Source: Tetramitus jugosus (taxonomy: Eukaryota > Heterolobosea > Eutetramitea > Acrasida > Vahlkampfiidae). Taken from it: 64,000 nucleotides of DNA. The notes beneath the pieces are model-generated. The model saw nothing but the letters and a program-made list of their open reading frames with translations. It did not search any database and had not been told where the DNA came from. The stretch is from assembly GCA_937625935.1 (NCBI GenBank), contig OW569372.1, positions 372,001-436,000 of the forward strand, in the 5' to 3' direction. Positions 1 to 64,000 of the stretch are shown here, piece after piece (the stretch's first letter is position 1; each line of letters starts with the position of its first letter). The translations under genes were made by a program, and so were the position numbers.

Positions 1-82
1 CAGATCTTGAAGAATTAATAATAAATGTATTGCTTAATACTTTTGACTGTTTGGTTTTCTGTTTATTGTGGAATCGCCTAGA

Positions 83-1195
83 TCAATAGAGAAACCGACC
101 AGTAGCAAATGTGGGTACTTCAGTCTTCAGAGGACTGCTGGATGAACTAGAACTCAGAATCAAAGATACTAGTTTCTCGTGCTTCTGTGCCATGATGCAC
201 AATCGATCGTAGGAGTCTTCTAGCTCTATCTTCTTAGGGACGAACAGAGGTGAATCCACGGAAGAGATTACCTCTGCTATCACATCAATCATGTTCTTAA
301 CAATCCCTCGTCGTCTGCCGAGTTGTAAGAATTGATCATCATCGGTCAATCCTTCACGACTTAAATATTTAAGGAGTCCGTTCGCCTTTTGTACTGTTGG
401 CGAGGTTGAGGGACTCGAACTCCCTTGACTAGCATCGTGGTCATCCTCGTCGTCAGAAAACTGAACAATCCTACATGTTGAGTTCTTCTCTCGGTATTGA
501 ATCTTCTCCTGCAAACTGTTCTTGAAGCTCTCGCTCGTCACAATACTCTTGAAAAAGTTTTTGTTGTCTAATCGCTCTTCTCCAGAGTTATCGGTACTTC
601 GTTGCTCACTGTACTTCCGATTGTGTCGCCGAATGCACAGACATATGACTTCGACAATGTCCTCTAATGCATTTAACAAGTCATTTTCTAGAAGAGTCAA
701 CTTTACCATTTGCTCATTTAGTTTTGTTCTCGCTTTGAATTGAGGGTTCACTTCATCACACAGTTCCATAAACGATTCACTGTTATGATCCCATCCGATC
801 CCATCCACACCTACAATCTCATTCCACCGATCATCCGTCTCCATCAACACCTGCTCCAAATACTGCCTTAATTTTTGTGCCATGCAACACCGAGAAACGA
901 GCTGCTTCAACAGTTGGGAGTTCCTCTGTGCTGCACCTCTTGTCATGCTGCTCTTCTTTGGTGATGGTGTCATGGCTCTTCGATTGTTTAGCAACATGTA
1001 ATGGTGTATCGGTGAGTCTCTCCTCAGTGATGATACCGATGAAATTTGAATTGCAGGATCGCTCCCTGCTTGAGCTTGACAATGGGAGGAGGAGCACGAC
1101 AATTGAAGAGCTGTTGTTCCTCTTCGATCACCCAGAGGACTCCTATTGGTGCAGTGGATCAAGGATGCTGGATGAATGGGACTGATTGTAGACAT
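83..1195 (-). CDS. Hypothetical protein, 370 aa
   Basis: I do not recognise this protein. The open frame extends upstream of 1195, but the first ATG is the codon at 1193-1195, so the product starts MSTISPIHP. The N-terminal third is rich in Ser, Thr and Gln and looks disordered. The middle (about 95-215) is probably helical and contains acidic and Leu-rich segments. A short acidic patch with DDEDDHD follows at about 250. The C-terminal region (about 280-355) again looks helical and ends in a run of eight serines. No transmembrane segment or signal peptide is visible. Codon use matches neighbouring genes and the frame is long, so it is probably real; the function is unknown. Confidence 0.6.
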   Translation of the reverse strand: MSTISPIHPASLIHCTNRSPLGDRRGTTALQLSCSSSHCQAQAGSDPAIQISSVSSLRRDSPIHHYMLLNNRRAMTPSPKKSSMTRGAAQRNSQLLKQLVSRCCMAQKLRQYLEQVLMETDDRWNEIVGVDGIGWDHNSESFMELCDEVNPQFKARTKLNEQMVKLTLLENDLLNALEDIVEVICLCIRRHNRKYSEQRSTDNSGEERLDNKNFFKSIVTSESFKNSLQEKIQYREKNSTCRIVQFSDDEDDHDASQGSSSPSTSPTVQKANGLLKYLSREGLTDDDQFLQLGRRRGIVKNMIDVIAEVISSVDSPLFVPKKIELEDSYDRLCIMAQKHEKLVSLILSSSSSSSPLKTEVPTFATGRFLY

Positions 1196-1550
1196 CTTGT
1201 TGTTTGTTTTGCCCACCACAAGAAGAGGATGATTGATTCGAGAGATGCAATCTCACTCAGGGTCGATCAATTTTTGTTGAGGCCTTTCACACAACCCGTT
1301 CTTTCTTGGATAACACCAAACAGAACAATGAATTACGGAACGCTTCCATCAATGTTGCGGTGTGTGATGTCTTGGGAACCATCTTGAGGTGGCGGAGTTG
1401 CCAACCATAACTACAGTTGGCACAAACACATTTATGGAAATGGACGGCCCAACTTTGATTGACAGTTGATGGTTACGAATAATGGAAGTGAAAAAAAAAG
1501 TGAAATGTTATTTGATTGCCAAGAGAGTAAACTAAGTGTAGTCATGACAT
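1196..1550. other. Intergenic, no gene seen
   Basis: About 355 bp between two minus-strand genes. It must hold the promoter of the 370-aa gene and the 3' end of the cysteine-rich gene's unit. Short open frames here have no coding character and I see no RNA gene or repeat. Confidence 0.5.
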
Positions 1551-2723
1551 TTAGAGCAGATAGTACATCAATAGAGCAACCAAAACGGTCATCATCTGAA
1601 GTGATTGTGCTACTGGAGCACTGTTGTATCCCTGAATAGATGGAATAGAAATGGATCTATCAGCCAAATCTTTCTTCATACAATTGTAGTATTGTAGGAA
1701 TGTAGCACCACACTTTCTGTGAATGCAACTACTACGATCAGCAATAATAATCACAGTTTCACCATCAGTATTGACAGGTGCAATGTATGGGTTGCAGTTG
1801 GCTGTGAGACACGAGTTGAACAAGGTGTAATCTCTTGCACAATTTCTCTGGGCAAAAGTACCACAGTATCCACCTGCAGATGCGCTTCGGCAGAAGCATT
1901 TTTCATTGCCTGCACATTCGTTGGTTGCTGTTGAAGTACAAATCTTGTATGGCACAACACACTTTTGTTGACTGCTGTCACAGGAGAGACCCTTCTCACA
2001 CTGAACATCATTGACACTATCACATGCTTGTTCGACTCCCTGATATTGTGCACATTGGTACACATCAGTAGCCACCTTTCTGCAATATCTGGAAGAAGAT
2101 GGAGAACATTGATTGGCAATGTCTGGACTGCAGGAAGCACCCAGTGCAGTCACAGGCTTCACACACTTGTTTTGCTTCGTGTCGCACACGTATGGAGAGA
2201 TACAGCCTTGACCACTGATCGTGTTGTCACCAGAGACAAAACAAGACTCTCCCAATCCGTTCAATCGAGTACAGTTCTGCTGGAGACAAATGGCACCCAT
2301 GGTACAGAACTCTGTTGGCTTTCCAGTGTTACATGTACTGCCAACAGGGATGGCAGTACACTTGTTCTTGGTACATCTTCTAGATCTGCACTGTGTGTCA
2401 TCCAAACAGAAATCACCTTCGTATCGACCAGTGAACACACATTTGCCCTCAAAGCAATATGCGTTGGCATAGGTGGCAATAGAGAGACATTGTGAAGTGG
2501 ATTCACAGGAACGTCCACTGTAGTATTTCAATACTTCACATGTTCCATCGACACAGACATATCCTGGCACACATCGAGTCGTAGTGTCACACAATTGTCC
2601 TGCTCTGGAAGTGTAGGGAATACATTGGTCTGCTGCAGCCTTCTTAAAGGGGTTGGCATTGGCTGTCATCACAAGTGATGCAACAATGAGTAATACGAAG
2701 AAAACAATTTTAGTTGTTGTCAT
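1551..2723 (-). CDS. Secreted cysteine-rich surface protein, probable GPI anchor
   Basis: The 390-aa product begins at an ATG (2721-2723) with a clear signal peptide: MTTTK, then a hydrophobic run to about residue 22 (TANA). The rest is a series of short disulphide-type modules of the pattern C-x(5-8)-C-x(4-6)-C-x(4)-C, with motifs such as SRAGQLCDTTTRC, ASCSPDIANQC and VPVGSTC-like turns, resembling EGF/Dickkopf-like cysteine-rich repeats of protist surface proteins. The last 17 residues are hydrophobic with no charged tail (LQMMTVLVALLMYYLL), which fits a GPI-attachment signal better than a transmembrane helix. It is therefore likely displayed on the plasma membrane or in phagosomes. Ligand and precise family are unknown. 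Confidence 0.75.
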   Translation of the reverse strand: MTTTKIVFFVLLIVASLVMTANANPFKKAAADQCIPYTSRAGQLCDTTTRCVPGYVCVDGTCEVLKYYSGRSCESTSQCLSIATYANAYCFEGKCVFTGRYEGDFCLDDTQCRSRRCTKNKCTAIPVGSTCNTGKPTEFCTMGAICLQQNCTRLNGLGESCFVSGDNTISGQGCISPYVCDTKQNKCVKPVTALGASCSPDIANQCSPSSSRYCRKVATDVYQCAQYQGVEQACDSVNDVQCEKGLSCDSSQQKCVVPYKICTSTATNECAGNEKCFCRSASAGGYCGTFAQRNCARDYTLFNSCLTANCNPYIAPVNTDGETVIIIADRSSCIHRKCGATFLQYYNCMKKDLADRSISIPSIQGYNSAPVAQSLQMMTVLVALLMYYLL

Positions 2724-2934
2724 TTTTGTGTTGTTGATTGATTCTCTTGATGGAGAGGATACTCTTTTGTTGAAAGTGTTTGTTGTTTATGATGTCGAAC
2801 TGTGCAGTGGAGGGCGTTTTTTTTTCGAATCTGCTGTGCTGAGGGTTGATGCGATTCGGAAGGGTGATGAACAAGTTTTGACATGTGATATATCAAGTCA
2901 AGCGGGGGACAGATTCATGTGTCCGTTGGTCTCC

Positions 2935-4323
2935 TCATTTGTGGATGGTGTTGTCGTTCAGCTCGATGACACAGTGCCCGTCATCTGGATGGTGATCTTC
3001 ATGGATTGACTCGACACCATGCAAGTGGTCGTGAACGTCATGTGGAATATCATTGTGCTTGTTCTGAGATTTTCCTGGAAAGAGACATGGAGCAGCCTTG
3101 TGAACCACTCGGTTGATTGTATCATGATGCATCTGGCGGAAGTGATACACATACCAGAATGGAAGTCCAATAAACACCACACCAGCAAAAGTATTACCCA
3201 GAGTCACAAACACCAGATTGATGAAGAACTTTCCAACTGTTACATCAGCCCCATACATCATTCCCAACGGTATCAAGAATGCATTAGCAATACAATGCTC
3301 CCATCCAAGAGAAACAAAGATGGAAACAGGCAAAACAGCAACAAAAACTTTTGAGATGGCATCACGAGCTGCATATGCCAGAAAGACAGCCAAACAAACA
3401 CACCAATTCGCTCCAATTCCCTGAAGGAATTGCAAATACATTGGTTTGGCTGCTTTGACTTCGACTGAATGAATCAGAACATGTGCCCAAACTGGCATTC
3501 TTTCCGATACAGTTCCGTTCGTTGAAAGAGCAATTGCAGTGGACATCAATCCGTTGTCGAATGAATGCGACCCGGTACTCGCCGTTGGTTTTGGAATTGC
3601 AAGCTTCATTGCCCAATATCCAAAAAAGTAAGCAGTGAACAATGCACCAATGCAATTCGAGAGATAAACACACACCCAATTCTTAATGAATCCAATGATG
3701 TTGATTTGTCTGTTCAAAAGTGCAGGAACTAATGTAAAGGCATTGCCCGTGTACAATTCACTTCCAGTCAAGATGATCATTACCAGAGCAACAGGGAAGA
3801 GAATGCCAAACGTGAACCGAGAGATTCCAGGATTACTGACCAGAAATGGAGAATCACCAGTGACAGAATAAGCCAAAAGACCACCCAATCCAACATAACA
3901 ACCTCCCATGAATCCCATCAACAACAACTGATCAACAGTCATGTGTGCCTTGTGAACACCTCCCTTTGCGACCAACTCGATCAATTGACCAGGAGTGGCA
4001 TATTGAGTGGGAACAGCGTCAGGATTCTCAGCTGCATGATCCTCATGCAAAATATCCAGCAGAGCTGCCTTTAGCTTTTTTAGCTTTTGTTTTCTTTGCT
4101 TCTCTTTCAAAGAACTCTGGACGTATGGATTGTCAAGGGATGGCAATGAAGAGGTGTCATCACATTTACAATCTCCACTTGGATGAGCAATATCATCCTC
4201 ACTGTGATGATGACTTCTGTGAATCAAAGAGTTCAATAGGGGGAAACGATGGTGATGCTCAGAATGATTGTTGTTGCTACTCCCAGAAGCTCCTGAAGGG
4301 GTTGTTGAAGATATACTTGACAT
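2935..4323 (-). CDS. Formate/nitrite transporter family channel, copy 1
   Basis: 462 aa if translation starts at the ATG 4321-4323 (MSSISSTTPSG), chosen because the tandem copy starts at the equivalent MSSVTPTTPSS. An ATG at 4390-4392 would add 23 residues. The N-terminal about 100 residues are cytosolic and rich in His and Ser. The FNT core follows, with the family's glycine-rich first helix (GGCYVGLGGLLAYS), the GSELYTGN turn, and the central-pore histidine in LGWEHCIAN (about residue 343). Six membrane helices are expected. FNT channels form pentamers that pass formate, nitrite, lactate or similar monovalent anions with protons. A third-loop insertion with NGT sites lies at about 245-275. 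The tail is His/Asp-rich. Substrate cannot be told from sequence. Confidence 0.9.
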   Translation of the reverse strand: MSSISSTTPSGASGSSNNNHSEHHHRFPLLNSLIHRSHHHSEDDIAHPSGDCKCDDTSSLPSLDNPYVQSSLKEKQRKQKLKKLKAALLDILHEDHAAENPDAVPTQYATPGQLIELVAKGGVHKAHMTVDQLLLMGFMGGCYVGLGGLLAYSVTGDSPFLVSNPGISRFTFGILFPVALVMIILTGSELYTGNAFTLVPALLNRQINIIGFIKNWVCVYLSNCIGALFTAYFFGYWAMKLAIPKPTASTGSHSFDNGLMSTAIALSTNGTVSERMPVWAHVLIHSVEVKAAKPMYLQFLQGIGANWCVCLAVFLAYAARDAISKVFVAVLPVSIFVSLGWEHCIANAFLIPLGMMYGADVTVGKFFINLVFVTLGNTFAGVVFIGLPFWYVYHFRQMHHDTINRVVHKAAPCLFPGKSQNKHNDIPHDVHDHLHGVESIHEDHHPDDGHCVIELNDNTIHK

Positions 4324-4714
4324 GATGACTCTATCTGTTGTTCTTTTGGAGTGGATTGTTGCTCGTCGCTTTTTCTCTTGAATGTGCTCCATCTTCAATA
4401 AAACCCTCCAAGAGACCAATTCGCCCGGTTAGGTCATCGTCAACGTCGAAAGTAGAATGTTACAGCTGAACACCTTTTACAATACAACAAAAACACGGCA
4501 AGGCTTTTTGGCTTTAAAACCGACAATCCTGTGCGTTGTAACACAAAGAATAGAGATGATGAATGGCCAACAGCGTTACCGTTAGTCAACATTTAACAAC
4601 AAAAAAGCATGCCTTCACGTGTGAGACAAGCACCAGCTTTTTTGGCTGACTAGGAGTTAACAGTGAACTTCAGAAGACGTGAATACAGAAGTGGTCCAGT
4701 ATCTGAAGGAGGAA

Positions 4715-5129
4715 ATGATTCAGAGTACTGTGTTGCAGTCAATTAGAAAGCGTATGACTGCAAAGAAGCCAATCAGAGAGTTCAAACGGTTTAGCACTGT
4801 TAATTGTCTGGAACGATCCGAGTACAATACATTTGTAAGAGGTACATTGGAGTATTCGTTTGGAAAACAGAAACCTAGAACACATGAAATGCTGTTTGAC
4901 ATACCCAGTCATCCTGATGTATAACCAGAAGGACAAGTCAATGTACGTTCAAATGAAATATGAGACAAGAGACCGCGATGGAAAGGAAATTGATCAGTAT
5001 GTGATTGGGTCTGCTGAGGAAAAGAGAGCTGTTGCTAGCATGCTAAAGGGCAATACGGCACCAGTTGTTCCAGTACTCGTCGATTGTCAAGTGACTAGAA
5101 AAATATCAGATCAGTATGAATTTATTTAG
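4715..5129 (+). CDS. Doubtful small gene or remnant, about 106 aa if spliced
   Basis: Two overlapping open frames in different registers both look weakly coding. The first has its only ATG at 4715; the second ends at the TAG 5127-5129 and carries a charged stretch with RDRDGKEIDQYVIG. A GT-AG intron 4835-4928 (94 nt, donor GTAAGAGG, acceptor ATAACCAG) would join them in frame into about 106 residues. Without that intron this is a frameshifted remnant. It lies in the spacer between the two transporter copies, next to a GTPase pseudogene, which favours decay. No family recognised. Confidence 0.3.
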
Positions 5130-5289
5130 TTTGATAAAATACCAAAAACTCAAAACCTAGTGCACATGGCGCAACTTTTTTTTTCAACCAAGGAGGGAAC
5201 GATCGTTCCAATAGAGTCCCAATAGCGTACTCTGACAATCAGTTCCAGGTTGTGACCTGTGAGCACTCGTCTCAATGAACAAGAGACAA

Positions 5290-5655
5290 TTATGAAATTT
5301 GGCTGGGCTTCACCTTCCTCAGCAGTGAGATGACAGTCTGAACAGAGAAACACACTAAGAAAACATTTGTACATGTTTAAATGAGTGGCCTTGTTTTATC
5401 GGGGTTTTCATATCTGTCAGTGTCCCAGAGATGGATGTTTCTGTTGCCATGCTTTACGAAGTTGGGAGATGTGCAGTTGGACACTGGAGGAACATACTCG
5501 TCAGGAAAAGTTCCTGTTGTAGCTCGAATCAATAGGAACGTCTTTCCGGTCCCTCCACTTCCAACGACCACTACTATGATATTGCCTTGAGTTTTCAAGC
5601 TATAGTAAGAGTGTGCTTGATAGGATGCAGTGTAGCTTGGATCATAGTTTCCCAA
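5290..5655 (-). pseudogene. Broken Rho/Rac-type small GTPase
   Basis: The frame carries a P-loop (GSGGTGKTFLL), a Rho-like switch I region (FPDEYVPPVSN), and a DxxG-like switch II degraded to WDTDRYENPDKTRPL. Immediately after RPL, where Rho proteins read SYPxTDVFL, an in-frame TAA stands at 5377-5379. The same frame then goes on with TCTNVFLVCFSV, clearly the next Rho strand, before it stops again at 5290. There is no in-frame ATG before the P-loop, the DTAGQE motif is lost, and the NKxD/TKxD and C-terminal CaaX parts are missing. Seen directly: P-loop and premature stop. Inferred: a dead Rho-family copy, perhaps carried along with the transporter duplication. Confidence 0.65.
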
Positions 5656-5922
5656 ATATTTTTGGCAAGAACTCTTTGAATTGAATTAGCTGAAGAAAGC
5701 ATTCACTTTCTCCAGACCATAATACTTATGAGTCCAGTTGTTCAAAGCAGGCGAGTTTGATTAGATGGACTCTACTCGTTTCGACATCGATTGGACCATG
5801 TACTGAGTATGAGCCCTTCTCAAAATCAATAATTCGTTTCTGTAGTTGGCATCAGCAATCTCTCCTGAAATATCAAATCTAACAAGAATCGACCAAACAC
5901 AAGTTTTTTAATTCTGGCCCGA

Positions 5923-7317
5923 TTACTCCTGTGTTAGGATCGTGGTCTCCTTGCTTGGAGGAATGGTCCCTAGCTCAATGACGCAATGTCCAGCATCAAT
6001 ATGGATGGACTCTGCGTCATGTAGATTGTCCTGACAGCCGTGAACATCACTGGTCATGCTGTGGTCTTCTTGACGCTTAGTATCTTTATGTTTTGGGAAT
6101 ATGCATGGGGTCACCTTGTGAACCATTCGATCGAGTGCATCATGATGCATCTGGCGGAAGTGATACACATACCAGAATGGAAGTCCAATAAGCACTACAC
6201 CAGCAAAAGTATTACCCAGAGTCACAAACACCAGATTGATGAAGAACTTTCCAACTGTTACATCAGCCCCATACATCATTCCCAACGGAATTAAGAATGA
6301 ATTGGCAATACAATGCTCCCATCCAAGAGAAACAAAGATGGAAACAGGCAGAATAGAAACAAAAACCTTTGAGATAGCATCACGAGCTGCATATGCCAGA
6401 AAGACAGCCAAACAAACACACCAATTCGCTCCAATCCCCTGAAGGAATTGCAAATACATTGGTTTGGCTGCTTTGACTTCGACTGAATGAATCAGAACAT
6501 GTGCCCAAACTGGCATTCTTGCAGAGATTGTTCCATTCGTTGAGAGCGTAAATGAAGTAGACATTAATCCATTGTCTTCCAAAAATGTGTGTGATCCAGT
6601 ACTAGTTGTTGGTTTTGGAATTGCAAGCTTCATTGCCCAATATCCAAAAAAGTAAGCAGTGAACAATGCACCAATGCAATTCGAGAGATAAACACACACC
6701 CAATTCTTAATGAATCCAATGATGTTGATTTGTCTGTTCAAAAGTGCAGGAACTAATGTAAAGGAGTTACCAGTGTACAATTCACTTCCAGTCAAGATGA
6801 TGATAACCAGAGCAACCGGAAAGAGAATACCGAAAGTAAATCGGGAGAGCCCAGGATTGCTGACAAGAAAAGGGGAATCACCAGTGACAGAATAAGCCAA
6901 AAGACCACCCAATCCAACATAACAACCTCCCATGAATCCCATCAACAACAACTGATCAACAGTCATGTGTGCCTTATGTGCTCCACCTTTTGCGACCAAC
7001 TCGATCAATTGGCCAGGAGTGGCATATTGAGTGGGAACAGCGTCAGGATTCTCAGCTGCATGATCTTCATGCAAAATATCCAGCAGAGCTGTCTTGAGCT
7101 TCTTTAACTTGGTCTTCCTTGCTTCACGCTCATTCGTGGAATTCGGAAGCTGGTTAGAAGTATCATCAGGATGAACATTGTCATCACTTTGATGATGTTG
7201 GTCTTTCTGAGCCAATAAATCTAACAATGGGAAATGATGACGATGCACCTGCTCAGACGGCGTCATGTTGTTGCTTTCGCAACTACTAGAGGGAGTGGTT
7301 GGAGTTACACTTGACAT
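5923..7317 (-). CDS. Formate/nitrite transporter family channel, copy 2
   Basis: 464 aa from the ATG 7315-7317 (MSSVTPTTPSS). The open frame extends upstream only with non-ATG codons. It shares with the copy at 2935-4323 the whole FNT core: GGCYVGLGGLLAYS, GSELYTGN and LGWEHCIAN with the pore histidine. The N-terminal tail (shorter, HHFPLL and DKDQHHQSD-like His clusters), the loop around residue 250 and the C-terminal tail differ. At DNA level long identical blocks alternate with synonymously diverged blocks (see findings). Same orientation, about 1.6 kb apart: a tandem duplication. The substrate anion is unknown; the different tails suggest different regulation. Confidence 0.9.
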   Translation of the reverse strand: MSSVTPTTPSSSCESNNMTPSEQVHRHHFPLLDLLAQKDQHHQSDDNVHPDDTSNQLPNSTNEREARKTKLKKLKTALLDILHEDHAAENPDAVPTQYATPGQLIELVAKGGAHKAHMTVDQLLLMGFMGGCYVGLGGLLAYSVTGDSPFLVSNPGLSRFTFGILFPVALVIIILTGSELYTGNSFTLVPALLNRQINIIGFIKNWVCVYLSNCIGALFTAYFFGYWAMKLAIPKPTTSTGSHTFLEDNGLMSTSFTLSTNGTISARMPVWAHVLIHSVEVKAAKPMYLQFLQGIGANWCVCLAVFLAYAARDAISKVFVSILPVSIFVSLGWEHCIANSFLIPLGMMYGADVTVGKFFINLVFVTLGNTFAGVVLIGLPFWYVYHFRQMHHDALDRMVHKVTPCIFPKHKDTKRQEDHSMTSDVHGCQDNLHDAESIHIDAGHCVIELGTIPPSKETTILTQE

Positions 7318-7853
7318 AATGCTCTGTGAGTGATAGTAAGATGTTTTGTTGGTTTTGATTCTTCTCGGGAACCAGTCGCCAGCCAAATGCTTTTGAAGTT
7401 CAAAACTTCGCGCTTTCGCGGGTGGAGATGTTGCTGCAAGGTTCTGAAATTTCTGACACCCGCGGCGGCTGCCACGAGGTTTGGGGATTTCCGCAGCAGG
7501 ATATCACTCTAGAGGCCAAAAAATTCTTCCTTAGAACTCAATTTAACCTGCCCTTTCTTCGGTGCGAGGATTCAGATCACATCCCTCTGCGCATGCATCC
7601 ATCGATCTCGCCAATTCGCTATCAATTTCAAAGATCGGAAACGCCACATATCAGTTGAACCCCAATTCCGGTTCTGGTTGCATGTTGGAAGCTCGGAGTA
7701 GACAAGAAAGTTGGCAAGGTATCTTCTGGCCGTTTTCTGTAGATGCACAATCAGATGAATCCTTCATGTTCTGTTTTTGATGTTCGTTCAACTGTTTTCT
7801 GCGACAAAGCCAAAAAAACACAAGTTCCCACACAAGGATAATCAAAATAAACA
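7318..7853. promoter_or_regulatory. Divergent promoter region, about 540 bp
   Basis: Lies between the minus-strand transporter gene and the plus-strand kinase gene, so it must carry both promoters. It has a GC-rich stretch around 7440-7500 (cgcggcggctgcc) unlike its surroundings. Short open frames inside have no recognisable product. No RNA gene seen. Confidence 0.45.
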
Positions 7854-8435
7854 ATGTCGTCCACAATCACTGACAATACTATCAATACCAATAAGAGACT
7901 CTACCTCTTGAGAGGAATCAGCGGAAGTGGAAAATCAACTTTGTCCCGCACCATTCTCCAAACGGAGAATATTTTGGCGCCAATCGTAAATGATGAGAAT
8001 GAGACTCACAAGCAAATTGTGTTCAAGCACATTCTGAGCACGGATGATTACTTTGTGAATAGACAGACGGGTCGATATGAGTTTGAGGGTGCCAAAATTG
8101 GTCGAGCTCACGAATGGAATCAAAACAGAGTCAAACAGTGCATGTCCCAGTCACAATCTATAATTATTGTGGACAATACGAATACTCAGAGGTGGGAAGC
8201 AAAGCCCTATGTCGTTTTGGCACAAGAATTTGGATATGAAGTGATTGTGAGAGAGCCTGATACTCCATGGAGAAGAAATGCAGCCGAGTTGGCCAAGAGA
8301 AATGTCCATGGTGTGCCAGTGGAAGCCATTCAGAGAATGCTGGACAGGTGGGACGAAGATTTTTCCGTGGAGGCCATTCTGAAGAGTGCACCACCAAAGA
8401 GAAGAGGTCCACCAAGAGGAAACAGAAACCAATAA
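7854..8435 (+). CDS. P-loop NTPase/kinase of the N4BP2-like family
   Basis: 193 aa, ATG at 7854. A textbook Walker A (GISGSGKST, residues 21-29) is followed by a TDDYF motif (about 63-67) and a Walker B-like IIIVDNTN strand ending at Asp107. Next come AKPYVVLAQEFGYEV and RNVHGVPVEAI, which is the pattern of the AAA_33-type kinases related to NEDD4-binding protein 2 and polynucleotide kinases. The C-terminal tail is basic and Pro-rich (PPKRRGPPRGNRN) and could bind nucleic acid. Full-length for N4BP2L1-like proteins. The true substrate is unknown. Its stop codon overlaps an AATAAA at 8431-8436. Confidence 0.8.
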   Translation: MSSTITDNTINTNKRLYLLRGISGSGKSTLSRTILQTENILAPIVNDENETHKQIVFKHILSTDDYFVNRQTGRYEFEGAKIGRAHEWNQNRVKQCMSQSQSIIIVDNTNTQRWEAKPYVVLAQEFGYEVIVREPDTPWRRNAAELAKRNVHGVPVEAIQRMLDRWDEDFSVEAILKSAPPKRRGPPRGNRNQ

Positions 8436-8436
8436 A
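8431..8436 (+). terminator. AATAAA overlapping the stop codon
   Basis: The stop TAA (8433-8435) of the P-loop kinase gene lies inside this hexamer, so cleavage would leave a 3' UTR of only a few tens of bases. The convergent calpain gene ends 63 bp further on. Confidence 0.5.
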
Positions 8437-8498
8437 GAAATATTCTATCCATTCATTAACTTCAATTCTGTTTTCTGTGTGTAAATCTTGTTGTTTCT

Positions 8499-10808
8499 TC
8501 AGGCGTACTGTATCAGTTTGATGGGATAATCAGATCGAACGGTAATCTTGTACTTTGCATTCACCATGTCGGTTTTTTCGAGACATGGGACGAGTCTGTA
8601 CTGTGAGCAGCCGTCAGTTGATTTGGTTTGTACCTCCAAAGAGACCTGATCCGAGATGTAGTATGAACTCTCAGCTAGTATGTCATTTTCCTTGTACCAT
8701 GGCTGCTGCGGGTTCTGGTGCTTACAAAAAAGACCAATAATACCACAACTCAATTCAGGCTCTGTCCTGTAGTATGTCACAAACAATTTTGTCTGAGGAT
8801 TGGTCGGTTGTATTACCACATAAGGATTTGTTGCCGACTTGTATCCCCCTCCAACTGCTGGCCACTTCCCAGAAAACACAGAGCTGTGAGGCAAAGAGTC
8901 TTCGTACAACTTGCAAAGGTAGATGGAGAGAAAATACTTCTTCACGTCTTCGTAGTCCATCCAGAAGACTCCATCATCCTTATTTTCAAATCCGAGCAAT
9001 GTCTTGAGCTCTGGAGTCCAGTTTCCACTATCATCATAATCACTCCATCTTCCTTTGAACTCACATCGCCCCCAGGTGTTCCTGATCTGACAGAGTTTAA
9101 TCTTACCAATCTTGCCGTCTACTTCGGTGCACTTCAATAAAGAATAAGCATGATAAGAAACAAGTCCTGTTTCCTCCTGGACCTTATTTTTAGTAACCAA
9201 ACCCATAATCCAATCAAATTCTGTGTACACTTGCAGCTTCTCCCACAAAGTTTTACCTTCGTCCTTCTTGATTTGATCTTGGATCGGAAAGTGTTCTGTC
9301 TCTCCTCCACTCAATCTTCTTAGTGCAATTCCTGGATCCCTCGAAGAGAGAGCTCTATAACTTCCAAATGTCTTGGCAAAAGCTTTTTCGATCAACATGG
9401 GCCATAATTCATTTCTATCTCTGCTAGTGGCAAAAGGAGCAGCCATGTTTTTCGTGGGAAAATAGTCATCAATGATAACATATCTCCACTCTCCTTGAAT
9501 GAACAACTTTATCGAGTAAACCCCTTCTTCACTGTATTTCTGTGGTCGAATAAGTCTTTGGACCAAGTTGGGACGCTTTGCTAAACTTCCGAGTGACTGA
9601 CAGAACCAGCAATTTGCAACATATCCTTGAAGCATATCTTCAACAGCAACACCATCAATGAATACCTCTGGTTTATCTAGAAAATCTTCTGGTCTCATCC
9701 ATTTGTCGTACATCAACTCTTTCTTGTTTCGGCCATCATCCCAATTAACTGACAAATCGTTCGGTGGAAAGAATGAGTCAATAAATTTGCACTTATTCTT
9801 CTGACAATATTCAATGATGTCATCCAGAGGATCTATGTCATAGTAGATTAGTTGAGCTCCAATTCCAGGTAGCTCCTTCTCACTCGTTGTTGAGTTGTAT
9901 TTCATGCTTTTGATAATTTCGGCACATGAAGACTCTGGAACCGTTGCTGGCTTGTCCATATTCAATACATGAACTTCAAAATGTTCGTATGTTGATTCCA
10001 CCATCAGATCAAAAACTTTGGGCGTCGAGTATTGGGTTTCTGTACAGACCACAATGATATAGGAACCTGGCGATAGTTCCACCACACCATCCACTTTGTT
10101 GCTTGCAACATACTTTGACATGAATAGTATATTCTTCTCTTCGATTTGTTTTCTACATCGCCCAGGAGTTTTTGATGATACAACCAAGAATAATAAGCCA
10201 TCGATTATTTCTTTATCCTTTCTTATCAGTGATATGGAGAAGCTTGAGCTATCAGTTCCGTGAACAGTTAATTCAAATTGTGGATTGTTGGGGGATTTAT
10301 ATCCTCCATTCAAAGTACTTATCCACGAAGATCTAACTGCACAAACCTTATTCCGCTTTACTGCGCGTAGATCTTGAACAACCATATGAGAGGAACTTGG
10401 TTCCACGATCAGTGTCACGTCGCCATTTTGATTAGGATTCTGTAAACAAGGAGTAACGATGTACATTGATCCAGTTTTGAGGGATACGATTGTTTTCACT
10501 ATTTGTTGGTGTAAATGAATTCTACGGAAGATAAATGTTGTTCAACCATTCCAAATCATACCTGAACCTGTTATTAAGTATGGACTTCGTGCTACTTCTG
10601 GATTCTCCTTCGAAGTTAGGGATAATAGTCTGTTTCCTGTCTTACTCTCATTGACCCAAAATATAATACCACTAGGAGCTGGTAGTGCTACTTCTATTGA
10701 TATGGTGTAATCACCGCTGTGACTCACAGAGAATGAGAATTGAGGATTGTTAGGAGATCCATACCCTCCACACAGGTCAAGAGTAAAGCCATCTCTGATT
10801 GATGCCAT
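8499..10808 (-). CDS. Calpain-type cysteine protease, one intron
   Basis: Two exons: 10808-10562 and 10498-8499. The 63-nt intron has donor GTATGA and acceptor AAATAG, phase 1, and splicing gives 748 aa. Both exons are needed, because exon 2 alone has no ATG at its start. Order: two N-terminal calpain-type beta-sandwich modules (about 1-125 and 126-260, both with GGYxSPNNPQF), the catalytic core, and a third beta-sandwich (about 620-748, GGYKSATNP). The triad is present: Cys379 in YVANCWF, His532 in VSYHAYS and Asn556 in IRNTWG. No penta-EF-hand is seen, so calcium dependence would rest on the core and C2-like parts. Such non-classical calpains cut cytosolic and cytoskeletal proteins. Exact targets unknown. 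Confidence 0.9.
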
Positions 10809-11014
10809 CGTTCTTGTGTTGTTCTTTTTCAGTGGTGTGTTCCGTAGCGGAACCGTTTTGGAGACCGCAGCAGTAGATAGCGAACATGAGGATATTTTTT
10901 TCGGGGTTCACTAGTCTTTTTTGGTTGATTACCAAACTCAAAATAACTGATTGTATCGGATGAGCTCATAAATTCTGTTCTCATCTCATCGAAAAACAGA
11001 AGAAATAACTGCCA

Positions 11015-12493
11015 ATGGATCCAAGAACTATCTATCAACAAGTAGCTCAGTGTGCCATACCCATCCCCTCGGATCCCAGTCACCTCCGTCCGAAGTTTGA
11101 TCAAATATTGAGTAAGTGCTTATCCGAGGAGACACAAGTGGTCATGCTTGGAGGATCTACTCACGGCACAGAAGAATTTTACCGATTACGTTCGGAAATT
11201 ACAAAAGAATTGATATCCAAGCACGGATTCAGTATTGTGGCAGTGGAGGCTGATTGGCCCGATGCGTATCGTGTCAATCGTTATGTCCGCACCAATTTCA
11301 AGTCGAGAGACAAGGATCCTGGCAGAGCTCTGGGTGATTTCCAATCTTTCCCTCAGTGGATGTGGCGAAACACGGTCATGACTGATTTTGTCTCCTGGTT
11401 ACAAAAACACAACAGAAGTCAAAAGTGGAAAGATAATGAATGCGGTTTCTATGGCCTTGACATTTACAGTATGAACCGCTCGAGGAATGAAGTAGTAAAA
11501 TACTTGCAAAACGTGAATCCAGAGCTAGCGAATCGTGCCAAGCGATTCTATGGTTGTTTTGATCGCTTTTCCAACGACCCTGACACATACAGCTACAAAA
11601 TCGGTTTGGGACTCGAGTCTGATTGTGAGAATTCAGTCCTCAAGGTGTTGAATGATATGATGAGCCATCAGGCAGAGATCATGAGCCAAGATGACATTCC
11701 CGAGGATGACACATACTTTTATGCCAAGACCAATGCACGAGTCGTGGCCAATGCTGAGAGCTACTTTCGCAATATGATACGAAGAGATAATTCGTGCAAT
11801 ATTAGAGACCGAAGCATGCTTGAGACACTTGTTGATTTGATCATGTACTTGTCAGAGAAGGCAGGTGTGAGAAAGAAGGCTGTTGTGTGGGCTCATAGCT
11901 CTCACTTGGGAGATTCTGCATTCACTAGTGGTGCCAAGTTCCATGAGGTCAACTTGGGTCAACTCATTCGTTCATCCTTTGGACTGAACAAATGCTTCAG
12001 CGTTGGTTTAACAACCTATTGCGGGTCAGTGACAGCTGCAGCACTATGTGATGGTGAACCAGATTACTTCATTTTGAATGAGGGAATGCCAGGATCAATC
12101 GAGCACTTATTTCATGAAACAGTAGCTGAAATTAACTGGAATGAACCGGATAAGGAATTCCAGGCATTCATGATTGTATTTCGATCACTCAATCCAAAAT
12201 GTGACATCGTGGCACCACAAGAGGTTTCTCAAATCTTGGGTGAACCTCGAATACAGAGAGCCATTGGAGTTGTTTACATGCCCGGGACTGAGCGTCTAAG
12301 TCATTACCAAGAGTGTAAGTTATCATTCCAATTTGATTCTGTAATACATATCGATCGAACCAATGCCGTGACTCCGTTAGAGCTTGCTCCTATCTGGATA
12401 GCAAAGACTGAGGTCGTAGTCTTCACTCCAATTGACCAGGTGAGAGAGGAAATTGAGCAGAGCGGAGATGCCATGGGAATGGATATTTCATAA
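11015..12493 (+). CDS. Erythromycin esterase family protein
   Basis: 492 aa, ATG at 11015. The fold signatures of the Ere/succinoglycan-biosynthesis family are all visible. LGGSTHGTEEFYRLR carries His50 and Glu53/54, VAVEADWPDAYRVNRYV carries Glu78, the FPQWMWRN helix follows, and VWAHSSHLGD carries His294 and His297. These are the histidines and acids that line the active site in bacterial macrolide esterases. Length matches stand-alone bacterial members; no signal peptide is seen. Bacterial relatives hydrolyse macrolide lactones, but most family members have unknown substrates, so drug inactivation should not be assumed. It is divergently arranged with the calpain gene (206 bp) and convergent with SCYL1 (14 bp). 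Confidence 0.85.
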   Translation: MDPRTIYQQVAQCAIPIPSDPSHLRPKFDQILSKCLSEETQVVMLGGSTHGTEEFYRLRSEITKELISKHGFSIVAVEADWPDAYRVNRYVRTNFKSRDKDPGRALGDFQSFPQWMWRNTVMTDFVSWLQKHNRSQKWKDNECGFYGLDIYSMNRSRNEVVKYLQNVNPELANRAKRFYGCFDRFSNDPDTYSYKIGLGLESDCENSVLKVLNDMMSHQAEIMSQDDIPEDDTYFYAKTNARVVANAESYFRNMIRRDNSCNIRDRSMLETLVDLIMYLSEKAGVRKKAVVWAHSSHLGDSAFTSGAKFHEVNLGQLIRSSFGLNKCFSVGLTTYCGSVTAAALCDGEPDYFILNEGMPGSIEHLFHETVAEINWNEPDKEFQAFMIVFRSLNPKCDIVAPQEVSQILGEPRIQRAIGVVYMPGTERLSHYQECKLSFQFDSVIHIDRTNAVTPLELAPIWIAKTEVVVFTPIDQVREEIEQSGDAMGMDIS

Positions 12494-12499
12494 ACCACG

Positions 12500-12505
12500 T
12501 TTATT
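12500..12505 (-). terminator. AATAAA just after the SCYL1 stop
   Basis: This minus-strand AATAAA begins 2 bp after the SCYL1 stop (12508-12510). Any cleavage downstream of it falls inside the last codons of the convergent esterase gene. Confidence 0.45.
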
Positions 12506-12507
12506 CC

Positions 12508-15480
12508 TTAATCGCTCTTCTTTCTGGGTTTTGGAGCAGGAGGTAAGATTGTTGGTTGCTCTTCGATCGTTGGTGCTACCTCTTCTTCCTGCTTCGATTC
12601 CTCTGGTGCTGTTGTTTCCTCTTGGACTTCGTTGTGAGTATACGTATCTTGATCTTCTTGCTCCACTGGAGCTCCTATTGCTACATCTGATACATCAATA
12701 TCTAAATCATCATCCCATCCCTCTACATCTACATCATCCATGCTCGTATCGTTGTAGTGAATTTCAGTATCTTCTGGCCTCACAACATTCTCCACAACTT
12801 CTTCAAGTTGTGCCAAGGGCTTTGAAACGACCTCCTCTTTCTGTTTGGGTGGGGAAGACTTTTGAGATTTTTGCTCCTTTGGAGGTGGACTCTTTGTTAC
12901 ACTCACCCTTGGGGATGCCTTTGGGGCAATGATCGCTTTTGCTGGCTTTTTTACAGTAACGACTTCTTCGCCCATACCAAACTCACTGAAATAGTCTGGC
13001 ATGTTGGCATTTGTATCATCATCATCGTCATCCTCCATTTTTGATATTGCCTTCACATTCTTCTCGTTGTTTTCATGCACATTTCTTTCGATCACCACCG
13101 GAGCAATCGACTGTACAGCCATTTCTTTGTTGTCATTCTCCTCCTCGTCCTCTTCTTCGTCCTCGTCCCATTTGTCCCAATTATCCTCATTTTCTGACAC
13201 GTCTCCGTTTTCTTCTACATCGCTATGTGGTTGTTCAACTGTGGTTGCTTTAACTTCATTGACTAAATGTTGATCAATTGGTTGAGTGCGAGCGACAGCT
13301 CGGCCATTTTCATTTTCCATCTCTCCATCTTCAACTGACTTTGTATCAGCAATACCATTAGACAATCCGAAATCAACATTTGGTGCAGATCCGGTGAATT
13401 GAGATTTACGATCGAGAGGAAGCTTAGAGGATGGAGGGAAGTATGCTTGGATCACATACTTTGAGGGATCGTCATTGCGGGACACCATGCCAAAATTACA
13501 TGATGATATGTCATACTCTTCAATGTAGTCCAATGTGGATTTAATGACTTGAGTGGCCTTGTGTCTCACCTCGGCCTTCTCATGAAGAGCAAGTGGGAAT
13601 ATATTCTTAAGAATCAGAGAAACAAATTCTCTTGGATCGAAACGATGCATATGTATCAAGACAACATTGAGTGCATAGAGCTTAATCTCATACTCAGTGT
13701 CGAATATCGCGTAATGAAGTGCTGAAAATATTATCGACTTTTGAATTTTTGGAATACTCCACAATTCCATGAGTGACATGATTGCATGGGATCGAATTGC
13801 AATAGAATTGTTCGACACAGCATAATGATGAATAATCTCGATATAGCGATTCACTACAGTCTCTACAAGATTTGTTCCTTCTTTTTGATCAACTGATGAT
13901 AAATGACGAGCGATTTGAACCAGTGCATCCATGGTAAATCGAACAAGATCATCGTTACTATCGCTCAATCCCATCAAAATATTTGGCAAAATCAACTTGA
14001 TAAAGTGACCTCTCTCAAAAAATTGAATATAGTATTGAAGTTGTTGCAGCATGCGAATTCGAAGTGCCAAATGATTCGAATGATAACTCTTTGTAATAAA
14101 TGGAACAATTAGTTGCTTGTAATCCTCTTCTTCCAAAATACCGCTCACTGTATTGTTGTTTGATGTCTTATTGTTCATCTTTGGTGCAAACAGGTGTGGC
14201 AGGAATAAGGAAACATTCATTTCACTCAAGAATGGAAGCGTTAACATTCTAGGTATCACTCGTTTCTTCAAAATCGGATAGGACACACTGGCGATCTTTA
14301 GGTGCAAATTTCGAAAGAATTGTGCCTTGTCCTGATTGGGCACCATTCGAATATCGTCAAAGAACAGCATTGTTTCACAGAAAGGCTCCCGGAAGATGCT
14401 CAACTTCGAAAATGCATCACAAGTCGATCGCTTTACAGGATTTTTATCGCTTGCACTCTCCATCCACTTCCTAACACTCATATCAGATAGAAATTGTCGT
14501 TCATAGTCTACTGGTCGACTTCTATTCACACTATTGCTGGTAGTCGCCTTTTCTTGTTTTTGCGCCTGTGATTCATTAAATAGACTCAAAATGGATTGAA
14601 CACACTTTGCAAAGCACCAAACGTCTCTACTCGCTGCTCTCTCACTGTGTTTGTTCGTTTTTGCGCTCTCCTCGGGTGTAATGGTCTCAGGGCGTCTCAT
14701 TGTCTTTGTCTCCTCCAAAAACTCACTCGTTACGTCCTTGAAGGCACGCGCAAATTGAAAATCTCCAATCATCCACCGCGATTGCTTTTGTTTACTGACA
14801 AAAATGGAGTCCAAGTCAATTTGATTGTGTGCAATGTTGCCATTCTCATTCAACCAATGAATGACAGACTGTGTTCAATGTTTAATCATCATCATAATCA
14901 TCACGATCAGTATCATTGTTAGTTTCATTCAACTGACTCTCACAACGATCGATCGAAAAACAACAAAAAACGACCAAATATGAAAAAAACATACGGCAAT
15001 TTGATTCAATCCCAACAACACTTCAGAATACTCCAATGTATGCAACACGTTTCTCAGTGGAACCACCGATTCTGTTGCCAAAAATAAATGATCAGGTCCA
15101 ACCTCTAAACTATCAATGTATTTGATCACGGATGGATGTCTCAATTGCTTCACTGTCTGTTGTGTAACAGAGTACAACAACCACGTTCATTACACATGAG
15201 ATTGAAATCAAGTCAATCAAACTGTTCGTTCATAACAACAACAAAAATAAATGATAATCATGCATACTCTGATGGCTGATTTGGCGTATTGAGTGGATGA
15301 AACAGCTGTCGTTGTTGTTGTTGCAGGTGGCAAAGCTTTAAATTCAAACACGGTGACTTGTCTTTGATCTTGTTGAGCAAGAGTACCACTGTATATTGTC
15401 CAGAATGGAAGTTTTTGTTGCTCATCCTTCTTGAGAGGCTCAAGGGATGAGAATTTTGATTTGATTTGTGAGTTGCCCAT
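12508..15480 (-). CDS. SCYL1: SCY1-like pseudokinase (SCYL1 type), two introns
   Basis: Exons 15480-15268, 15156-14995 and 14868-12508; introns 111 and 126 nt, both phase 0; 911 aa. The start is the ATG of MGNSQIKSKF. The joined N-terminus reads as a kinase fold (VKQLRHPSVIKYIDSLE, GLNQIA, then WLNENGNIAHNQ). The HRD motif has become AHN and DFG has become GDF, so it should be catalytically dead, as in the family. Armadillo/HEAT-type helices follow (about 330-600), then a long acidic region with DNWDKWDEDEEEDEE and EGWDDDLDID. The C-terminus is KKSD, a KKxx COPI-binding signal. Family members act in Golgi-to-ER COPI traffic, which I infer here. Confidence 0.9.
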
Positions 15481-15974
15481 TCGTTGGTTCAATGTGAATG
15501 ATTTGTTTTGTGTTGTTCGGCGGAAAACAATTTCCGAGAAGCACGAAAAGATATCAAACTAAAACCACAATGATTTGGCGAAAAAAAGCTGAAAAGTATT
15601 GGAATAAAAGGAAAGTGGCGATTGCCACATCTTCTCTAAAACAACTTTCTCGGCCTCTGGCTTTGATCAAGTGTAGTATCTGTTCTCGATAGCTGTAATA
15701 TCTATCGCAAAACCTACGGGTTTTGTAAGTATTACTGTTAATTTGTTGACGGGGCTATCTACTGATGTTTCGCCTCCGGGCTGAGACTCGTAGATGGCGC
15801 GTGTTGCCTTGGCATTGCACTATCCGCCTCGGTGGCACACCTCTTATTAAATCAATGGAAGTCTTCGGATTTGCAAGCATCCCGTCCAAAATTCACGCTC
15901 AGGCAAACGGTCATACATCATGTTACGTTTTTTTGTAATTAAAGATCATCAATTGCAGTATTAATCATGGAAAG
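15481..15974. other. Intergenic, no gene seen
   Basis: About 490 bp between the SCYL1 start and the COQ4 stop. It contains a comparatively GC-rich patch at 15750-15840 (gcctccgggctgag, ccgcctcggtggcacacc). I could not fold it into a tRNA and see no coding frame. An unrecognised non-coding RNA cannot be excluded. Confidence 0.4.
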
Positions 15975-16883
15975 CTAATGTTCCTTTATTCTTGGTGCCT
16001 TTTCAAAGAGTAACTCTCTTCTCACATTCTCCAAGGGCTCATTCAAGTTCTTCTCATACTCATAACCCAATATAAACTTACTGTTGACCCCACATCTCCA
16101 CGCCCAAGGCAACAACTCATTAAAATAAATACGTCTTTCTTCAGATGGCAATCGCAACACTGCAAATGAACTCAGTGCGTTCATTGGTAGTCGCAATTGA
16201 ACAAACTCCAATGCCTTGATTGCCAACTCACCCAAAACAGTGGGCGGCAAATCAGCCAACACATGGAAAAAATCATGCGTTTCTCTGTAGCGCATCATTA
16301 TGTACGCCAATTGTTCATCATCCACAAATCGCACCACTGGTCTCTCTTCAGCTTTGAACCCGTGAGATGACATGTACTTGTAATAACCACCTCCCAATGT
16401 ATCACTTGGTAAAAGCTTCAAATACTCATTATTGAGCTTTTGATCCATTGTAAAGCGCGGTCTTTCTTCCAAAATTCTCCTACCTGACTCACTCTCCATC
16501 ATTTTGACTTGCATGTAGCGCAAAGAGAGTTCACCTGTAGTTTCACCGAGAGCAGCAACCATGTCAGCTCTCAATGGATTCATGAATGCTATGAGACTGG
16601 ACCCAATACCAATGAGACCCTTCTGAATGAATGAAGTGGGAATGTGAGTATTGTACAGGTAGGGTGATGATGGCGTAGTACTACTACTTGATTGGAACAA
16701 GGGAGAACGATTTTGGGGCATGGGATTGTTTTGAGTCTTTTGGTCAGAGTTGTTGTTGGAGCTTCCATTGTTGTTGTTGTTGTTGTTTATGGGTGTAGTG
16801 GTTGTTGTGTGGAAGAAACGAAGCTTTGGACGAGAAGAGAAGAATAATCGTGTTGTTGATCGCACATGACGGTGATGGTTCAT
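15975..16883 (-). CDS. COQ4: Ubiquinone biosynthesis protein COQ4, mitochondrial
   Basis: 302 aa, ATG 16881-16883. The first 30 residues (Arg, Ser, Phe, Thr-rich, no acids) form a mitochondrial presequence, followed by a low-complexity Asn/Ser/Pro linker to about residue 72. The COQ4 domain starts at about 80 (IPTSFIQKGLIGIGSSLIAF) and includes the metal-binding signature HDxxH-(11)-E: His203, Asp204, His207 and Glu219. COQ4 organises the coenzyme Q synthesis complex on the matrix side of the inner membrane and has been linked to C1 decarboxylation/hydroxylation of the ring. Length without the linker matches the family. It implies aerobic respiration with ubiquinone. Confidence 0.93.
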   Translation of the reverse strand: MNHHRHVRSTTRLFFSSRPKLRFFHTTTTTPINNNNNNNGSSNNNSDQKTQNNPMPQNRSPLFQSSSSTTPSSPYLYNTHIPTSFIQKGLIGIGSSLIAFMNPLRADMVAALGETTGELSLRYMQVKMMESESGRRILEERPRFTMDQKLNNEYLKLLPSDTLGGGYYKYMSSHGFKAEERPVVRFVDDEQLAYIMMRYRETHDFFHVLADLPPTVLGELAIKALEFVQLRLPMNALSSFAVLRLPSEERRIYFNELLPWAWRCGVNSKFILGYEYEKNLNEPLENVRRELLFEKAPRIKEH

Positions 16884-16952
16884 TTTGTGAGTGTTGTTTA
16901 AGGTGCACGGAAAAGCTTTTGAGAGATCAAAAATTTTATGGTTGTTGGATGA

Positions 16953-19900
16953 TTAGACGAGTGATTCGTATGACCTTGGTCTCGTTGGTGCCATTTGTCG
17001 CTTTGAACGAGCTCTCATCTGGAACATGCAAACACAAACAAGAATCATGAGACAGACAGCAGCAAGATTGACACCCACATGCAGGTAGCGTTGTTTTCCG
17101 AGGTGAACACCGAGCTCCTCTGTTCTGAGGTGCAGATTTCGCTTACCTGGCGGCAGCTCGAAGCTTGATCTCGTTGGGAAATACCACTCATAGAAATCAT
17201 GCAACAGTTCTTTCACTGACCCATTTGGATCCGTTTGATTCATGTCGTCATTCAAGCAAATGAACTTTGGTTTCTTCATTCGAACGTCATCTAATTGGTC
17301 TGCCACCTTGTCATAATCATCACGAAGCATATGGAAGGCAACTTCGTCCATGTTCACAAGAGTGTACTCAAATCTGTTTTCCTTCTTGTGTAAGTGCTTG
17401 GAACAAAGTTCAGAGAGTCCACTCTGTATGAATACGTTGAGATCGAAACCTTGGATCGTTCTCGAACTGTTGTTCTCTCTCAGATAATAATCCGTTAGGT
17501 TCATTAGCTTAGTTACATCGGCATTGAATGAGTTGAAGGATTCAAAGGGAGAGAACGAGTCAGAATCATACTTCCAGTTGGAACCCTTTGACTGACTACT
17601 GAGCCAACTATTCCATCCAGCTAATGGGTCACTCGTCGAATTACCACCAGTGGTCGAGTTACCACTTGTAGCAGTTGGTGTATTCTTTGTTTCTTTCTTT
17701 GGCTTTGGCTCTTCAACGAAAAGGTGTGCATAGCTAGGTAATGTCACATTTGTCTGTAGTTTCTGAATAGTGCTCTGCAATACCCTCCATTCCCTGTCCA
17801 TTGTTCGAGAGAGGAGTCTCACTTCAGTGGGTTGAAGCACTCCATCGCCATTGGTATCGAGAGAAGAGAAGTACTCTGAGGCACTATAGTTCTTTCCCTC
17901 GTGCATCATGTAGTAGAAGTAAGAGAATGCATATTGCATATCATTTGAACTTCTGAAACGGTTGCTACTTGTTTGATCAAACTGCTTGCCCCATACATCA
18001 TCTGCAATCTCGTACATGATTGATCGTCTAATCATATGTGGCATGTGAGCTGGTACCTTTCTAGCAACTCTACCAAATCGAGCATTGAGAAGCTTATTCA
18101 CATGGATCAGAGAGTCACCAAACTTGTCCAATAGCTTTCTGCGACCGGGACTCGTTACTGTAATGCCACTATCAAGCAACTCCTTTTCGTCCTTTTCCAA
18201 AAGGATTTGCTTTTGCACATCACTCTGAATCATATTTTGAATCTTAAGTCCCTCGACCTTCTTTTGATAAGCATGTTTCGATGAATGTTGAATATCATTT
18301 CCATGATCTGAATCTCGAACAACTGACATCTTCACTCTTGGTCTCTCTTCCATCATTGTTCCTTCAACTGACATCAATCTGCGACCACCAATGTGTCCTA
18401 AATTGATTTCTTGAACGTCGTTTGCTTTCTTCTTTCCAGGCAGTACCATTCTCTTATTTTGAACTTTAGAAGGCTGGTTGAACATTTGGCGCAATGCTTG
18501 GTCAGCATCCTGCCCATTGTTGGTATTATTCTTTTCTACTGTCTGTGCCTTTTTCTTTTTCTTTGGCTTTGTCATCTTGCCATCTTTCTTTGGCTCGTTC
18601 GGTTCAGCTTTAGTGTTTTGCGTTTGCGTTTGACCTTGAGGAACTTTAACTTTCTCAGTCTTCTTCTCTCCTGCATCCTGATAATTGTCTTTTGCCTCAT
18701 TGTTGATTTGTTTTGGCTTCTCAGTATCTGCTTTTGTTTTTGGTACGACTACGTTTTCAGATGCTGGTTCTGGAGATTGCTGTTTCACAGAGCTTGCAAT
18801 AATGTTAACGCCCTCTTCAAAGTAACCATCCTCCTTTGTGAAAATATGAACATGGACCGTCAGTGTTTCAGTTTTGTTTGTTCCAAGTTGTTTATCTAAA
18901 ACCTGAACTTCTGCTTCCACTGTCAGTGTGACATTCGTATCTGGTAGCTGTGAGGCTATAGTTGCATCTGTCACATTTGCCTCTGATCCAGAATTCGTTA
19001 CGTTTAGCTCCTGTGGAGTCTTCAAGAATGTTAACGTCACAATTCTCTGAGCTTGAGAGATGGACGAACTTCTGATCCAGGCATCATTATTGTGCGCACC
19101 TGATACTATTTTGGAATCAGATGGTACAATATTCGTCAAATCAATATACATGGATCGTACTAGTCTTCTCACATAAAATCGCTGGTCATTGGACCGCACA
19201 ATTGCTGCAGGCAATTCAGACGTAATCTTGGTGAAGCCACAGTCTCCAGCATCAAAACCACACTCGGGCACATTACAAGGATTATCACAAAAACGATCAC
19301 CGATCCAGTGATCAAAGCATGATTTGGAACATAATTTGCTTGTTCGTTTTTTTTGTTCATTAGCCCAGGCATTGTTCGTTGAACTACCACGCCAAGGATC
19401 CCATGAATTACTGCTCGTTTGTGAGTTTCTTTGAACGCCAAGACAATCTCCTCCATCAAAATCACACGAGGTAACATTGCACGCAGAGTCACAATATCCA
19501 TCTCCAATCCAATTGGCATTGCATCCAGTTGCGCAATCTGGGACATCCCACGACAAGAACACTTTTTGTCCACCAGAGTTTGGATTCAATGAAATAAAAT
19601 CGGTCGGATACACATAATTGCCAAACATGACATCATCGTTCAAATAAATAAAATGTTCGCTCAGGCCTGGAATTCGGTGAAGGTGCGACTCGATCGAAGG
19701 ACTGCTAAACGTTGGCAAATGTGAAGTGTTCAAAAATATGTCGTTGTGTGTCACAATCTACAGATTCATTCGTCGTCATGTACACATGTATATATATTAT
19801 TTACACACAAATAATTTGTGCACGAGAATCATGTTTTTAACTCGGTGTAAGCCATCATTTCTCATTCACTCACGCACACACACACATATACAAATCTTCC

Positions 19901-20668
19901 CACATACCTTAACCTTTGGATTATCCAAGTTTAGCCAGTGAGGTACTTGTCCACTCGTCACAATAAACACTTGTCTGACCCATGGTGCAAATTTCTCAAT
20001 ACTTCTCAATGAATATCTCAACTCTTCATTATCTCTGAATCGATTGCTTCCAGACACACTATTCTCCTCTTTTTGTTCTTCAGTCGATGAATGTGAACCA
20101 GTAGTACTGTTACCATTATTATTCCTTGTGTTGTTACTGTTGTTCACATTGGAAACAGGTGATTGTTGTTGTTGTTGTTGTTGAGAAGCGTACAACTGCG
20201 TATAGTGTGCCAACTGTTTCAAATGAATGGGATCTGAACCATTGACCCACGTGTAAACAATGTCCATGGGTTGATTGAAACAGAGAGAGTTCTTTGAATT
20301 GACGTGACCTACATTGTCATGAAACACTCGATCACAAGTCTGAGCACACTCATCTCCGAAAATGGTCATTTTATTGACAATGCCTGTTTGTTGGTTTCAC
20401 AAAAGAAGAATTGATATTGATATTGAGTTGTGTGTGTGTCAGTACTGATCCATAACCAAGTTGACAAATATTGAAAGCTTTCGCTTTGGATCAAAAATCT
20501 GGAGAAAAGCTTACCAAAGGACACAAATTGTTGAATGAGATGCAACAACGAGTTGATGGTCACAAAAGCAAAAATCATGAGAAAAATGGCACCATATTTT
20601 GAGGTGCTAAAGGTGTAGAGGTTTCTCTGAAGAGATTTGGACAGATTTCGAAATCGAATACTCTTCAT
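16953..20668 (-). CDS. GNPTAB: GlcNAc-1-phosphotransferase alpha/beta subunit precursor, two introns
   Basis: Exons 20668-20515, 20383-19908 and 19757-16953; introns 131 nt (phase 1) and 150 nt (phase 0); 1144 aa. An N-terminal signal anchor (about 26-48) precedes the Stealth catalytic motifs: [13 protein letters not shown] (91-103), the [15 protein letters not shown] block, and [12 protein letters not shown] (about 244-255). Two Notch-like LNR modules follow (about 285-315 and 353-383), then a long Lys/Glu/Gln-rich linker. Stealth CR3 ([10 protein letters not shown]) follows, then an EF-hand-like [12 protein letters not shown] (about 843), CR4, and a C-terminal membrane helix with a short tail. 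The enzyme tags lysosomal hydrolases for mannose-6-phosphate formation in the Golgi. A probable cleavage site is discussed in findings. Confidence 0.93.
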
Positions 20669-20999
20669 TTTGTTGTTTGATTTTGATTGATTCAGAACAT
20701 CAAGCTTGGAACGTTGTTTGTCAAGTTGGGTGGAGAAAAAAAATGGTGTGAATATCGCGGTAATTAGAGATTCAGTGGATTCGATGAAGCAAAACCCTCC
20801 AAGTGGCAATGATTGGTGCTTACACCTTAATGGTTTATGGCTCTTTGTGTGAGTCGATCACTTCTGGGAACTTAGTTAACTTACTCAATCCTCTTTGAGA
20901 ACATTGTTCCTCAGCTATTCATCACATTGATTGAAGTTGTCAAAGTCGTTCTTACAAAAATCCTTCATCACGATTCGCGCCAAAAATCAAGAAAACAAA
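20669..20999. promoter_or_regulatory. Divergent promoter between GNPTAB and the Rxt3-domain gene
   Basis: 331 bp between two divergent start codons. The open frame of GNPTAB extends into it only with non-ATG codons. No motif is clear. Confidence 0.45.
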
Positions 21000-22382
21000 A
21001 TGACCGCATCAACGATGGCAGACGAAGCAAGCAGATCACAACAAACCACTGGCGAACCAAAAGCTCCAATCAGCGAGTCATCCAACAAAAAACGAAAGGC
21101 AGTAGATGAGCTGAGCACGAGCAGATCCACAAAGAAACGAAACTTGAACAAAAAACGTAAGCTACACATGTGATGATGACGATTTCTCAACCATGTCATT
21201 GGTTATCACTGATTTTCATTGAATTCATGACTCACTCTTTCATTTTTTGGTTGATGTTATTTTGATCAAAGCTGTCATCTTGTACAAGCCAGGAGAGAAT
21301 TTGTTTGGATTGTATAGACCAGGTGTCATGGTCAAAGTATTCATTCCTGCCAAGTATATTTTAAAGCCAGTCACAAGAGCTACAGGTGAGGAAGATGAGG
21401 ATGGTGCAGAAGCAACTTCGTCCTATCATCAGCATCAAGTATATGGCACTGATGTCTATACTGATTTCTCTGATATTATTGGAGTTTGTCAGCATGTTGG
21501 AAAATTGAGATTGAATGAAATACAAAAGTTGAATAATGTGCTCAAGGGTATTATCGTCAGTGTTCGTATTCAGAAACCACTAGCGTACGTATAATTCGTT
21601 TGTTGACAGCTGTCTATTGTTGTTGCTTGTTGTCTTTTCAAGATTTATGAATATTGACTATTTAACACCTTAACTGCACACTACCTTTGTAAATTAACCT
21701 TCTTAGCAAGTACAATGCCACTTATCGTAACAACATTCGATCCAAGAGTTGGATCACAACAAATGATGAAAATCAGATTGCTACGCCAGATGATATCATT
21801 TCCAATAATGGCTACAGTGTTGAATCACTCAAGATTATAGAAGATGGTATCATGCCTGTTCATCATTACACTGAGATGGCCGATAGCATCAGCAGATGGA
21901 TGCAAATGAGTGCAGAGATGGAACAGGAGAGATTCCTGTCTAATGTTACAATCGTGTTCAACTTTGGCAATGAACCTGTATTAAAGTATAGTCTAAACTC
22001 TGTGGCAGACAAGGGCTGCGAAGAAGAACAATTAACCAGCAACAGATTGAGAAATGAAGTTTTGTTCGTTGAATGTGACGGTGACAAATATGAATTGAGC
22101 TGTCATTTGAACGAAAAAGGGTCAAGCACGTACCGTTTTGCAAAATTAACTCCAGAACTCAAGTTCGCGACTGTCAACTCCTTGTCTGAGATGAAACTTC
22201 CACTTTCGGAGGATCAGATTGAAGTAGTTGCGCAAGGGCTCCATTGGAGTGATGTTGAATGGGGAGCTGATTCTATTTCTATTTCAAATGCTGGACAGGT
22301 AAGCATCTACAACAACATTAGAAACATTCAGTTCTTCAAGAGAAACTCTCCTGTAAGTGAAGTTGAGAAATCTGCTGAATGA
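21000..22382 (+). CDS. Rxt3-domain chromatin protein, two introns
   Basis: Exons 21000-21156, 21272-21584 and 21707-22382; introns 115 nt (phase 1) and 122 nt (phase 2, donor GTACGT); about 381 aa. The basic N-terminus (SNKKRKAVDEL, TKKRNLNKK) looks like a nuclear localisation signal. The rest carries the Rxt3 hallmark YGTDVYTDFSDIIGVCQHVG and, across intron 2, RNNIRSKSW, matching the family's GTDVYTDDSD and NGIRSRSW blocks. In fungi Rxt3 is a subunit of the Rpd3-large histone deacetylase complex, so a nuclear deacetylase-linked role is inferred. The 3' end is less sure: a good donor (GTAAGC) at 22299 lies inside the last exon and might start another intron. Confidence 0.7.
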
Positions 22383-23264
22383 ATGATATCATCAAACGCT
22401 CGTAGATTTTGATACTCAATTTTTGTCAGGTTGTGTTTCAGGTGATCACATTCGCCATCATTGTATTGCACCTTACCATGTAAAGCATTTTCATACTATC
22501 TGCTATTTATTCTCAGGCACTTTCAGCTGGAGAATTGTTTCTCTGGCCAGTCCATATCCAAACAAGTCGCTATCCGAAAAGAGAAAACGCTTCTTTCAGT
22601 GACAAACGATTCATTCTCTGCTCAATGTCAAATGGGTCTTCAAAATTTACCATTTCGGCACGAACAAAGAGGTACCAGAATCTAAAAACGGAGTAGAACA
22701 GATTTCGCGACTAAAAATTGAGACTCACAAGGGGGACGGAGAACAGATCCTTGAGGGGCCCGACAACAAATATAACTCTATGACTTCTGGTTGTTGTTCT
22801 TCTGTTTCCATGTGCACTCTTTTTAATAAGAAGTCTGATTGTCTTCACTTCCAGGTGAAAAACAAAACAGACACTCTAGTAAATAACACCAATCATACAT
22901 ACCGCTGAAGAAAGAAAGCCAATAAAAATCAGGTCCACACACAGGAAGTGAAATATTGAGAACTCTGATTCAGCTCTGCCCTCTGCGCCATCCTCCTCAC
23001 ACTTATTATTAATATTTATTCTTTACACGTAGTTCGAGAACTATATCTCTGAACAATACTCTCCTCTAAGCTTTTTTCCTCGATCTGGGACCTCCCGCTT
23101 TGATCCAGAACTTGTGATCCATCATCCTGTCACCAGACCAAAAAAAATCAACTGCCAATCCAAGTGATAACTAATCTCCAAAAAAACGAAAACACCCTCG
23201 TTACAAACACCAACAAATCCAAAACCACTTCCAGTGAATACAAGAACCAAGTAAACCAAGAACA
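22383..23264. promoter_or_regulatory. Long upstream region of the homeodomain gene
   Basis: 882 bp without a convincing gene. The last 120 bp before the ATG at 23265 are strongly A/C-rich and G-poor (for example ccaacaaatccaaaacc), typical of an unstructured 5' leader. The size is unusual for this compact window and suits a regulated transcription-factor gene. Confidence 0.5.
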
Positions 23265-25160
23265 ATGGGCCTCGAATTCATCCACTTCATGGGCAATGAC
23301 TCTTCCTCCTCTTCTGAACTGATGGCTGCCTCCTTCTCCTACCAGCAACAGCAGCAACATCATCCAAGCCAGCATTATCTTCACAACCAGCACAACCACC
23401 CTCACAATGGTGCTATATTTAACTCCTCTCCATATCAACAACAACAACAACAACAGTTGTTGAACAACACTACAACTTCTACTACCTCCACTACTACAGC
23501 ACTCATGGATCCCAATTCTATCGTCCAATCCTTCCCACCTCCTGCTGCTGCTTCATGGCAAGATATCAACAACTTCCAGCATCAACAGCAGCAACAACAA
23601 CAACAAGCTCCAATGGGTTACCACTACCATGAGCAACAACAGCAACAGCAATACTCTGCTGTTCCTTATGCTCAAAGTAGTAGTCGTTTGACTCCTCCTC
23701 CTGCTCAACAGTACATGTCATCCACCTACGGTACACATCGTAGCAATGACATTCAAGGTGTTGACAGTGGTGTCTCTAGGCCTTCATTCGACTCCTTGTC
23801 CATCATGGTTGAACAACAACAACAAGCTGCTTTTGGTAGTAACAACCATCTACAACAACAACAGCAACAACAGAGAAAGAAACCAGAGGCGCTCTCCATT
23901 CCAGTTGCCAAGAATCCACAACCAGCTACAGCAGTCGTAGCTACGACGACTACTCTCAGTGAAATCAAGACCGAGCCATTGTCTCTATTCGAGAGTATTA
24001 CACCACTGTCTGGCATGTGTGTTGATCACAATGTGTTTGCCCCATTCACTCCCAACACTCCATTCTCTCCTGATGTGTTCTTTGGTGGACACAACAACAA
24101 CAACCACAACCAGAACAACCATAACCAAGCAGCTCCTACAACGGCAAGTCATAGCTCAGCTACCTCTACTGCTCCACTCCTCTCCTCTCCTTCCTCATCT
24201 GGATCAACTACAGATGAAGATGAAAGAATGGTTGACTCTGCTCCCATGTCCATCTGGATGACCTCTCCCACATCAGTCACATCCATGCTTGCATCAGGTG
24301 ATCAAGTGTTTGACCTAGGTCATCCTCACCATCACCGCAACAACAACAACAACAGCAGCAGCAGCAACGGTCATCACATGAGTCACCACTCTCCTTTTGG
24401 AGAACCAGATGACATGCATCATCCATTCTATCATCACCACCACCAACCAACTCCACAGCAACAACAACCACATCATTCAATGATGCTCGTTGGTGTTCAA
24501 CAACAACAGCAACAGTCATTTGCTCCACCACCAGCACAAGCTCCAATGCATCAGCTTCGTCAGTCATCATCAGCCTCTTCATTGCACATGCAACAAATGT
24601 CTGTTGCTGCCCTTCAAAAGCCAAACTTTGTCTATGGTGGTAGTAGCAACCATAGCAGCATGTTGGAAGAGAAGAAGAAGGCACAACAACAGGAGCCAAT
24701 CATGACTCCAACAACAATGAAGCATTCATCTTCTCCACCTTCATCATCCTCCTCCTCTTCTGTTCATAGCATTGGCAGAAGAATCAGTGTCAGTAAGGAG
24801 ACATCGAGAAGCGTTGCTGTGATCAATCATCGTTGTGGCGATGTTGCCTTCAAGGAAAACGAATCTTCATCGTCCAACAATAACAACAACGCTGCCGAGT
24901 CTCCTGCGACACCTCAAAAGTCCAGATACCTCTCCCAGGAAGTCAAGGACATTTTGAAGCAGTGGTACATGGACCACGCATTGAATCCTTATCCAACAGA
25001 TGAGGAGAAGAGAGAATTGATCCAAAGAACTGGCATCTCCAGAAAGACATTGGACAATTGGTTTGTGAACACAAGAATTCGTTCCAAGCCAAAGACCTCC
25101 CCAATTTCTAAACCATCCAGAACCGCAAAGTCTTCCAGGAGAAACTCTGGCGGCAAGTAA
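23265..25160 (+). CDS. Glutamine-rich TALE homeodomain transcription factor
   Basis: 631 aa, ATG 23265. Most of the protein is low complexity: many Gln runs (CAA/CAG mixed), His-rich stretches (FYHHHHQ), Asn and Ser runs, as in activation domains. Near the C-terminus (about 550-612) is an atypical homeodomain. It starts KSRYLSQEVKDILKQWY, has the extra loop residues NPYPTDEEK that define the TALE class, and ends with recognition helix KTLDNWFVNTRIR, keeping the invariant Trp, Phe, Asn and Arg. No KNOX, MEIS or BELL partner domain is seen. The last 20 residues are basic. It should bind TGA-type DNA sites; target genes are unknown. Confidence 0.9.
   Translation: MGLEFIHFMGNDSSSSSELMAASFSYQQQQQHHPSQHYLHNQHNHPHNGAIFNSSPYQQQQQQQLLNNTTTSTTSTTTALMDPNSIVQSFPPPAAASWQDINNFQHQQQQQQQQAPMGYHYHEQQQQQQYSAVPYAQSSSRLTPPPAQQYMSSTYGTHRSNDIQGVDSGVSRPSFDSLSIMVEQQQQAAFGSNNHLQQQQQQQRKKPEALSIPVAKNPQPATAVVATTTTLSEIKTEPLSLFESITPLSGMCVDHNVFAPFTPNTPFSPDVFFGGHNNNNHNQNNHNQAAPTTASHSSATSTAPLLSSPSSSGSTTDEDERMVDSAPMSIWMTSPTSVTSMLASGDQVFDLGHPHHHRNNNNNSSSSNGHHMSHHSPFGEPDDMHHPFYHHHHQPTPQQQQPHHSMMLVGVQQQQQQSFAPPPAQAPMHQLRQSSSASSLHMQQMSVAALQKPNFVYGGSSNHSSMLEEKKKAQQQEPIMTPTTMKHSSSPPSSSSSSSVHSIGRRISVSKETSRSVAVINHRCGDVAFKENESSSSNNNNNAAESPATPQKSRYLSQEVKDILKQWYMDHALNPYPTDEEKRELIQRTGISRKTLDNWFVNTRIRSKPKTSPISKPSRTAKSSRRNSGGK
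23430..24600 (+). repeat. CAA/CAG-rich tracts coding for Gln, Asn and His
   Basis: Within the homeodomain gene there are at least eight runs of 4-8 glutamine codons (for example near 23440, 23590, 23640, 23815, 23855 and 24500) plus Asn and His runs near 24095 and 24340-24440. Codons are mixed, which argues for selection of the protein tract rather than recent slippage. Lengths are likely polymorphic. Confidence 0.7.
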
Positions 25161-25503
25161 GAAGAAATTTTTGTCTCTTCCGCATACGCAGGATCGGATC
25201 TCCCATAATGTCTGGTGTTAAGTGTATCAGAATTTGTATTCGATCGAATTGTACAGTGAATGTATACCCACCTCACTTTTTTTGATGGCATATTGGCATG
25301 AGTAATGCTCTAATAAATCCATCTCCCTTTTTTTGCAAAACTTATTGTAACAAAATTTTGTAAGTCTGAATCATGTCAATAGTTTACTAGTAATGCTGTT
25401 TGTTTACTATTTCACAAAATTCTCCCTTCTCCGCAAGAATTGTACAATATTGCGCAGGTGATCTGAATCATCCAGTACGACTGACTGTGTTACACTCTAT
25501 TAT
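25161..25503. other. Intergenic between convergent genes
   Basis: 343 bp between the homeodomain gene and malate dehydrogenase ends. An AATAAA is present at about 25311 on the plus strand. No gene seen. Confidence 0.4.
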
Positions 25504-26814
25504 TTACTTTAGCAAGTTCTTAACTGAAGCTCTCTCAGACTCCAATTCAGCAACAGACTTCTTGATCTTAGCTTCTTGGCTCTTGTCAAGAACACCTTCA
25601 ACAACTCTAACCTTACCGCTACCTTCGCAAACGACAGGCACAGAGACCCAGACACCCTTGCTTCCAACAATTCCGTCAATTGGGAAGGCCATAGAGGTCC
25701 AATCCTTGCGTTCAATTTGTTCTTGGCTAAAGCCCTTTGCCCAGTCGGCCATGTGCTTCAATGCAGCATCGGCAGCGGAAGCAGCAGAGCTAGATCCACG
25801 AGCATTGATAATAGCAGCACCACGTTGTTGAACAGCAGGGGTGAAAACTTCGTCCAACCACTTGGCATCAACCAATTGAGAAACTGGCTTGGTGGTTCCG
25901 TCTTCGTACCAGACCTTTGCGTGAGTCACATCAGGCACTTGAGTAGCAGAGTGGTTACCCCAAATGGTTACATTGGAGAGTTGACCAACATTGACACCAA
26001 CCTTATCAGCGACTTGAGCCAAGGCACGATCGTGATCCAATCTAGTCATGGCAGCGAATTGCATCTTGTCAAGCTTTGGAGCATTGTTGGATGCAATCAT
26101 GGCGTTGGTGTTTGCTGGGTTACCAACAACAAGGGTCAAGCAAGCAGAGTTTGCGTTTTGGTTCAACAATTGACCTTGCTTTTGGAAGATGGCACCATTG
26201 TCTCTCAACAAGTCAGCTCTTTCCATACCCTTGCCTCTTGGCTTTGCACCGACCAAGAATGCATAATCAGCACCCTTCCACAGGCTGTCTGCTGAACCGA
26301 CTTGAATATCGTTCAACAATGGGAAGGCACAGTCAGCAACTTCCATAGCAACACCCTTTGCTGCATTCTCCATTTCAGGGATATCAACCAATCTCAGATT
26401 GACAGGAGTGTCATAACCAAACACTTCACCAGTCAAGATTCTTGGGATCAAAGAATAAGCAATTTGACCACTGGAACCAGTGACGACAACAGTGACAGGT
26501 TGCTTCAAGAAACGTGGTTGAAGAACAGTGTCAATATTAGAAAAGCGCAATTGAGCACCAGCAACACAAGCTTGTTGAATGACAAGAGCGATATTTGCTT
26601 GGTCAATAGACATCAATGATTTCAAAGAAGCAAGATCAACTTGTCTCTGCTTGCTGTCCTTTTGGGATTGCATCAATCGAGAAACTATTTGATTGACAAT
26701 GTTTGTTTGATGACCTTCGTCCTGAGCTCTCATAGCAGAAGAGGTGGAGAAAGGTCGTACATTGGCCTTTTGTGCGGATCTGGCAATGTTGTTAACAGCA
26801 CGTTTCATCATCAT
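25504..26814 (-). CDS. MDH: Malate dehydrogenase, cytosolic-type enzyme with mitochondrial presequence
   Basis: 436 aa from the ATG 26812-26814 (MMMKRAVNNI); another ATG at 27001-27003 lies far upstream without presequence character. Residues 1-28 are Arg/Ser/Ala-rich and end in FSTSSAMR, a mitochondrial targeting peptide. Residues 30-105 are an extra segment absent from ordinary MDH. The Rossmann fold starts VVVTGSSGQIAYSL (about 109-122), typical of the cytosolic/NADP-MDH lineage rather than the classical mitochondrial one. Substrate arginines sit in KPRGKGMER (Arg193, Arg199) and Arg258; the catalytic pair is Asp260 and His288 (WGNHS). Catalyses malate + NAD to oxaloacetate, in the Krebs cycle if imported. 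Confidence 0.9.
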   Translation of the reverse strand: MMMKRAVNNIARSAQKANVRPFSTSSAMRAQDEGHQTNIVNQIVSRLMQSQKDSKQRQVDLASLKSLMSIDQANIALVIQQACVAGAQLRFSNIDTVLQPRFLKQPVTVVVTGSSGQIAYSLIPRILTGEVFGYDTPVNLRLVDIPEMENAAKGVAMEVADCAFPLLNDIQVGSADSLWKGADYAFLVGAKPRGKGMERADLLRDNGAIFQKQGQLLNQNANSACLTLVVGNPANTNAMIASNNAPKLDKMQFAAMTRLDHDRALAQVADKVGVNVGQLSNVTIWGNHSATQVPDVTHAKVWYEDGTTKPVSQLVDAKWLDEVFTPAVQQRGAAIINARGSSSAASAADAALKHMADWAKGFSQEQIERKDWTSMAFPIDGIVGSKGVWVSVPVVCEGSGKVRVVEGVLDKSQEAKIKKSVAELESERASVKNLLK

Positions 26815-27047
26815 TTTCTGTATCTCAACAAATAGGATAAATTGCAATAGACGCGTGATGTTGTTGGGCGGTGATTGTTTTTTTCTGGTTTTGGTTGACT
26901 TGCGCTTCAAGGAAAAATTCAATCTCGCCGCTGAATGTTCGGGAAAATCTACAGTGTTTTGTGAGGAATCAAAAGCAAAGTGAAGGGAGGAAGGCCACGA
27001 CATGAAGCTCTGAATGGCTCCAGAGTAGCAACACAAGGAAACTAATC

Positions 27048-27053
27048 TTTATT
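27048..27053 (-). terminator. AATAAA containing the NOP16 stop codon
   Basis: On the minus strand the hexamer covers the TAA stop of NOP16 (27049-27051). Confidence 0.5.
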
Positions 27054-27912
27054 TTCTCTTTTGTTGCTTCTTTTTCTGTTGAGGAGCAGCCTTTTGTTTG
27101 TTCCTCGACTGCTGTTGCTGTTGTTGTTTTTTAGCAGCTAATCTTTGCATCTCTAGTTTGATTGCTTCTTCATCCTCAGACTCATCGTCGTCATCTTCCT
27201 CTGCTGCTGCTTCTTCGTCATCATCAGAATCATCGTAATCCACGACTTCATCATTGGCCAAATGACTCAAATCTTCTTGGTCTGACTCTTCGTCGTTGTC
27301 ATCACCACTCATTTCGTCGTCATCTTCATTTTGTGCTGCTTCTTCTTCTGCGGCCGCTCTTGCAATTTCCTCTTCCAACTCTAGCTTTCTCTTCTCTGCT
27401 CGTTCTTGTGCTCTCTTTAGCTTGCTTTGTACTCTCTCTGTCTCGAATTGAACATATTTATCAAACTTTTCAAACTTTTTCTGCAATTGTTTTGGAGTGT
27501 ATTGGAATCGATTCAATTTGATATCAAATGACATCTTCTTATAATCTCTTCCGTATTTGGCTCCCAATTCTTGCAAGAACATTTGTTCTTGAGGCGTAAC
27601 AATATGCTTCCATATAGAGTCTTCTTCCTCTCGCAGCAAATGATGATAGGGAAGCATCTTTTTGTCTTGTTCAGGCACAGAATCAACCATTTCTTTCACC
27701 TTTTCTGCTTTCATGTTTGGATCAGGACACAATCCATATTTAACCATATTTTGAGTAGCAGAGAGGTTTGGGTCATAGTACAAACCACTGAACACAGTCT
27801 CTGGAACGACCTTTGTTTTTCCCTGATGCATTCGCCTTCCGACTTTACGGATTCTGTTTTTGTTGACGCTGAATGAGATTGGCTTCTGTTTTAGTGCGCT
27901 TTTTTTGACCAT
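27049..27912 (-). CDS. NOP16: Ribosome biogenesis protein NOP16
   Basis: 287 aa, ATG 27910-27912. The N-terminus is basic (VKKSALKQKP, NRIRKVGRRMHQGK). The Nop16 signature lies at about 110-160: FLQELGAKYGRDYKKMSFDIKLN, then RFQYTPKQLQKKFEKFDKY, matching the family's KHGxDYxAMxRDxKLNxxQxTxxQL block. The C-terminal half is a Lys/Glu coiled coil, then an acidic run and a basic Gln/Lys tail, both longer than in yeast. NOP16 acts in the nucleolus on early 60S pre-ribosomes. LSG1 at 55.6 kb serves a late step of the same pathway. Upstream, a small frame ends only 26 bp before this ATG. Confidence 0.85.
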   Translation of the reverse strand: MVKKSALKQKPISFSVNKNRIRKVGRRMHQGKTKVVPETVFSGLYYDPNLSATQNMVKYGLCPDPNMKAEKVKEMVDSVPEQDKKMLPYHHLLREEEDSIWKHIVTPQEQMFLQELGAKYGRDYKKMSFDIKLNRFQYTPKQLQKKFEKFDKYVQFETERVQSKLKRAQERAEKRKLELEEEIARAAAEEEAAQNEDDDEMSGDDNDEESDQEDLSHLANDEVVDYDDSDDDEEAAAEEDDDDESEDEEAIKLEMQRLAAKKQQQQQQSRNKQKAAPQQKKKQQKRK

Positions 27913-27937
27913 GGTTTTTGATAATGTCTAAAGACTC

Positions 27938-27943
27938 TTTATT
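27938..27943 (-). terminator. AATAAA containing the stop codon of the 71-aa gene
   Basis: The stop TAA (27939-27941, minus strand) of the small frame lies inside the hexamer, 26 bp before the NOP16 ATG. Confidence 0.4.
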
Positions 27944-28154
27944 CTTCTTCTAAAATATTATTGTTATTCTTCTTCAATGACACACCGCCGCTGTTGTTTG
28001 ATGAATCAAGGTGGAGTTTTTGTTTTCGTTGAGTGTGAAATTGATCATTCACGATTTTCATTGAAGAGCGCTCTGGCCTCCGCTGTTCCAATGTGAGATT
28101 TGGACCACATTCCCGAATCGAGTATTCTCCGGTTGTTCTCGTCTTTTTTTTCAT
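27939..28154 (-). CDS. Small basic hypothetical protein, 71 aa
   Basis: ATG 28152-28154. The product is hydrophilic: a Lys/Arg start (MKKKTRTTGEYS), a compact segment with IRECGPNLTLEQRRPERSS, then a Ser/Asn/Lys tail ending in three glutamates. No family recognised. It stands upstream of NOP16 in the same direction with a 26-bp gap and divergent from the Ras-like gene (162 bp). The gap is too small for an ordinary terminator plus promoter, so it is either a tightly packed gene, a leader cistron of NOP16, or chance. Confidence 0.45.
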   Translation of the reverse strand: MKKKTRTTGEYSIRECGPNLTLEQRRPERSSMKIVNDQFHTQRKQKLHLDSSNNSGGVSLKKNNNNILEEE

Positions 28155-28316
28155 GTCAAGTGTCTTGTTCGTGTCCCACCTGGGTTTTCCCTCTCCCCAG
28201 GTCAGTTCAACTGCGCTCACCAGCACACACCCTCACACAAGTCGAACAACATCCAACCAGCCAACAAAACAAACCAACCACAAGCTTAACCAACTAACTT
28301 TACCAGCCAATATCAA

Positions 28317-29536
28317 ATGGATATCCTAAAAAGAGTCAGCAAAAGACTTCATAAATCACCAAACAGTAGCAATAGTCATGACGAAGCTCATGAACGACAC
28401 ATCTCTCTTGAGGGATCACATGGAAACAGCTTGTCCCTTCCCAACATCAAGACCCAAGGTGGAGATAGAAACTCCTTCTCATTGAACGACTACTCATCCA
28501 ATAACCCTAACAATAGGAGTAGTAAGGAAAGTCGTTCAAGTATCACTGAGAAGAAGAGAAAGACAATGGCAAGGGGTTCCTTCTCGGCTGCGTTTTTAGG
28601 CGCATCCAACACCCCAAACGCTCCGAGCTACGTTCCAGTTTACAACAAATTTAAGGTTTGTTTCCACCGCCTCGTTCTTGTTTTTGTGCACGTGTGCGGG
28701 TGCCGCAAGGAAATTTTTTTTAATTGGAGCTCAAGGAACTTTTGAGCTAACATTACTACTACTACTACTTTTCCCTGTATAACAAATAGGTGGCTGTCGT
28801 TGGAGCAAATAAGACTGGAAAAACTAGGTTCTGTATCCGATACGCACACAACATTTACTCTGAGCACTACGAGTATGAAGAGACCATTCAAGACACGTAC
28901 ACCAAAACCATTTCCCTCAATCTCACAGACTATTATCAAGAACAGGGTATTGGTGACAATGAACCACACGCAAGAGACATTACTGTCGACCTAGAGATTT
29001 ATGATATGGGTGGAGGTGAGGATTGTGAGATGTATGGTGAGACAAAGTGGGATGAGATGGACGGTTTTATTCTCATGTATGATGTGAGCAACAAGGAGTC
29101 GTTCAAAGCACTGCAATACTTTTATGATCGTATCATTGGAAGAAAACAACGCTTGTCCATGTCTGGTTCTTCCACAGCAGCTGCCAACAGTGCTTCAAAG
29201 GCGATGATGCAGATGCCGTTGATGTTGGTGGCCAATAAGGTGGACCTTCCTGGTACTGCTGTTCAGATTAGTGCTGAAAATGGTTCAAAGATGGCCAGAG
29301 GACTCGGAAGCAAGCTGATTCTTGTTAGTGCACAGAACAATTCACAAGTAGATGAGTGCTTTGTGGGGCTAATCAAGGAAATTCTGAACTGTAGATACAT
29401 GAGACCAGATGCAGAATTGTTCATGTCGTTGTTTGGTAGCTTGGCAACGGAGAGTTCTGAGAATAGGATGGATGACCGAAAGTCGATGCGTGAACTCAAG
29501 GATTTGGTCAATAAGCGTTTATCAAGGAAATATTAG
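28317..29536 (+). CDS. Ras-like small GTPase with long N-terminal extension, one intron
   Basis: Exons 28317-28655 and 28790-29536; 134-nt intron (donor GTTTGT, phase 0); 361 aa. Residues 1-110 are Ser/Asn/Lys-rich and disordered. The G domain has G1 VGANKTGKTR (117-126), an extended effector region with an acidic insert, G3 DMGG (185-188), G4 NKVD (262-265) and G5 SAQ (293-295). The usual DTAG is DMGG followed by GEDCEM, so the catalytic Gln after the G3 glycine is not in the normal place and hydrolysis may be slow. The C-terminus (NKRLSRKY) has no CaaX box, so no prenylation is expected. Likely a Ras-superfamily signalling protein of Rerg/Di-Ras-like type; partner unknown. Confidence 0.82.
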
Positions 29537-30481
29537 AAGGTCATTTGGAATCTCAACTAAATCCTTGAGTTAACGAACCTATTCCAAGTAGACATGAATT
29601 ACCAACCAAAGGCCAACTTTTACTTTTCAACACCATTCCAGCTAAAGGATATGTGATCCAGAAGGGACCCAGAAGGAACCATTGAGACAAGATCCTCGGT
29701 GGTCCAGCTCTATGAGCTCAAAAAAGAGAGTGACCCAGCAAGCACCCACCATGTGGACGCAGATGACCGATTAAGAGAATCAGTAAACGTTGAATTGCCA
29801 ACTTCTATCTGGTTGTTTGTTCTCTCTGCTGTCAAAAGCATAAATATTCGTACCACAGATCCCACGGAACAGTTTAATTCTGACTCCATAGTTTTTAAGC
29901 ACGGGTGGCTATGACTGCGTATAGCAAACATGACGGCTTGAATTACCATTCACACTTTTCATCAAGCAGTGGTATTTAAGTAACTGCTAGTAAAAAAGAG
30001 ATTCTGAGACTAAATTTCACATAGAGTTTCATTTGCGAGAACCAATGTGGTTTTGCTTTCGCCATTTTTTAGCAGAATAAAATGAGTCTCAGTAGTTATT
30101 TAAGCTTAGTCATCTGTTTTGTTCTCACACAGTCGTCGAAAAACCATAAAGAGATTATGTCATCATTAACCTGTTGAATCTGTCGCTCATGCATGATACT
30201 GAAGAATGTGATTCTGCCAAAATGAATGTGGTTGTCGTGTTTTTTCTCAAAATTCTCCGCCGATGTTCAACAGACATCATGTTACAAAAGATTTTGTAAA
30301 GTCAGTTGACTTGCGTTGACTATTTCAAGAAAAGGTCGATCTTAAAGCAGTCATTGATCGTTGAGACAAACCAACAACATCCCACAAGGATCATACTTAG
30401 AAATTAACCATTCCACAAGTACCACTTATTCTGATTGACCAGTTTGAACTTGGTGAACTAGTACAGCAAAAAGAAGAAGAA
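29537..30481. other. Long intergenic stretch, no gene seen
   Basis: 945 bp with only short frames lacking coding character. It must hold the Ras-like gene's 3' end and the promoter of the 74-aa gene. I searched by eye for tRNA-like stems and found none. Confidence 0.4.
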
Positions 30482-30706
30482 ATGAAGAGATCCACCTTGA
30501 TATATCGTGAAGACAGTAACTGGAGTCCTGATATTGATGAGTTTGGTGCTGACTTTGATTGGAACGTGTCTCACCTCCACCGACACACCGACGATGGGCG
30601 TATGCTCATTATCGAAGAGGTCTCAACAACTCCAGAGTCTTTTGTGTTGAATGAAGATTTAGAAAGACAATCTGAACTCGATAAGGAAGCAATGAAGAGA
30701 AAGTAA
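30482..30706 (+). CDS. Small acidic hypothetical protein, 74 aa
   Basis: ATG 30482. The product is hydrophilic with a middle SPDIDEFGADFDWN segment and a Glu/Lys-rich end (DKEAMKRK). No signal peptide or membrane helix. An AATAAA at 30737-30742 follows, and the convergent 109-aa gene ends 79 bp away. Codon use is normal. Unknown family; it could also be the last exon of a longer gene whose first exon I cannot find. Confidence 0.5.
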   Translation: MKRSTLIYREDSNWSPDIDEFGADFDWNVSHLHRHTDDGRMLIIEEVSTTPESFVLNEDLERQSELDKEAMKRK

Positions 30707-30785
30707 CTCTCCTTAACAACAAACAATGTAACATACAATAAACCGTTCAATTTGAACACCCAGGGAGAACAAGTTCATCTTTTAT

Positions 30786-31115
30786 TTACAATGTTTTAGA
30801 GTATGTGTTGGTTTCACCATGGTCTCTCAAGTGTTTTTGAATTCTATCGTCTTGTTGGATGCGAGCTTTCATTGTGGAATCAATCTTCACTTTGCCAGAG
30901 GAGTCTAGACTTTCACTTCCCTCCTTGGCAATGTTTTGAATATAGTCCTTATCATCCATTTGGATCTTTTGTTCACTCACTTCTTTTTGGAACACTTCCT
31001 CAGCTTTCTCATACTTCTGACCAATAAATCTGACTTGTTGCTGCTGTTGATAGACCTTGGAAGTTAATCGACGAAGAAGATAGACTCGCTTCATGCTGTT
31101 CAATAGAGTGGTCAT
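30786..31115 (-). CDS. Small mitochondrial hypothetical protein, 109 aa
   Basis: ATG 31113-31115. Residues 1-30 (Arg, Leu, Ser, no acids; LLNSMKRVYLLRRL, then VRFIG) make a convincing mitochondrial presequence. The mature part is a charged helix (KYEKAEEVFQKEVSEQKI) followed by a hydrophilic tail. The mix of basic and acidic helix resembles small respiratory-complex accessory proteins, but I cannot name a family. The stop TAA (30786-30788) shares one base with an AATAAA at 30781-30786. Confidence 0.6.
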   Translation of the reverse strand: MTTLLNSMKRVYLLRRLTSKVYQQQQQVRFIGQKYEKAEEVFQKEVSEQKIQMDDKDYIQNIAKEGSESLDSSGKVKIDSTMKARIQQDDRIQKHLRDHGETNTYSKTL

Positions 31116-31814
31116 GGTTGTGATCTGATTTTCAATTGCTTGTGATTCTGTCTATTTGAGTACCGAAGAGAGATCTGGATCATTTATGGTTTGGCCGATC
31201 CAGATCTCGAGATTCCAGTATCTGAGAATTGGTTTTTGACCTTCTTGTGTCATTTCATTCAATAGTAAGTTCACTCCTTCTCCTTCATTTTCAACTTATG
31301 TCTGAGGGCTGTGTTATTGTTGTCTGTTTCATGGCTTCTTCTTGTACAGGAAATTTCAATTACACAACATCTCTGATGTTGGGTCGATAGTTTTCTAAAA
31401 GGATCTCACATTTTCTGGCCTCGAGGAGCTCTGTTGCATAAATTGTACGCCCACATGAAAAAATTGAAGAAGTTGCTACCTGACTCAACCGCGCAGGTTA
31501 TGGGATCCAATTTCTGTCGGGCACTCCAAAAATAGTTTGCTAAAGCATTTCACAAATGTTCTGAAGAAGTAAGAGTTGGTTGTCTTTTCCGTCACCCAAA
31601 GAAGCCTCTGTGGGTCCTTGCAACACACGATGACAGAGCTACCAATTCGGGACGACATTTCTGATGATTATTAATAATAAAACACTATTTTTTTAACACA
31701 TGTTGATCCGGTTGTTATTCTTGTTAATGTTGTGTGAAGATCTTCAGATCATTTAAAGTCTCTCATTGTTTCTTCAAATACAAAACACTAACATTATTGT
31801 ATATACACTGAAAC
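31116..31814. promoter_or_regulatory. Divergent upstream region, about 700 bp
   Basis: Separates the minus-strand mitochondrial gene from the plus-strand coiled-coil gene. AT-rich near 31660-31710 (ttattaataataaaacac). No gene recognised. Confidence 0.4.
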
Positions 31815-32378
31815 ATGGGAAAAGACAAGAAGGACAAGAAAGACAAGAAGAAGAAGGAGAAGTACTATGACTCTGACGATGTATTAGAGAAGGTTGAGAG
31901 ACAGCTCGATAAACTTGAGGTTCGATTGGACACAAAAGTTGAAAAATTGAAGGGAAAGATCGACAAGAAGGTTGATCATCACCTGGAGCAAAAAGTAGAG
32001 GAATGCCTTGCAAAACAATTGAATGAACGAGTTCAAAAGAAGGTCTCCAAGAAACTACTGAAGAGAATTGACAAGGTTGAGGACTCACTCGAGGATAGAT
32101 TGGAACAGTTAGAAGACAAGTTGGAGAAGGTGGAGGAATTGGAAGATCGACTGGACAAGTTTGAGAGAATCATGGGCAAGTTCGGAGACAAGATGGAGAA
32201 ACTTATTGTATCCTTGAACAAGAAGGACTCTTCTCGTACCAAGGCGTTGACCAAGGAGGATGAATTGGAACAAAGGATTGACAATATTGGTTCTTCGGAC
32301 AGGAACAAGAGATCATTCCCTTCTGAAGATGCCTCCTATCGAGATATTCTCACTTCAGATACGAGCCAATCCTCTTAA
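31815..32378 (+). CDS. Lysine-rich coiled-coil protein, 187 aa
   Basis: ATG 31815. The first 17 residues are almost all Lys and Asp (GKDKKDKKDKKKKEK). Residues 22-140 form one long heptad-patterned helix rich in Leu, Val, Lys, Glu and Asp (repeats of the type LDKLEVRLDTKVEKL and VEELEDRLDKFERI). The tail is Ser/Asp-rich. No enzymatic motif. It should form a dimeric or trimeric rod. Such proteins are often cytoskeletal or scaffold parts; no family can be assigned because coiled coils match many unrelated proteins. Confidence 0.7.
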   Translation: MGKDKKDKKDKKKKEKYYDSDDVLEKVERQLDKLEVRLDTKVEKLKGKIDKKVDHHLEQKVEECLAKQLNERVQKKVSKKLLKRIDKVEDSLEDRLEQLEDKLEKVEELEDRLDKFERIMGKFGDKMEKLIVSLNKKDSSRTKALTKEDELEQRIDNIGSSDRNKRSFPSEDASYRDILTSDTSQSS

Positions 32379-32821
32379 TAAATGGACACTTCAATTCAAC
32401 CTGAATCTAGTCGTTGTGTAAGAGCCAAAGGATTTGTAAACATGGAAAGGCGTCGCTCGGTGCGTGAAAAAGATTTGCTGGGACAAGATCGCGCGAAGCT
32501 CTTGTTGGAACTCGCGAGTTGGAAAGGTCATTTAGAGGTATCTGGTAGCACGGAGAATTTTCACACGCCCCAAACAAAAATCTTCTAGGTCTGAAGTGGC
32601 TGGAGGGACTGTCAGTCAGTGTCGATCTGAATCATCCATCGAACTTCTTTTCTTGATTTGATTCAATCGCATGAAGAGCCCCACACAACAATCACACACA
32701 CGAACCTCTTTGCTTTGTGAAGAACTGCGAGTCAACCGTTTAACAGTCATCGCACACACAACCAAACTCTTTTACCAAAACAAAACTAACAACCAAAACC
32801 AACAAATTAGCAAAAAAAACA
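32379..32821. promoter_or_regulatory. Upstream region with A/C-rich leader
   Basis: 443 bp before the alpha-oxoamine synthase. The last 140 bp are A/C-rich and nearly G-free on the plus strand (acacacaaccaaactc), as before several other strongly coded genes. A 68-codon frame at 32382 is not convincing. Confidence 0.5.
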
Positions 32822-34180
32822 ATGGCAACAGAAGCAGCAGCAACATCAGAAGCAAACAAACAGCCCCAATCATTGGGTCATGCTCTGGTCAACTACGCAG
32901 TCAAGGAACTCAACCTGCCAGCAAGTGATGACTTTCCAAAGGTGTTTGGACAAGTCAAGGATCTGTTGACATTTGTGGGCATGTGGCCTCATCAGATTGA
33001 AATGGTCTCGCTCACACCTACAACGGTGCGCATTGGAAAGGACGTCAAGACACTCATGTCATCCTACAGTTACCTAAGTCTCGGTATGAATCAGAGTATG
33101 ATTGAAGCTGGTGAACAAGCAGGTAGAAAATACAGTTGTTTGCCAGGAACAAGAGTCATGTGTGGCACCAGTGAAATTCACACACAATTGGAAAAAAAAG
33201 TGGCAAGCTTTTATGGAAGAGATGATGCCGTAGTGTTTAGCTCTACCTACTTGGCCAATATTTCTACCCTGACTGCTGTCATTTCCAAGTGCGATGTCAT
33301 TGTGGCTGATCAATTCATTCATCAGTCCTTGAGAGACGGTTGTACATTGAGTGGTGCGCGATTCGAAAAGTTTAGACATGCCCAGTTGGATCAAGCGGAG
33401 GAGATTTGCAGAAAATTGCGGGAAGATGAAAAGTTTACAGCAGGAATCTTTTTGGTGGTTGATTCCGTGTATTCCATGGACGGAGATATTCTGGACCTTC
33501 CAGCTGCGAGAGCGCTGTGCGACAAGTACAATGTGGTGCTCATTGTGGATGAGTGTCATGCGTTGGGTGTGATTGGTAAGACTGGAAAGGGTATCGAAGA
33601 GCACTTTAACATGCCAAACTCCATTGATCTCATCACTTCATGCTTTAGCAAATCATTGGCTTGCACTGGTGGTTTCGTCACAGGAAGCAAGAAGCTTGTC
33701 AACTTGATTCGCTACTTGGGCAGAGCTCCAATGTTCAGCGTTCCTCTCTGTGCTTACAATTGTGGTCAAGCTATGAGAGCATTGGAGATTTTGGAGACGA
33801 CACCTTCATTGGTGGAGACTCTGCAGTCCAATGCTGACTACTTTAAGCAGCAATTGGTTGAAAATGGTTTCAATATTGGTCTGTCAAACACTGCGATCGT
33901 TCCATTGATTGTCGGTCACGAAAGAAAAGTAATCATGTTGTTCAAGCACTTGTTTGACAATGGATTCTTTGCTTGTGTGGTCACGCATCCTGCTGTGCCA
34001 ATGAACATGGCTAGACTTCGTTTGATTATGACTGTGGATCACACCAAGGACGACGTGGACCGATTCGTTTCCTGTTTGAAGGAATTTGAGGGAATGTATT
34101 CATTGATGGAGCAACAATTCCAAAAGAATATTGCAAAGCAACCACAAGCGTCGGAGTCAACTGAAGAATTTGGAATGTAA
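32822..34180 (+). CDS. Alpha-oxoamine synthase family PLP enzyme, serine palmitoyltransferase-like
   Basis: 452 aa, ATG 32822. A fold-type I PLP enzyme of the alpha-oxoamine synthase group: SYSYLSLGMN near the start, SCLPGTRVMCGTSEIHTQLE, DECHALGVIGKTGKG with PLP-contacting Asp243 and His246, and the Schiff-base Lys277 in CFSKSLACTGGFV. The family motif DEAHS has Cys for Ala and HALG for HSxG. The group condenses an amino acid with an acyl-CoA (serine palmitoyltransferase, KBL, ALA synthase, AONS). No N-terminal membrane helix is seen, unlike eukaryotic SPTLC subunits, so it resembles soluble bacterial SPT or KBL. The substrate pair is not settled. Confidence 0.85.
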   Translation: MATEAAATSEANKQPQSLGHALVNYAVKELNLPASDDFPKVFGQVKDLLTFVGMWPHQIEMVSLTPTTVRIGKDVKTLMSSYSYLSLGMNQSMIEAGEQAGRKYSCLPGTRVMCGTSEIHTQLEKKVASFYGRDDAVVFSSTYLANISTLTAVISKCDVIVADQFIHQSLRDGCTLSGARFEKFRHAQLDQAEEICRKLREDEKFTAGIFLVVDSVYSMDGDILDLPAARALCDKYNVVLIVDECHALGVIGKTGKGIEEHFNMPNSIDLITSCFSKSLACTGGFVTGSKKLVNLIRYLGRAPMFSVPLCAYNCGQAMRALEILETTPSLVETLQSNADYFKQQLVENGFNIGLSNTAIVPLIVGHERKVIMLFKHLFDNGFFACVVTHPAVPMNMARLRLIMTVDHTKDDVDRFVSCLKEFEGMYSLMEQQFQKNIAKQPQASESTEEFGM

Positions 34181-34803
34181 AAACATAATTTATAGTGTAA
34201 CAGAGAAATAAAAGGGGAGAGTCACAACTTTTGATGATTCTCTGAAACAATCAATCAGCCTTTTACCGAAACATTTGTTTTTCTTTGACCAAAGCCATCG
34301 ATTCACGCTATTCGTGGTCAATCCTCGTCGTGTTTGGCCTCACGGTATTGATGCACTCATTGCGTTGGCACAAGTTCACCAGTCTTCATTCGGTAACCCT
34401 TTTCTCTAAAAAAAATTGAAGCAATTCGACGTGAGGAGTTGCCCGTTTCGTCCAATTCCGACAGGACATTTAGATAACACGCTAATTTACAGTGTGTGAA
34501 CTCTGAGGACTTTGATTAAAACCTAGATAATTTTTATTCAGAGAATGTGACTTATGAGTCATACATTGTCTTATGGCAGCGTTGTGTGTCGCACCTCTCA
34601 ACTCCTCAGATAACGAAGAGTGAGCCGTTTGGACAACACTTTGATGTTCGTAAAGGCGCTTGTCGCGGTCAAAATAACTTTTGCGCGATTCGCCGCCCCT
34701 TTCGGACAATAATGAAAAGCTTTGACCAGATGAGGGAACCCTATTCCGTTTTTTCCCTCTGGAAGCTCTTTCAGAGACAAGCAGGATAGTGAAAGGAAAT
34801 GCG
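34181..34803. other. Intergenic between convergent genes, no gene seen
   Basis: 623 bp. A 111-codon minus-strand frame (34482-34817) starts at an ATG but has no coding character or partner domain. An AATAAA at about 34205 can serve the PLP-enzyme gene. Confidence 0.4.
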
Positions 34804-35619
34804 TTATATCCGGACATTCAATCTGACGCGTCTCGTAATGAGAATCGTCCTTGTCTGAGTCTTTGTCACCACACGCTTTCTTATTCCCAGTCCTCCTGCT
34901 GCTGCGGAAGCATGATTGCTTGTTCTCTTTTCAGTAGCTTGAGCTTCTCCTTCTGCTCTCTGTTGTTGTTGTTGCTCAGTTCCATCCAAAGTCACCAACT
35001 CAAAGTGTGTAATGGTTTGCTTGGTCAATTGCATCACAATCTGATACTGTGTAAGCATCATTTCACGAACAATCGATGTTGTTGGCTTGTATGGATTGCA
35101 TTGTCTTGAAAAGGCAGGAATATTGTGGGATGATGAGGCAGGAGAGTCACATGGCTTGAGAGAGTAAAGTGGAAGCACGTATTGGAATGTCTCAGAGTGA
35201 ACAATGGGTTGAATAATGGGAATTCCATTGTTGTTATCCTGAGTGTTGCTATTGTTGTTATTCAGAGAAGGATCACACTCTGAATCAGTCATTTGTTGTT
35301 GTTGTTGTTGATAAATGGAAGGATCATTGTTGTTATCCAAATACTTGATTTTTTGAGGTTGCTCTTCTTGGTCAAACAATTGCTTCTTGACTTGGTGCAA
35401 AAATTGTTTGCCAATGGATGATGGATCATGATATTGTTGAGCAAATTTGGATGACTTGTGGATACCACCACTACTCTTGTCATTGGCTCTTGTTGTAGTG
35501 TTATTGTTGGATGACGACGAAGAGTTGTTGTTATCACTGCTGTTGTTGTTTGCAGTGGTGCTGTGATGGTTGTTTTGATGTGGGCCGTTATTTGTAGTAG
35601 TGCTTGTTCTCTTGACCAT
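34804..35619 (-). CDS. Asn/Gln-rich hypothetical protein, 271 aa
   Basis: ATG 35617-35619. The first 130 residues are low complexity (Asn, Ser, Gln, Thr, His). A more ordered part follows (about 140-215): FQYVLPLYSLKPCDSP, then REMMLTQYQIVMQLTKQTITHFELVTL. The last 40 residues are basic and could be read-through beyond a missed donor site, so the C-terminus is uncertain. No family recognised. Possibly a regulatory or RNA-binding protein by composition only. Confidence 0.55.
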   Translation of the reverse strand: MVKRTSTTTNNGPHQNNHHSTTANNNSSDNNNSSSSSNNNTTTRANDKSSGGIHKSSKFAQQYHDPSSIGKQFLHQVKKQLFDQEEQPQKIKYLDNNNDPSIYQQQQQQMTDSECDPSLNNNNSNTQDNNNGIPIIQPIVHSETFQYVLPLYSLKPCDSPASSSHNIPAFSRQCNPYKPTTSIVREMMLTQYQIVMQLTKQTITHFELVTLDGTEQQQQQRAEGEAQATEKRTSNHASAAAGGLGIRKRVVTKTQTRTILITRRVRLNVRI

Positions 35620-36024
35620 GGTTTGATTTTGGGATTATGGTTTCAATATGTAAGGAGGTACTCGGTAAGTTGGTACTGGGGTTGGTAGTAGTGGTTGTTG
35701 GTTGGGGGTTTGAGCTGTTTTCTTTTGTTGATATTTCACAAAGGCTACAGTCAAGTTTGCAGCGTTTTATGGGCAAATTGGTTTCTTTCCGGTCCGGTAC
35801 CCTTTTGTACATCGGAAAAAGCGAAGGGGCAGTGCGTAGGGTCCAAAAAACATCGGTGTTTGCTTTTGCGACACAAACGAAAATCTCCTAACGATTCGGA
35901 GCGGATTTTCAGTTAAGCCTCTTCCTGGACGAATTTGCGCGATCAATATTCGGCGCCTTAGGACCAAAATGGCTGGATTCACCGAAACTGGGTTATTCTC
36001 CTTGAGCGTGGAATACCGCGACTT
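35620..36024. other. Intergenic, no gene seen
   Basis: 405 bp between the Asn-rich gene's start and the APC7 stop, both on the minus strand. Short frames on both strands have no recognised product. Confidence 0.4.
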
Positions 36025-38064
36025 TCAGGGATATTGGTTATCGTTGAGATACGGTTCTTCCTCATCGAAGCCGCTCCTATTATTGTTCACATCACCAGGT
36101 TGCATCAATAACTCTAGTTCCTCCAGCAGACGCGTCGCTTGTTCGTTATGCGGGTTGAGATGAAGTGCATTGTGCAAATGGACAGACGCTTCTGTGTGAT
36201 CGCCAGATTTTATACACAGCTCGCCCAGTTTCATATGAAGGTTGTCCGTGTTGTGCTTCTGCAACTGCTCCTTAATCATCTGGATGGCACGAGGAATATT
36301 GTTGTTCCGTGATTCCACCTCGGCGAGTCCCAGAATTGCTTCTTCGATGCCAATCATCCTCGGTGTTTCTTCCTCCTTTTGGCAAAGCTGAATCGCTTTT
36401 TGAAATTGAGCTCTGGCGAGTTCTCTTGTGTCCGCTCTGGTATTCAGAACTGCCCCGAGCAAAATGGCGCTCTTAAAATGATAGGGATGGAGTTTTTGAG
36501 CCATGGTTGCAGCTGCCTTGGCGTCCTGTAGTTGAGGAATTGCCATGTAACATCCAACTAAACCTTGATATATCCGTATATCTCTACTAAAGTAGTGAAC
36601 CTTGTGATAGCATGAGACAGCCTCTGAAAACTTGCCCAGTATAGTCAGAACATTGGCTTTGACCAGATAACCAATCACAAACTTGTCATTCAGGTCAATC
36701 GATTTTTGAGCAAATTTCAATGCTTTGTCATTGTGTCCCTTGGACTCGAAATGAATGGCCAAGGTTGCCCATGTCTCAGGTGCACATTTGCTATTGTTCA
36801 ACAAGCGGAATGCCAGATCTTGCAGTTCTGTACTCTTATTGTCTCGTCGCAGTAACAGTGCATAGGATGCCATCTCGCACGTCACTGTTTCATCAATGCT
36901 TTTCACCTTTTCGAACAAATCCTTGGCTACATTGATATCCAGTAATCGGGATCGGCATTCTGCAATGTAAGCCAACACATCTGGATTGTTTGGAAAGATT
37001 TGATTCATGCACTCGTATGACTTCATTGCAACTGGTTGGTCAATAGAAAAAGCAACAGCAATACCGATGGCAACAACAATTATTATAACTATGGTTAAAT
37101 CAAATACCTAGGAAAACACAACACTATCCACCAATAATAACATTATCAACATACCTTTAAATTTGTGATGTTTCTTGGCATATGTCGCGTCAATGTAATG
37201 ATGGATCCATCGATGGAAAGGATTCGATGCTTCATTCGGGTACAATTGTTTCACTTCGTTCACCTGGGCACCAGATAGATTGACAAGCTGAGCGACAGCA
37301 TGGAGAGAATAGGGATTCATCTTCAACACGTTCTGGAACGATGGAATCGCGAGTGGACTTGCCTTCTTCTCATAAATTTCACCCATCTTCATGTGTACAC
37401 TCATGGATCGGTTCTCCAGAGGCATGGACTCAAACTGTGGGCTCAAATAAGAAGGAACAGAAGCAACAAACATATCAACATTAAAAAAAAGACATCAACA
37501 AGGTTAGAAAGGATCAGACGAAACTCGTTCTGGACAAGAAAAACAACTCAAACGTACACTCTTGAGCGCATGATCCGTTTGATTCGCTTCCAATTGACAC
37601 CAGGCCAACAATTCTACTGATTCCCACAGGCGATCCGAAGCATTCGAAGCTGCAATCACATCTACAGTACTGCCCATCGAATTGGCATCACTTTGCAATA
37701 GAGATATAGATTGAGTCAAATACAGGATGGCTCTCATGGGTTCATTGGAGTGTCGCAACGCAACTGCATATTCGTAAACAATTTGACAAAAAATGGCAAA
37801 ATCTCCAACGCGATAATGGTCACTCAACAGTTGGAGAGCCATCTGTGAAATGGCACCACTGTTGTCGCATGATGACATGAAAAAGGATGGCATGATATTG
37901 CTTCCTCCTCTCGATGATTGTTGCTGATGACGCATCTTCATAATGGACTGAAAGCTAGCAGTGACGAGCATATTGCCCAGTATGCATGCTGATTGGTATT
38001 GTTTTTGGGAGTTGAGATCTTTGAGGCTTGTGAGAAGCTGGGTGATTCCATGTGGGTCATTCAT
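36025..38064 (-). CDS. APC7: Anaphase-promoting complex subunit 7 (TPR protein), two introns
   Basis: Exons 38064-37558, 37434-37155 and 37031-36025; two 123-nt introns (phase 0, donor GTACGT; phase 1, donor GTATGT); 597 aa. The start is the ATG of MNDPHGITQLL. The chain is built of TPR-type helix pairs. The middle follows animal APC7 closely: FESMPLENRSMSVHMKMGEIYEKK, NPYSLHAVAQLVNLSGAQV, ALKFAQKSIDLNDKFVIGYLVKANVL, and the last repeat HLHNALHLNPHNEQATRLLEEL. APC7 is a scaffold subunit of the APC/C ubiquitin ligase that drives mitotic exit. It is missing from yeasts, so its presence is informative. Divergent from WDR34 with 156 bp between. Confidence 0.88.
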
Positions 38065-38220
38065 TGTTTTTGTATGACACAACAAATCAGATTTTCTTGT
38101 TGTTGAATTTTTTGAACGAGAGAAAAATGGCGGCAAACAAAAAACGGCGGGTCGAAGGAATCCGCTCACAGAGCTACGAAAAACAAGAATTGAATTCAAG
38201 AGATTCACAGGAAGGATAAG
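38065..38220. promoter_or_regulatory. Shared divergent promoter, APC7 / WDR34
   Basis: 156 bp separates the two start codons, so the cell-cycle gene and the dynein-2 gene must share promoter space. No motif is obvious. Confidence 0.45.
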
Positions 38221-39834
38221 ATGATTGGAAGTTCCAAAAAATTTGTTTCATTTAACGATCCAGATTGTGCAAAACTTGCAATTAAAAGCAGTTGGAGGTC
38301 TAACAAACCACCGAGGTCTCTCTCAGTTCAAACAGAAGATATCGATTTGTATGAATGCGAAATTCAAACAGATTTCTCTTCCATGCTCAATAGTTATTCC
38401 GTGGAGAATGAAGCATGTAGGAATGTGGACGTACAAACAGATAATTTAGTTGATGTGATGGGTGGAATGATAAATGACAATGTCTTTTCAAGTGAAGAAG
38501 AGGAATCGAGCTTGAAACAATTCTTGGATCGGATGATTCCTCTGATGCTCGGTCAATTGACTGAGAACGAAAATTCTCATGCATTTGATGATTATGATGT
38601 CAATTGGAGCGAGGAAATTGACTCGATTAGTTGTTTGCATCAGTTACAATTGCCTGAGAGTGTGCGAAGTAAATACAAGCAGAAGCCACTAGCATGCACG
38701 GATATATCATGGAATAGCACAGGAAACTTACTTGCAGTATCATATGGAAGAATCAATCATGTTGGCTGGTGTTTGGAAAGCGGATATATAGCTATATGGA
38801 ACATTTATGATGTAAATAGTCCCGATCAACCGTATGTGATTGAGGTTGAGGAGAGTTATGCCATGAAAGTTGCTTTTCATCCTCTCTCGCACAATATGTT
38901 GGGAGTAGGAACGTATGATGGAAGTATCAAAGTGTATTCATTGCATCTGGACACAGGCAGCGATACGTTGATGGCAAGTTCTCAAATTAGCAACAGTTCG
39001 CATCGAGATGCAATCAATTCATTAATATGGTTGTCACATCGTAAGGATCGAAGTAAAACATTGTTATGTAGTATGGGTGGTGATGGAAAAATCCTCTTGT
39101 GGGATCCTGAAGGAAGTATGGCACAACCAATCGCTGGATACTCGTTCTGTTATCCGAACAAGAGCATCCCTCTTGGAGGCAGTTGTCTCTCATTCGTCAA
39201 TATACATGCTGGAACGAACCTGGCACGCAAATATTTTGTGTCAACTGACGATCATTTCATAGTCGGAACTCAAATTGGCGAGGTTCATAAGGCCATATTT
39301 TCTAACTCTAGCTTAATCGAGACTAGAGACACAAAGATGAATACGCCACTGAAGATTCGACAGAACTCGTTGGCATTTTCTTTTGATACTTCGATTGGAT
39401 TCGTTCACAATGTAGATTCATCTCCCTGGGATAAAAATGTGTTTTTGACATGCAGTTCCAATGGTATGGTTCAAGTTTATAATGTCTATCAAAAGCAAGA
39501 TATCATCGCTGTTCAGCCATCGGGAGACCAACAGTTCCTATATGATGCCAAATGGTCTCCTTTTAGACCTCTGGTGTTTGCGTGTGTATCTAATGACGGG
39601 CACTTATTCTTTTATGATCTTGATCATTCGATCGCAGATCCAGTCGCTGACATTCATGTAAACGAGGATTCCACTGCTTTGACTGTTGTCAGATTCAGTC
39701 CTAAATTTAGAGAATACCTCGTGACAGGAGATGTAAGAGGCATTGTAAAGGTTTGGCAGCTGAATGACATGCTGTCAACCATACAAAGCAAGGAGATTCA
39801 AAAGTCCAAATACTTGTTTCAAACAGTAAATTAG
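38221..39834 (+). CDS. WDR34: Dynein-2 intermediate chain WDR34-type WD40 protein
   Basis: 537 aa, ATG 38221. The N-terminal 100 residues are acidic and disordered with three QT(E/D) motifs (SVQTED, EIQTDF, DVQTDN), the kind of site that binds dynein light chains. From about 150 there are WD40 blades: DISWNSTGNLLAVSYG, SGYIAIWNIYD, VAFHPLSHNMLGVGTYDGSIKVYSL, SMGGDGKILLWDP, FLTCSSNGMVQVYNV, FACVSNDGHLFFYDL and VTGDVRGIVKVWQL. The layout matches dynein intermediate chains, and HNVDSSPWDKNVFLTCSSNG is closest to WDR34/FAP133. It would work in retrograde intraflagellar transport. A cytoplasmic dynein-1 intermediate chain is the alternative. Confidence 0.8.
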   Translation: MIGSSKKFVSFNDPDCAKLAIKSSWRSNKPPRSLSVQTEDIDLYECEIQTDFSSMLNSYSVENEACRNVDVQTDNLVDVMGGMINDNVFSSEEEESSLKQFLDRMIPLMLGQLTENENSHAFDDYDVNWSEEIDSISCLHQLQLPESVRSKYKQKPLACTDISWNSTGNLLAVSYGRINHVGWCLESGYIAIWNIYDVNSPDQPYVIEVEESYAMKVAFHPLSHNMLGVGTYDGSIKVYSLHLDTGSDTLMASSQISNSSHRDAINSLIWLSHRKDRSKTLLCSMGGDGKILLWDPEGSMAQPIAGYSFCYPNKSIPLGGSCLSFVNIHAGTNLARKYFVSTDDHFIVGTQIGEVHKAIFSNSSLIETRDTKMNTPLKIRQNSLAFSFDTSIGFVHNVDSSPWDKNVFLTCSSNGMVQVYNVYQKQDIIAVQPSGDQQFLYDAKWSPFRPLVFACVSNDGHLFFYDLDHSIADPVADIHVNEDSTALTVVRFSPKFREYLVTGDVRGIVKVWQLNDMLSTIQSKEIQKSKYLFQTVN

Positions 39835-39842
39835 ATCCTGCT

Positions 39843-41801
39843 CTACATTTTGGCAATTTTGACGTATGGAAGATTCTTGAAGCACTGAACCCAAGCATCT
39901 CTTTCATTCTTAATTGATCCATATTGATTCTCTGTTTTGAGTATTATCGGTTCCTGAAGCCCGAGCGTCAAGTGGAATATATGGTCCTCGTGAGTGTTAC
40001 TACCACCCATAAGCAAACTACTAAACGAAGCAGAATGTTTCTTCAATCCCTGTTTGTCATCTTGTTCATCCGAGTGAGCGGTCATATTTTCCTCATTGAA
40101 CATTCGAGCAAAGGCAGCTTGAGGCAACCCTATAACAACATTGTTCTTATCTAGACGGCTGAAGAATCTTATCTTTCCTCCCCGTTCTTCAAAGAATGCA
40201 ATCGCAGATTCATACAAAATAACAAATATTCGGTTCCATTTCACATGTCCACTAATGAACAGATTTCCTTGCTTAAGAATTGGGGTAAAGCAGTGCTCGA
40301 GCAACAACGTATGGAGTTCGAAGAATGCATTGTTGTCACTAACCTTTGTCGACCCATCGATAACATTTCGAAATATGGCTCTGTCCATCATCCACTGCAG
40401 GAATGTAGTAGCTTCGGAACGACTAATGTTTCCATTATCGCATAACCACGTAATAGCCTCTGATGCGACGAAACATTTGTCATATGATTTAAATCTGTAC
40501 TTTCGGTTTTTGATTTCAATTCCTTTGTTTGAGTCGAGCATTCGTAAGGTCCACCGTTCTAGCTGTCTAAGGGATGTATCACTCATATTGATTTGATTCT
40601 GAAGTGCGAGTATCGAATTTTGTGAATCAATAGAATCTCTCCTTATTCTAGGTACCAGAGGGTTCAATAACAAGTTAATTTCGTACGTGAGTGAGTCATC
40701 TTCTAACAGGATTTTGTTGCATATCTCAATTGCTCTTTCCTGTTGATCATCCAAGAAGTGAAGATAAAATGCCAGGGTAAACTTGAGTATGTGTAAGTGA
40801 TCTTGCTTTAGCATCGGTGATTGGTCAGGTGCTTCCTCTTGCATTACTCTTTCGATCTCTTGCTCTAGGTTTGCAATAGTGTTCATCAAGTTATGACTAT
40901 CCTTATTGTAGAAAATATTGGGATCAAACGGCAAACTAGGAAATGTTGGAAAATAGTGCAACCCAAGTGCCAGCAGTTCACCACTCTCTAAAAATCGATT
41001 CAATCCGAACAAGGCGTGAGCATTGCCCAAGATTGAAAGTCTACAAATCTCATCATGTTCACCATCCAAACTCATGCTTGGTATATCAATGAATAACAGT
41101 AGTTCCATGGCTTCTTGATAGGCCATTGATGCCTCATAAAATGCGCTTTGTTTCAAAAAACGATCACCCAACTGTACCAATGACACTATTTGATCAACAC
41201 TACTGTCCCATATCATACCACTGCGTATCATGACATACTTTAGTGTTGAAATTGCAGATTCACAATTCACAGTGCCATCTCTTGCTCGTTCCAAACACTC
41301 TTTTACCATCAAGCTCAATCGATCAACAATAGGATCACACAGGCCAGTATTAGGAGGACGATAAGTCTCTGATTGATAGGATGAGCTACTCGTAGTAGTA
41401 GTAGTGCTAGTAGAGTCATTGGACTTTGAATTCGGCGTACCACCGTTTTTTGTTGCCCTTTTTGTCATTTCCTTCTCGCACAATTCAATCATTCTTGTCG
41501 CCGTGTAGAACAGCAATTTGTGACAACTGGTATTGCACAATTCATTTCTTTCTTGTTGACTTGGTAAATTTGGGAGTTGGATCCTCTGTAGCAAATTGAC
41601 CTTGTTCAAACAAATGTCTGCCATTTGCTTCACACAACCTAGCAAACCGAGACATCTCCTTGAACTCTCTCCTTCACCTATGGTAAGGATCGGAGTTTCT
41701 GAATCAAGATAAATTAAAATGAGGGAGTCAATGGATGACGTGTCCTCTTCAATTGAAAAATGGCCCTGTTGTTGATAGTGATCCTCCATACACTCGGACA
41801 T
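39843..41801 (-). CDS. DEP and PH domain protein
   Basis: 652 aa from the ATG 41799-41801 (MSECMEDHY); an ATG at 41789 is possible too. Residues 20-400 are helical, with TPR-like pairs (VQLGDRFLKQSAFYEASMAYQEAMELL; NAHALFGLNRFLESGELLALGL) and a Ser/Thr linker near 125-140. A DEP domain follows (about 415-498; SEAITWLCDNGNISRSEATTFLQWMMD), then a PH domain (about 507-648; KQGNLFISGHVKWNRIFVILYESAIAFFE, ending RDAWVQCFKNL with the expected tryptophan). DEP and PH modules target membranes and G-protein signalling. The combination with N-terminal repeats is not one I can name. Its stop is 8 bp from that of WDR34. Confidence 0.75.
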   Translation of the reverse strand: MSECMEDHYQQQGHFSIEEDTSSIDSLILIYLDSETPILTIGEGESSRRCLGLLGCVKQMADICLNKVNLLQRIQLPNLPSQQERNELCNTSCHKLLFYTATRMIELCEKEMTKRATKNGGTPNSKSNDSTSTTTTTSSSSYQSETYRPPNTGLCDPIVDRLSLMVKECLERARDGTVNCESAISTLKYVMIRSGMIWDSSVDQIVSLVQLGDRFLKQSAFYEASMAYQEAMELLLFIDIPSMSLDGEHDEICRLSILGNAHALFGLNRFLESGELLALGLHYFPTFPSLPFDPNIFYNKDSHNLMNTIANLEQEIERVMQEEAPDQSPMLKQDHLHILKFTLAFYLHFLDDQQERAIEICNKILLEDDSLTYEINLLLNPLVPRIRRDSIDSQNSILALQNQINMSDTSLRQLERWTLRMLDSNKGIEIKNRKYRFKSYDKCFVASEAITWLCDNGNISRSEATTFLQWMMDRAIFRNVIDGSTKVSDNNAFFELHTLLLEHCFTPILKQGNLFISGHVKWNRIFVILYESAIAFFEERGGKIRFFSRLDKNNVVIGLPQAAFARMFNEENMTAHSDEQDDKQGLKKHSASFSSLLMGGSNTHEDHIFHLTLGLQEPIILKTENQYGSIKNERDAWVQCFKNLPYVKIAKM

Positions 41802-41933
41802 TTGTTTGTTTCTGTTCGTCCCGCCAAATGATGTCGGCCAAAATGAAAAATTTATTTCGCGGCAAAGAACCGTTACCAAAGTTACAAACAAGCTGACTAG
41901 GGAAGTGATTAGTGGTACTAATCTTCAAGAAGA
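41802..41933. promoter_or_regulatory. Divergent promoter, 132 bp
   Basis: Lies between the DEP-PH start and the start of the 665-aa gene. Too short for anything but a compact bidirectional promoter. Confidence 0.4.
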
Positions 41934-44005
41934 ATGAGTGCCTTTTTGAGTGCTGTAACAAATATAGGATTGAATCGTAATAATTTGGGCCCTCTTCCAT
42001 CTGTGCTTCATCAGTTGGACAAGCTGAATCATCGAAGAGAAAGCGATCATAGCTCGAAACCAGTCTCGTTGGCGAGTGTGGCCAGGTAAGTTCTGAGAAT
42101 ATTAGGAATAGAATTGAATTATGATATCTTTATATTTACAAGTTAGAGTATGATTGCAGTGTAGTCAATACATTTAAAAAGAGAATGGATGCACTGGAGG
42201 AGGATGACGTATTCGAAGATGGAGATGAAGAGTTTGACATCGACGTAGATAAGTTGATAGGAGAAATTGATGTAGATATTATTCCATCTGAATGGAATGA
42301 CTATCAATCCGTGCTACGGGAAGTTGCAGGCGTTGATGATTTTGAAGACATTGAGAATGCAGATGAGGTGATGCAAGTGGGTTCCTATCAGAGTCGATTG
42401 AGAAAAGGTTGTCTATCGAATTACGAAGACATGGAAGGATATCCAAGCAGTATTGAAAAGTATCGAACAAAGATTCCTGAACCGAAGATTACCCTCCGAA
42501 GAATTGATTCATTGCAGAACAAACCTCTACGGAGATTATCAGTCAGCGAGAGAGAAAAGAAAACTTGCAAACCTATTTCCAAAAAGACAACAGAAAGAGG
42601 AGTATTAAACTCGAATCGAAAGAAGAGAAATGTTGAGAATACCCAGCGAGAGTATAAAACGATTAAAACTGTACGTTGCGATCAAGATCAGCGAACTGAA
42701 TCTGATAGTGAACCTGATAATGAGGACCAAAATCTAGTGTCCGTAAATGTAACACAGGAATTTGGATCAGGGATGAGAGATGATGTTCCTCTTAGGTTTT
42801 CATCTCGGGTTATCAAGACCAAAAATACGGCGAGTTTCGAGGACAAGAGTGAAAAAGATAGATTTGGAAAAGGACAGTATTTAGCTGAACCAAATAACAT
42901 AAGATCATCCTCTCCTTCCTGTGGTTATTCTACGAACCTAAATTCTCAGAGTTTTGTTGACAATTACATCGAGTTAAATCAAGCACTTACTAGAGCCTGT
43001 TCTGCTTCGGAGCGCATTTTGCAAGAACTCAAACATAATCAAGTTAATTCTGGTAGGTCTGACATTCCCAGATCAAGAAGATCAAGTGTTGTCGAAAAAG
43101 TGGACCAACCTCTCCAAGAGAAAGAAAATAACATTTCTTTGTCATCCAGACCTAGAAGCAACTCTCAAACAGAACCAGAGTTTTTAGAGAGTTACTCTCC
43201 CAAACCAACCTCGCTCACAACCCCTAGAGTGTCTAAAAGCCAGACAGGACCCACAACAAAACCATTCGATGTTCTGAAGAGTGACACACAAGAGGAAAAT
43301 TTTAGGCCCAACTTGTCTCATATTCATCCATGTATTGTATCAAACCAATTCGATAGCAGTCGAAATCTTTCTGTAGCGGAGGAGATGCACCCCTCAAGAA
43401 TATATGGTCTCTCGGATCGAGATCAGCTCTGTAACATCTTAAGAAAAGCCGATCAAGCATTTAAACGATCTCGAACTCGGGTAGTTGATCCGTCAGATCT
43501 GAATGAAACATCGAAGTACTTAGAGAAAATGGAAGACCGAATGAAAAAAATTCATGGATATTTCAGCTCCATACAACAGTTAAATGAACTTCCTTTGAAA
43601 TCCCTTTCGAGGGACGACAGGGTTGTCGATAAGATAACATCGAATTCAATCGATAGAACGAATAATGGAAGGTTCTTGGGCAATTTTGCCTATCCTTCTT
43701 CAATGGATGCTTACAAAAGAAACACCCCTTGTCCACCAAAACCATTGAAGAAAACCGAGTTAAAACCAAAAGGATCGGATGAATTAACAAGTGAATGTTA
43801 TCGGAAGTTTATAGAGTCAACTAGGGTTCAGAAGCAGAAGAGATCTGATTCTACAACACAGGAACAAGTAATCAAAACTCCTGTCGAGATCCTGAACCAA
43901 AGAATAACGAATGAAGATGAAAAGAGTCAGAACGTTGTCACACTCAATGAAAATGACAAGAGAGCTGTTCTTAACTTCATTCGTTCCAAAAGGAAAACAG
44001 ATTAA
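41934..44005 (+). CDS. Large disordered hypothetical protein, one intron
   Basis: Exons 41934-42085 and 42160-44005; 74-nt intron (donor GTAAGT, phase 2); 665 aa. The first exon, missed if only long frames are read, gives MSAFLSAVTNIGLNRNN. Then comes an acidic stretch (ALEEDDVFEDGDEEFDID), and the rest is rich in Ser, Arg, Lys and Glu with many S/TP and RxxS sites. Short helical segments lie at about 320-340 (ELNQALTRACSASERILQELK) and 490-525 (RDQLCNILRKADQAFKRSR, then YLEKMEDRMKKIHGYF), which look like coiled coils. No known domain. Codon use is relaxed as in its neighbours. By composition it could be a phospho-regulated cytoskeletal or centrosomal protein; this is only a guess. Confidence 0.7.
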
Positions 44006-44086
44006 AACTTTGAAGCAGTAACATCGCCAAAACACACTTGACCGAAAAAGGTTTCTCATGTCGGAGTAGTACTGTACTACAACCCG

Positions 44087-45850
44087 ATGAAAAGAAATAA
44101 ATCAGAACTCAATGCACAACCTAGTGTTAGGAGTTCTTCGATGATCTACACTCTGAGAAGAATGGACGGAACTGGTCAAAATCCTCCCCAAGTGATCCAA
44201 AAAACAATTGTCAGAAGTTACTCAACCAGAACTCACTCGTCTAGTATCAAAGTAGCGACTCGGGTGATGAAGGTGCATGAGGTGGGGAATTATAATCTGT
44301 CTGAACGAAGAGAACAACTTCAAAGAGACAAGGAGGAAGAACCCAGCGACTCACAGGGAAGTCTAGGTACTAAGAAGAATAGAGAACCAGAGAAATTGAC
44401 AAGGAGGTTGCTATCATCCAACAAAACTGTACATTCTCCTCGATGGTTGAAGAATACACTATCAGAAAGTTCATTAAGTCTTTCTAGCCAGAGGAGACCA
44501 TCATCAGCTCTTCCTTATGGTAGAGGTACACATGGATTTGAACAACGACCACAATCTGCTCCTTCGGGGATGGCTAACCAACCATGGGTGGGGATTCGGG
44601 ATATGACTCCCCTTCAGAAGAATAGGTACTTAATAGCACTCGAGAAAGAAAATTCTTCTAAGACAACAATTGAGATGGAAGAAAAACCGAGACACAAAGA
44701 AAAGAAGCAGATCATTCGAGAGAGATATTCTCCAGAATCCCATTATGTGCTCTATGATGAGGAGAATATTCCGATGGCATCTAACTGGGAGAATCCGAAT
44801 AAGTTTTTATTTTCTGACATGCCAGACCGTGCAAAACTAACATCTATGGAACAGATAGAGTATGATACTCTAGCAGCGACGAACTTATTGCGGACTAGAC
44901 CGGGTGCCTTTGCTCAAATGTTGGGAATGCTGAAGGAGTTTTACTCCTCTGATGGAACAGAGTTTCGAGCACCTGGACTCAACTCGCTTGTCAAGCCGGG
45001 TGGATTAGCGGATCTTGAGGATTGTATAGAATATTTGAAGAATCAAACACCAGTCCCACCATTAGTTTACTCAAAAGCTCTATCTCTAGCCTGTCGAGAT
45101 TTTGCAGAGGATTCGGACAAAAATGGATTGAGGGGTAACAATGGTCTAAACCAATCTGTTTTTTCTAGATGCGAGAAGTATGGGAAGCCTGCTAGTGGGG
45201 ATGGTGGGGAAAACATAACCTATGGAGAAAACACTGGGATAGGAACTGTCATTGACCTAGTGCTCCAAGGAAATCACCGCACAGAATTATTCGTGAACCA
45301 GTACAAAATGATGGGAATAGGTTGTGTGCAACATTCAAACTCCAAGAATATCTGTGTTTGTGCTTTTGCATCTTCTTTCATTGATCGAGTAAAAAGGAGT
45401 GATGAGAAAAGAAGCAAAATTCCAAAGGGAATTTCTCCTCAGTATACTGGACCCTTAGTACCTCCGATCATATCTTCAAGCAACTGGTCGAAAGTAAATC
45501 TATTGGCTTTTGAAACTATCATCGCTTCGTTGGGCTCGAGGAAGAAAGAACTTAAGACCAAGAAAGTCAAGGGCCCTACGATGTTGAGAAAAACTGCGAT
45601 CAGTGCAGTTCATCCTCTGACTGGTAAACTTGAGGCAGGGCCACGAGTGGACTTTGTATTCCAATTGTCTGGCGAATGTTCAGTAGAGAGGTACATTTTG
45701 TTCAACAATGGAAAGCCGTATCCCTTCCGACTTCAGCTTCCGAAATACTTAACTCTAACTCTCAAGAGTCTAGAACGACCAAGTGTAACTATATCTGAAC
45801 AAGTAGATTCAACACAATTGATTCCCGTACTCGAGTATCAAGTAGAATAA
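44087..45850 (+). CDS. Intracellular CAP/SCP-domain protein, 587 aa
   Basis: ATG 44087. Residues 1-240 are basic, Ser/Arg-rich and disordered (RRPSSALPYGRG, RPQSAPSG). A CAP domain covers about 255-435: YDTLAATNLLRTRPGAFA, PVPPLVYSKALSLACRDFAED, SGDGGENITYGE (the CAP GENI motif) and YKMMGIGCVQHSNSKNICVCAFAS. A C-terminal beta-rich extension follows (about 440-587). There is no signal peptide, which is unusual for this mostly secreted family; GAPR-1-like members are the intracellular precedent. It sits in a head-to-tail run with the 665-aa gene (81 bp upstream) and TRIM37 (100 bp downstream). Function unknown; membrane or lipid association is the family's best-known property. Confidence 0.78.
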   Translation: MKRNKSELNAQPSVRSSSMIYTLRRMDGTGQNPPQVIQKTIVRSYSTRTHSSSIKVATRVMKVHEVGNYNLSERREQLQRDKEEEPSDSQGSLGTKKNREPEKLTRRLLSSNKTVHSPRWLKNTLSESSLSLSSQRRPSSALPYGRGTHGFEQRPQSAPSGMANQPWVGIRDMTPLQKNRYLIALEKENSSKTTIEMEEKPRHKEKKQIIRERYSPESHYVLYDEENIPMASNWENPNKFLFSDMPDRAKLTSMEQIEYDTLAATNLLRTRPGAFAQMLGMLKEFYSSDGTEFRAPGLNSLVKPGGLADLEDCIEYLKNQTPVPPLVYSKALSLACRDFAEDSDKNGLRGNNGLNQSVFSRCEKYGKPASGDGGENITYGENTGIGTVIDLVLQGNHRTELFVNQYKMMGIGCVQHSNSKNICVCAFASSFIDRVKRSDEKRSKIPKGISPQYTGPLVPPIISSSNWSKVNLLAFETIIASLGSRKKELKTKKVKGPTMLRKTAISAVHPLTGKLEAGPRVDFVFQLSGECSVERYILFNNGKPYPFRLQLPKYLTLTLKSLERPSVTISEQVDSTQLIPVLEYQVE

Positions 45851-45851
45851 A
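45846..45851 (+). terminator. AATAAA containing the CAP-gene stop codon
   Basis: The stop TAA (45848-45850) lies inside the hexamer; the next gene's ATG is at 45951. Confidence 0.5.
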
Positions 45852-45950
45852 CCGTTACTGCTAAAGCAAACCGTTTTGGGCGCCAAGTGTTCGGCCAATT
45901 ACTTACAGGCCACCCATGGGGATAATCTCAAAAAACAACTGACGAGAGAA

Positions 45951-48118
45951 ATGGATGATTTGTTGAGCTCTAGGATCTCAAGGTCTCATATTACTAGACC
46001 AATATATCCGAGAAGGACTCCCATCATCCCAATTACACTTAGTCAGCACCAAAATGGCTTAACTGCGGAAAACTACCCCATGGCATCCGTTTTTGATTCC
46101 TCTGCATCTCCTACATCTCCACAGAATCCAGAACTTGGCATCCAGAACAAAAGCATGAACAGTTCAGCCGATTCTCCTACTATTCTTCAATTCAATAATC
46201 ACATTGACGAAATCTTCAAGTGTTTTATTTGTTTGGGTAAGGCAGAGAATCCTCACTTGTGTCCTTACTGCTCTAAAATGGTGTGCTATGATTGCATAAA
46301 GGTATGGTCAAAATCTCGAATGATCAACAGAAGGTGGCTGTTCATATTAACTTTCTATTATAGAGGTGGCTCATGGATCAGAAGAAATCATTTTGTCCCC
46401 ACTGTCGTGCAAATGTTAGAGTATCCCAGTTAGTCAACTGTAGATTTGTTGCAGAAATCTCCCAAGAAATTGACAAGCTCACAAACCAACGCAAACATAA
46501 GAAAGAAGCTGATAAAAAGTTATCAATAGTGGATTCGTGTCTAGTTCACTCTTTAGCATTGGGATACTACTGTGAGACTTGTAAGGAAGCTATATGCAGC
46601 GATTGTGCAATGTTCGATGAACAACACAAGAACCATTCTTTCAAGAAAATTACCGAAGTGTATCAACAACACTTGCAAGTAGTGAAGGCTGATTGTGAAT
46701 TACTGGGAGCTAGGTTAACTCTCCTTCGAAAATATCTTAGAGAGATAGATTCAAACATTCATTCCTTGAACAAATCAAAGAACGACAAAGCGAAAGAGAT
46801 GGACAAGGTGGTGAGGGAGATGAAAGATAGACTTGACTCTCAACTCAAAGACAAGATTAACTCCTCTCAATCTCTCAGAAGTTCAATATCTGATGAAGTG
46901 GATTTGTTAGATAAGATGCACTCTGAGCTTCAGAGACAGATTGGACAAAGTTCTCAGAGTATGTTGATTGCAAAAACTGACGAGATTAGAAGAATGATTA
47001 AGGAGGTGAACGAACAAGAGCCCATTCCTTATTCGACGCTTCAACTACAAGCAGATTTTTCTTCTGAACTAGTCCCAGATTATGATGAAGGAATTTTCGA
47101 AGTGAAGAACTTTTCTTGTTTGGGACTTTCTGATATCGTCTATTCAGATCCTCTCTACGTGAATGGGTTAACATGGAGACTAAAAGTTTATCCCTGCGGA
47201 ACAGGAATGGCTCAAGGAACATTCATCTCGGTTTTCTTGGAGATGGTTAAGGGATTGAGAAATCCAACTAGATATGAGTATAAGGTCGAAATGATCAACT
47301 TTATTGATCCCAAACGGAGTATCCTCAGAGAATTTTCTTCGGTGTTCGAAACTGGTGAATGTTGGGGTTACAATCGATTTTGTAAGAATGAACAGATAAG
47401 GAGTGAAGGATTTGTATGTCCCGTGAATGACACTGTCAAATTTAAGTTCTTTGTTCGTCCACCGAGTTACTATCAGAGATGTTTAGAGCAGAAAAGATAC
47501 ATTCGAAACTTGAAGGATTCACGTCATAAACTCCAAGAGTTAGTTGAGGATTTAAGGATAAAGCTGGAGGAAGCTGTATCCAAAGAGTCCACCAGAGAAG
47601 ACGAAACTCGACAACATTCAATAACAACAAGCTACTCCAATAGTGATGAGGATGAAGGAGACGTATTTCAAAACTCTGAGGGGAACTCTGACTGTGAGGA
47701 AACAAGTGAAGTGAACACTCGAGAGCAATTCTCAGAAGACAGCCCGACTAGGGGGCAAGCACTACAGAACAGAATAATGAAATTCGAGAGATCCACATTA
47801 AGAAATACTGATGTGGCATGCTCCCCCATCGAAAAAACTTCTGACATTGATCAATCATTACTGGATGTCCCACAAACGTGGTTAGCCAAGCTGGAACAGG
47901 AAAAGAAATTCGATGGACAAATCTTCTTGACGGACGCAACAGGTGAGAGCAGCGAACACTTTGTATTTGGATTAGATAACAATCAAAATCAAACTGACTA
48001 CATTGTTCCTATTCGATCGCTATTCTCAGATGCCTCTGAGGAATCGAATGACCAGTGGACAAGTGCTGTTGATTCAACTCAAACTCATTTTGAAGTCGAA
48101 CTACAGACCATCGAATAG
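45951..48118 (+). CDS. TRIM37: TRIM37-type E3 ubiquitin ligase (RING, B-box, coiled coil, MATH), one intron
   Basis: Exons 45951-46301 and 46364-48118; 62-nt intron (donor GTATGG, phase 0) that splits the RING finger; 701 aa. The start is the ATG of MDDLLSSRIS; upstream codons in frame are non-ATG. The RING (about 88-135) reads IFKCFICLGKAENPHLCPYCSKM, then across the intron RWLMDQKKSFCPHCRANV and LVNCRF, near-identical in pattern to animal TRIM37. B-box about 172-218 (CETCKEAICSDCAMFDEQHKNHSFK), coiled coil about 220-340, MATH about 361-490 (LTWRLKVYPCGTG). The tail is acidic. TRIM37 controls centriole duplication and peroxisomal import in animals. Its stop is 3 bp from that of the Dicer-like gene. 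Confidence 0.93.
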
Positions 48119-48121
48119 ATT

Positions 48122-51037
48122 CTATTCTTCTGCTTCATTTTCATCACTTTCTTCATCACTGATCAGAATCGCATTTCCGTCTTGAGATGAAGACACTGGT
48201 ATTTGAGTGGTGTTGGTTGTCGTTTTCTTCACCCACGTGTTGATTCCAGACACTCCCTTCAGTATCTTGGTAGCAATAAGCTCGTCATCAGCCTTGTTTG
48301 ACAACAATCGCAATACTTCCTCTAAGTGTGCCATAGTTTGACCTCTTTTGGAATTGCTAGACAAAGCTGATGCAATCCGTTTCTGAAGAGTATCTATCTT
48401 GTTTTGAACAGTTGCAAGCTGTTTGTTGGAAGCACTGTACCGACGCGAGAGAGAATCTTTGAACGTACTCAAATCAACGTGATCGTCCGGTGTATCGATA
48501 GGAGTAGGAGTAGGCTTTGATGTCGTACTGAGAGCTTCTCTTCCTTCAAGAGTGAAAATTTTGTGAATAAATCGATCACCAACATCACACTCCGTGCCAT
48601 TATTGAACACCGTCAATCCTCCATCAATAAATAACAGACCAACAATAATGAATAAGAGATGCTTCTTGTTCTGCACAGCGACACCCAACTGATGAGGGAA
48701 GAGCTTCGCATGACTCAGCTTCTTCATGATTTCCTCTCTCTGAATCGTCAATGAGCCAATTATGAGAGAAACGGTAGGTCTGCAAAAGACGTGTAATGCC
48801 AGCACTAATTTTACAATCGCACGCCCAACTCGATAAACGTTGTTGCGGTCCATAGATACTTCAGATCGATATAAGCAGCGAGACACTATGGACTTGCTCT
48901 TGAACTGGTAATTCAGAAATTGTTGTAACATTAAAATTTTCTTATCATCTTGTGTTACACTGGGACCACTTGTTCTAATCTTTCGAACTGATTCTTTGAA
49001 TATGACCTTCTCACAAAAGTCAAGTACACTATTCAAATCACCTTTTCGATCAATAAAAATGGCACCTGTCAGTGCCTCGACTGCATCGGCAATATGCTTT
49101 TGGGTAATAGTGATAGCACTCATCATATATGATTCCAAGCCGATCGCCTTACCTAGAGTGGCCAAGTTGTTGTTTGTCACTAACTTTGACATTCGCTTTT
49201 CGGTATCCTGGTAATCTTTGCTATAAAAGTAGATGGCATTTGCCACATCAAGCACTGAGTCTCCCAGGAATTCTAAACGCTCATTACCAATGAACCTGTT
49301 GCCATGAAACAACGCAAATGAGTCGTGCATCAAACATTGCCGCAACAAAAATGGATTCTCAAATTGAATTTGTAACTTTTGTTCGAGCGTTTGCAATGAC
49401 TTCAAGTGTCGAACAATGGATTCATTAAACTCCTGTATAAAGTTGCGTCGCTCCATAATCTTCATCACTCCCGATGCAAAAGGAGTACAATACAGTTGAT
49501 CACACGGTATCATTACAATTCCATCATTGTGGATCTTCTCCAATCCTTTTCTTCTCGTCTTTTCTCCTGCCAATATGGCTCTCAAATAAGTGGCCAAATA
49601 ATCTTTGTTGGAATGCCTCAGAGTTGAAACAGAGGAAATATATTTGACCTCAGAACAACCAGCGAGCCAGTTTGTCTTAGATGACAAGAACAAATCAAGA
49701 AATTCAACAAGATAGAGTTTGTTTGTCTTTTTGTGAACAAACACACAATCTTCAAACATGAGAGACAGCGTTGTGTAGTCACTTGACACCACCTTTTTCT
49801 CAAGCATGTAAGAAGACAGGGATGACAATGAAATCTTTGATGTATTCAACTGATCCTGAACAAACGTACTCAACGTATCCGTACAAGTCATATCGTGATC
49901 TCTGCGATTCACTGACATCATACTCTTCATGCACTGAAACAATTGATCAAATGAAAAATTGCCTCCGTCCTGTTCGCGTGCCACTTGTTGAGTTTCCTCT
50001 GTCAATTTACTCGACAACAACGATGCATCTCTCATTGGAAACAGCAAAAATCGACCAGAAATATCCTGGTTGACCACCGAGTTACTAATCATGGCATACT
50101 CTCTTCTGCTGCTGCTACCACTCTTGTGGTTGCTGCCATGATTGTCACTTGATGCAGCAGAAGAAGAAGAAGAAGTATTATTATTGACTGCCAACAACTC
50201 TGATTCATACCAATTCATCAAGCATCGTATATCACTCTCATTCATATCGACCTTGAACAAGAAAACAGGAGAAACAAATGTACCTCTCTGTTGCAAATCT
50301 GTTCGTTCCATCAAATCATGCACATGAAATGGACAGAATGGAAACGGTCTCTGCAAATCATAAAAACTGAACAAGAGAACTGAATTGAAATAATTGTTCT
50401 TGTGATTGGCAAGTGCATTCGTCTGGTGCATGATGCACTTTAGTTCATACACATACATTTCATCTTGTATGATCACTACGCTATCAGTACGAGTGTGACT
50501 ACTATGATTATCATTTCTATTGCTATGATTATTATTATTACTAGCAGCAGTTGTAGTTGCTGTAGTAGTAGTCGCAGAAGAACTAGTTGTTGACGTGCTA
50601 GTGGCAGTAGGAGTAGCTGTGGCAGTAAGAGGTGGAGGAGTACTTGATGAAGGTGGTGGTGTGGTGATCGTAGTAGTAGTCGCAGCACTTGTGTTTCTAT
50701 TCTTGTTGTTAATGTTATTGTGTTGTTGTTGTTGTTGCAAGTTTCTGAAGAGTGAACCTGTGGGGAAGCGATTGTTGCTGGAATAACGAATAAAATTCAA
50801 CAAATTTTGGTCTTCTGCGCAGTGATCATTACTATTGTTATTGTTGCTGTTGTTATCGCTCGAAGGAGCCTTTTGATTGTTGTTATTGTTGTTATTGTTG
50901 GTGTCATGCGAAAGCTTTTGTCTCTTGGAGGATTGTTGTTGCTGTTCTTGGTCTTGTTGGTGTTGGTGTTGTTGGAGAGCTACATTGGTGTTTGATGACA
51001 ACACTTCTTGCTCCTCCTGAGCTCGTTTCCTTCTCAT
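48122..51037 (-). CDS. Dicer-like protein with one active and one decayed RNase III domain
   Basis: 971 aa, ATG 51035-51037. Residues 1-185 are Gln/Asn/Thr/Ser low complexity. Residues 190-550 are ordered and lead into RNase III with a Dicer-like connector (PCDQLYCTPFASGVMKIMERR), possibly including PAZ/platform elements. RNase III-1 (about 553-685) has NERLEFLGDSVL and DAVEALTGAIF with all four metal ligands: Glu589, Asp593, Asp651 and Glu654. RNase III-2 (about 700-830) keeps the framework (RVGRAIVKL; GLLFIDGG), but the four positions are Tyr735, Arg739, His793 and Phe796. No helicase or dsRNA-binding domain is seen. The C-terminus is a coiled coil with an acidic tail. It likely makes small RNAs; family placement is inferred. 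Confidence 0.85.
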   Translation of the reverse strand: MRRKRAQEEQEVLSSNTNVALQQHQHQQDQEQQQQSSKRQKLSHDTNNNNNNNNQKAPSSDNNSNNNNSNDHCAEDQNLLNFIRYSSNNRFPTGSLFRNLQQQQQHNNINNKNRNTSAATTTTITTPPPSSSTPPPLTATATPTATSTSTTSSSATTTTATTTAASNNNNHSNRNDNHSSHTRTDSVVIIQDEMYVYELKCIMHQTNALANHKNNYFNSVLLFSFYDLQRPFPFCPFHVHDLMERTDLQQRGTFVSPVFLFKVDMNESDIRCLMNWYESELLAVNNNTSSSSSAASSDNHGSNHKSGSSSRREYAMISNSVVNQDISGRFLLFPMRDASLLSSKLTEETQQVAREQDGGNFSFDQLFQCMKSMMSVNRRDHDMTCTDTLSTFVQDQLNTSKISLSSLSSYMLEKKVVSSDYTTLSLMFEDCVFVHKKTNKLYLVEFLDLFLSSKTNWLAGCSEVKYISSVSTLRHSNKDYLATYLRAILAGEKTRRKGLEKIHNDGIVMIPCDQLYCTPFASGVMKIMERRNFIQEFNESIVRHLKSLQTLEQKLQIQFENPFLLRQCLMHDSFALFHGNRFIGNERLEFLGDSVLDVANAIYFYSKDYQDTEKRMSKLVTNNNLATLGKAIGLESYMMSAITITQKHIADAVEALTGAIFIDRKGDLNSVLDFCEKVIFKESVRKIRTSGPSVTQDDKKILMLQQFLNYQFKSKSIVSRCLYRSEVSMDRNNVYRVGRAIVKLVLALHVFCRPTVSLIIGSLTIQREEIMKKLSHAKLFPHQLGVAVQNKKHLLFIIVGLLFIDGGLTVFNNGTECDVGDRFIHKIFTLEGREALSTTSKPTPTPIDTPDDHVDLSTFKDSLSRRYSASNKQLATVQNKIDTLQKRIASALSSNSKRGQTMAHLEEVLRLLSNKADDELIATKILKGVSGINTWVKKTTTNTTQIPVSSSQDGNAILISDEESDENEAEE
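50450..50960 (-). repeat. Asn, Thr, Ser and Gln codon repeats in the Dicer-like N-terminus
   Basis: Runs of AAC/AAT, ACT/ACA and CAA on the minus strand code for homopolymers at residues about 47-70, 101-112, 120-172. Mixed codons suggest protein-level tolerance rather than one recent expansion. Confidence 0.6.
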
Positions 51038-51111
51038 TTTTGTGTGAAAGCTTTTGGTGATTTAGAAAAAAGTCGAACACAGGGAGAAAATCGGTAAACA
51101 AGAAAAAAAAC

Positions 51112-51792
51112 ATGTTGAAACTTCAATCAATCAAGCACAACAAGATTGTGCGGACATGCTTGGCACTTGGACACAGTAGCACTCATCGAGTACTACCATC
51201 GACTTCTATAATGTTGCGATCCATGTCACTCATGGCCAAGAACCAGAACACATCCAACTTTACACAGGAACAAAAACAAAGAATTCTCGAGGATTCCAAG
51301 CGTGCTCTTGATCGCGAAAAGAAACGATTTGAGCGGGAAACGGGGAAACCGTACGACACTACGGCCGCAGCGGGTGAGAACAATTCGAACCAGAACAACA
51401 AGCGAAAGTTTTCAAAGGGAACTTTGCTTGCGATAGCTCTCTTGTTCCTATCTATCGCATGTATTTCATATCTGGCTGACTTGAGACAAGACTCCAACGA
51501 GTTAGCTCAAACAGAGGAACAACAAAAGCAACAAAGGAAAAGAATGATGTCTCAACAGGAACAAGAACAAAAGCACTCAAACGATGTAGCTCAATCACTG
51601 CAGCACAAGCTCTTGTCGACAGTGGACAAGATTAGTGAACGGAGAGAAATGGAAAAGCAACAGGAGAAGCCACCTGTCCAAACATTGGATGAATATAGAA
51701 ATTCGTTTGCCGGCAGAATGTTTGAACATGTTGAATCATTCAAGGAGAAGATTACTGGACTAAGTATTGGGGACAAGAAGAAGGAGGAATAA
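51112..51792 (+). CDS. Single-pass mitochondrial membrane protein, 226 aa
   Basis: ATG 51112. The N-terminus (MLKLQSIKHNKIVRTCLALG, then MLRSMSLMAKNQ) lacks acids and has spaced Arg/Lys, as in mitochondrial presequences. A charged helix follows (QRILEDSKRALDREKKRFERE), then one hydrophobic helix at about 103-121 (GTLLAIALLFLSIACISYL). The C-terminal half is a Gln/Lys/Glu-rich coiled coil with MFEHVESFKEKITGL near the end. No family recognised; the layout (presequence, one helix, coiled coil) is like inner-membrane assembly or organising factors. It is 74 bp from the Dicer-like start, divergent. Confidence 0.65.
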   Translation: MLKLQSIKHNKIVRTCLALGHSSTHRVLPSTSIMLRSMSLMAKNQNTSNFTQEQKQRILEDSKRALDREKKRFERETGKPYDTTAAAGENNSNQNNKRKFSKGTLLAIALLFLSIACISYLADLRQDSNELAQTEEQQKQQRKRMMSQQEQEQKHSNDVAQSLQHKLLSTVDKISERREMEKQQEKPPVQTLDEYRNSFAGRMFEHVESFKEKITGLSIGDKKKEE

Positions 51793-51793
51793 A
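51788..51793 (+). terminator. AATAAA containing the stop codon of the 226-aa gene
   Basis: The stop TAA (51790-51792) is inside the hexamer. Confidence 0.5.
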
Positions 51794-52244
51794 CCATGCG
51801 TCCTCGCGGGGAATTCCTATGATTGTTTGTCAACACTAATTACTTTCATTGCTCTCTAGTGTGGAAACTTCAACTTGCTAGCTTTTGAAGAGACCGAACT
51901 GGTGCTTTTTCTTTCACCTAGCTCTCATTCTTATCGCTTCTCAGTTTCTATGCTAGTTTGTGATGTTCGGGTTGACTTGGTCTTCGTCTTCATCCCAGAC
52001 ATGTTGTTCGTACAATGTAATCCCTATTTCTTCCTCGTTCACTTTTGTGCTATCCTCTTCAGGTTCCAGTAATTGAATCTTGCAATAAGATATCGATCGG
52101 TTTTCATGACAAAAAACAAATTTGTTCCGAGACACAAGCGAGTTCCAAGACCATGTAGATGTGGTAGAGGTTCATGAACATCACAAGTATAGCATAGACA
52201 AAACCTTACACAAACGCCGAGTGTATCCAATGCAGGAGAAGTAT
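51793..52244. other. Intergenic or remnant sequence
   Basis: About 450 bp after the 226-aa gene. Minus-strand frames here (52039-52260) might be the decayed tail of the adjacent F-box/Rab-like gene. Nothing else is seen. Confidence 0.35.
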
Positions 52245-53230
52245 TCAACTCAACATACATCTAGATTTTCTATTTACTCGTTGCATTAACAAGTCTTGTC
52301 CGTCTTTAATCGCCACTCGCGGCTGACATGAGTAAAAACGTCTCAGTATCATGTCAGTCATGACCGTAGCGTTATCAGGTGTCAACTCAAGGTACTCCAA
52401 AGGTAAAATATCGAACACGTGGGCACAATCCTGGAGGAACCTTGATTTAGAAATAGGTGCAGCTTCGCACCAGACACCAACTCCAACAATCAACACACCC
52501 TTACATAATTCAAGATTTAACTTTGGGATACTCTCCAGGAGTGCAACCAACGCTCTAGACAAAGAATTGGAACTGTACGAATTAGTAATGGGATAGCTGT
52601 CTTCATTCCATGCATGCCTCGTGTCTACTGTGATCACTAAGCATTGAACTTCACGATAGTAAGATCTTGGAATCACATGATTCGTTACCCGACCGACAAT
52701 CCACATTAGAATTACCAAGTTCGGAATCCTCTTTGGTTCTCTGGAGGCCAGACTTAAGAGCCTATAATGAATACCCACATGCATGCATGGTTCACCATCT
52801 GGAGGTATATCAAGTTGTCTTTTGCCCAACGCGTGGATCACTGATAGATTCAGTTGACTGTCGCACACACCAAACATTACTCTTGGCTTTAAACAAGCGC
52901 CTCCTCGAATAGGGATTCGACTGGATCGAATGGAAATCGAGGAAACCGTCTGAAGTTCCATTCGTAATCTCTCATCGCATCACAACAACCATTTTGACCA
53001 TGGTCTGCACGTGATGTTGTGGTTTGTAGTAATTTAGGTCGGCTCGTGAATCCTCCTTGGATAATGCAGGCCCAATCTCTCTTCAGGAGCGCTGTCCACA
53101 AGTGTTGATTGCATCTGACCTTGTCATAGGCAATGGAATGAGTCTGGGAGTAGTGACACACATCAGGCACTGGAAGGAAGAGCAAAATCTGAAATTGTTC
53201 ATCCCAGCTGAGACAATGATCTATTGGCAT
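52245..53230 (-). pseudogene. Frame-broken F-box plus Rab-like GTPase-fold gene
   Basis: One frame from the ATG 53228-53230 (MPIDHCLSWDEQFQILLFL) encodes a plausible F-box, with LWTALLKRDWA at its end, and stops at 52889. A second frame (ATG 52959-52961, stop at 52245) encodes a Rab-shaped chain: RVMFGVCDSQ where a P-loop belongs, NLVILMWIVGRV for WDTAGQ, IPRSYYREVQCLVITVDTRHAW as in Rab switch II, and GVLIVGVGVW for the GNKxDL strand. All nucleotide-binding motifs are lost. No consensus GT-AG intron joins the frames; a one-base change would. So it is a pseudogene, a sequence error, or an expressed pseudo-GTPase with an intron I missed. Confidence 0.5.
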
Positions 53231-53572
53231 GACTTCTTTGTCTAACAATCTTGGGTTTTGTTTGCTTGTTTCGAAAGCCAGCAGAGGCTCAAAAAATGCC
53301 CCACGTACGTCAAAAATCCTCAAACCATCTTGCAATCCCGAGCACAAGAGCGGATGAGCACGATTCCAAGTCTGTCATCTTCAATTCCACTGAATTGCAA
53401 ACCTGACATTCAACAATTTTTAAGTAATGCTTCTCACCGTAGCTTCTTGGCGTGTTTCTTATTTTTAGCATTGCACCGCTTCAGTTTTGGGCGATCAAAA
53501 AAAGAAAACACAAAACAACAACAACACGTTTTACAGCAACAACAACAAAAAGCAAAGAATCATATCAACATC
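53231..53572. promoter_or_regulatory. Upstream region of the KDEL receptor gene
   Basis: 342 bp. The last 75 bp before the ATG at 53573 are A/C-rich (aaacacaaaacaacaac). Any first exon of the F-box gene would also lie here. Confidence 0.4.
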
Positions 53573-54318
53573 ATGAATATTTTCAGACTATTTGGAGATT
53601 TACTCCATCTGTCCAGCATCTTCCTCCTACTCTACAAGCTCATCAAAATTAGAAATGCAAGAAACATTTCACTCAAAACACAACGACTCTACTTGCTCAT
53701 CTTCTTAACAAGATATCCTGATCTATTCTTTTCCTATATTTCTCTCTATAATACTGTGATGAAGGTATGACTGTTTGTTTGCTTGTTTTTCTTAAATGAA
53801 CAAGATTTGATGGCTCATTTTGCTTTTTGATGATGTTTCATGGTTGTTTCATGGTTGTTTGTTAGATCTTTTTCCTGTGTTCGGCACTTGCTGTTGTCTA
53901 CTATATCCAAGGACCCTACAGAGCGACATATAATGCTGAAGATGATATTTTCCCTGTGAAATACTTGATTCTCGGTGCAGCTGTCATGGCTTTTATTTTC
54001 CCTGATCGATACACGTTGTTTGAACTCTCGTGGACATTTTCCATCTTTTTGGAATCGGTTGCTATTATGCCGCAGCTTCAAATGATGCAGTCATCGGGTG
54101 GTGCTGAAGCTCTGACTCATCATTACATTTTCTTGCTCGGTGGTTACAGAGCACTGTATTTGTTAAATTGGATTTATCGATTTTTGTTCGAGAAATATAC
54201 GCCATATAATGCATGGTTGGCCGGATTGATTCAAACAGCGCTTTATGCAGACTTTTTCTACATTTATGTTAAGAAGGTGTGGAGATCGGGTCGAGAGTCA
54301 CTGCCATATGACAAGTAA
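53573..54318 (+). CDS. ERD2: ER lumen protein-retaining (KDEL) receptor, one intron
   Basis: Exons 53573-53764 and 53866-54318; 101-nt intron (donor GTATGA, phase 0); 214 aa, the usual ERD2 length. The ATG gives MNIFRLFGDLLHLSSIFLLLYKL, the family's opening. Then come ARNISLKTQRLYLLIFLTRYPDLF, IQGPYRATYNAEDD and the SIFLESVAIMPQLQMM block, YIFLLGGYRALYLLNWIYRF, and a final helix with DFFYIYVKKVW. Seven membrane helices are expected. It returns escaped ER residents carrying C-terminal KDEL-type signals from Golgi to ER in COPI vesicles, the same pathway as SCYL1 in this window. The N-terminal arginine of ARNIS and later acidic positions that bind the signal are present. Confidence 0.95.
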
Positions 54319-54422
54319 TTGTTTGGGCAGAACAGAGCAAAGGAATGAAAAGATGATATCTATGACACACATTTTGTTTTTCTTTACTTTTGATCAGCAA
54401 TTACGGAATTCAACCATTAAAA

Positions 54423-54438
54423 CCTAATCATGATTAGG
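54423..54438. repeat. Perfect 16-bp palindrome
   Basis: CCTAATCATGATTAGG reads identically on both strands, between the convergent KDEL-receptor and PEX22 genes. It contains two TAAT cores back to back, as in dimeric homeodomain sites, but could be chance. Confidence 0.4.
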
Positions 54439-54497
54439 ATCAATCCTAACTTTCTATTTTCACATGTACACATTTTAATTTTGTTTATTGAACGCGC

Positions 54498-55364
54498 CTA
54501 CTTATCCAATGAATCAAACAGCGCGTTCAATGTATTGTAAACGTGTTGACCCTTTGTTGTGGGAACACTCGCATTACTGTCGCTGTCACTATCAATAAAG
54601 GAGCATGTAGGTGTGACGCGAGACACATTGGACAAGAAACGATTGAGCTCCGTTGTAACACCAGGGTCCGTTCCCACAAACAAGTTCGGTTCCAACTGTC
54701 TAGCAATCGCAATTTGTCCTCGAGCTGTCTCACAGAACAAAATCTTGTGCTCATTCAATCCATAATCACACAACGACAAACCATCCTGTGATGACGACGA
54801 AGAAGAAGACTTCATACACTCTACAATCATTCTCTCCTGTTCATCGCTTTGAACTTGAGTCACAATATACAACTCACATTCCTGTGCCAATTTTTGCAGA
54901 GTGGCCAATTGAGTCCTCAATACGACTATTCTCTCATTCAGTGCATCTACACTAGAATTGACATCATCACCATTATCACTCACAATAACAACATTGTCTT
55001 CGGAACTAACTCTAGACAAGAAGCAATCTGCTGTTACAATCACACGCCATCCAGAGTAGACATGAGCCTTGTTTTTTCCTCTCTTGTTGCGCTGTAGTTG
55101 TTGATCGGCAGTGTTTGTTCGTTGTTCGTCATTTTCATTTTCGTTATCATTGCGATCATTCAATCCTTGTTGTTGTCGCTGTTGTCGTTGTTGTTGTCTA
55201 TTTTTTGATCCGCCACCGGTGAGGACAACGAGGAGTAGGGGCAGAAAACCCATGAGTACAACAATGATCCATCCCCAAGACATTTTGAGCGAGAAATTAC
55301 GTTTCAGTAGTGAAGAATAAAATGATGGTTGTTTGATGGTGGTGGGATACGAGCCTTTTGGCAT
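54498..55364 (-). CDS. PEX22: Peroxin-22-like protein
   Basis: 288 aa from the ATG 55362-55364; an internal ATG at 55283 (MSWGWIIVV) is also possible. One membrane helix (about 30-48) is followed by a Gln/Asn/Arg linker and a soluble domain from about 105. This domain matches plant PEX22: LQKLAQECELYIVTQVQSDEQERMI, NEHKILFCETARGQIAIARQLEPNLFVGTDP and LNRFLSNV correspond to its KLAxxCDLYL, KVLFCSTExGRxSFVRQLEPDxHIDTxP and LxRFI blocks. PEX22 anchors the ubiquitin-conjugating enzyme PEX4 on the peroxisome membrane for recycling the import receptor PEX5. A run of seven serines lies in the domain. Its presence implies a PEX4 partner elsewhere. Confidence 0.82.
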   Translation of the reverse strand: MPKGSYPTTIKQPSFYSSLLKRNFSLKMSWGWIIVVLMGFLPLLLVVLTGGGSKNRQQQRQQRQQQGLNDRNDNENENDEQRTNTADQQLQRNKRGKNKAHVYSGWRVIVTADCFLSRVSSEDNVVIVSDNGDDVNSSVDALNERIVVLRTQLATLQKLAQECELYIVTQVQSDEQERMIVECMKSSSSSSSQDGLSLCDYGLNEHKILFCETARGQIAIARQLEPNLFVGTDPGVTTELNRFLSNVSRVTPTCSFIDSDSDSNASVPTTKGQHVYNTLNALFDSLDK

Positions 55365-55568
55365 GAAGGAATGTTTTTAGGATCGATCGGAGAATGATGG
55401 AGTTTGTTTGATGGCTCCAGTTCACAGTTGAATTGCGCAACGCAAGTTTGTTGAACCACATGTGAAATTACACCGCAAACAACGCATTGCAATAATCACA
55501 CACAAAACCAAACAACAACAATTCCATTTTTTTTATTCAATCGAACACTATCATATATATAAGATAAC

Positions 55569-57863
55569 ATGGGTAGAACAAGGAAAAGAGCAGGAGCAGT
55601 CGGTCAAGCTCTCATGAACGCCAAAAACAAGCGCCACCAGAAAAATTATTCCGAGGTATGTTTTTTCCCTCCAAAAAATTCTCCGTTGTAATGCATAAGC
55701 TAACAGCCAGTTTAGAGACACACAACGGATCCATATGACTTGTCCAGTGGTCTACGCATGGACTCTATCATTGAACAAAATGATCTTACAGAGTTCTTGT
55801 CGTATGCTACACTTGCCAATCGTGAATTTGCTGCTTCACATGATGAAAGCCTCACACTTGTCGTCAATGATCAACCTCAAATTTTTTCAGTGAATCCACT
55901 CTCTCAGACACTTGAAGGTGAAACAGAGGAGGACGCCAAACGGAGAAGAGAAAAAATTGAGACAATGAATCTTGAAATTCCAAGACGTCCCAAATGGACG
56001 ATCGACATGAGTGCAGAGGAGCTTCACGACATGGAAAGAGAAACATTTTTGCATTGGCGGAGAAATTTGGCTTCCTTTGAACAGGACACGGATGCCACAC
56101 TGACGCCATATGAAAAGAATTTGCACATGTGGAGGCAATTGTGGAGAGTCATTGAGAGAAGTGATGTGATTGTTCAGATTGTCGATTGCAGAAATCCACT
56201 CATGTTCCGATCCAAGGATCTCGAAAAGTATGTGCATGAGATTGATCAGGACAAGATGAATATTTTGTTGGTGAATAAATCGGATTTGTTGACCACGAAA
56301 CAGAGATTCAAGTGGGCCAAGTACTTGAGAAATCAAGGTCTCAAGGTCATCTTCTTCTCTGCCTTCTTGGAACAGGACAAGATCAACAACACGACTCACT
56401 CCAAGGAAGAATTGCTAAAGATGCAACAGGATATGTTGGACAAGTTTGATATCAATGGATATGTCGATCCTGGAGAGGAAGACTGGACACACATTTATAC
56501 CAGAGAGGAATTGTTGTGCTACTTTAAGAGTTTGATGAAGAATTTGGTGCCAAAGCTGAGAGAGAAGCAACGCAAGAGAGCAGCACTCATTAAATTTGCA
56601 AAGGCCAAACAATTGCAAGAACAGGAGGAGAAGAAGAAGAACAAGAAGAAGCGCAGACCAAGAAGAGATGGAGAAGGCAATGAGGATGAAGAGTCCACTC
56701 AAAAACCAGCTCCAGCAAAGAAATCTCAACAGAAGACTGTCGAAGTCGAGGAGGACTCAGATGATGATTTGGACCTGGTTAACGATCCAAACAACAAGGT
56801 TGTAGTTGGTATGGTGGGTTATCCAAACGTCGGTAAAAGTTCAGTGATTAACACACTGTGTGGTCTCAAGAAGGTTGCTGTGGGATCTACTCCAGGTAAG
56901 ACGAAACATTTCCAAACTCTACCTATTGGTAGACATGTGATGCTTTGTGATTGCCCTGGATTGGTGTTCCCATCAATGAGAACAACAAAGGAGGACATGG
57001 TGTGCGATGGTATCTTGCCTATTGATCAAATGAAGGATTATCGTCCCCCAATTGCTCTCGTCTGTCAGAGAATACCAAGAAGAGTGTTCGAACTGCTCTA
57101 TGGTATTGATTTTGACAGTTACAAGAATAAGAATATTACCGAAATTCAGAAGACCCTGAGATTGAAGCATTCTCAATATCAAAACAAACCACTAACAGTG
57201 GATGAATTGTTGACTGCGTTCGCTATGAGCAGAGGTCTCATGGCACAAAAGGGTGTTCCAAACTATCCTGGTACTTCAAGAGTTATTTTGAAGGATTATG
57301 TTGCTGGAAAGCTGCTGTATTGCCATCCTCCACCAAGTGATAAGATTGGTTTCAACGAAGGAAACGCATTTGATGAAGATGAGCTAATTGAAGATGAGGA
57401 AGAAGAAGAGTATGAAGAAGAAGAAGGCGATGAATTCTCTGATGATGAAGAATACTTTACAGAGAGTGAAGACGAAGAAGATGACATTGATGAACTGCTT
57501 GACAGCGATGGAGAGATTGCAGAAGATATGGAAACTATTATGAGAAACAAAGTGATTCACCAGTTCAACAAAGAGAACGTGCATTCTTCGCTATTGGATG
57601 AACGTGAACAAAAGTTGAGAGACAAGAGAAAGAAGATTCTGAAGAAGAAGAAGCAAAGACAAGTAGCATCAGGTGTCGACCAACCAATACAGGACGAAGA
57701 CGAAGATGAAGAATTAACTGAGGAGCAAATCGAGTTCTTGAACCATAGCACGCAAGACTTGGAGATTGAACCAGTGATGAGTGCTCCTCCGAAGCTGAAG
57801 ATGGAAGATCTCACACCAAAGCAACAAAAGAGAAAGTTGTTGATTTTGAAGAACAAGAAATAA
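55569..57863 (+). CDS. LSG1: Large subunit GTPase 1 (LSG1), one intron
   Basis: Exons 55569-55655 and 55716-57863; 60-nt intron (donor GTATGT, phase 0); 744 aa. The short first exon encodes the basic MGRTRKRAGAVGQALMNAK start. The GTPase is circularly permuted, as expected: VQIVDCRNPLMFR, then G4 NKSD (216-219), later G1 GYPNVGKSS (397-404), then G2 GSTPGKTKHFQT and G3 DCPG (441-444). A Lys-rich and acidic insert separates them (about 325-385). The C-terminal region is very acidic (about 590-640) and then Lys-rich. LSG1 works in the cytoplasm to release NMD3 from pre-60S subunits. Length is close to yeast and human LSG1. Confidence 0.95.
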
Positions 57864-57864
57864 A
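57859..57864 (+). terminator. AATAAA containing the LSG1 stop codon
   Basis: The stop TAA (57861-57863) is inside the hexamer. The convergent oxygenase gene has its own AATAAA at 57911-57916 on the minus strand, 2 bp after its stop. Confidence 0.5.
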
Positions 57865-57918
57865 CATGAAATTTCCTTCACTTGCATGACAGCTGTCAGC
57901 GACTCAATATTTTATTGG

Positions 57919-59178
57919 TTAACTTGTTTCTTGTGTGTTGCTGTCTGGATGAGCTGCTACATGGAAATTGATTCTACTTTCTGTGCCCTTCCTCTTTGCC
58001 GAAGATCGTAACCACATAATTAAGTTGTATCGTTCTCCTTTTGTAAGCACAGTTGCACCGTGCATATGTGATCCATCGTGCATAATTGCCCTACCAATCA
58101 CATGATCATACTCTGCATACTGAGTTCCCATACTTCTCGGATTGTCGGTCTTTCCCTGGAAGAATACGGCACCTCCTTCAAATCCCTCCCGTCCAAGACA
58201 CACATTCAGTGTGAGCTCAGAGTCATCTACATGCAGATTCAACTTTACATCACCAACTCCCCTTGCCTTGTACTCCACAATAAACGAGTGATGATCATCC
58301 AGAATCCATGCACCACGATTCAAGATTCGTGCTACATGACTGAAATAATCACAGACAAAACTGTCAAAGAATCGATTCAAACCCATCTCATCGCACACCA
58401 CCCCAAAATTGTTCATTGAATTTGGTCTCAGGAAAATCTCATCTACAGTGCGCGAAAAATGCTGCACTTCTTCCAACAAGTGAACACAAAATTCACTCGT
58501 GAACAAATCAAAGGAATACACATCGGGACTCACCTCAAGAGTCAACCATTGCGAAAGTATGTCTCTCCTTGTAGAGTTAAACAATTTTTGAACTTGTAAA
58601 AATCGATCTCTGACCTGTAATTGTTCCTCTGTGAACTCCAAATCGTATTCCTCTTCTTCTTCTTCCTGTTCCTCATCTTCATTCTTCTCTTCTTTATTAT
58701 CCTTATTATCTTTCTCTTGTAGCTCTTGTTGACTCAGCTTTTGCTTCTCAGCTTCTTCCTTTGCAAGCAAGAATTGCTTCTCTGCTTCTTCTTCCATGAG
58801 AAAAACAGTTTTACTCAGTTGTTGATACTCGATCAGAACTGGAGCTAACTGTTGGCATTGTTGAACAACTTGGAGAAATGTTGGATGGAGATGTTTCTCT
58901 GGATCCAATGTGTAAATGTCAGGGTGCAGTGGTTGATAGTCCTTGTGTTGATATTCCAACGTCTCTCTGTACTGTGGCACAGCAAAGAGCTTTTGCTCTG
59001 TTGTTTGCTCTTGTTCTTTGTCTGCTTGTTGCTCACCGTGTTCATGGTGGTGGCTGTGATCGTGGTTGCAGCAGCTACTGTGGTCCTTGTGATCATGGTG
59101 GTGATCGCTACAAGAAGCATTTTTTTGTTCATGCGAATGGTGGTTGCATGTTTGGTGGCAGTGATGATGGTCCGACAT
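57919..59178 (-). CDS. 2-oxoglutarate/Fe(II) oxygenase with His-rich N-terminus
   Basis: 419 aa, ATG 59176-59178. Residues 1-48 are about 40% histidine with several cysteines (MSDHHHCHQTCNHHSHEQ and HDHSHHHEH), a likely metal-binding tail. A charged helical linker follows (about 100-200). The double-stranded beta-helix core lies at about 215-395. It holds VKLNLHVDDSELTLNVCLG (His316 and Asp318 of the HxD facial triad), HMHGATVLTKGERYNLIMWL (distal His373 and 2-oxoglutarate-binding Arg383). The core best matches the OGFOD2/prolyl-4-hydroxylase-like group. Such enzymes hydroxylate protein or small-molecule substrates using O2, Fe(II) and 2-oxoglutarate. The substrate here is unknown. Confidence 0.85.
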   Translation of the reverse strand: MSDHHHCHQTCNHHSHEQKNASCSDHHHDHKDHSSCCNHDHSHHHEHGEQQADKEQEQTTEQKLFAVPQYRETLEYQHKDYQPLHPDIYTLDPEKHLHPTFLQVVQQCQQLAPVLIEYQQLSKTVFLMEEEAEKQFLLAKEEAEKQKLSQQELQEKDNKDNKEEKNEDEEQEEEEEEYDLEFTEEQLQVRDRFLQVQKLFNSTRRDILSQWLTLEVSPDVYSFDLFTSEFCVHLLEEVQHFSRTVDEIFLRPNSMNNFGVVCDEMGLNRFFDSFVCDYFSHVARILNRGAWILDDHHSFIVEYKARGVGDVKLNLHVDDSELTLNVCLGREGFEGGAVFFQGKTDNPRSMGTQYAEYDHVIGRAIMHDGSHMHGATVLTKGERYNLIMWLRSSAKRKGTESRINFHVAAHPDSNTQETS

Positions 59179-59308
59179 TCTTTGGTTTGGTTGATAATAT
59201 TTTGAAGTTGAACATGAACGAAGAAGTTAATGAGAGAAAATTGGTTCAAATCGGGGCTTGAATTTTTTTGGTCTTCATAAGGTCTTGATTTAGTGAGCAT
59301 GAGTTGAG

Positions 59309-61063
59309 TTACTCGTCAATTTGTTTCTTGTAAACACCCTTGTATTTACCCAGTGCAATGCCAAAGAACATGAAAGCACATACAGCAATCACACATAAGA
59401 GCACAACAAAGGGAATACTCACGAGGAAGGTGATGAGCACGGATTTGCTTACAATGCCGAGAATCGAACCTCCATGATACAAGTTCGCACCTGTTGATAA
59501 TCCTAGAGCCCAATACAGCCCAGATTGCTCAAACTTTGTAAAGTATGTGTCTGAAAACTGAGGAAGACTGCACTTGGTGGTTAATGATGCGTTCGTGGAG
59601 TTACTTAGTGCCTGAGCGAGTTTTTCGAGACCACAAGAGTCTCCAATAATGATTGTGTTTCCACAATTATCACACGTGATCAGGTGCTTGTCATTGGCCG
59701 TAAATTGTGAGTAGAACAATTGTGATTGTCCTATCGTTGTCCTTGTGTTCATGTCCGAGTGAAACATGATGAAACTGCCGTTGTACTCTGTAGGATAATA
59801 GATGCTTGAGTTGTCATGGTAAGTGTAAGTTTGCATGAGGGTCGTAGAACAGGCAACGATGGAATCTCGATTCTGATCAAATAAATCATGTCGTGTTTCT
59901 TGTTGCCCATCAGACTCTGAGGCGCATGTACGATGTGAGTTCAGTTCAGTGTAGTTTGTAAACTCGGATGCTGACACAATGATGAATAAGTCTCTACTGA
60001 ACGAGCTACCTTCTCCATAAAAAGAATCCCGAGTCACAGTATCTCTGTAGAATGAAGTATAAAGGTTCTGCAGGAACCCCCGATCATCATCCTTGCATCT
60101 AACAAGGCGATACAGGAAAGGCAGAATGAGCGGTCGTAGTTTTAGGTCTGAAAGTGCCTTCGATACATATTCTTTCACTTCATTGAGACTAAAGTAAGAT
60201 GGCATGCACTTACGAAACAACAGTGAATTAATCACTCTCTTTGACAAGTTTTCGACACTAGCGAACGCATCAGACACAGTTTTGCTGCACGCGACATCAT
60301 CTTCACATTGTTTTAGTAATAAATTGCCAACAGATTGCACATAAGTATCCATTTGATAAGGTCTGTACTGCGTAGGGTTCATGACAGAGTCCACGACTAC
60401 GAGAGATGTCACACTAGGACTCATTATCAACATGCGATTGATCACATAAGATCCATACCCGACTCCCACAAGTGACACTGTATCATTACCACTCTGCTTA
60501 AACTGTTGAATCGCATACAATACGTCCGAGGCGACCTGATTCGTCGAATATTCTTCAAAATTAATCTTTTGTTTCGTGTACTGTTCCATGCATCGATCAA
60601 ACACTTGCCGATTCGTTGTTCGAAGAGTTGCTCCAGAACCCTTGCATTTCAGTTTACCTGACCCACCTGTGCCTCTATAGTCCATTACATAAATATCATA
60701 CTTCTTATTCAACAACAAGAACAATTGATAAACATATTGAGAAGAGAATGTCTCTTCAGATGATTGTCCTGGTCCATCAGACAACAACCACAACTGGCGA
60801 CGATTCTTGCGACGAGAGGACCGACTCTGCAGTCTTGTTATATGCAGTTTTAGACTTGCTCCTTGTTGGGCACTTGACATGTGCAGCTTGGGAACAACCA
60901 GGTCAATGCATGAAGCATACTCGGAGTAAGACTTGGAACAACTGTACCATGGGAGCGATTCCGATAATGTGACGCCTGTGATACAAAACAGAAGGACAAG
61001 CAGGAAGAAAATCGCGACATGAACTTGAGTTCCTCTCATTTTTTTCTTTTTGTGACTTTTCAT
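59309..61063 (-). CDS. S33-like alpha/beta-hydrolase membrane protein, nucleophile lost
   Basis: 584 aa, ATG 61061-61063. A signal sequence or anchor at about 13-32 leads into a lumenal or extracellular alpha/beta-hydrolase of the tripeptidyl-aminopeptidase (S33) type. Visible are the oxyanion loop WLLSDGPGQS (about 92-101), DIYVMDYRGTGGSG, and the nucleophile elbow SLVGVGYGSYV. In active enzymes the elbow is GxSxG; here Gly202 replaces Ser. The acid region HSDMNTRT is present, but the later segment reads CDNCGNTII where GHG with the catalytic His is usual. A C-terminal membrane helix (about 549-573) ends with a short basic tail. It is probably a non-catalytic type I membrane protein, perhaps a receptor or carrier. 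Confidence 0.8.
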   Translation of the reverse strand: MKSHKKKKMRGTQVHVAIFFLLVLLFCITGVTLSESLPWYSCSKSYSEYASCIDLVVPKLHMSSAQQGASLKLHITRLQSRSSRRKNRRQLWLLSDGPGQSSEETFSSQYVYQLFLLLNKKYDIYVMDYRGTGGSGKLKCKGSGATLRTTNRQVFDRCMEQYTKQKINFEEYSTNQVASDVLYAIQQFKQSGNDTVSLVGVGYGSYVINRMLIMSPSVTSLVVVDSVMNPTQYRPYQMDTYVQSVGNLLLKQCEDDVACSKTVSDAFASVENLSKRVINSLLFRKCMPSYFSLNEVKEYVSKALSDLKLRPLILPFLYRLVRCKDDDRGFLQNLYTSFYRDTVTRDSFYGEGSSFSRDLFIIVSASEFTNYTELNSHRTCASESDGQQETRHDLFDQNRDSIVACSTTLMQTYTYHDNSSIYYPTEYNGSFIMFHSDMNTRTTIGQSQLFYSQFTANDKHLITCDNCGNTIIIGDSCGLEKLAQALSNSTNASLTTKCSLPQFSDTYFTKFEQSGLYWALGLSTGANLYHGGSILGIVSKSVLITFLVSIPFVVLLCVIAVCAFMFFGIALGKYKGVYKKQIDE

Positions 61064-61169
61064 GTCAACTGTTCGGGAAAATAAAAGCGGAGTGCAAGGC
61101 AGATAACGGCTGGGTGAAAATTACGAATCATTTCTCTTGGTGATACGACTTACAAAAATAATTTGAATA

Positions 61170-63803
61170 ATGAATGAACCTAGAGAAGATATGGGCCTTG
61201 AAGAATTTGAACTTTCTGATGAATCTTCGGGCAGCACGAAAGAGTTCCTGACAGTGAGAGAATTGGAAGAACAGAGTATTATAAATGGAGAGTTCGACAA
61301 CAAGGAAATATTGTTGAAACGAAGTGACCAAAATGAGTTCCACATCTATCACCTACGTGAGCTAGAGAAGAACCGGAAGTATGTAACTCCGTCTGGTAAT
61401 ACAATTCAACGGATAGGAGAAGGAAAGATGTGGGTAAATTCACACACAAAGGTGGCGTTTGTTTCCAACACTCTAGAGGTAAGATTTATGTTTTTCTGTT
61501 CTATGTTTAACCTAAAACCTTCATTGACATTCTCTCTGTTGATATCTAGATAGAAGCTCTTCCTCTTTCTCTGAAAAAACAAAAAAACTCTCCAATATTA
61601 CGATTGGACCCTGACACCCAGATCGATCTCACTCAAAGTTAGTAATGAATTTTCTTATTCTTATTCCGCTTCGATTTTATTCTGACCATCTTGTTTTCTA
61701 GATGAAACTGAATTCAAATCCTGGAATGAAAACATGTCAATCTTTACTCAATCTAAATTATTAAGTAACAGTCAAGAAGAAGATGACGGAGAGTGGTTAT
61801 TCTCTCCAAACATTCGTCGTAGCAAGAAAGCAAAGAGTTTTGATTTTCAAACAATTATGAATTTTGATATGGAGCAGGGAATGGATGGTCCACTACATGT
61901 ACTGTCTCCCCCTCCTGAGGAAAACCTGAAACCCATCATGTTTGGTGTTTTGGATCCATCTCAACTTCAATTTATCAGTCCTATCAGAAACCCTCAGAGC
62001 CAGGGAATGATTCGACCACTCACGACCCCTCAACAACAAGTTTTTCTCTCCGACCACACAAGCAATGATACATCAACATGGGCACCAACCTCTCCTAGAG
62101 CAGCAAAATCCCCTAATTCTGTTTCTTCTCCACTAAAAGGATTGGATTATATGCCTAAAGTTTTTAATCCTTCTATTGGAAGTAGTCCAACTAAGAAAGT
62201 GACAAGAGATTCCAAGCCATTGGCTAATCCTACGAGAAAACCAGTCACCCAACGTTCCTCGAATGTCGCTGCTTCGACCAGGAAAGTCGATCTCCAGCCC
62301 ATTAATCAAAGAGGGACAAAATCAACGAATATTCCAACTTTAAGAACTCCTCAGCTGTCTGGCCATACAACTTTGAGTTTCTCCAACAGAACGCCTGCCA
62401 GAATTGCTGAATCTCAAAAGAAACCACCCGCGGTTTCTGTATCCTATGCCCAACCTACAATCTCGGCTTCTATCAAAGCTCATCCTAAAGGCACGAATTC
62501 CCTTGATCGAAGCAACTGGAAGTTAATACAATGGAGAAAGGATCAAATGAAAGATCCTCCAAAAGAGTTAGTCCGAAAGCCAGAAGAAAGAAGAAAACCT
62601 CAGAGTGAAGCTCCCAGAAAACATTTTAAGACGAAACCTCTCTACACTCCTAGAGGAAAATGTATCACTGATGACCTCTCGATATCCTTGAAGACAACCC
62701 AAGCTCCTTCTTTGTCCACAACACCACTGGTCCCAAGATCGCCAACATCACCGAGATCACCTCAGAGCAGAGACTGTGAGGACTCAAAATATGAAGTGGA
62801 AAGTATTGTTACAGCTCATAGTATCCTTGAAGATCTAATAGAGAAAGCTGTAGTATCTTCTAAAAGGTCGGAGATAGATCAAGAAGAAGTGATTCTTTAT
62901 GGTGTAATGGAAAATATTCCTCAGGAACTATGCAGAAATATTAGATTGAATTGCTTGTTTAGGTGTCAGGTAGATGTTGAATTATATGACCAAGAACACT
63001 CTTCTGAGCCAGTGTTCGTAGAGCGCTCCGTAACAGCTTTTATGGAACTTGTAGACTCGATCCGAACTAGAAGTAGAGATAGCAATATAAGTGCTGAAAA
63101 TATTGTGTGCGACGAAGACCAAACAGCAGTGAACAATGCTTACTACTATCTCTCAATTGGAAATTCGGTGCCTCTGCCCGATTGTTTGTTTGAAAAGGTT
63201 GTTCCTCTGAGACCTAGACAGTCATTCTGTAAAGTTAAACCTTTATTGAAATCAAAGTTCTGGTACATCATCAAACCAGAAATGGATGATTACGAACTGG
63301 TTTCCAAGGTAATTTTCACAACAGGACACATAGACAATATTCCCCAGATACGTGAATTTATAATGAACAGAAGTAATCGGCCCAATAGTGGTCAGACTCT
63401 GAACGATCTATTTGATAGATTGCTAAAGATAACAGATAGTAATATTATCACTTCTCCAATGAAAGAGCTCAAGAAGCAAGTAAAGGATACTCCAAAGATG
63501 AAGAACCGAGCTGGTATGGATGCTGTTACCCTTCCCTTCACTCCAACGAGTCCTAACGATATAGTAGTTGACGTGGACAAACTCAACACACCTCCTGACG
63601 AAAGAAACAAAAAACCAATGATGGTCCATCCCCCCACAAGTGAACTCACTCCTATGAAAGAAAACCAGAACATCTCTTCCTGCACACCACCGACTTCTCC
63701 AACTCTCTCGCCACAAGTCGATACGGCACAAGCCAAGAAAGTCCAAAGTAACAACAAAATCTCTCGTTATCTCAGAAGAATTCGTAAGAAATTTGGTCTC
63801 TGA
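61170..63803 (+). CDS. Large hypothetical protein, two introns
   Basis: Exons 61170-61478, 61550-61637 and 61702-63803; introns 71 nt (phase 0, donor GTAAGA) and 64 nt (phase 1, donor GTTAGT); 832 aa. The acidic N-terminus (GLEEFELSDESSGS) is followed by a small ordered part (ILLKRSDQNEFHIYHLRELEKN). A long disordered region with many TP/SP sites (VPRSPTSPRSPQSR) fills the middle. A probably globular segment at about 485-685 contains LCRNIRLNCLFRCQVDVELYDQEH and SVTAFMELVDSIRTR. The tail is again TP/SP-rich and basic. I recognise no domain. Relaxed codon use links it to the genes at 38-48 kb. The many proline-directed sites suggest CDK-type phosphorylation, which is inference. Confidence 0.7.
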
Positions 63804-63808
63804 ATACA

Positions 63809-64000
63809 ATGAAGTCCTCTCTTCTGGTATTGCTCCGATCTTCATTTGCCCGTTGTGTGCACAAAAAATGGGACCAATCATCAAAAAGCATGAATAGTCA
63901 CAGTGGACCAGTGAGTCTCAAGAGACAACTTTCTGGTGATGATTCATCACCCTCCAATAACAAGAAACTAAAAACAAGTGTTTTTCGCTTTCATGATTTG
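63809..64000 (+). CDS. 5' part of a gene cut by the window edge
   Basis: ATG 63809, open through the last base (64 codons). It starts MKSSLLVLLRSSFARCVHKK, which looks like a mitochondrial presequence, followed by a Ser/Lys-rich linker (PVSLKRQLSGDDSS). Only 5 bp separate it from the stop of the 832-aa gene, so its promoter would lie inside that gene. The product cannot be named from this part. Confidence 0.5.
   Translation, partial: MKSSLLVLLRSSFARCVHKKWDQSSKSMNSHSGPVSLKRQLSGDDSSPSNNKKLKTSVFRFHDL

Follow-up and report, generated by a model that had tools for sequence, protein, structure and literature searches.

A helicase-less Dicer-like protein of Tetramitus jugosus with an intact first and a ligand-less second RNase III domain

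The Dicer-like gene and its surroundings

In the window, i.e., the whole 64-kb stretch of Tetramitus jugosus DNA that was analysed, an ORF on the minus strand (48122-51037) was found to run for 971 codons from ATG, without stop or frameshift. Its features are given below, with the basis of each assignment in brackets.

48122..51037, minus strand: complete ORF of 971 aa; tandem RNase III protein, Dicer-like and helicase-less (ORF list, codon usage)
50498..51037, minus strand: low-complexity N/Q/S/T-rich leader, residues 1-180, probably disordered (sequence)
49478..50497, minus strand: residues 181-520, at the place of the platform and PAZ of Dicer (position only)
49373..49468, minus strand: long helix, residues 524-555, at the place of the connector helix of Dicer (model helix 155-186; VIA-align range from model residue 139)
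48998..49396, minus strand: RNase III domain a, residues 548-680, intact (PF14622 and PF00636 above cut-off; alignment)
49271..49273, minus strand: Glu589, metal ligand 1 of domain a (translation, ligand alignment)
49259..49261, minus strand: Asp593, metal ligand 2 of domain a (translation, ligand alignment)
49085..49087, minus strand: Asp651, metal ligand 3 of domain a (translation, ligand alignment)
49076..49078, minus strand: Glu654, metal ligand 4 of domain a (translation, ligand alignment)
48512..48934, minus strand: RNase III domain b, residues 702-842, degenerate and ligand-less (paralogue profile, model and fold match, alignment)
48833..48835, minus strand: Tyr735 at ligand position 1 of domain b (translation, ligand alignment)
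48821..48823, minus strand: Arg739 at ligand position 2 of domain b (translation, ligand alignment)
48659..48661, minus strand: His793 at ligand position 3 of domain b (translation, ligand alignment)
48650..48652, minus strand: Phe796 at ligand position 4 of domain b (translation, ligand alignment)
48554..48607, minus strand: extension after the second motif, residues 811-828, N-N-x3-x-D-V-x3-F-I-H (alignment, profile match)
48125..48511, minus strand: C-terminal tail, residues 843-971, without a Pfam match to a dsRNA-binding domain, dsRBD (Pfam)

The reading frame was examined with a codon usage model trained on 17 other ORFs in the window. The annotated frame ranked top of the six in all six segments. 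The lowest codon score, 0.088 bits/codon, was found in the domain-b segment, where the other five frames were negative. A pseudogene or frame error was dismissed, as the ORF was intact and its own frame was top throughout.

Three other genes were recognized in the window. The convergent neighbour (46373-48118, plus strand) encodes B-box and MATH domains and is TRIM37-like, with the last base of its stop codon 3 bases away from where the Dicer-like ORF ends. A Pex22 peroxisome biogenesis domain was matched at 54498-55364 on the minus strand (62.9 bits), and a CAP (cysteine-rich secretory) domain protein was found at 44087-45850 on the plus strand (39.1 bits).

Domain a was above two Pfam cut-offs, i.e., PF14622 with 59.1 bits and PF00636 with 44.6 bits. 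Besides these RNase III families, the Pfam search of the window protein gave nothing above cut-off: no DExD/H helicase or dimerisation domain at the N-terminus (both were found in the paralogue C4 of the same genome), no PAZ in a search that included all six frames, no Drosha-specific central domain, no dsRBD at the C-terminus or elsewhere, and no zinc finger. The absence of a helicase and of a dsRBD had been stated in the initial annotation, and the Pfam result agrees with it.

Residues 181-520 were compared with PAZ and platform domains. The hhalign E-value was 0.74, and pairwise shuffle tests were negative for five of the six segments, with 4 of 300 shuffles for the sixth. In the AlphaFold model, residues 370-526 had a pLDDT below 50.

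The degenerate second domain

A full Dicer carries E, D, D and E in both centres; the window protein carries EDDE in domain a and YRHF in domain b. The ligands named in the initial annotation, i.e., E589, D593, D651 and E654 in domain a and the replacements Y735, R739, H793 and F796 in domain b, were all found as claimed by translation and ligand alignment.

Domain b gave no match in Pfam and scored only 0.1 bit against a general profile of RNase III, made from the domains of 74 database proteins. The similarity became visible with profiles from the same genome. These scores were controlled with 2000 shuffles of domain b, some of which gave no score, so the number scored is given for each profile. 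With the second domains of three paralogues, domain b scored 15.0 bits, and none of the 2000 shuffles reached this value (1655 scored, best 6.1); with the four-paralogue profile it scored 15.9 bits, again reached by none (1758 scored, best 6.9). The C12 and C41 profile gave 7.8 bits, reached by none of the 1640 scored shuffles (best 7.1), and the C12 and C4 profile gave 4.9 bits, reached by 6 of 1590. In single-sequence phmmer, the domain-b score was reached by 2 of 1541 scored shuffles for C12, 1 of 1591 for C41, 1 of 1609 for C15 and 0 of 1542 for C4. Chance resemblance to RNase III was dismissed because no shuffle reached the score in three of the four profiles, the exception being C12 and C4.

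Structure prediction, which had been proposed as a check on the fold of domain b, gave a tandem RNase III core across both domains in the alignment-based AlphaFold model. When domain b was folded from its single sequence, pLDDT was 39.6, and the best Foldseek E-value was 5.0, with no RNase III among 14 rows, a result that carries no information on the fold. Because domain b alone failed to fold in AlphaFold, the proposed pairing of a and b depends on an alignment with intact Dicers among its members.

An alternative register with acidic residues in the active site had also been proposed as a check. The acidic residues of 690-850 were judged by eye, and no acidic quartet could be assembled. The sole E-x3-D pair near the first site, E726/D730, lies in a variable stretch preceding the helix, and D818/D821 belongs to a motif that the paralogue C12, whose true ligands are intact, also has. 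A misaligned active site was therefore dismissed by eye from the alignment with the paralogues. The extension at 811-828 was common to C12, C41 and, more weakly, C15, and was absent in the other 11 aligned rows.

Two RNase III domains are thus present in tandem, domain a by Pfam and domain b by the paralogue profile and the alignment-based model. The Dicer-like tandem core suggested initially was borne out by the Pfam match of domain a, the model with its fold match, and the alignment. The earlier observation, i.e., a Dicer-like ORF with an intact domain a and a ligand-less domain b, holds by the frame, the ligand residues, Pfam for domain a and the paralogue profile for domain b; the nicking, the homodimer and the divergent RNAi enzyme class suggested along with it are conjectural. 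Translation, alignment and the predicted model together show one chain with two RNase III domains, with four metal ligands in the first and zero in the second.

Paralogues and RNAi genes in the genome

The window is part of a 26.35 Mb assembly, and the gene counts, which come from the best-scoring candidates only, are lower bounds. PF00636 was found at no fewer than nine places in at least five genes and PF14622 at no fewer than 11 places. At least five tandem RNase III genes were recognized, i.e., C4, C12, C41, C15 and the window gene. C4 comprises two adjoining ORFs, one with DEAD, Helicase_C, Dicer_dimer and PAZ domains and the other with two RNase III domains and a dsRBD; they are taken as a single Dicer gene split by an intron. 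In C12, a PAZ, a dsRBD and two RNase III domains, each with an intact centre, were recognized, and no helicase was found within the stretch read. C41 (L011:2973-5579, minus strand) and C15 (L012:3152-5989, minus strand) are helicase-less, and each has lost three of the four domain-b ligands. They share with the window gene the layout of a live domain a and a ruined domain b, but different residues were lost, and both of their RNase III domains are still recognized by Pfam, unlike in the window gene. Their C-termini appear dsRBD-like by eye in the alignment with C12, with no Pfam dsRBD match.

The PF14622 places include two further genes with a single domain, at L024:1243-2499 (minus strand) on C18 and L026:868-2238 (plus strand) on C6, with 62.6 and 41.4 bits, respectively; both were below the PF00636 cut-off. 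Their catalytic motifs are altered by eye, with Gly-Arg replacing the usual Gly-Asp, as in domain b of the window protein. They may be mitoribosomal proteins of the mL44/mL57 type.

The ligand alignment comprised 15 rows, i.e., the five tandem genes and ten database rows. The ligands of domains a and b were as follows.

Window gene: EDDE / YRHF
C41: EDDE / ESKR
C15: EDDE / KVDV
C12 and C4: EDDE / EDDE
Database rows: domain a EDDE in 7 of 10 and EDNE in 3 (labelled Drosha-type); domain b EDDE in 10 of 10

Loss of domain-b ligands was seen in 3 of the 15 rows, all from the T. jugosus genome and each with domain a kept; three such genes are too few to show an excess of losses on domain b over chance.

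In domain a, the window gene was 34-38% identical to the three helicase-less paralogues; in domain b, the identity was 24-27%. A gap was also present between C41 and C15 (28% in domain a, 18% in domain b), whereas C12 showed none, with 31 vs 34% to C41 and 33 vs 32% to C15. The end branch of the window gene was 1.04 in the domain-a tree (median 1.17) and 4.19 in the concatenated tree (median 1.03). The identity gap and the branch lengths suggest constraint on domain a and, for domain b, relaxation or a new purpose.

The trees had long branches and little resolution. In the domain-a tree, the window gene paired with C41 (support 86/86), and the helicase-less genes were placed on the Drosha side, not the Dicer side (92/91, with a midpoint root and long branches). 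A single clade of the four helicase-less genes had a p-AU of 0.171 in the concatenated alignment and 0.298 in domain a only. For the three genes with a dead domain b, p-AU was 0.134 and 0.174, so that one shared loss is neither favoured nor rejected.

The genome also encodes at least two Argonautes, recognized by Piwi search, and at least three RNA-dependent RNA polymerases (RdRPs).

L013 (C41:119536-120420): Argonaute with PAZ and Piwi (Pfam)
L014 (C52:148414-149307): Argonaute with PAZ and Piwi (Pfam)
C5:13533-14999: RdRP gene of the RNAi type (genome search)
C10:408865-410505: RdRP gene of the RNAi type (genome search)
C16:178828-180414: RdRP gene of the RNAi type (genome search)

Both Argonautes seem to keep the slicer residues by eye.

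Possible mode of action and known one-sided enzymes

It is reasonable to consider, with moderate confidence, that the window gene encodes a helicase-less Dicer/Drosha-like tandem RNase III protein with one cutting centre, which nicks one strand of dsRNA, and that it belongs to a family that has been kept. Domains a and b would pair within the chain, as in Dicer, and domain b would serve only as dimer partner and RNA cradle. The single centre would then place a nick in one strand of the duplex. In human Dicer, domain a cleaves the strand that is held by its 3' end at the PAZ end. By this analogy, a short RNA might be freed from one strand, or a nicked duplex might be left; the strand rule may not apply, however, because PAZ and platform are unrecognized in the window protein. 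The nicked duplex could be finished by the Dicer of the genome, by slicer Argonautes or by strand removal. Both Argonautes seem slicer-intact, so a product that is nicked or consists of one strand could be put to use. We infer a role of the window gene in RNAi.

Alternatively, two chains might pair via domain a. This would give a conventional RNase III with two centres, in which the dead domain b is a tail or a regulator. Single-domain Dicers such as K. polysporus Dcr1 and the Entamoeba enzyme are described as acting as dimers (PMC7827160), and domain a retains all four ligands. Such a homodimer is improbable, however, as domain b is still a recognizable RNase III fold beside domain a, in the layout that pairs within the chain in Dicer and Drosha, and domain a would need a preference for an outside partner. 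The retained ligands also bear on a non-cutting, regulatory protein that binds dsRNA or competes with Dicer and makes little use of domain a. The strong divergence of the chain, its lack of a Pfam PAZ or dsRBD, and the lack of an orthologue among the candidates scored would suit such a protein, and pseudo-RNase III chains with structural roles, B4 and B5, are described in trypanosomes (PMC9508840). Nevertheless, the four domain-a ligands are intact in all three paralogues with a dead domain b, which is hard to explain without cutting, and we give this regulator little probability.

The fast evolution of domain b, its lowest codon score and, again, the lack of a scored orthologue could also reflect a copy losing its function, with domain b the first to go. 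This is very improbable in view of 971 codons uninterrupted by stop or frameshift, the normal rate and full ligands of domain a, and the same asymmetry in three genes. At least three genes with a live domain a and a ruined domain b in one genome suggest that a one-sided division of labour has been maintained and that this is not a single decaying copy. Such one-sided processing might serve pre-rRNA, snoRNA or organelle RNA outside RNAi. The position of the helicase-less genes on the Drosha side of the domain-a tree (92/91, midpoint root, long branches) is in favour of it, but the RNAi genes, i.e., Argonautes and RdRPs, are present in the genome, and a role outside RNAi is considered rather unlikely.

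The reading with one cutting centre and domain b as a cradle was compared with known systems. Both centres of the Giardia Dicer are intact. That enzyme lacks helicase and dsRBD and is composed of a connector helix and a tandem RNase III core (PMC10328071), and the window protein is predicted to have the same minimal layout, with the helix at 524-555 and the Dicer-core match from model residue 139; PAZ, however, is unrecognized in the window protein. In Naegleria gruberi, the Dicer homologue DCR3 is described with an altered first motif of RNase IIIb, KxxxS for ExxGD (PMC4791657). The second motif of its RNase IIIa also varies (PMC4791657), whereas domain a of the window gene is intact. The accessible part of that paper proposes no function for DCR3.

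A live domain a and a dead domain b in one chain are described for human DICER1 mutants at the RNase IIIb hotspot, which give nicked precursors and 3p miRNAs only (PMC12700799). These are disease mutations of a helicase-bearing Dicer and not fixed in the germline. In the kinetoplastid editing endonucleases, N1-N3 pair with B6-B8, so that a single centre is formed from a live RNase III domain and one that lacks the ligands, and cutting of one strand was proposed (PMC9508840). These are mitochondrial enzymes of two chains with zinc fingers, i.e., a matrin-type finger and a single RNase III domain per chain, whereas the window gene has both domains in a single Dicer-like chain. The trypanosome live/dead pairs may restrict cutting to one strand, and according to the authors, multiple heterodimers of this kind seem to be found nowhere else so far than in the editing complexes of kinetoplastids (PMC9508840). 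The window gene would be their equivalent in one chain.

Relatives were searched in databases with 7985 to 7992 candidates scored per search, and no orthologue of the window gene was found among them. A first search gave 2 proteins at E <= 0.001, and a further orthologue search gave 30 proteins at E <= 10 and 4 at <= 0.001, the best with 32% identity over 29% of the query. The alignment of the C-terminal parts of four paralogues found 61 proteins at E <= 0.001 among these candidates, many of which carried the name or a domain of bacterial RNase III or of dGTPase.

Among the titles and opening lines of abstracts listed, mostly from outside the subscription journals, none described a family of Dicers whose second domain is fixed in a dead state. 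Altered RNase IIIb motifs of protist Dicers are already in print, in the first motif of N. gruberi DCR3 and in both motifs of the P. tricornutum and T. pseudonana Dicers (PMC4791657). By sequence, the predicted loss of all four domain-b ligands beside a fully kept domain a is new, and so is the apparent occurrence of three genes with a live domain a and a ruined domain b beside a Dicer with helicase in one genome.

It is a tentative possibility that a natural family of Dicers that nick has been retained in the genome, i.e., three genes in which domain b was made a scaffold independently or stepwise and which cut one duplex strand with set polarity. The choice of the guide strand would then fall at the cutting step, not at Argonaute loading, and the family would be a one-chain counterpart of the live/dead RNase III pairs of trypanosomes. 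Dicer is taught as a two-blade enzyme, and to our knowledge one-sided dicing is so far known from tumour mutants and two-chain editing enzymes. A whole Dicer with three helicase-less relatives without the second blade would show one-sided dicing as a fixed and multiplied design. It would also make testable whether strand choice is set by the nuclease and how nicked duplexes are used.
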